Positions 1-25,580 of a stretch of DNA of 25,580 nt are shown in pieces. The stretch lies in IMG/VR virus record IMGVR_UViG_3300020188_000046, positions 1 through 25,580 of that record; one strand, written 5' to 3'. The stretch comes from a virus. The notes beneath the pieces were generated by a model, which had not been told where the DNA came from, ran no database searches, and was given only the letters and a program-made list of their open reading frames with translations. The translations under genes were made by a program, and so were the position numbers. Numbering within the stretch: the stretch's first letter is position 1; every line of letters begins with the position of its first letter.

Positions 1-1511
1 ACTTTATGAAAAAGTATTGTATGATTCAACATCCGGTGAGAGGAAAAATTCCCTTTCACCTTTTTCCGTTTCAAGAAACTACTTTAACTGATTTCAAAGA
101 CCATAGATATAATATTATTCTTAAATCCAGACAAACTGGTATTTCAACCTTAACTGCTGGATTCTCACTTTGGAAAATGTTATTTAATGATGATTACAAT
201 GTATTGGTAATTGCAACTAAACAAGAGGTTGCTAAAAACTTAGTAACTAAAGTAAGAGTGATGAATCAGTATCTTCCAAGTTGGTTAAAGTTAACAACTG
301 TTGAAGATAACAAACTATCCTTACGATATTCAAATGGTTCACAAATCAAAGCAACTTCAGCAGCAGGAGATGCGGGTCGTTCTGAAGCACTATCCTTATT
401 GGTATTTGATGAGGCAGCATTTATCGATAAGATTGAAGAGATTTGGGTATCTGCACAATCTACTTTATCAACGGGTGGTTCTGCAATTATCCTTTCAACA
501 CCAAATGGTGTGGGTAACTTCTTCCACAAAACTTGGGTAGGTTCTGAAGATGGAACAAATGGGTTTAATAATATTAGATTACATTGGAGTGTACATCCAG
601 AAAGAGACCAAAGTTGGAGAGATGAACAAGAAACACTATTAGGACCAAAGGGAGCAGCACAAGAATGTGATTGTGATTTTGTGTCTTCTGGTGATTCAGT
701 AATTGACCCACAAGTTCTTCAATTCTATAAAGAAACTTATGTACAAGAACCTATTGAAAAGGGTGGGTTCGATGGAAACTTATGGAAATGGCAATTTCCC
801 GATTATAATAAATCATATATAGTTGTAGCGGATGTTGCGAGAGGTGATTCATCGGATTACTCAGCAGCCCATGTTATTGATGTTGAAGCATCTGAACAAG
901 TAGCTGAATATAGAGGTAAGTTAGATACCAAAGATTTTGGTAATTTCTTAGTATCTCTATCAACTGAATATAACAACGCATTGTTAGTAATTGAGAACGC
1001 TAATATTGGTTGGGCAACGATTCAACAAGTTATTGATAGAAACTATGGAAACCTTTATTATATGAGTAAGGATTTAAAGTATGTAGATACTGAACATCAA
1101 CACTCAAATAGATATCGTTCTCAAGATAAAAGTATGGTTGCGGGATTCTCAACCACCTCAAGAACTCGACCTTTAATTGTTTCAAAGTTGGAAGAGTATA
1201 TAAGGGAAAAATCAATCATCATTCGTTCAGTTAGAACTATTGATGAATTGTTCACATTTATATGGATGAATGGTAGAGCTGAAGCAATGAGAGGTTATAA
1301 CGATGACCTTACAATGTCTTTGGCTATTTCACTTTGGGTGAGGGATACTGCTCTGAGATTGAGACAAGAAGGTATTGATTTAACCAAACAGGCAATCAAT
1401 AGTATTTCATCATATACTTATAGTGGGGTGTATGGTGGAAACGATTCTGATGATAACCCTTGGCAGATGCAAATCGGAGATGATATCGAAGATTTATCTA
1501 AATGGTTATAA
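1..1511 (+). CDS. 17: Terminase large subunit (gp17-like), 5' partial
   Basis: DNA-packaging motor: an ATPase that docks on the portal, plus a nuclease that cuts concatemeric DNA. Residues are counted from the ATG at 6. The ATPase has a Walker A-type loop KSRQTGIST (40-48), Walker B LLVFDEAA (131-138) and the coupling motif STPNG (164-168). The RNase H-like nuclease acids are visible as D276 in VADVARGD, E330 in LLVIENAN and D433/D434 in YNDDLTMSLA. Spacings are close to T4 gp17. Walker A lies about 120 residues earlier than in T4 (610 aa), and the frame stays open to the left edge (codon 3-5 is TTT) with no ribosome site before the ATG. The true N-terminus is therefore most likely outside the window. 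The last codons overlap a TATAAATT box, and a small gene follows after 27 bases. Confidence 0.95.
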   Translation, partial: FMKKYCMIQHPVRGKIPFHLFPFQETTLTDFKDHRYNIILKSRQTGISTLTAGFSLWKMLFNDDYNVLVIATKQEVAKNLVTKVRVMNQYLPSWLKLTTVEDNKLSLRYSNGSQIKATSAAGDAGRSEALSLLVFDEAAFIDKIEEIWVSAQSTLSTGGSAIILSTPNGVGNFFHKTWVGSEDGTNGFNNIRLHWSVHPERDQSWRDEQETLLGPKGAAQECDCDFVSSGDSVIDPQVLQFYKETYVQEPIEKGGFDGNLWKWQFPDYNKSYIVVADVARGDSSDYSAAHVIDVEASEQVAEYRGKLDTKDFGNFLVSLSTEYNNALLVIENANIGWATIQQVIDRNYGNLYYMSKDLKYVDTEHQHSNRYRSQDKSMVAGFSTTSRTRPLIVSKLEEYIREKSIIIRSVRTIDELFTFIWMNGRAEAMRGYNDDLTMSLAISLWVRDTALRLRQEGIDLTKQAINSISSYTYSGVYGGNDSDDNPWQMQIGDDIEDLSKWL

Positions 1512-1538
1512 ATTTAGTTTTTAATATTTATACAGTAT

Positions 1539-2114
1539 ATGTATAGTTTGAGTAATAATATTATATTGGAATGTAACGAAAGTAACCTTTCGGAGGCACT
1601 ACAATATCATATAGATACTAACACACCTTTGGTGGAGAATGTATTTAGATATGGTTCAAAGGGTTATTTCGAACTATATAATGAGGCACGTTCTTTGTAT
1701 AATGAAGGAAAACTGAACTCTATTGATGAGGATGATATTTGGTTATTAGAATCTGATTTAGGTAAGTGGGGAATTTATGAAGGAAAAAAAGTTCTTTTAG
1801 ATTTTCCAATGGAGATTAATGAGGCAGAATATAATGGAAAGAAAGTAAATCTCAATAAACCACAAAGAAGTTCAGGTCCTAAGAAATATCAAGTTTATGT
1901 TAAGAACAAAAAAGGAAATGTAATTAAGGTAAACTTTGGTGATGCAAAGGGTGGATTATCTGCAAAGATTTCTGACAAGGATGCTAGAAAGGCATTTGCG
2001 GATAGACATAATTGTAGTGATAAAAAAGATAGAACCAAAGCTGGGTATTGGTCTTGTAACCTACCTCGTTATGGTAAATCTTTAGGTATTACTCAAGGTA
2101 ATTTCTATTGGTAA
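1539..2114 (+). CDS. Conserved hypothetical protein with Cys-containing C-terminal domain
   Basis: A 191-residue protein. The N-terminal half (1-100) is acidic and looks helical. The C-terminal domain (114-191) starts KKYQVYVKNKKGNVIKVNFG, is basic, and holds H157, C159 and C173 (HNC...YWSC), which could bind a metal or form a disulfide; it ends in GNFYW. I recall this domain from other marine T4-like phages, often named DUF5872, but could not verify the name. No clear Shine-Dalgarno lies before the ATG; an AT box (TATTTATA, 1525-1532) sits 6 bases upstream. It lies between terminase and portal, where T4 has the sheath and tube genes, but it is much too short for either. It ends in TAATG, coupling it to the next gene. 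Function unknown; a virion or packaging accessory role is inferred from position only. Confidence 0.75.
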   Translation: MYSLSNNIILECNESNLSEALQYHIDTNTPLVENVFRYGSKGYFELYNEARSLYNEGKLNSIDEDDIWLLESDLGKWGIYEGKKVLLDFPMEINEAEYNGKKVNLNKPQRSSGPKKYQVYVKNKKGNVIKVNFGDAKGGLSAKISDKDARKAFADRHNCSDKKDRTKAGYWSCNLPRYGKSLGITQGNFYW

Positions 2115-2374
2115 TGAATCCATATAAAGAAGTTATTGAGAGTGATGTTATTGTAAGAACTTTTTCAGAAGATGTAGAATCTGAAGAATTGGTTTGGCAT
2201 AGAGATAAAAACGATAGAGTAGTTGAAGTTATTCAATCCAATGGATGGAAGTTTCAAATGGATAACGAACTACCTAAAACTTTGAAAAGTGGAAATGTAG
2301 TAGAAATACCAAAAGAAACTTTTCATAGAGTTATTAAGGGTGAGGGTGACCTCATAATTAAGATAAAAGAATAA
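2114..2374 (+). CDS. Small cupin-like protein
   Basis: An 86-residue protein starting at the ATG inside TAATG, overlapping the previous stop by one base. A TTG six bases further up is less likely because it lies inside the upstream gene and has no ribosome site. The sequence reads as a short beta-barrel: WHRD (28-31), then RVVEVI, GWKFQMDNELP, a turn (LKSGNVVEIPKETFHR, 57-72) and IIKIKE. H29, D31 and H71 are placed like the metal ligands of a minimal cupin. No catalytic function can be assigned. Its position just before the portal suggests a late accessory role. The cupin reading comes from the pattern of residues and should be tested by structure prediction. Confidence 0.7.
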   Translation: MNPYKEVIESDVIVRTFSEDVESEELVWHRDKNDRVVEVIQSNGWKFQMDNELPKTLKSGNVVEIPKETFHRVIKGEGDLIIKIKE

Positions 2375-2397
2375 AGGTTATAAAATAAGGAAACAAA

Positions 2398-4158
2398 ATG
2401 GCAGAAGAGCAAAACAATAGTTCATTTTTTAATCGATTAACGAAACTCTTTTCTACTCAAGCAATCGTAAAGGTTGACAAGGATGGAAAGAGAAAAGTTG
2501 TTGATGTAGATGATAGACAGCAGGGTGGTACTAACTTAATGAATTTAAGAGATAGGTACACCAAACTACAAAGGTCTTTTTATGGAGACCAGATGGCAGC
2601 TCAATCGATGGCATACCATCAAGTTCGTAGAGAACTATTCAGAGATTATGATGCTATGGATAATGACCCAATTATCTCATCGGCATTAGATATATACGCA
2701 GATGAATGTACACTTAAAAACGAATTCGGTGAAGTTGTACAAATCAAATCAAAAAACGAAAAAGTAAAAGAAATATTAGAAAACCTTTTCTATGATATTT
2801 TGAATATAGAATTTAACCTATGGTCTTGGACAAGAAATATGGTTAAGTATGGTGATTTCTTTTTACTACAAGAAATTCAACCAGGTGTTGGTATTATAAA
2901 TGTAAGACCACTTCCAGTTTACGAAACTGAAAGATTAGAGAATACTGACCCAACTAATACAAATTATATTAAGTTCAAAGTAAATCACGACCCAAATGGT
3001 AAAGGTGAGTATGAAAACTATGAGATTGTCCACTTCAGATTATTATCAGATACAAACTTCCTTCCTTACGGAAAGGCAATGATTGAGAATGGTAGAAGAA
3101 TTTGGAAACAAGTTTCTTTGATGGAAGATGCAATGTTAATTCATAGAATTATGAGAGCACCGGATAAGAGAGTGTTCAAAATTGATATTGGTAACATTCC
3201 ACCACAAGAAGTTGATAACTACATGCAAAGAATTATCAACAAAATGAAGAAAACTCCATTTGTTGACAAAAAGACTGGTGATTATAACTTAAAGTATAAT
3301 GTTCAAAACCTAACTGAAGATTTCTTCTTACCTGTTAGGGGTGGTGATAGTGGTACTCAAATTGATTCATTGGGTGGTTTAGAATATACTGCTATCGATG
3401 ATATTGATTACTTAAAGAACAAACTATTTGCAGCTCTCAAAATTCCAAAAGCATATTTGGGATATGATGAGAATGTAAATGGTAAAGCAACTCTTGCTGC
3501 AGAAGATGTGAGATTTGCAAGAACAATTGAAAGAATCCAAAGAACTCTTATTTCAGAGTTAACTAAATTAGCAGTAACTCACTTAGCTGCTCAAGGTATT
3601 GAAGGTGCTGAAATGGTAGATTTTGAATTAGATTTAGTAAATCCATCTACAATTTATGAGCAAGAAAAAGTAAATCTTTGGAGTGAGAAAGTTAGATTAG
3701 TTTCAGATATTCAGGGATTAAATATGGTATCTAAAGATTGGGCATACAAAAATATCTTTAACTTTAGTGATGATGAAGTTGGTTTCCAAAAAACTCAACT
3801 TATCAATGATTTAAAAGATAGATTTAGATATCGTTCAATTGAAGATGAGGGTAATGACCCAGCAATGGAGACAGACCCAACTGATGTAGAGGATGAATTG
3901 GAAGAATTAAAAACTGAATTAAAGAACAAAGGTGGTAGACCAAAAGAGGGAAACACCTATGGTAAAGATAAACATCCTTATGGGAGAGACCCATTGGGTA
4001 AAAAAGAAAATCAAAAAGCGTTAAAGAAAACTGAATCAAAAGTTAGTAAAACTACGCATAAAGTTGCTAGAGAATATGTAAACGGAGTTTCAGCAAAACG
4101 AAGGTTGATGAGTGAAAACGGAGACTTTTTAGATGACGCAAATTTGATTGATGAATAA
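2398..4158 (+). CDS. 20: Portal vertex protein (gp20-like)
   Basis: Forms the dodecameric portal through which DNA enters and leaves the head; it nucleates prohead assembly and binds terminase, then the neck. T4-family portal signatures are clear: RAPDKRVFKIDIGN (253-266), the stem/clip region with LPVRGGDSGTQIDSLGG (311-327), AIDDIDYLKNKLF (332-344) and ALKIPKAYLG (346-355). At 586 residues it is longer than T4 gp20 (524). The extra length is an acidic stretch (about 483-508) followed by a Lys/Gly-rich tail (510-570) with GGRPKEGN and HPYGRDPLGKKEN. A good Shine-Dalgarno (TAAGGA, 2386-2391) lies 6 bases before the ATG. An 84-base gap with a hairpin follows it. Confidence 0.96.
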   Translation: MAEEQNNSSFFNRLTKLFSTQAIVKVDKDGKRKVVDVDDRQQGGTNLMNLRDRYTKLQRSFYGDQMAAQSMAYHQVRRELFRDYDAMDNDPIISSALDIYADECTLKNEFGEVVQIKSKNEKVKEILENLFYDILNIEFNLWSWTRNMVKYGDFFLLQEIQPGVGIINVRPLPVYETERLENTDPTNTNYIKFKVNHDPNGKGEYENYEIVHFRLLSDTNFLPYGKAMIENGRRIWKQVSLMEDAMLIHRIMRAPDKRVFKIDIGNIPPQEVDNYMQRIINKMKKTPFVDKKTGDYNLKYNVQNLTEDFFLPVRGGDSGTQIDSLGGLEYTAIDDIDYLKNKLFAALKIPKAYLGYDENVNGKATLAAEDVRFARTIERIQRTLISELTKLAVTHLAAQGIEGAEMVDFELDLVNPSTIYEQEKVNLWSEKVRLVSDIQGLNMVSKDWAYKNIFNFSDDEVGFQKTQLINDLKDRFRYRSIEDEGNDPAMETDPTDVEDELEELKTELKNKGGRPKEGNTYGKDKHPYGRDPLGKKENQKALKKTESKVSKTTHKVAREYVNGVSAKRRLMSENGDFLDDANLIDE

Positions 4159-4182
4159 AAATTTAGGAAATCAAAATTAACT

Positions 4183-4192
4183 TATATTTATA
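4183..4192 (+). promoter_or_regulatory. Candidate late promoter box (TATATTTATA)
   Basis: TTATATTTATA followed by TACGAT lies in the gap between the portal and the next gene. Nearly the same string, followed by GATACGAT, occurs at 12716-12725, and a close variant at 9666-9675, each in one of the three real intergenic gaps. AT-rich 8-mers are common here by chance, so the call rests on placement and the shared ACGAT extension. Its reverse complement contains TATAAATA, the T4 late-promoter core, so orientation is unsettled. Confidence 0.35.
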
Positions 4193-4214
4193 TACGATGT
4201 ATTGTATCGTATAT
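4190..4214 (+). promoter_or_regulatory. Inverted repeat / hairpin upstream of 287-aa gene
   Basis: ATATACGAT (4190-4198) and ATCGTATAT (4206-4214) are perfect 9-bp inverted arms around a 7-base loop. No U-tract follows directly, so it does not look like a standard terminator. It overlaps the TATATTTATA box and could be an operator or an mRNA 5' structure. The stem is AT-rich and so only moderately stable. Confidence 0.4.
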
Positions 4215-4242
4215 TGATATATTATTATAGGATAAAAACACA

Positions 4243-5106
4243 ATGAAGAGGGTAAAACATTCAAAATTTAAGAATACTGGTATTCTATTCGAACTTTTGG
4301 TGAGGCAAATCACTTTAGAAGTATTGAATGGTGATACTACTGAAAAAGCTAAAAAAATCGTAAGGGAATTTTTTAGCCCAAAAACAGAGTTAAACAAAGA
4401 GTTAAGATTGTACGAACTTCTTATGAAGGAAAAATATAGTTCAGAATCAAGAGCTGAAAAGTTTATTGATACTGTCAATGAAGCACACAATCGTATTGAC
4501 CAAAAACAACTTCACAAAGAAAAATATAATCTTATCAAAAAGATTAACGAATCGTTCAATATGGATGAATTCCTTTCTTCACCTATTTCTAATTATAGAG
4601 TTTTGGCATCCATCTATAAGATTTTTGAATCTAAAAAGATGGATAACTATGATGTAAAAGATGTATTCAATTCAAAGATTACCCTCATTGAATCTATCAC
4701 ATCTAATCCATCTATCAAAACTCAAACAAAAAAAGATACATTAGTTGAAAATTATAAAAAACAAGATAAAGATTTAAGATTACTTACTTATAAAATTTTA
4801 GTAGAAACTTTTAACAAAAAGTATTCTAATTTAAATGAATCTCAAAAAGCTTTATTAAAAGAATATATCAATAACTTAACAAACACAACTGGATTTAAAT
4901 CATATATACAAAAAGAAATTCCAAATATTGTGAATGAATTAAAATCAATCCAAAAAAATGTTAAAGATAAAGTAACTAAAATTAAGTTGACAGAAACTAT
5001 TTCTGTTTTATCTAAAACTAAAATTGGTAAAGTTGTTTCTGATAATCATGTTTCATCTATAATGATGTCATACGAATTAATTAAAGAATTGAAAGCTAAG
5101 ATATGA
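4243..5106 (+). CDS. Conserved hypothetical helical protein, post-portal
   Basis: A 287-residue protein, strongly Lys/Glu/Asn-rich, that reads as almost entirely alpha-helical, with no membrane segment or signal peptide. It starts MKRVKHSKFKNTGILFELLV; I know this kind of start from uncharacterised proteins of marine T4-like phages but have no function for it. Shine-Dalgarno AGGA (4229-4232) sits 10 bases before the ATG. The stop overlaps the next start by four bases (ATGA), so the two are probably translationally coupled. It sits where T4 has the prohead core genes 67 and 68, between portal and protease, but is larger than either product (80 and 141 aa), and I see no clear resemblance. A prohead core or internal head role is inferred from position. 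Confidence 0.75.
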   Translation: MKRVKHSKFKNTGILFELLVRQITLEVLNGDTTEKAKKIVREFFSPKTELNKELRLYELLMKEKYSSESRAEKFIDTVNEAHNRIDQKQLHKEKYNLIKKINESFNMDEFLSSPISNYRVLASIYKIFESKKMDNYDVKDVFNSKITLIESITSNPSIKTQTKKDTLVENYKKQDKDLRLLTYKILVETFNKKYSNLNESQKALLKEYINNLTNTTGFKSYIQKEIPNIVNELKSIQKNVKDKVTKIKLTETISVLSKTKIGKVVSDNHVSSIMMSYELIKELKAKI

Positions 5107-5546
5107 AGTTAAGGGAGTTAATTGAAGATTTAATTGCTGAAATTGAGCAAGATGAGTTAGATATTGAAGAGGCTACCACTACTGGTGATGTGGCTGGTTA
5201 TAATACCCCTAATGCTTTCAAAGATACTGATGGTACTGATGAAGATGAAGAAAACGATGATAAATTTGTTGATACTATAAATAAAGCAAGTGGTTACAAA
5301 AGAGTTAGTGAAAATCGTTGGTTAGAATTAAAAAAAGATGAATCCACTCCAAAGCAAAAAATTGGTAGAGGGATTTCTAATGTAAACAAACAACTTTCTG
5401 AAATTGAAACATTCCTAAGATGGTATGGTAGAATTAAAAAAGAAAGTGATTTAAATTCTGACCAATATTGGAAAAGAACACAAAAGAATCTTTTTAAGAT
5501 TAGAGAAAGATTAAACACTATTGTAACGCAGATTAGCAAATTATAA
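5103..5546 (+). CDS. Small acidic head-cassette protein (gp67/68 position)
   Basis: A 147-residue protein. It opens with an amphipathic helix MKLRELIEDLIAEIEQDE whose LIAE resembles the FIAE cleavage site in the N-terminal targeting peptides of T4 internal head proteins. Next come EEATTTGDVAGYNTPNAF (22-39), a very acidic linker (41-54) and a basic helical C-terminus with SNVNKQLSEIETFL and YWKRTQKNLFKIRERL. The ATTTGDVAGY-type segment recurs, from memory, in other marine T4-like phages. It starts inside the previous stop (ATGA overlap). By position it could replace T4 gp67 or gp68, scaffold core proteins cleaved by gp21. That is inference; no direct similarity to them is visible. Confidence 0.72.
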   Translation: MKLRELIEDLIAEIEQDELDIEEATTTGDVAGYNTPNAFKDTDGTDEDEENDDKFVDTINKASGYKRVSENRWLELKKDESTPKQKIGRGISNVNKQLSEIETFLRWYGRIKKESDLNSDQYWKRTQKNLFKIRERLNTIVTQISKL

Positions 5547-5549
5547 ATT

Positions 5550-5553
5550 AGGA
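5550..5553 (+). promoter_or_regulatory. Ribosome binding site that decides the next start
   Basis: AGGA ends 9 bases before the ATG at 5563. It directly abuts an in-frame TTG at 5554, which would leave no spacer, so the ATG at 5563 is the better start for the downstream gene. Confidence 0.6.
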
Positions 5554-5562
5554 TTGGCAATT

Positions 5563-6624
5563 ATGAATATTACCAGAGAAACTATTAAAGACACACTCAG
5601 AGCCATTATGGCTGAAGAAACTGAGTATCAAACATTTTTCAAAAAAGCTTTAGAGAAAGCAGGGAAATCTATCCCATCAATGTCTGATGAGGAAAAGAAA
5701 GAATTTTTCAATAAGATTGATGCTGCTTGGAACGCTAAAGGAGAAAAGAATGAAGATTTAAAAGGTGACCAACATAAATTAGATGTTGATGGTGATGGTG
5801 AGATTGAAGCATCTGATTTAGCTGCTTTAAGAGCTGGTAAGAAAAAGGAAGAATCGGTAAACGAATCTGCAGGATGTGGATGTGGTTGTGGATGTGGTGG
5901 TTCTAAAATGAACGAAGAATTCAAATCAAAAGATTCCACTTTTGAAAAAGTATATGGTATCTTTGATAAAAGAGATTACTTTAATGCTAAAGGTTTAGCA
6001 AAAGTACAAATCGGAAACTTTGAAAGAGCACTACAAAAAAACGATAAAGGTGCACAGCAAATCTTAGATAAGTTCAAAGGTGATATGGATAAGGCAAAAG
6101 ATTACATTATCCAAGTTATCACAGATAGAAAAAAGGAAGATGCGTTCAATCAATATAAAGCATTTAAAGTAGCAGTTGATTCAATCCAAAAAGGAAAACC
6201 TATATATGGAGCAGTTGATTTAGTAAAATCAAGAATTCATAACAACTCACAAAAATATACGATGGCTCTTTATAGTGCAATTCGTAATCAAAAATTTAAT
6301 AAATGGAAAGATATCCATGCTGATGTTGATTCTTTAATTGGAGAATCGGTAAATGAAGCAAGATTGGGTAAAGTTGCAATGTTGAAAGATGTTGAAGCTG
6401 GTAGAACTTCATCAGTTGAAGGAGTTAAAATTTCTAAAGATTTAGCTTTTGAAATGAGAATGTTCTTACAAAGACCTATGTTATCAAGAAGTAGAACTGG
6501 TATTGCTATTGATAATTCACAAATGAAAGAAGCAATCCCTATGTTAGCAAAAGTTGGAATTCACAAAAGATTATCATCTGGTGTGAAAAAAGAATTTGCT
6601 GAGTTATTAAAGAAATATAAATAA
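5563..6624 (+). CDS. Modular EF-hand / Cys-Gly head-cassette protein
   Basis: A 353-residue multi-module protein of unknown function. In order: an N-terminal amphipathic helix (1-20, ending AIMAEETE); a helical pair including FFKKALEKAGKSIPSMSDEE (25-44); a canonical EF-hand loop DVDGDGEIEASD (74-85; Asp at loop positions 1, 3, 5 and 12), likely to bind Ca2+; linker ESVNE (97-101); a Cys-Gly run GCGCGCGCGG (104-113); a helical domain (115-258); a second ESVNE (261-265); and a C-terminal helical domain (266-353) ending KEFAELLKKYK. Identical linkers occur in the protein at 8718-9602, suggesting shared modular origin or processing sites. The run of four Cys suggests metal binding or disulfides, unusual for a cytoplasmically assembled head protein. 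It lies just before the prohead protease with 11 bases between. Confidence 0.75.
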   Translation: MNITRETIKDTLRAIMAEETEYQTFFKKALEKAGKSIPSMSDEEKKEFFNKIDAAWNAKGEKNEDLKGDQHKLDVDGDGEIEASDLAALRAGKKKEESVNESAGCGCGCGCGGSKMNEEFKSKDSTFEKVYGIFDKRDYFNAKGLAKVQIGNFERALQKNDKGAQQILDKFKGDMDKAKDYIIQVITDRKKEDAFNQYKAFKVAVDSIQKGKPIYGAVDLVKSRIHNNSQKYTMALYSAIRNQKFNKWKDIHADVDSLIGESVNEARLGKVAMLKDVEAGRTSSVEGVKISKDLAFEMRMFLQRPMLSRSRTGIAIDNSQMKEAIPMLAKVGIHKRLSSGVKKEFAELLKKYK

Positions 6625-6635
6625 GGATAACCGAT

Positions 6636-7223
6636 ATGAGAAACCTATTAATAGAAACAAACTTATTTGAAGGAAGGGTGAACGAAGATTCATCAGGAAG
6701 AACTATGGTTAAAGGTATCCTTCAAAGAGCAGGTGCAGAAAACCAAAATGGTAGAGTGTACCCAAAAAATATCTTAGAAAGAGAGATAAACAAATATCAA
6801 CAACTAATCAAAGAAAGAAGAGCATTGGGTGAATTAGACCACCCAGATTCTTCAGTTATCAACTTAAAGAATGTATCACATAATATTAAAGAGGTACATT
6901 GGGAAGGTAACGATGTTGTAGGTACAGTTGAAATCTTACCTACTCCTTCTGGAAATATTCTAAAAGAATTATTAAGAGCTGGAATCCTATTAGGTATCTC
7001 ATCAAGAGGTATGGGTTCTACTCAACCAATGAAAGATAACAAACTTTTAGTTGGTGAAGATTTTGAACTAATCGGTTGGGATTTTGTTTCCAACCCATCT
7101 ACACATGGTGCATTTATGACTCCAATGAACGAATCGGTAATCAAACAAATTGGTACTGATGTTTGTGGAAATTTTTGTAAAGCACAAGATTTAATGAGAG
7201 AAATTATAACGGAGTTAGCATAA
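6636..7223 (+). CDS. 21: Prohead core protease (gp21-like, peptidase S80 type)
   Basis: Serine protease built into the prohead; it cleaves scaffold, capsid and internal proteins before packaging, then itself. At 195 residues it is close to T4 gp21 (212). Family marks: LQRAGAENQNGRVYP (29-43), the catalytic His in GELDHP (H69), the nucleophile in GISSRG (S122 or S123), and the conserved end of the fold ELIGWDFVSNPSTHGAFM (144-161). The N-terminus has possible (L/I)xE self-cleavage sites: LIE (5-7) and LFE (10-12). The ribosome site AAGGA overlaps the previous stop (TAAGGA). The stop TAATG overlaps the next start. It sits between portal and scaffold as in T4, with extra genes added on both sides. 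Confidence 0.95.
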   Translation: MRNLLIETNLFEGRVNEDSSGRTMVKGILQRAGAENQNGRVYPKNILEREINKYQQLIKERRALGELDHPDSSVINLKNVSHNIKEVHWEGNDVVGTVEILPTPSGNILKELLRAGILLGISSRGMGSTQPMKDNKLLVGEDFELIGWDFVSNPSTHGAFMTPMNESVIKQIGTDVCGNFCKAQDLMREIITELA

Positions 7224-7771
7224 TGAGTAAAAAGAATTTTGACATATACGATTATGTTCACAACAACAAATTTACTTTGAAAGTTGAGAACAAAGGAGGT
7301 ACTAAAGTATCTAAAGGATATAATGATATTAGAAAAACTAACATCAACGAAGTAAAAATCGTAGATGGTAAATTTTCATTATCTGAATCATTAGAAGGTG
7401 AAAAAAAATTATCAAATGAAGTTAAGAAACACTTCTTAGAAATTATCTCAACTTATAAAGCATACCAAGAACAAATGAAAAGACAATCTGATATCGTTGA
7501 GGTAGCAGAAACTTTGGGTGGTATTGTTGAAGCAGCAAAAACATTAACTCTTTCAGAAAATGATGATTGGTTCGATAAAGTAACCATCAAAAGAAATATG
7601 AGTGAGTTGGATAAAATGGATAAAGCATTTGATAAGGTTGCAACTGAAGCAAGAGCTTTAGATGAAAGGTTACATGCATTATATGAAGATATGGGTAATA
7701 TCTTAGGTAGATACTATGAGATTGCTGATATTGATATTAATATGGCAAACGAAAGATTAGGTAAAAAATAA
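7223..7771 (+). CDS. Hypothetical helical head-cassette protein
   Basis: A 182-residue protein starting at the ATG in TAATG, with GGAG (7211-7214) as ribosome site. The first ~70 residues contain a Lys-rich beta-like segment (FDIYDYVHNNKFTLKVENKG) and NINEVKIVDGKFSLSESLEG (40-59). The rest is long amphipathic helix with coiled-coil character: HFLEIISTYKAYQEQMKRQS, then MSELDKMDKAFDKVATEARA. No domain is recognised. Several (L/I)xE-like strings (INE, LSE, SLE) are compatible with processing by the adjacent protease, but this is speculative. It is coupled to the protease gene, so a prohead-interior role is the natural guess. It might also be a capsid accessory protein. Confidence 0.7.
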   Translation: MSKKNFDIYDYVHNNKFTLKVENKGGTKVSKGYNDIRKTNINEVKIVDGKFSLSESLEGEKKLSNEVKKHFLEIISTYKAYQEQMKRQSDIVEVAETLGGIVEAAKTLTLSENDDWFDKVTIKRNMSELDKMDKAFDKVATEARALDERLHALYEDMGNILGRYYEIADIDINMANERLGKK

Positions 7772-7775
7772 TACA

Positions 7776-8708
7776 ATGATTAAACTAACTGATTTATTAG
7801 AAGCTGAGAAAGCATTCACCGCAACAAGCAAAGAAACTGGTAATGTATCAGTATTCAAAACCAAAGCAGCTAGAGATGCTGCTGTAAAAGCTGGTTCTCA
7901 CGAAAAAAGAAAAACTGATAAAGATGATGCAGTAGATGTACCAACTGGAGAGAAGAAACCAAATATGTTCTCTAAAGATACTGGATACGATGCACCTGAT
8001 GCAAAATCAGATGATACTCCAAAAGTAACTCCAAGAAAAGCAAACAAAGTATTAGTTAAGACTGTTGATAAATTCTCAGAAAGGTTAGGATTAACTCCTG
8101 ATAAGTTAGGTAAGGAAGATTATGAAAAGAAAATGCTAACTTTGGTACATGATGCATTAGAAGATGCAAACTTCCATTCAGCAAACAGACAAATCTTCGC
8201 TGATTTATATGGTAAGCCGGAATTAGCAAAAAGACCTGATTACTCCGAAGCTCCTGAATTTGGAACACCTGAAAGAGATGAGTGGGAAGAAAAAAACTCT
8301 ATCTATGGTAAAAGATTTGATTCAGCAACATCAAACTTTGATGATTCGGATGAAATGGTTGGGGCAATCACTTCACAAGCTTCTTGGGATGGACAACTTA
8401 CTATTGATGCTATCTTAGATAAAATGAGAAGAGATGGTTCTAATGAATTAGCAGATAAAATCCAATCATCTTTTGATAAGGATATGGAAAATAATGAAGG
8501 TACAATTAAACTAACTGATTTATTAAAAGAAGGTAAATTCAAAAAAGAAGAAAGAGATTTAAAAAACATTGCAGGTACAGTAAAAATTGATTTTGAAGAA
8601 GCACTTGAAATGTTAGAAGAAGATGGTGTTTTGGAAGCAATGGAACATTTAGAAAACGCTATTGAAAGAATTCAATATGTTCATAAACAATTAAAAAGAA
8701 AATCATAA
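7776..8708 (+). CDS. Modular head-cassette protein, apparent two-gene fusion
   Basis: A 310-residue protein of unknown function. It starts MIKLTDLLEAEKAF; LLE followed by Ala (after residue 9) fits a gp21-type cleavage site and resembles a T4 capsid-targeting peptide. Residues 20-90 are a low-complexity, Lys/Asp-rich linker; 92-225 form a helical domain with KVLVKTVDKFSERLGLTPDK and ITSQASWDGQLTIDAILDKM. At residue 243 IKLTDLLKEGKF repeats the N-terminus, and a separate acidic helical module follows (about 255-310; FEEALEMLEEDGVLEAMEHL). The DNA behind the two IKLTDLL copies is identical over 21 bases (7779-7799 and 8505-8525). The second copy looks like an old gene start that lost its ATG and became fused in frame. 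No clear Shine-Dalgarno. Confidence 0.72.
   Translation: MIKLTDLLEAEKAFTATSKETGNVSVFKTKAARDAAVKAGSHEKRKTDKDDAVDVPTGEKKPNMFSKDTGYDAPDAKSDDTPKVTPRKANKVLVKTVDKFSERLGLTPDKLGKEDYEKKMLTLVHDALEDANFHSANRQIFADLYGKPELAKRPDYSEAPEFGTPERDEWEEKNSIYGKRFDSATSNFDDSDEMVGAITSQASWDGQLTIDAILDKMRRDGSNELADKIQSSFDKDMENNEGTIKLTDLLKEGKFKKEERDLKNIAGTVKIDFEEALEMLEEDGVLEAMEHLENAIERIQYVHKQLKRKS
7779..7799 (+). repeat. 21-bp direct repeat, copy 1 (gene start)
   Basis: This 21-base string follows the ATG of the 310-aa gene and encodes IKLTDLL. It is identical to 8505-8525 inside the same gene. Both copies are preceded by TACA, and copy 1 has three more bases (TGA) between the flank and the repeat. Confidence 0.9.
8505..8525 (+). 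repeat. 21-bp direct repeat, copy 2 (fused former gene start)
   Basis: Identical to 7779-7799, but inside the gene at codons 244-250. The flank TACA(TGA)TTAAAC lacks the bases that make the ATG. This fits an in-frame fusion of a once separate small gene to its upstream neighbour. Confidence 0.85.
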
Positions 8709-8717
8709 AGTAATACC

Positions 8718-9602
8718 ATGCCTGCACAATCTCAACAACAACAAAAACTATTCGGATTAGCATTAGCATTCAAAAGAGGTGAAGTTCCTGCTTCAGAGGT
8801 TTCGGATGAAATAAAAGATATTGCTGATAGAATGAGTGAAAAAGAGATTGAAGATTTCGCAGCAACAAAACATAAAGGATTACCAAAGATGAAAGAACAA
8901 CTTAGAAAAATCGTAAGAGAGATAATGAGAGAAAGAGCTATCTCTGAAATTGAACTATCTAAAGATGATATGGAAAAACTACACTCTGATGGTGAAGTTG
9001 AAGTTGATGGTGAGAAAGTAACCTTTGAAGAAGGTAAGAAAAGATTCAGACAGCAAGATGGTATTGGTAAAGCTAAATACACAATCTCTTACCACGATGG
9101 AAAACAAAAACACAAAGATGGTAGTGATTTCTTTGGAATCCAAATCTTCAAAAACAAAAAGGATTTAGAAACTTTCAGAAATGCACTTTTGAAAAAAGGA
9201 TATATTGAAGAATCAGTAAACGAAGGTATTGAACCACAAATCAAAAAGATTGCTTACTTTACAGGTACAAGACCTGAAGCAGTTGAGGATTTTGTTTCTA
9301 AGTACGCATTGAATTTTACTAAACTTCTTAAATATGTTGAAAAGGGCGGATTACCCCAAAGAATGGAATTTGTTGCCGCACTTGCTGGTAGACCAAATAA
9401 TCCTAAACAAAAGAAAATTATCAAAATGTTTAACGAATCAATTAACGAAGGATACTCTACTGAAGAGAAACGAATCGTAATGATGGCAGTTAGAAAACTT
9501 GCCAAATATAGAAATGTACCATTAGATTATGCAATTAATGATTTATTAGGTGCAGGAAAAGAACTCGAAAGAGATATCAAAAAAGGTAAAATTACAAAGT
9601 AA
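8718..9602 (+). CDS. Modular protein with DUF3008-like N-terminus
   Basis: A 294-residue protein with four modules. Residues 1-55 (MPAQSQQQQKLFGLALAFKR ... DFAATKHKGLPKM) match the short phage/bacterial family I know as DUF3008. Residues 56-163 are a basic helix and then a compact domain with ELSKDDMEKLHSDGEVEVDG and a beta-rich TISYHDGKQKHKDGSDFFGI. After linker ESVNE (165-169) comes a helical module with GTRPEAVEDFVSKY (183-196). After ESINE (240-244) comes a last helical module, YSTEEKRIVMMAVRKLAKYR. The linkers match those in the 353-aa protein. Either the modules were shuffled as units, or the linkers are sites for the prohead protease, releasing small peptides inside the head. No ribosome site is obvious. 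It is the last gene before the long leader. Function unknown. Confidence 0.75.
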   Translation: MPAQSQQQQKLFGLALAFKRGEVPASEVSDEIKDIADRMSEKEIEDFAATKHKGLPKMKEQLRKIVREIMRERAISEIELSKDDMEKLHSDGEVEVDGEKVTFEEGKKRFRQQDGIGKAKYTISYHDGKQKHKDGSDFFGIQIFKNKKDLETFRNALLKKGYIEESVNEGIEPQIKKIAYFTGTRPEAVEDFVSKYALNFTKLLKYVEKGGLPQRMEFVAALAGRPNNPKQKKIIKMFNESINEGYSTEEKRIVMMAVRKLAKYRNVPLDYAINDLLGAGKELERDIKKGKITK

Positions 9603-9665
9603 CTACACCAATTCTATAAAAAACTTATAATTTTCTTTAGTTTTTTATTGTTTTATAAATTTTTA

Positions 9666-9675
9666 TATATTTATT
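9666..9675 (+). promoter_or_regulatory. Candidate promoter box, variant TATATTTATT
   Basis: A one-base variant of the boxes at 4183-4192 and 12716-12725, followed by CGTATAATAA. It lies about 140 bases before the scaffold start. A transcript from here would carry the hairpin leader. Confidence 0.3.
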
Positions 9676-9683
9676 CGTATAAT

Positions 9684-9708
9684 AACCCACGACTATGTGG
9701 GTTTCATT
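9684..9708 (+). terminator. Possible rho-independent terminator or attenuator
   Basis: AACCCAC (9684-9690), loop GACTAT, GTGGGTT (9697-9703): a 7-bp stem with a GC-rich core in an otherwise AT-rich gap, then TCATT. The U-run is short, so it may be a leaky terminator ending the upstream cassette or part of a structured leader. Confidence 0.45.
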
Positions 9709-9817
9709 GGTTAATGAATACTAACTTTTAATGTTTAGTGACCGAACAACCAATTTACACTATTCTATATTGAGGTTCCTCAAATAACTTCAGCAAATTT
9801 TAAAAATAAAAAGTAAA

Positions 9818-10978
9818 ATGGCAAATTCAAAATTGTTAAAAGAAGCAATTGCGGATGCTAAAGCTGTAAGAGAAACTGCAATCGCTAACGCTAAGATTGC
9901 ACTTGAGGAAGCATTTACTCCAAGATTACAATCAATCCTATCAAAGAAGCTACAAGCTGAAATGGAAGGTGAAGAGGAAGAAATCGAAGAGGAATTAGAT
10001 TCAAGTGATATTGGTAACGGTGATGAGGATTCTCCAGTTGAACCATCTGATGTTGCATCTGACGCACACACCGAACTTGGACCTGAATCTGAAGAAGAAA
10101 CTGCAGAGGTAGGAGACGAGTTGGAAGAAGGTGAAGGTTCTGTTGAGGACCCAACTAACGCTGATGACGCTACAATTTCGGAAGAAGAAGAATCTGAAAT
10201 CGAAGAAGAAGAATCTGAAGAAGAAATTTCTGAAGAGGAAGATGAAATCGAAGAAGAAGAATCTGAAGAAGAAATTGAAGAAGAAGAAGATGAGTTAGAT
10301 TTGGAGTCTATCATTAGAGAACTTGAAATGGGTATGGAAGATGAAGAAGAAATTTCTGAAGAGGAAATGGATTCTGAAGAAGAAGTATCTGAAGAAGAAC
10401 ATGAGGATGAAGTATCCGAAGAAGATGAAATCGAAATGGATTCTGAAGAAGAAGCTGAAGAAGCTGAAGCTGAAGATGAAGATGAAGATGAAGATGAGGA
10501 TGATGAAATCGACTTGGATGAAATTCTTAGAGAAATGGGATACGGCGAAGGTGAAGAAGAAATTGAAGAAGAAGAACACGAAGAAGAGGCTAATGAAGAG
10601 GTAGTTAGACTACAAACTGAATTAGAAGAAGCTCTTTCAACTGTTAAGACTCTACAATCTACCATCAACGAAGTAAACCTTCTTAACGCAAAATTATTAT
10701 ACGCTAATAGATTGTTCAGAGCTTATAACTTAAACAATGAGCAAAAATCTAAAGTTGTTGAAAACTTAGACAGAACATCATCTGTTAGAGAAGTAAAATT
10801 AGTTTACGCTACGTTAGCAGAATCAATGAATTTTACAGGAACTGAGAAGAGAACTAAGAAAGTTGTAGCTGAAGCTGCATCTAAACCAGTTGCTTCTACT
10901 GCACCTGCAAAAGAAATTATTTCTGAAAACACAAATGTATTAGCTGAAAGATTTAAACAATTAGCTAATATCAAATAA
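9818..10978 (+). CDS. 22: Prohead core scaffold protein (gp22-like)
   Basis: Main internal scaffold on which the capsid shell assembles; later degraded by gp21. It has 386 residues against 269 in T4. The N-terminus is a helix (MANSKLLKEAIADAKAVRET ... ALEEAFTPRLQSIL). The middle (about 50-265) is extremely acidic low complexity, mostly Glu, Ser, Asp and Ile. The C-terminus is a coiled coil and helical domain with LQSTINEVNLLNAKLLYANR and SSVREVKLVYATLAESM, the part conserved in gp22 proteins. Two similar short helices interrupt the acid stretch: ELDLESIIRELEMG (159-172) and EIDLDEILREMG (230-241). The extra length is therefore an expanded, internally duplicated acidic segment. It sits directly before the capsid gene, as in T4. 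Possible gp21 sites are numerous. Confidence 0.9.
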   Translation: MANSKLLKEAIADAKAVRETAIANAKIALEEAFTPRLQSILSKKLQAEMEGEEEEIEEELDSSDIGNGDEDSPVEPSDVASDAHTELGPESEEETAEVGDELEEGEGSVEDPTNADDATISEEEESEIEEEESEEEISEEEDEIEEEESEEEIEEEEDELDLESIIRELEMGMEDEEEISEEEMDSEEEVSEEEHEDEVSEEDEIEMDSEEEAEEAEAEDEDEDEDEDDEIDLDEILREMGYGEGEEEIEEEEHEEEANEEVVRLQTELEEALSTVKTLQSTINEVNLLNAKLLYANRLFRAYNLNNEQKSKVVENLDRTSSVREVKLVYATLAESMNFTGTEKRTKKVVAEAASKPVASTAPAKEIISENTNVLAERFKQLANIK

Positions 10979-11007
10979 TTTAACTAACATTAAAAAGGAA
11001 AAATAAA

Positions 11008-12624
11008 ATGGCAAATTTTGATTTATCTAAACTAATGGAAGGCAAAAACCCTCAGTCAGTTATGTTGGCTGAAACTAGACAATTAAAGTCTAAGTGGGAA
11101 AATACAGGTCTTCTTGAAGGTTTAAATGAGAAAGAGCAAGGCGCAATGTCTGTTCTTTTAGAAAACCAAGCAAAACAATTGCTTGATGAAGCATCACAAA
11201 CTGGTGTTGCTAATAACTCTGAAGAGTGGAGCGGTGTAGCTTTACCTTTAGTAAGAAGAATCTTTGGTGAGATTGCTTCTAAAGAATTCGTTAGTGTACA
11301 ACCTATGAACTTACCTTCTGGACTTGTATTCTATCTTGATTTCAAATATGGTACTGCGCAAGGTGGTAACCCAGCATTCTCTGGAAAATCTCTTTTCGGT
11401 GGTGATGGTTCGGATGTAGGTTCAACTAATGTTGCTGAAAACGGTCTTTACGGAGATGGTAGATTCGGATACTCTGCAAATGATGTAACTGCTTCTATCG
11501 CTGTAGGTGATATCACATTCGCTTCAGCTTCTTGGGCAGAGGTAGGATTTGACGCTTCTTTATCACAATCAATTTCTGATGGTGAAATCGCTAAACTTAC
11601 TTTCGCTGCTCCTGCAACTGCTGATTTAGATGGTGCTAACTCTTTCAACATCTCTGATGATGAAATCGTAACTACTATCAACCAATTCAACGGTGCTGCT
11701 GGTTCTAACTTAGTAATGTTCGTATCTGCATCTGCTGGATATGGTACATCTGCTGCAGATTTCGCTATCTTAACTTACTCAGTAGTTCCTGCTGATTACT
11801 CAAGAGGTGATTTCGAAGATGGAATGAACACTGGTAAAGTTGCTGGTTCTGGTACTTTCGGTACTGATATCGATATCCCAGAAGTTGACTTAGAATTGAA
11901 ATCTGAAGCAATTGTTGCTAAGACTAGAAAGTTAAAGGCTGTGTGGACTCCTGAGTTGGCGCAAGACCTTAACGCTTACCACTCAATCGATGCTGAAGCT
12001 GAATTAACTTCTATGTTATCTGATTACATCTCATTAGAGATTGATTTAGAAATCTTAGATATGTTAAAGTCTAACGCATTGACTACTGAGTACTGGTCAG
12101 CTACAATCGGTGAGGAGTACAACTCTTCAACTGGTGTATGGTCTGCTGGAACTGCTGGTGTTGCATACCAAAAGAACACTTGGTTCCAAACTTTAGGTAC
12201 TAAATTAAACAAAGTATCTAATAAGATTCACCAATTAACATTAAGAGGTGGAGCTAACTTTGTAGTAGCATCTCCTGATGTATGTACTATCTTAGAATCA
12301 ATCCCTGGATTTACTGTTTCAGCTGATAAAGATGCAATGTCTTTCGCTGCTGGTGTAACTTCAGTAGGTGCGATTGCTAACAGATACACAGTTTACAAAA
12401 ACCCTTATATGACTTCTAACGAAATCTTATTAGGATTTAGAGGAAGCAACTTCCTAGAAACTGGTGCTGTTTACGCTCCGTATGTACCACTTATTATGAC
12501 TCCATTAGTGTATGACCCAACTAACTTCACTCCAAGAAGAGGTGTTATGACGAGATACGCTAAGAAGATGGTAAGACCTGAGTACTATGGTAAGATTTAT
12601 GTTAAAGATTTAGCATCTATCTAA
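11008..12624 (+). CDS. 23: Major capsid protein (gp23-like)
   Basis: Forms the hexamers of the icosahedral head (HK97 fold). At 538 residues it is close to T4 gp23 (521). Conserved stretches include LPLVRRIFGEIASKEFVSVQ (79-98), PMNLPSGLVFYLDFKYG and the C-terminal PRRGVMTRYAKKMVRPEYYG. The N-terminal 61 residues look like the propeptide removed by gp21: LLDE61 followed by A62 fits the (L/I)xE rule and lies near the T4 site E65/A66. Residues about 130-275 form a Gly/Ser/Ala-rich domain where T4 has its variable insertion domain. Shine-Dalgarno AAAGGAA (10994-11000) is strong. Compared with its neighbours the gene uses many AAC, TTC, GCT and TCT codons, as expected for the most highly made virion protein. 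It is followed by a strong terminator. Confidence 0.97.
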   Translation: MANFDLSKLMEGKNPQSVMLAETRQLKSKWENTGLLEGLNEKEQGAMSVLLENQAKQLLDEASQTGVANNSEEWSGVALPLVRRIFGEIASKEFVSVQPMNLPSGLVFYLDFKYGTAQGGNPAFSGKSLFGGDGSDVGSTNVAENGLYGDGRFGYSANDVTASIAVGDITFASASWAEVGFDASLSQSISDGEIAKLTFAAPATADLDGANSFNISDDEIVTTINQFNGAAGSNLVMFVSASAGYGTSAADFAILTYSVVPADYSRGDFEDGMNTGKVAGSGTFGTDIDIPEVDLELKSEAIVAKTRKLKAVWTPELAQDLNAYHSIDAEAELTSMLSDYISLEIDLEILDMLKSNALTTEYWSATIGEEYNSSTGVWSAGTAGVAYQKNTWFQTLGTKLNKVSNKIHQLTLRGGANFVVASPDVCTILESIPGFTVSADKDAMSFAAGVTSVGAIANRYTVYKNPYMTSNEILLGFRGSNFLETGAVYAPYVPLIMTPLVYDPTNFTPRRGVMTRYAKKMVRPEYYGKIYVKDLASI

Positions 12625-12650
12625 TCTGAAGTAATTTAGGATTATAAATT

Positions 12651-12681
12651 AGAGGGGAGAGAAATCTTCCCTCTTTTTTTA
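12651..12681 (+). terminator. Rho-independent terminator after the capsid gene
   Basis: Stem AGAGGGGAGA (12651-12660) pairs with TCTTCCCTCT (12665-12674) with one G-U pair. The loop is GAAA (a GNRA tetraloop), followed by a run of seven T. It would limit read-through from the capsid gene into the neck genes. Confidence 0.9.
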
Positions 12682-12715
12682 TGCTTCTTATAAAAACACT
12701 ATTCTTATATTTCTT

Positions 12716-12725
12716 TATATTTATA
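12716..12725 (+). promoter_or_regulatory. Candidate late promoter box (TATATTTATA)
   Basis: TTATATTTATA followed by GATACGAT lies between the capsid terminator and the neck operon, 30 bases before the ATG. It matches the box and the ACGAT extension at 4183-4198. A promoter is expected here because the terminator just upstream would otherwise silence the downstream genes. Confidence 0.4.
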
Positions 12726-12754
12726 GATACGATATTAAAAGAGAGGAATAATTT

Positions 12755-13903
12755 ATGTCAGTAGAATACATATACCCTGGTTCATCATCATTTTCAGTAG
12801 GAGATACTCCATTCGGAACTTATGATTCTGATTCTGAGTTCCAAGCCGATGCTCCCAAAATAGCTAATTGGTGTGCAAAAAGATTAGGATATCCCATACA
12901 AAATGTGGAATTAGTTGATGAAAGTTTGTTTGCTTGTTTTGAAGAAGCTACTGCAGAGTATGCTGCACAAGTTAATCAATTCAACATTAGAAATAACTTA
13001 GATACATTAAAAGGAAATCCAACTGGTACAAATTATAGTGGAAAGTTGGTACAAGGTTCAAATCTACCTGATTTAGTAGCCATTTCAGATGCTTATGGTA
13101 CATTAGCTGGTGTTGGTGGTAATACTGATATTAAAAGTGGTTCTATTGATTTGGTAGCGGGTAAACAAAATTACGATTTAGATATTTTATTTGCTAATGT
13201 AAGTGAAAGCGGAAACCGAATTGATGTAACAACAGTATTTCACGAAGCAACTCCAGCGGTAAATAGATTCTTTGACCCTTATTCGGTAAGTGGACAAGGT
13301 ACTCTAAATTTAATTGATGAGTTTGGATTTGGTTCATTTTCACCGGCAGCACAATTTGTGTTAATGCCAATATTTGAAGATGTATTAAGAATGCAGGCAA
13401 TTGAGTTTAATGATACTATTAGAAAATCAGCACACTCATTTAATATCGTAAATAATAAATTACAAATTTTTCCAATCCCAACAACTGCTGGTAAGTTATG
13501 GTTTGAATATTTTGTTAGAGATGAATTTATTCAAAACTCAACATCGGTAACATCTGATGTAGTATCGGATTACTCAAATGTTGGATATGATTTTATCCCA
13601 TATACATCTATAAATGATGTGGGTAAACAATGGATTAGAAAATATTCACTTGCTCTTGCTAAAGAACTATTAGGAGCAATCAGAGAAAAATATAGTTCAG
13701 TACCTATTCCTGGTTCCGAAATATCGTTGGATGGAGCAGCATTACGAGCTGAAGCTCAAACTGAAAAAGATGCTTTGATTGAACAACTCAGAGAAAACTT
13801 AGAAGAGTTAAGTAGAAAAAATCAGTTTGAAATTAGAAATAACGAATCTAATTATCAGCAAGAAATGTTACGAAAAGTTCCATTAACGATATACACCGGA
13901 TAA
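12755..13903 (+). CDS. Putative head completion / neck protein (gp13-like)
   Basis: A 382-residue protein likely to sit below the portal as part of the neck. The N-terminal region has a helical segment (30-82) with IANWCAKRLGYPIQNVELVD and ACFEEATAEYAAQVNQFNIR, the style of head-tail connector adaptors. The middle is beta-rich and includes NNKLQIFPIPTTAGKLWFEY. The C-terminus is a helix with coiled-coil character (about 325-367; EKDALIEQLRENLEELSRKN) ending KVPLTIYTG. It is longer than T4 gp13 (309). Assignment rests on this architecture and on being directly followed by gp14- and gp15-like genes. Shine-Dalgarno GAGAGGA (12741-12747) is strong; this is the first gene after the terminator. An adaptor or baseplate hub role is a less likely alternative. 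Confidence 0.6.
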   Translation: MSVEYIYPGSSSFSVGDTPFGTYDSDSEFQADAPKIANWCAKRLGYPIQNVELVDESLFACFEEATAEYAAQVNQFNIRNNLDTLKGNPTGTNYSGKLVQGSNLPDLVAISDAYGTLAGVGGNTDIKSGSIDLVAGKQNYDLDILFANVSESGNRIDVTTVFHEATPAVNRFFDPYSVSGQGTLNLIDEFGFGSFSPAAQFVLMPIFEDVLRMQAIEFNDTIRKSAHSFNIVNNKLQIFPIPTTAGKLWFEYFVRDEFIQNSTSVTSDVVSDYSNVGYDFIPYTSINDVGKQWIRKYSLALAKELLGAIREKYSSVPIPGSEISLDGAALRAEAQTEKDALIEQLRENLEELSRKNQFEIRNNESNYQQEMLRKVPLTIYTG

Positions 13904-13904
13904 G

Positions 13905-14360
13905 ATGCCAAGATTTGCATTAGATAGAGATATAAGATTCTTTGAATCAATTTCAAGAGAGTTGGTAGATGCTGTAATTGAAACTACGGTAGTTCTATTC
14001 AAACTTGCTATTGATGATATTTCAACAAACCTTTATGGTGAATCTCTAAATAAATCATATTATCAAGGTACAGAATGTACTGCAGTGATTGAAAGAGATG
14101 ATTCTTCTATTTCTTACGAAGGATTTGGACCGGATAGTGGACAAAATGTAGAGTTCAGATTCAATCGTATTAAGTTAAAAGATAAAGGGTTCTATCCAGA
14201 AATCGGTGATATTATCATGCACAATGATGCATATTTTGAAATCGATAATGTAAGAGAGGACCAACTAATTGGTGGACAAAGTGGAGAGAAATTCTCAATC
14301 ATTTGTTCAACATTTATGACAAGAAGAAGTACTATTCAAACTGAAATGAGAGTTATCTAA
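13905..14360 (+). CDS. Putative neck protein (gp14-like)
   Basis: A 151-residue protein, one base after the previous stop. FFESISRELVDAVIETTVVL (12-31) is typical of the short neck proteins of marine T4-like phages, followed by LYGESLNKSYYQG. The rest is a beta-barrel-like domain with FRFNRIKLKDKGFYPEIGDI and a glycine-rich QLIGGQSGEKF. It is shorter than T4 gp14 (256). It probably bridges the gp13-like ring and the tail terminator. Its stop TAATG overlaps the next start. The family assignment comes from memory of related phage proteins and gene order and should be confirmed by a profile search. Confidence 0.6.
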   Translation: MPRFALDRDIRFFESISRELVDAVIETTVVLFKLAIDDISTNLYGESLNKSYYQGTECTAVIERDDSSISYEGFGPDSGQNVEFRFNRIKLKDKGFYPEIGDIIMHNDAYFEIDNVREDQLIGGQSGEKFSIICSTFMTRRSTIQTEMRVI

Positions 14361-15448
14361 TGAATAAGAAAGAAACAAATAGAGCATTACAAAGAGGTAT
14401 CAAACCAGAATACACTAAAGGTGTAAAACTTTTAGATGTAGATACTACTATTGCAGAGTATATGGTGGATACTATCATTCCTGATGTAGAAGAACACAAT
14501 AGTAAAGTTAAAGTTCCTCTACTTTACGGAAATGCTGAAAGATGGAATAATGCTCGAGCAAAAGGATATTTGAGAGACCAAAGGGGTAAGATTCAAATTC
14601 CTTTAGTAATGTTCAAAAGAAATTCCATCGAAAGAGATACAAACTTAGCACAATTTAAGGATATAAACACCTTACCAGCTTACAAAAAATATTCTTCTCA
14701 AAATAGATACGAAAGATTTTCATTACAAACTGGAGCAAAAAAAGCATTTGAACAATATGAAGTTTCGGTTCCTGATTATGTAACGGTAACTTATGAGGTA
14801 ATGATTTGGACATCATTTACCGAACATATGAATAAGATTGTAGAAGCATTTCAATATGCTACTGATAGATATTGGGGTAAAGAAGATGGATTCAAATTTA
14901 GAACTCGTATTGATTCATTTGATAACCAACAAGAAGTGGGAGAAGGTTCAGAAAGAATCATTAGAACTTCTTTCACTATGGTAGTAAACGCTTATTTACT
15001 TCCTGAAACATATGATGAAAAACCAACTGTTAAAAAAACATTTACCCCTAAGAAAGTTGTATGGGGTGTTGAAACAGATTTAAGTGGATTAACATTTACT
15101 AATCCCAACATATATAATGAATATCAGAATGTTATAGATTTTGTAGCAATACGAAGTTCACAAAGAGCTGAATTAGTTAATGGTGGTGATGCCGTTACTG
15201 GTGATGGTGCTATTGTAAAAATAACAAATGTAAGAAAGCCGGTTTTACCAACTGAATTAATTGGTTCGTTTGATACATTAAATTGGTTTAGAGTTTACAT
15301 AAATACTGAATTCAAACCGGCATCTACTTACACTTATTCTTTTAATGGAAGTACAAATGAAATATCATTTACTTTTAATGAAACTTTAGGATTTCAATTA
15401 GATGCAAATGATGAAGTGGATATTGTAGGTAAATTTGAACAACTATGA
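14360..15448 (+). CDS. 15: Tail sheath stabiliser / tail completion protein (gp15-like)
   Basis: A hexameric cap on the tail that stabilises the sheath and binds the neck. The core (50-215) follows T4 gp15: VPLLYGNAERW (52-62; T4 has a VPITYAS-type segment), IQIPLVMFKR (78-87), VTVTYEVMIWTSFTEHMNKI (141-160; T4 has a similar helix after IYELSIFTRYEDDM), and RIIRTSFTMVVNAYLLPE (199-216). At 362 residues it exceeds T4 gp15 (272). The excess is a C-terminal beta domain (about 305-362) with FRVYINTEFKPASTYTYSFN and DEVDIVGKF, which resembles the next two genes' products. The stop overlaps the next start by ATGA, implying coupled translation. A contractile tail is therefore expected even though sheath and tube genes are not in the window. 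Confidence 0.8.
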   Translation: MNKKETNRALQRGIKPEYTKGVKLLDVDTTIAEYMVDTIIPDVEEHNSKVKVPLLYGNAERWNNARAKGYLRDQRGKIQIPLVMFKRNSIERDTNLAQFKDINTLPAYKKYSSQNRYERFSLQTGAKKAFEQYEVSVPDYVTVTYEVMIWTSFTEHMNKIVEAFQYATDRYWGKEDGFKFRTRIDSFDNQQEVGEGSERIIRTSFTMVVNAYLLPETYDEKPTVKKTFTPKKVVWGVETDLSGLTFTNPNIYNEYQNVIDFVAIRSSQRAELVNGGDAVTGDGAIVKITNVRKPVLPTELIGSFDTLNWFRVYINTEFKPASTYTYSFNGSTNEISFTFNETLGFQLDANDEVDIVGKFEQL

Positions 15449-15819
15449 ATATAAAGACACTAAAAAATATAATGAAGGAAGTTAACGAACCAAATGAATT
15501 CGTTATGGTTCCTCACGACTTAGTTCATCCTTTATATTGGATTTGGAAAGTAGAAAATTGTAGATTAAAAACTTTAGATAGTAGATTATCTACTAAACGA
15601 AAAGAACAAAATAGATTTGATGTATTTGTATGGGGTGGTTATATTGCACCTAGAGATTACGAATATAAACAAATTGGAAATGATTTTCATATCAAATTTA
15701 TAAGAGCAAATTTTCCAACAACTATTGAAAATCCAAATGACCCAAATTATGGACAACCTTGGGCATTTGAAGTTACTGATGAAGTTAAAATCGAAGGAGA
15801 TTTAGAAAGAGTAAGATAA
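15445..15819 (+). CDS. Small structural protein sharing the gp15-like C-terminal domain
   Basis: A 124-residue protein. It opens MNIKTLKNIMKEVNEPNEF, again an amphipathic helix with KEVNE. Residues 55-124 resemble the C-terminal domain of the preceding gp15-like protein: RFDVFVWGGYIAPRDYEYKQ, then IKFIRANFP, ending DEVKIEGDLERV (compare DEVDIVGKF). It overlaps the gp15-like gene by four bases and the next gene by one base (TAATG). It is probably a virion protein of the neck or appendage attachment site. The family is not recognised, and the relationship is by eye at low identity. Confidence 0.65.
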   Translation: MNIKTLKNIMKEVNEPNEFVMVPHDLVHPLYWIWKVENCRLKTLDSRLSTKRKEQNRFDVFVWGGYIAPRDYEYKQIGNDFHIKFIRANFPTTIENPNDPNYGQPWAFEVTDEVKIEGDLERVR

Positions 15820-16202
15820 TGCCAACAAGACCAAAACCACATATAGATTTAGGTAGTATTACCAAAAAAAGAGATAGGTTATCTTTTAAAAACTTTGTAT
15901 TGGAGGTAATTGATGATACATTCATTTTTGAAGTAATACCCACTTCAATTTCTTTAGATGGTGATAACTTTACATTGGTATTAAATGGATATAGATTTGT
16001 TTATGAGGATTTAGTTGTTGCGGATTCGAAAGATTATTTAGATGTATATTTATATGGAGTAAAGCAACCAAACGATAGGTATGGTGTTACATTTGATGAT
16101 ACATCAATAACCATAACATTTACGGAAAATATTACTCGAGTTCCTGCCGATGTGGTTAGAACTGATTTTGAAGTTAAAGGTAAAATTGCAGAGATTCTAT
16201 AA
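15819..16202 (+). CDS. Small beta-rich structural protein, related domain
   Basis: A 127-residue, mostly beta protein. After a basic start (MPTRPKPHIDLGSITKKRDR) come strands FVLEVIDDTFIFEVIPTSIS and NFTLVLNGYRFVYEDLVV. A C-terminal part, YLDVYLYGVKQPNDRYGVTF ... ITITFTENITRVP ... FEVKGKIAEI, lines up with the C-terminal domains of the two preceding proteins (FRVYINTEFKPAS... and RFDVFVWGGYIAP...). It lies two bases before the giant gene and may be its partner or adaptor. Function unknown; a structural role is inferred from position and fold pattern. Confidence 0.65.
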   Translation: MPTRPKPHIDLGSITKKRDRLSFKNFVLEVIDDTFIFEVIPTSISLDGDNFTLVLNGYRFVYEDLVVADSKDYLDVYLYGVKQPNDRYGVTFDDTSITITFTENITRVPADVVRTDFEVKGKIAEIL

Positions 16203-16204
16203 TA

Positions 16205-19200
16205 ATGGCTAGATTAATACCACAAAAGCAGATTGAAGAAGTAAATATTTTTAGGGATAGTATATCCGTAGGTAATTCTGTCTTTATATCTGGTTCTCTT
16301 TTAGTTTCTCAATCAATCGATATTGGTAATGATTTAACCACACCACAAAGAATAACTGGTTCGGTTCAAATTACTGGTTCAATTAATATTGATGGTGATT
16401 TAACATTTGCTAGAGCAGAAAGTAGATTAGATGCAACCGCATCTTTTTCTGATGTATCGGTTGATACTCAAAGATTTGGTGGTATTCCAGTAGCAGAATT
16501 CGGAGGTAGTGATGCAACAGTTTATGTATCTGCTACTAGAGGTGATGATTCCAATGATGGACGTTCACCACAATTCCCAGTTAGAACAATTAAGAGAGCA
16601 GCTCAGATAGTAACTCCTGGTGATGATGGTAGATATGGTTTACCAACTGGTTCCAACTTTACTGGTTTTAGAATTGATGTACAAGCTGGTACTTACTTAG
16701 AAGATAATCCAGTTGAACTTCCAAGAAACACAACTGTTTGGGGAGCTGGTTTAAGGGTTACCAAAGTTGTTGCTAAGAATGAAAACGAAGATTTATTTTG
16801 GGTAAATAGTGGTAACTATTTAGCAGAGATGACTTTTGCTGGATTAAGAGTATTTCCATCAGTTGATGATTCCCAGAAAGGTTTTGCAATATCATTTGCT
16901 CCAAACGCATTTATTACAACATCTCCTTATGTTCAGAACTGTTCAATGATTTCCAATCAGGAAAACTCATTCTTAGAAGCATATGAGGATATTCCTGCTG
17001 GTGGTGGTGGATTGAATGTAGATGGTAATAGAATTCATCCTGATTCACCTCTTGCTTCAATGGTACTTGATGCATATACACAGGTTGCACCAAACGGTGT
17101 TGGTTGTCAAGTTGTAGGTAGAGGATTTATTCAGTTAGTATCGTTCTTCACAAACTTCTCTGCATATTCAGTAAAAGTAATTGATGGTGGGCAAGCAGTA
17201 TTACTTAACTCCAACACTTCATTTGGTGATTTTGGTATGTATGCGTCTGGTTCTCGTTTCATCACTGGTAGTGGTGGTAATACTGAAGCATTTTTAAATG
17301 TACAAGATAATTACTCAATTATTGTTGATACAATTGAAAGGGGATTGGGTGAAATTCCTGATTTAGTTACAAATACTGAAGATGGTATTAAAGTAACTAA
17401 TGAATTACAAAAATTCAATACAGGTGCACAAGCAAGTGATAAAGATGCAAAAACAGTTGTATCTGATTATAGATTAATATCTAATTTGATTGAAAGAGGA
17501 GTTGAAAATAAAATTCCTATTTTAGCCGTATCATCGGATAGAGGATATAATTCGGGTTCAGTATGGAATGTTAGTGGTGATAATCAAATAACTTCATCAA
17601 CTACGGCATCTGAAGATGATTTAAGTACAATCAATACTAATTATGATATTGTTTTAGATATAATTGAAAGAGGTAATGCAGCTACATCATCATACATTTA
17701 TGTAGATAATGTTAGTTCTTCAATTAAAATAAGTGATGTCGAGCAATACAAATCATCACCGGTATCTGATATTACGGAAGATACAATTGGTGAACGATTT
17801 GATACTATTATTTCCATCATAGAAAATGGTTTAGATTTTATTCCAGAAATAAAATTAAATACATCTCAATCGTTTAAGGTAACCGATACAACTCAATATA
17901 TTACTGATTTATCTTCATCATTAAATGTTAGAGAAGCAGTAAGTTCTTCGTTATCTATTGTATATAATATTTTGGATAATGGAACAGGTTCAGCACCAGC
18001 AATTATTCAGAGTAGTTCAAACGAAAATCCAACGATTGATTATCAAAATGCTTACGCATTACTAATTGAAAACATTCCATTTATTCAAGAAGAAACGATT
18101 GCTTATTTGAGTTCGTCTTGGAGTGAGTTTGAATACAACCAAACTACTTGTAAGAGAGATGTTGGTTATATCGTAAGTGGTGCTGCGCATGATTTATTAT
18201 ATGGTGGTAATGAAGAATCGGTGAGAAATGGTAACTTCTATTACCTCTATCCATCGGATGCAACAACAACTCAAAAAGACCCAACCCTAACGGCAATCAA
18301 ATATGTTGCTGGTATGGTTGATAATATATTATCAGATACAACTTTTGTAGAAACAACTGCTGAGGCTGATAATGCATACAGCTTATTGTTTGAAAATAAA
18401 CGATTTATACAATCCGAATCTATTGCATATGTAAGTTCTTCTTGGAGTACATTTGAGTACAATGAAGCTAAGTGTGTAAGAGATTTGGGATACATCATAG
18501 ATGCGGTAGCAACTGATATCAAATATGGTGGTAATGAGAGAAGTGTAATCGCTGGTAATTTCTATTACAAATACCCATCCCAGGCAACTGTAAATAATAG
18601 TACTGTTGGTGGACAATTAAATCAAACAATTGATGGTATTAAGTACGCTAAGAGGATAGCTCAGAAGTTAGCTAAAAACGAAACATTCGTAACTCAATCG
18701 GCATCTACACTTACTATCGCTGATACACTATTACAAAATCGTTCTCTAATTCAAGACGAAACGATTACATATATTAATACAACATATCCAAACTTCTCAT
18801 ATAACGAAGCAAAATGTAGAAGAGATACTGGATATATTTTGGATGGTGTGATTACCGATTTAAGATATGGTGGGGTGGAACGCTCTCAATTATCGGGTCT
18901 ATACTACTACCTATATCCATCAATCGCAAACACAACTCAATTAGAAGAAACCTTAGAGGGTATCAGATATTCTAAAGGATTTGCATTGGAAGTTGCTCAA
19001 TCTAATTTGATTGAAATACCAACCGCTAAACGAAATATTGAAAAACGAATTAAGGTTGGTGATGTGCAATACATAACATCATCGATTAGTGGTACTGAGT
19101 TTGAATCTAAGTATATTAGTGGTTCAATTGGAATCGTTGAAGATATCATTAGATTTGGTAATGATTCGGTATTAGCTTCAATTGCTGAAAATACTGGAAG

Positions 19201-22200
19201 TTTTAATTGGAGTATATCTTCACCAATAAATGTAAGTAGTGTACTTCCAATAACATCATCGGTAACTGAATCCGTTAACATACAAAATGTAAGTGATGGG
19301 TTTGATATTGTTACCTCAATCATAGCTGGTGGTGAATCTGTTATACCTCAACCAACATCTTCTTGGGAAGGTACAATTAAAGTAACTGATACTCCACAAT
19401 ACATTAGTAGTAGTTTATCATCAACATCTACCGAAGCAACTTTGGTTTCTCAATCAATTGCTATTGTGGCAAATATAGTACAAAATGGTGTTGATTCATT
19501 ACCACCATTAACAGCTAGTATAGATGGGTTAATCAAAGTAACAAATCAACTTCAGAATACGGATTATAGTGGTTCTTTAACTGAGGCAACTAAAGTTAGT
19601 TCATCATTTGCTACTATAACAAATATTGTAGAAAATGGTGTAGGTGTGATTCCTACAATTGTATCAAATACAAACGAAAATATTAAGTTCTTTAACGATA
19701 GTGTTCAATACATATCTTCTTCGTTTAGTGGAAGTTTAGAGGATGTATCATTCATTTCATCTTCTATTTCTTATGTAACATCAATTATCGCAAATGGAAC
19801 TGGCTCATATACTGCTAGTGAATATCCATCACAACCACTTTCATCATCAAATGCAATTGCGGCATACCAAATCCTAAGAAACAATATTGATTTCATCAAA
19901 GATGAAACAATTGCATATTTGAGTTCTTCTTGGAGTACCGCATCTTATGATGAAAGTAAATGTAGAAGAGATGTTGGTTTAATTATCTCAGGCGCCGCAG
20001 AAGATTTAATTTGGGGAACTGTATCATCTTCAATAGTAAATGGTAAGTTCTACTATGAATATCCTTCACAAGCACAAGGTGCACAATTAAATCAAACATT
20101 AGATGGTGTATTTTTCGCAAGTGAAGTAGCACAAAAACTTATTCAGAATATTGAGTTCGTAACCGCATCTGTTGAAAGAAGGGGAGCTTGGAACGCAATT
20201 ACTGAAAATGAAGATTTCATTAAAGAAGAAATGATTCAATATCTATCTTCTTCTTGGAGTACTTTTGATTATAACGAAACAACTTGTAGAAGAGATGCTG
20301 GATATATTTTAGATGCAGTTAAAACTGATATCTACTATGGTGGTAATGAGAGAAGTGCTATTGCTGGTAACTTCTATTACCTATATCCATCGGCAGCAAT
20401 TTTAAGTGGTAGTGCATCTCCAACACCTACAACACAATTAGTACCAACATTAGATGGATTGAGATATGCTGGTAGAATTACTGAAGCAGTTGTAACTGGT
20501 AGTTCATTCTCATTCCCATCTCAAGCAAAATTAGATGCTAAGAATGTTCTTCTTAATAACAAACAATTTGTACAAGATGAAACAATAGCATACCTATCTT
20601 CTTCTTGGAGTGAGTTCTCATACAACCAAACAACTTGTAAGAGAGATATAGGATTTATTATAGATGCTGCTGTAACTGATGTAGTTTATGGTGGTAATGA
20701 GAGAAGTAGAATCGCATCTAATTTCTACTATCGTTATCCATCTGCAGCAATTGTAGGTGGTGTTCCTTCAACAACTCAACAAAAAGACCCAACGGTTGAT
20801 GGTATCAAATATGTGGGTGGTATTTCTGAGAAGATTGTATTGGGTGAAACATTCACATCAGCGGATAGCACTAAGATAACAATTAAAAACTCAATCATTG
20901 ATAACAAATCAAATGTACAACAACAAACAATTGATTACATCAATGATACTTACCCAAATCTAAACTATAACAACGATAAGTGTTTTAGAGATGTTGGGTT
21001 CATCATAGATGCAGTTGTAACTGATTTAGTATATGGTGGAAATGGTAGAAGTGTTCAAGCTGGAGCATTCTATTATAGATTCCCATCACAAGCTACATTC
21101 TCACAATTAAGTGAAACGGTAGATGGTATCAACTTCGCTAGAGATTTAATTAAATTAGATTTAAGAGGAGCTAATTCAGTAGAGAATTCATTCGATACTG
21201 TAATTAAAATTATTGAAAGTGGTAGTTCTATTGTAACTGAAGAAACAATCGGAACAGGTTCAGCTCCAGTGCCTGAATCTCAAATAGGAGACCCAATTTC
21301 TACTATTGGAATTCCTAAAGATTCATATGGTGATGGTTTAGTAAAAACTGTAATTACTACTTCCATACCAACTTTTGAATTGACTGAAAACACAGATTCG
21401 GGTATTAAGTTTGGTAGTGATACACAAATTACAGGTTCTATAACTTCATCAGTTAGTGAATCATTAAAAGTATCATCTTCATTCTCAGATATTATTGATA
21501 TCATTAAATATGGTACTTCTGGTAGTTTAAGTTTGAGTGGTTCTTTTGATACCTCAACTTACTACGAAGTTGTTACTCCAGAAACTGGTGATTATTATAT
21601 TATCAATAGAGCTCAATTGGATGAGTTTGATGGTGTAAGAGCAGGTGGATATTTTAATACCGAAGAAAATACAGGTTCATTCTCAGATGGTATTAAAGAC
21701 CCAACTTTAACATTGAAAAGGGGTGAAATGTACACCTTCTCAGTAAATGCTCTAAAATACGATTTAAATCCATTCTACATTAAAACTGCTAGAAAGCCAA
21801 ATAAAGAAGCTCTTTATAATGAAGGTGTAACTAATAATGGTGTAAACTTTGGAACTTTAACATTTATCGTTCCACTAGAAGCACCGGATAGATTATATTA
21901 TGTAAATGGTAATAATGTATCTGCTAGTGGTATTATCAATGTAGTTGATAATTTACCAATTTCGGATACTCAAAGATATATTGAAGTTCCATCTAAAGGA
22001 TTTGTTGAAATAACTACTAACAATGTTGATAATATTAAGATATCAAATATATCTCAATATTCATCTTCATTCAGTGCTTCGGTTGATGAATCACATGAAA
22101 TTAGTTCATCATTTGCAACTACAATAGAAATATTGAAAAATGGTGTAGATGATTTACCAACTATTGTTGAAAATACATCTGGTTCAATAAAAGTAACAAA

Positions 22201-25200
22201 TACATCACAAATTACATCTTCAATAACACCATCTGAATATGAACTAAATAATGTAAGTTCATCATATGCAATTGTTATTGATGTTTTACAAAATGGAACA
22301 AGTTCTTTACCAACCGAAATATCAAATACATCAGCTAGTATAAAAGTAACTGATGTACCTCAATATATTTCATCTTCGGTAAGTGGTACATTAGAAAATG
22401 TTAATTTTATATCTTCATCGGTATCAATAGTTTATAACATAGTACAATTAGGTTCATCTGGTTCGTACACCGCTAGTTTATATGATACTGGTAGTGGAGT
22501 ATCTACCGATGAATCAACGATAGCTGCATATCAAATTATTAGAAATAATATTCCATTTATTCAATCAGAAAGTTTAGCATACCTATCTTCGTCTTGGAGT
22601 ACTGCTTCTTATGATGAAGTAAAATGTGGTAGAGATATTGGCTTAATAATATCTGGTGCGGCTGAAGATTTAATTTGGGGTACTGTATCATCATCAGTTG
22701 TAAATGGTAGGTTCTATTTAGAATATCCATCTCAAGCTGAAACATCTCAATTAAATCAAACATTGGATGGTATTGAATATGCTAGTAAACTTACTCAAAA
22801 ATTAATTCAAAATATTCAATTTGTAACTGCTTCAAATGAAGCATCTGCATCACATCAATTATTGTTAGATAATAAGGTATTAATTCAAAATGAAACAATT
22901 GAATACATATCATCATCTTGGAGTGATTTTGTTTACTCAGATATATTATGTAGAAGAGATATTGGACATATTGTAGATGCTGCAGCAACTGATATTCTTT
23001 ATGGTGGTAATGAACGTTCTGTACAAGCGGCATCTTTCTATTACAGTAATCCATCCGCAGCAACTGGTTCACAATTGAATCAAACTGTTGATGCGATTAA
23101 TTACGCTAGAAGAATATCTAATAAAATACTTCAAAATCAAGTTTTAGAATTACCTGAATTACAAACTTTAGGAGTAGCAGAATTAATCTCTGAAAATAAA
23201 AGTTTAATTCAAGAAGAAACTATTCAATTCCTTTCTTCTTCTTGGAGTACATTTGAATACAATGAAGCTAAATGTAGAAGAGATACTGGATACATTATAG
23301 ATGCGGTTGTAACCGACTTCGTATATGGTGGTAATGAAAGAGCAGTAAATGCTGGAGAATTCTATTACCTATACCCATCAGATGCAACTGGTTCACAATT
23401 AACACAAACTGTTGATGGAATCACTTACGCACAACGATTGACAAATAAATTAATTAATAATATAACTTTAGTAACTTCATCATTAGAAAGAAGAGCAACT
23501 AAAGATTTATTAATGGATAACAAAGGATTGATTCAAAATGAAGTTATCCACTTTATAAGTTCTTCTTGGAGTACATTTGAATATAATGAATCTAAGTGTA
23601 AGAGAGATGTTGGGTATATCATAGATGCTATCGCTACTGATATTGTTTATGGTGGTAATGAAAGAAGTGTAGTGGCTGGTGAGTTCTATTATAGATATCC
23701 ATCTGAGGCAACAACTACTCAATTAGACCAAACAATTACAGGTGTAAAACATGCAGCTGGATTATCAGAAAAAATTATTCAAAACACACTATTAGTAAAT
23801 CCCGATAGTAACACATTAGAAGCTTACAATAGAATTAGAAATAATAAATTATTTATACAATCCGAAGTTATTGAGTTTGTTGATAACTTATATCCATACT
23901 TTACTTACAATAGAGTTAAGTGTAAGAGAGATGTTGGATTTATTTTAGATGCGGTAGCAACTGATTTATTATGGGGAGGCAATGAAAGAAGTATTATTGC
24001 TGGTGATTACTATTACAGATATCCATCACAGGCAACCACTTTCCAATTAAGAGAAACTATTGAGGGTATTAGATACGCTAAAGCTCTTACTAAGGATGTG
24101 ATTCTAAACAAAGAGTTTGAAAGACCAAGAATTATCCTTAATAGTGAAAATCATATTAAGGTTGATGGTGTTCCACAATATAGTGGTTCAATGGCTATTA
24201 GTGGTAGTAATTTAACTGAAATTAGTTCTTCATTTGAAATTATTAACAATGTAATTTTAGGTGGATTAAATAACTTACCAACAGAACATAAGGGTATTGA
24301 ATCATTAACTAAAGTAACAAACGCAATTCAAACAACTAACTCAGCTACTCAATCCGTATCTGATATTAGTTCATCATTCGCAATTGTGATTGATGTGATT
24401 CAAAATGGAGTTGGAAATATTCCAACGATTGTATCAAACACAAACAACAATATCAAAGTTGGAAATATTGAACAATACATTTCTTCATCTGCTAGTGGTA
24501 GTTTAGAAAATGTAAACTTTATTTCATCTTCTATTGATATTGTAACCGATATTATAACAAATGGTGTTGGTGGATATGTACCTACAAATTACACAACTTC
24601 ATCTACCGATGAATCAACAATTGCGGCTTACCAAATCCTAAGAAATAACATTGATTTCATTCAGGAAGAAACAATAGCTTATTTATCATCTTCTTGGAGT
24701 GGATTTGTATATGATGAATCAAAATGTAGAAGAGATGTTGGATTGATTGTAAGTGGGGCAGCTGAAGATTTAATTTGGAATACTGATTCATCTTCAATTG
24801 TAAATGGTAAGTTCTATTTAGAATACCCATCTCAGGCAACAAGCTCACAATTAGACCAAACATTAGATGGTATTTTCTACGCTAGTAATTTAGCTCAGAA
24901 ATTGATTCAGAATGTAACATTCTCATCGGCAGATTCTACTATTGTTGATTCTTATAACTCAATTGTAAATGAAAAAGCAACTATCCAATCTAAGGTAATT
25001 GCATACTTATCATCCTCATTCCCAACTCACCAATACAATGAAAGTAAGTGTAGTAGAGATGTGGGTTACATCATTGATGGTGTAGCAACTGACTTACTAT
25101 ATGGTGGTAATGAAAGAAGCGTTAAATCAGGAAATTACTATTACAAATATCCATCACAAGCAACTGGATATCAATTAGAAGAAACTGTTGCTGGTATTGA

Positions 25201-25580
25201 GTACGCACAAAGATTAACTGAGGTTGCATCTCAAAACAAAGGAACACAAATTGGAATTGTATCGGCAAGTATTGATATGATTAACGATATTATTAGATTA
25301 GGTTCTGATGATATTCCATTTACTATCGCTAAGCATTTCCAAACTTCTGAGTTAGATACTCCACAACAATTAACAACGGGTTCTTATACTCAAATAGCTG
25401 GACCTACATTAGATTCAGAATACAACAATGGTTCAATTATATCTTTAACTGGTGATGGTAGTGATTTCTTCAAAAAAGAAGTTACAGTCAATGGTGTAAG
25501 AATTGTTGTAGCCGGTGATGTTGGTGGACAAACTGCTGTACCTGATGCATTTACTGAGAAAGTTGCTCGTATGTTTGAAT
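16205..25580 (+). CDS. Giant modular fibre-like structural protein, 3' partial
   Basis: One frame open from ATG 16205 to the right edge: at least 3125 residues (over 330 kDa), no stop seen. Residues 1-100 hold Gly/Ser-rich short beta repeats (ITGSVQITGSINIDGDL). Residues about 106-390 look like a right-handed beta-helix of pectin-lyase type: VYVSATRGDDSNDGRSP, FPVRTIKRAAQIV, then FRIDVQAGTYLEDNPVELP and NTTVWGAGLR. Then come alternating ~50-residue IKVTN-type repeats and 14 modules with invariant CxRDxG (Cys at 649, 757, 871, 1253, 1361, 1478, 1593, 2141, 2249, 2357, 2465, 2573, 2841, 2949). A cupredoxin-like domain sits at 1833-1915. Similar giant proteins, with beta-helix and CxRD-type repeats, occur from memory in cyanophages as uncharacterised virion proteins. 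It is probably a long fibre or whisker involved in host contact, but no receptor-binding tip is visible here. Confidence 0.88.
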   Translation, partial: MARLIPQKQIEEVNIFRDSISVGNSVFISGSLLVSQSIDIGNDLTTPQRITGSVQITGSINIDGDLTFARAESRLDATASFSDVSVDTQRFGGIPVAEFGGSDATVYVSATRGDDSNDGRSPQFPVRTIKRAAQIVTPGDDGRYGLPTGSNFTGFRIDVQAGTYLEDNPVELPRNTTVWGAGLRVTKVVAKNENEDLFWVNSGNYLAEMTFAGLRVFPSVDDSQKGFAISFAPNAFITTSPYVQNCSMISNQENSFLEAYEDIPAGGGGLNVDGNRIHPDSPLASMVLDAYTQVAPNGVGCQVVGRGFIQLVSFFTNFSAYSVKVIDGGQAVLLNSNTSFGDFGMYASGSRFITGSGGNTEAFLNVQDNYSIIVDTIERGLGEIPDLVTNTEDGIKVTNELQKFNTGAQASDKDAKTVVSDYRLISNLIERGVENKIPILAVSSDRGYNSGSVWNVSGDNQITSSTTASEDDLSTINTNYDIVLDIIERGNAATSSYIYVDNVSSSIKISDVEQYKSSPVSDITEDTIGERFDTIISIIENGLDFIPEIKLNTSQSFKVTDTTQYITDLSSSLNVREAVSSSLSIVYNILDNGTGSAPAIIQSSSNENPTIDYQNAYALLIENIPFIQEETIAYLSSSWSEFEYNQTTCKRDVGYIVSGAAHDLLYGGNEESVRNGNFYYLYPSDATTTQKDPTLTAIKYVAGMVDNILSDTTFVETTAEADNAYSLLFENKRFIQSESIAYVSSSWSTFEYNEAKCVRDLGYIIDAVATDIKYGGNERSVIAGNFYYKYPSQATVNNSTVGGQLNQTIDGIKYAKRIAQKLAKNETFVTQSASTLTIADTLLQNRSLIQDETITYINTTYPNFSYNEAKCRRDTGYILDGVITDLRYGGVERSQLSGLYYYLYPSIANTTQLEETLEGIRYSKGFALEVAQSNLIEIPTAKRNIEKRIKVGDVQYITSSISGTEFESKYISGSIGIVEDIIRFGNDSVLASIAENTGSFNWSISSPINVSSVLPITSSVTESVNIQNVSDGFDIVTSIIAGGESVIPQPTSSWEGTIKVTDTPQYISSSLSSTSTEATLVSQSIAIVANIVQNGVDSLPPLTASIDGLIKVTNQLQNTDYSGSLTEATKVSSSFATITNIVENGVGVIPTIVSNTNENIKFFNDSVQYISSSFSGSLEDVSFISSSISYVTSIIANGTGSYTASEYPSQPLSSSNAIAAYQILRNNIDFIKDETIAYLSSSWSTASYDESKCRRDVGLIISGAAEDLIWGTVSSSIVNGKFYYEYPSQAQGAQLNQTLDGVFFASEVAQKLIQNIEFVTASVERRGAWNAITENEDFIKEEMIQYLSSSWSTFDYNETTCRRDAGYILDAVKTDIYYGGNERSAIAGNFYYLYPSAAILSGSASPTPTTQLVPTLDGLRYAGRITEAVVTGSSFSFPSQAKLDAKNVLLNNKQFVQDETIAYLSSSWSEFSYNQTTCKRDIGFIIDAAVTDVVYGGNERSRIASNFYYRYPSAAIVGGVPSTTQQKDPTVDGIKYVGGISEKIVLGETFTSADSTKITIKNSIIDNKSNVQQQTIDYINDTYPNLNYNNDKCFRDVGFIIDAVVTDLVYGGNGRSVQAGAFYYRFPSQATFSQLSETVDGINFARDLIKLDLRGANSVENSFDTVIKIIESGSSIVTEETIGTGSAPVPESQIGDPISTIGIPKDSYGDGLVKTVITTSIPTFELTENTDSGIKFGSDTQITGSITSSVSESLKVSSSFSDIIDIIKYGTSGSLSLSGSFDTSTYYEVVTPETGDYYIINRAQLDEFDGVRAGGYFNTEENTGSFSDGIKDPTLTLKRGEMYTFSVNALKYDLNPFYIKTARKPNKEALYNEGVTNNGVNFGTLTFIVPLEAPDRLYYVNGNNVSASGIINVVDNLPISDTQRYIEVPSKGFVEITTNNVDNIKISNISQYSSSFSASVDESHEISSSFATTIEILKNGVDDLPTIVENTSGSIKVTNTSQITSSITPSEYELNNVSSSYAIVIDVLQNGTSSLPTEISNTSASIKVTDVPQYISSSVSGTLENVNFISSSVSIVYNIVQLGSSGSYTASLYDTGSGVSTDESTIAAYQIIRNNIPFIQSESLAYLSSSWSTASYDEVKCGRDIGLIISGAAEDLIWGTVSSSVVNGRFYLEYPSQAETSQLNQTLDGIEYASKLTQKLIQNIQFVTASNEASASHQLLLDNKVLIQNETIEYISSSWSDFVYSDILCRRDIGHIVDAAATDILYGGNERSVQAASFYYSNPSAATGSQLNQTVDAINYARRISNKILQNQVLELPELQTLGVAELISENKSLIQEETIQFLSSSWSTFEYNEAKCRRDTGYIIDAVVTDFVYGGNERAVNAGEFYYLYPSDATGSQLTQTVDGITYAQRLTNKLINNITLVTSSLERRATKDLLMDNKGLIQNEVIHFISSSWSTFEYNESKCKRDVGYIIDAIATDIVYGGNERSVVAGEFYYRYPSEATTTQLDQTITGVKHAAGLSEKIIQNTLLVNPDSNTLEAYNRIRNNKLFIQSEVIEFVDNLYPYFTYNRVKCKRDVGFILDAVATDLLWGGNERSIIAGDYYYRYPSQATTFQLRETIEGIRYAKALTKDVILNKEFERPRIILNSENHIKVDGVPQYSGSMAISGSNLTEISSSFEIINNVILGGLNNLPTEHKGIESLTKVTNAIQTTNSATQSVSDISSSFAIVIDVIQNGVGNIPTIVSNTNNNIKVGNIEQYISSSASGSLENVNFISSSIDIVTDIITNGVGGYVPTNYTTSSTDESTIAAYQILRNNIDFIQEETIAYLSSSWSGFVYDESKCRRDVGLIVSGAAEDLIWNTDSSSIVNGKFYLEYPSQATSSQLDQTLDGIFYASNLAQKLIQNVTFSSADSTIVDSYNSIVNEKATIQSKVIAYLSSSFPTHQYNESKCSRDVGYIIDGVATDLLYGGNERSVKSGNYYYKYPSQATGYQLEETVAGIEYAQRLTEVASQNKGTQIGIVSASIDMINDIIRLGSDDIPFTIAKHFQTSELDTPQQLTTGSYTQIAGPTLDSEYNNGSIISLTGDGSDFFKKEVTVNGVRIVVAGDVGGQTAVPDAFTEKVARMFE
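17300..18050 (+). repeat. IKVTN-type short repeats, first cluster
   Basis: Within the giant gene, after the beta-helix. Units of about 50-60 residues follow the pattern (Y/F)xIIxxIIExG, xIP, IKVT(N/D)xxQ. Examples are IIVDTIERGLGEIPDLVTNT, GIKVTNELQKF, FDTIISIIENGLDFIPEI and FKVTDTTQYI. Copies are divergent, so this is the most eroded cluster of the family. Confidence 0.65.
18060..18995 (+). repeat. CxRD module array 1 (modules 1-3)
   Basis: Three tandem modules with Cys codons at 18149, 18473 and 18815 (spacing 324 and 342 bp). Each runs: FIQ(E/S)E(T/S)I, SSSWSxF(E)YN, CxRDxGYI, TD.xYGGNERS, FYYxYPSxA, QLxxTxxGIxYA. Module 3 replaces SSSWS by NTTYPNF and GGNERS by GGVERS. Confidence 0.88.
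19000..19850 (+). repeat. IKVTN-type short repeats, second cluster
   Basis: Five to six repeats of about 50 residues: IKVGDVQYITSS, IKVTDTPQYISSS, LIKVTNQLQ, IKFFNDSVQYISSS. Each is followed by SSSFATITNIVENGVGVIP-type helices. The last (SGSLEDVSFISSS) leads directly into module 4 and recurs before modules 8 and 13. Confidence 0.75.
19850..21170 (+). repeat. CxRD module array 2 (modules 4-7, B-A-A-A)
   Basis: Cys codons at 19961, 20285, 20636 and 20981 (spacing 324, 351, 345 bp). Module 4 is the B subtype: GLIISGAAEDLIWGTVSSS and VNGKFYYEYPSQA replace the GYIxDA and YGGNERS features. Modules 5-7 are the common A subtype. Module 7 has INDTYPNLNYNN and GGNGRS. Confidence 0.88.
21400..22500 (+). 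repeat. IKVTN-type repeats, third cluster, with an inserted cupredoxin-like domain
   Basis: The cluster begins with IKFGSDTQITGS and ends with IKISNISQYSSS, IKVTNTSQITSS and IKVTDVPQYISSS. A non-repeat domain (about 21560-21960) lies between them, with PTLTLKRGEMYTFSVNALKY, NNGVNFGTLTFIVPLEAPDR and LYYVNGNNVSASGIINV. Confidence 0.72.
22515..24110 (+). repeat. CxRD module array 3 (modules 8-12, B-A-A-A-A)
   Basis: Cys codons at 22625, 22949, 23273, 23597 and 23921, all exactly 324 bp (108 codons) apart. Module 8 is the B subtype (LIISGAAEDLIWGTVSSS); 9-12 are A. This is the longest and most regular array, suggesting recent tandem growth. Confidence 0.9.
24140..24610 (+). repeat. IKVTN-type short repeats, fourth cluster
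   Basis: Three copies: HIKVDGVPQYSGS, LTKVTNAIQTTNS and IKVGNIEQYISSS, with SSSFAIVIDVIQNGVGNIP between. The last copy (SGSLENVNFISSS) precedes the third B-type module, as in the other blocks. Confidence 0.75.
24610..25225 (+). repeat. CxRD module array 4 (modules 13-14, B-A)
   Basis: Cys codons at 24725 and 25049 (324 bp apart). Module 13 is the B subtype (GLIVSGAAEDLIWNTDSSS); module 14 is the A subtype with SSSFPTHQYN. A different, non-repeat sequence follows to the right edge (ISLTGDGSDFFKKEVTVNG). Confidence 0.87.

Follow-up and report, generated by a model that had tools for sequence, protein, structure and literature searches.

Phycobiliproteins attach their bilins at a CXRD motif, in which the cysteine bonds the bilin, with R and D forming hydrogen bonds to it; in BBAGs with CXRD, bilin loading proceeds without lyases (PMC10151467). 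The purpose of the phage heme oxygenase (HO) and PcyX was left open, and BBAGs were named as possible partners (PMC11480375). The benefit of phage bilin genes has been called unclear, and the adsorption of several cyanomyoviruses depends on light (PMC2984593). For phage fibres, S-CREM2 gp85, a long tail fibre of 4,971 aa, was detected in virions by mass spectrometry (PMC10665884). S-PM2d088 and d218, two large ORFs of S-PM2, gained mutations while the phage coexisted with Synechococcus (PMC9910659). Among open-licence papers, we found none joining phycobiliproteins to phage tail fibres. Jia and co-workers reportedly described light-dependent adsorption of S-PM2 in 2010. We know of no basis for this behavior in S-PM2-type phages.

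The window analyzed here is a virus fragment of 25,580 bases. As the earlier note described, one uninterrupted frame runs from the ATG at 16205 to the window edge (Table 1). Exact matches to the start of this gene are found in two IMG/VR contigs, the 126-kb L003 and the 252-kb L004. L004 is identical to the window at 9,375 of 9,376 ORF bases and over 10 kb upstream, and it supplies the stop codon that the earlier note asked for, completing a gene of 4,828 aa with 24 copies of the R1 module followed by a conserved C-terminal domain. Since this independent contig is nearly identical, the frame is no assembly accident, and the possibility that a corrected assembly would split the gene through a frameshift is rejected. 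In some 20 further contigs, the frames span 2,772-5,931 aa and begin and end alike. In one relative (L060:7133-8206), the N-terminal domain and the module-bearing part lie in two overlapping frames, which reflects either a frameshift or an assembly error.

The giant gene sits among tail genes. The gene order upstream is terminase, portal, protease, capsid, Ad2 and gp15-like. Downstream, identical contigs carry genes for a 287-aa protein, a 4,590-aa collagen-like fibre, small proteins and a 3,866-aa fibre, and then the start of a gp18-like sheath gene, a name given from its sequence. The two downstream fibre genes (L102:4220 onward; L107) have collagen-like GTSGTSG repeats, and the three fibre genes sum to about 13,300 aa. 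The 287-aa protein (L102:3341-4204) has one degenerate R1-like domain without the C, R and D residues. Glu-rich short tandem repeats at 10181-10503 of the window, in the frame preceding the capsid gene, probably belong to a scaffold. The capsid is closest to those of Flavobacterium and Microcystis phages. A cyanobacterial host found no support from psbA, which was absent from the 10 contigs searched.

Table 1. Features of the window around and within the giant fibre gene.
Feature	Position	Strand
T4-type major capsid protein, neighbour	11008..12624	+
gp15-like tail sheath stabiliser, neighbour	14360..15448	+
Giant fibre gene, first 3,125 codons (full: 4,828 aa, 24 R1 modules)	16205..25580	+
N-terminal domain, residues 1-347, beta-helix-like, common to short module-free homologues	16205..17245	+
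R2 run, 5 repeats of ~50 aa	17246..18013	+
R1 array, 3 bilin-binding-globin-like modules (Cys 649, 757, 871)	18050..19039	+
R2 run	19031..19825	+
R1 array, 4 modules (Cys 1253, 1361, 1478, 1593)	19862..21205	+
R2 run	21152..21541	+
Conserved insert A, phrog_677 match, without copper-ligand residues	21542..22012	+
R2 run	22013..22483	+
R1 array, 5 modules (Cys 2141 to 2573); three (22520-23515) modelled	22526..24145	+
R2 run	24134..24595	+
R1 array, 2 modules (Cys 2841, 2949)	24626..25273	+
Partial R2 interrupted by cassette C	25214..25333	+
Exchangeable cassette C, start (full: residues ~3044-3372)	25334..25580	+

The whole protein and its N-terminal, C-terminal and repeat regions match PHROG tail-fibre families (phrog_17885, phrog_5342 and phrog_4527; E 6e-126 to 8e-22), and R1 relatives in S-PM2, Syn1 and other phages are annotated as tail fibre. 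The idea of a giant modular virion protein therefore holds as to size, modularity and, from these matches, a tail-fibre nature. Its virion location is a prediction, which we consider very probable. The earlier statement that its function is undefined in any T4-like phage was too strong, because PHROGs classes relatives as tail fibre. The giant R1 relative S-PM2d088 mutated during coexistence with its host. The other mutated S-PM2 ORF, d218, was equated with T4-GC734 through its length of 3,779 aa. S-CREM2 gp85 was rejected as a virion-proven homologue, having no match to R1 or to the N- or C-terminal domain. In the S-PM2 record, tRNA features are drawn within the giant fibre CDS (NC_006820 168556-173383), where ARAGORN finds none; these are likely an annotation error.

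The domain architecture follows the outline first proposed from the window. The two repeat families are confirmed as R1, an all-alpha module of about 108 aa, and R2, a repeat of about 50 aa. For the N-terminus, a beta-helix-like fold is supported by its profile, which matches GH136 lacto-N-biosidase beta-helix chains (E 1.6e-5 to 4.5e-3, residues 103-172 only), and by the PHROG matches. Complete homologues have in common an N-terminal domain of 347-396 aa and a C-terminal domain of 92-95 aa (GRTFSxSLFSLVTPFSLAL; 93 aa in this gene). Their sizes range from short core proteins of about 460 aa, free of modules, up to 5,931 aa. The short relatives, such as L075 (461 aa in the matched frame) and S-SRM01 gp329 (619 aa), are made of the N- and C-terminal domains alone. 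Between these end domains, the giants have R1 arrays (12-24 modules), R2 runs, exactly one insert A, and either cassette B (412 aa, in 0-6 copies) or cassette C (329 aa). The cassettes are located mostly inside R2 runs. Every full-length homologue has as many R2 as R1 repeats, or one more or fewer, despite their separate blocks.

Insert A (residues 1780-1936) was earlier described as cupredoxin-like. It is a real and conserved insert, present as a single copy in every full-length homologue, but the cupredoxin identity did not stand. There was no match to Pfam or to a cupredoxin in the PDB, the ligand positions are substituted in this copy, and a sister copy has no PDB match. Plastocyanin-type ligands are present in the sister copies of giant2 and absent from the insert A of the window.

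Among this gene, L007 and L029, cassette C shows 98.8-99.4% protein identity and nearly as much in DNA, whereas its flanks are far more diverged. This comparison of sequences shows that fibre parts have been exchanged laterally in recent time. The cassette (L004:19130-20116) is a promiscuous domain, about 300 aa long, with an invariant E..EH..H..H motif. It occurs in frame in many unrelated phage structural proteins at 73-83% identity, including 85 records of Synechococcus-type phages, and in L221 it is inserted within a subtilisin-like protease. It is also found in proteins of bacterial MAGs, some with lipoprotein-like starts; in marine actinobacterial MAGs it forms small secreted or lipoprotein-like proteins. 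Searches of cassette C against Pfam, PHROG and the PDB gave no match, and its model (pLDDT 67.7) gave no fold match.

We then consider the nature of the R1 module, which the earlier note described without recognizing its CXRD phycobiliprotein/BBAG motif. An AlphaFold model of three modules from the window, computed with 101 family rows, is all-alpha with five helices per module (pLDDT 89.5, pTM 0.83). In a Foldseek search of the PDB with this triple-module model, all 11 matches with a probability above 0.2, among the 50 matches listed, are phycobiliproteins (best 0.98), at E values of about 1 and modest TM-scores. Against viral predictions, good matches were only to cyanophage or uncultured-phage proteins. 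An R1 profile of 103 non-redundant modules and remote copies was aligned by hhalign with a profile of eight phycobiliproteins from cyanobacterial plasmids. The whole module was aligned with CxRD on CxRD (probability 88-90, E 1.6e-6 to 3.1e-6). We tentatively equate the R1 helices with the phycobiliprotein helices B-E-F-G, based on the profile alignment and the general phycobiliprotein fold.

The alignment score of 40 was attained in none of 250 column shuffles (at most 23.5) and in none of 150 shuffles of eight-column blocks (at most 32.8), the latter keeping most of the motif together. Reversed profiles gave nothing. With CxRDxG masked, the score fell to 16 against a shuffle mean of 11.8, a weak signal near background. 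The CxRD motif therefore supplies a large share of the evidence but not the whole of it. R1 could also be an unrelated all-alpha repeat, in which generic helices and a chance CxRD produce the resemblance and CxRDxG marks another kind of binding site. The dependence of most of the profile signal on the CxRD block and the weak Foldseek E values are in keeping with such a repeat, but the whole-module alignment beats the largely motif-preserving block shuffles, and the linkage with bilin genes described below also speaks against it.

Pfam adds evidence on both sides. Over 12 phage records, all eight PF00502 matches fall on R1 modules and nowhere else, mostly below the cut-off, and the 3,779-aa fibre frame of S-PM2 exceeds the gathering cut-off; this restriction to R1 is unexpected for an unrelated repeat. 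Spurious families turn up too, as such a repeat would predict. Pfam scans of the giant protein gave spurious hits only, and a lax whole-Pfam scan of R1 triples is uninformative because unrelated families match as often. A PDB sequence search with the whole protein and an R1 profile search found nothing. A phycobiliprotein HMM run over 3,490 ORFs retrieved the true phycobiliproteins and then, within the best 45 rows, only R1 ORFs. We consider the unrelated repeat quite improbable. R1 is most likely a homologous phycobiliprotein/BBAG-type bilin-binding-globin domain, as judged from profiles and the predicted model; this assignment is a new result of the present work.

The motif itself is strongly retained. 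CxRDxG occurs 14 times in the window with C, R and D kept in every copy, as first noted, and accounts for 14 of the 16 cysteines there. The complete gene has 26 cysteines, and the 24 located in modules comprise 22 strict CxRDxG and two CxRD variants, so that CxRD is present in 24 of 24 modules. Among 877 R1 modules, the triad is intact in 833 (about 95%), entirely missing in 40 and mixed in four. The modules without it have lost C, R and D as a set while the fold residues stay. Because most of these 40 belong to the family of the 287-aa downstream protein, the losses represent few evolutionary events. The earlier proposal that the three residues signal a conserved fold or a binding site, not filler, is supported by this pattern, and the motif matches the CXRD bilin attachment of phycobiliproteins and BBAGs.

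R1 may instead descend from bilin-binding globins and now serve as a mere helical spacer, with C, R and D kept for packing, no chromophore bound, and host recognition left to the inserted cassettes. The rod-like tandem arrays within a fibre suit a spacer, as does the finding that variation and exchange concentrate in cassettes A, B and C. A spacer explains less readily why the triad is so widely kept, and why it is lost as a set where the fold residues persist. The pigment genes also bear on it in both directions. No CpeS lyase was found in any contig searched, and CpeT was found in two of 16, the contig of this gene not being one of them; its lack of a lyase fits a spacer. On the other hand, genes for bilin synthesis or cpeT are present in these phages, and in cyanophages they adjoin the fibre gene. 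Overall, we regard the spacer as somewhat unlikely.

On the contig of this gene, a heme oxygenase frame (243389-243745, 3.9e-13) precedes one for a ferredoxin-dependent bilin reductase (243982-244533, 2.8e-23). This enzyme matches the PcyA type at 2e-26, yet stays under the equivalog cut-off. The pair (G002:243389-244533, L276) is flanked by thyA-like and groEL-like frames, and it is also found in G016, G022, G024 and G025. In the cyanophages S-PM2, Syn1, S-RSM4, S-CAM1, S-RIM44, ACG-2014j and Sf-CH3, cpeT precedes the giant R1 fibre gene, with 0-3 protein genes between the two. In Sf-CH3, pcyA ends 38 bp before the fibre gene. The 60 R1 records listed share 53 entries with the 60 cpeT records listed, the records being mutually related. 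Six of the remaining seven are additional entries for phages that do have cpeT in their listed twins; the exception, DSL-LC03, has R1 without cpeT nearby.

Together with the R1 modules, which keep the pigment-attachment site, the pigment genes of this aquatic phage suggest a colored, perhaps light-responsive fibre. Alternatively, cpeT, pcyA and HO may serve the host antenna only, as auxiliary metabolic genes, and their proximity to R1 fibres would come from a conserved hot-spot of late genes and tRNAs and not from function. Published work sees phage cpeT, pebS and pcyA in this way (PMC2984593, PMC10452541). The antenna-only role gains from the observation that, in two cpeT lineages (P-HM1, MED4-213 and S-SCSM2R), cpeT lies upstream of R1-less fibres, contrary to the prediction of R1 in any fibre next to cpeT. 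It also gains from the distance between the fibre gene and the HO and reductase genes on the contig of this gene. It is harder to reconcile with the nearly complete overlap between the records with R1 and those with cpeT and with pcyA abutting the R1 gene in Sf-CH3. Moreover, as the searched contigs lack psbA, there would be no obvious host antenna for the bilins of this phage if its host is not a cyanobacterium. We see the antenna-only role as a fair contender that falls somewhat short of probable. It concerns the pigment genes alone and is compatible with R1 being a spacer.

In our preferred reading, the gene would encode a giant tail fibre or adhesin of a large T4-like phage. Its core would be the beta-helix-like N-terminal domain and the 93-aa C-terminal domain, and rods of tandem R1, R2 linkers and exchangeable inserts within the R2 runs would lie between them. 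R1 would be a shortened phycobiliprotein/BBAG-type helical domain that has retained the CXRD bilin-attachment triad. The HO and bilin reductase of the phage may produce its own linear tetrapyrrole, with which at least some R1 modules may be covalently loaded. The resulting pigmented fibre could tune, gate or photoprotect adsorption. Taken together, the fibre, the bilin-binding-globin module and its likely loading make an evenly balanced proposition. Attachment of the chromophore to R1, taken separately, is plausible but not quite probable, and a light-dependent role in adsorption is speculative and rather unlikely.

We proposed a potentially chromophorylated fibre because of the mutations in the large R1 proteins of S-PM2, the light-dependent adsorption of cyanomyoviruses and the mention of BBAGs as possible partners of HO and PcyX. 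Dozens of CXRD phycobiliprotein-like modules in one phage-encoded protein form a concrete candidate bilin acceptor. Such an acceptor bears on two questions, namely why aquatic phages carry HO, PcyA/PcyX/PebS and CpeT, and how adsorption comes to depend on light. Tentatively, the tail fibres may be pigmented, these modules being loaded with bilins that phage HO and reductase make or that phage CpeT attaches. The virion itself would then absorb light, which might explain both the light-dependent adsorption of S-PM2-type phages and the presence of bilin genes in phages.

Compared with known systems, S-CREM2 gp85 resembles the present protein in its giant size and is a precedent for giant fibres in virions. 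The members of phrog_17885, phrog_5342 and phrog_4527 are like it in the N- and C-terminal domains and the repeat region, but they are named from annotation only, and their module was not recognized as bilin-binding-globin-like. S-PM2p091 (S-PM2d088, 3,338 aa) and T4-GC734 share R1 modules with CxRD, and S-PM2p091 also has similar N- and C-terminal domains. Unlike the present protein, they have about 5-7 modules each and a known Synechococcus host, and cpeT adjoins T4-GC734. Phycobiliproteins and BBAGs (PF00502; PMC10151467) resemble R1 in the predicted helical fold, align with it from end to end as profiles and have the CXRD attachment motif in common with it. R1 differs from them in its length of about 108 aa, its tandem arrangement in a phage fibre and the absence of the N-terminal helices and the last helix.
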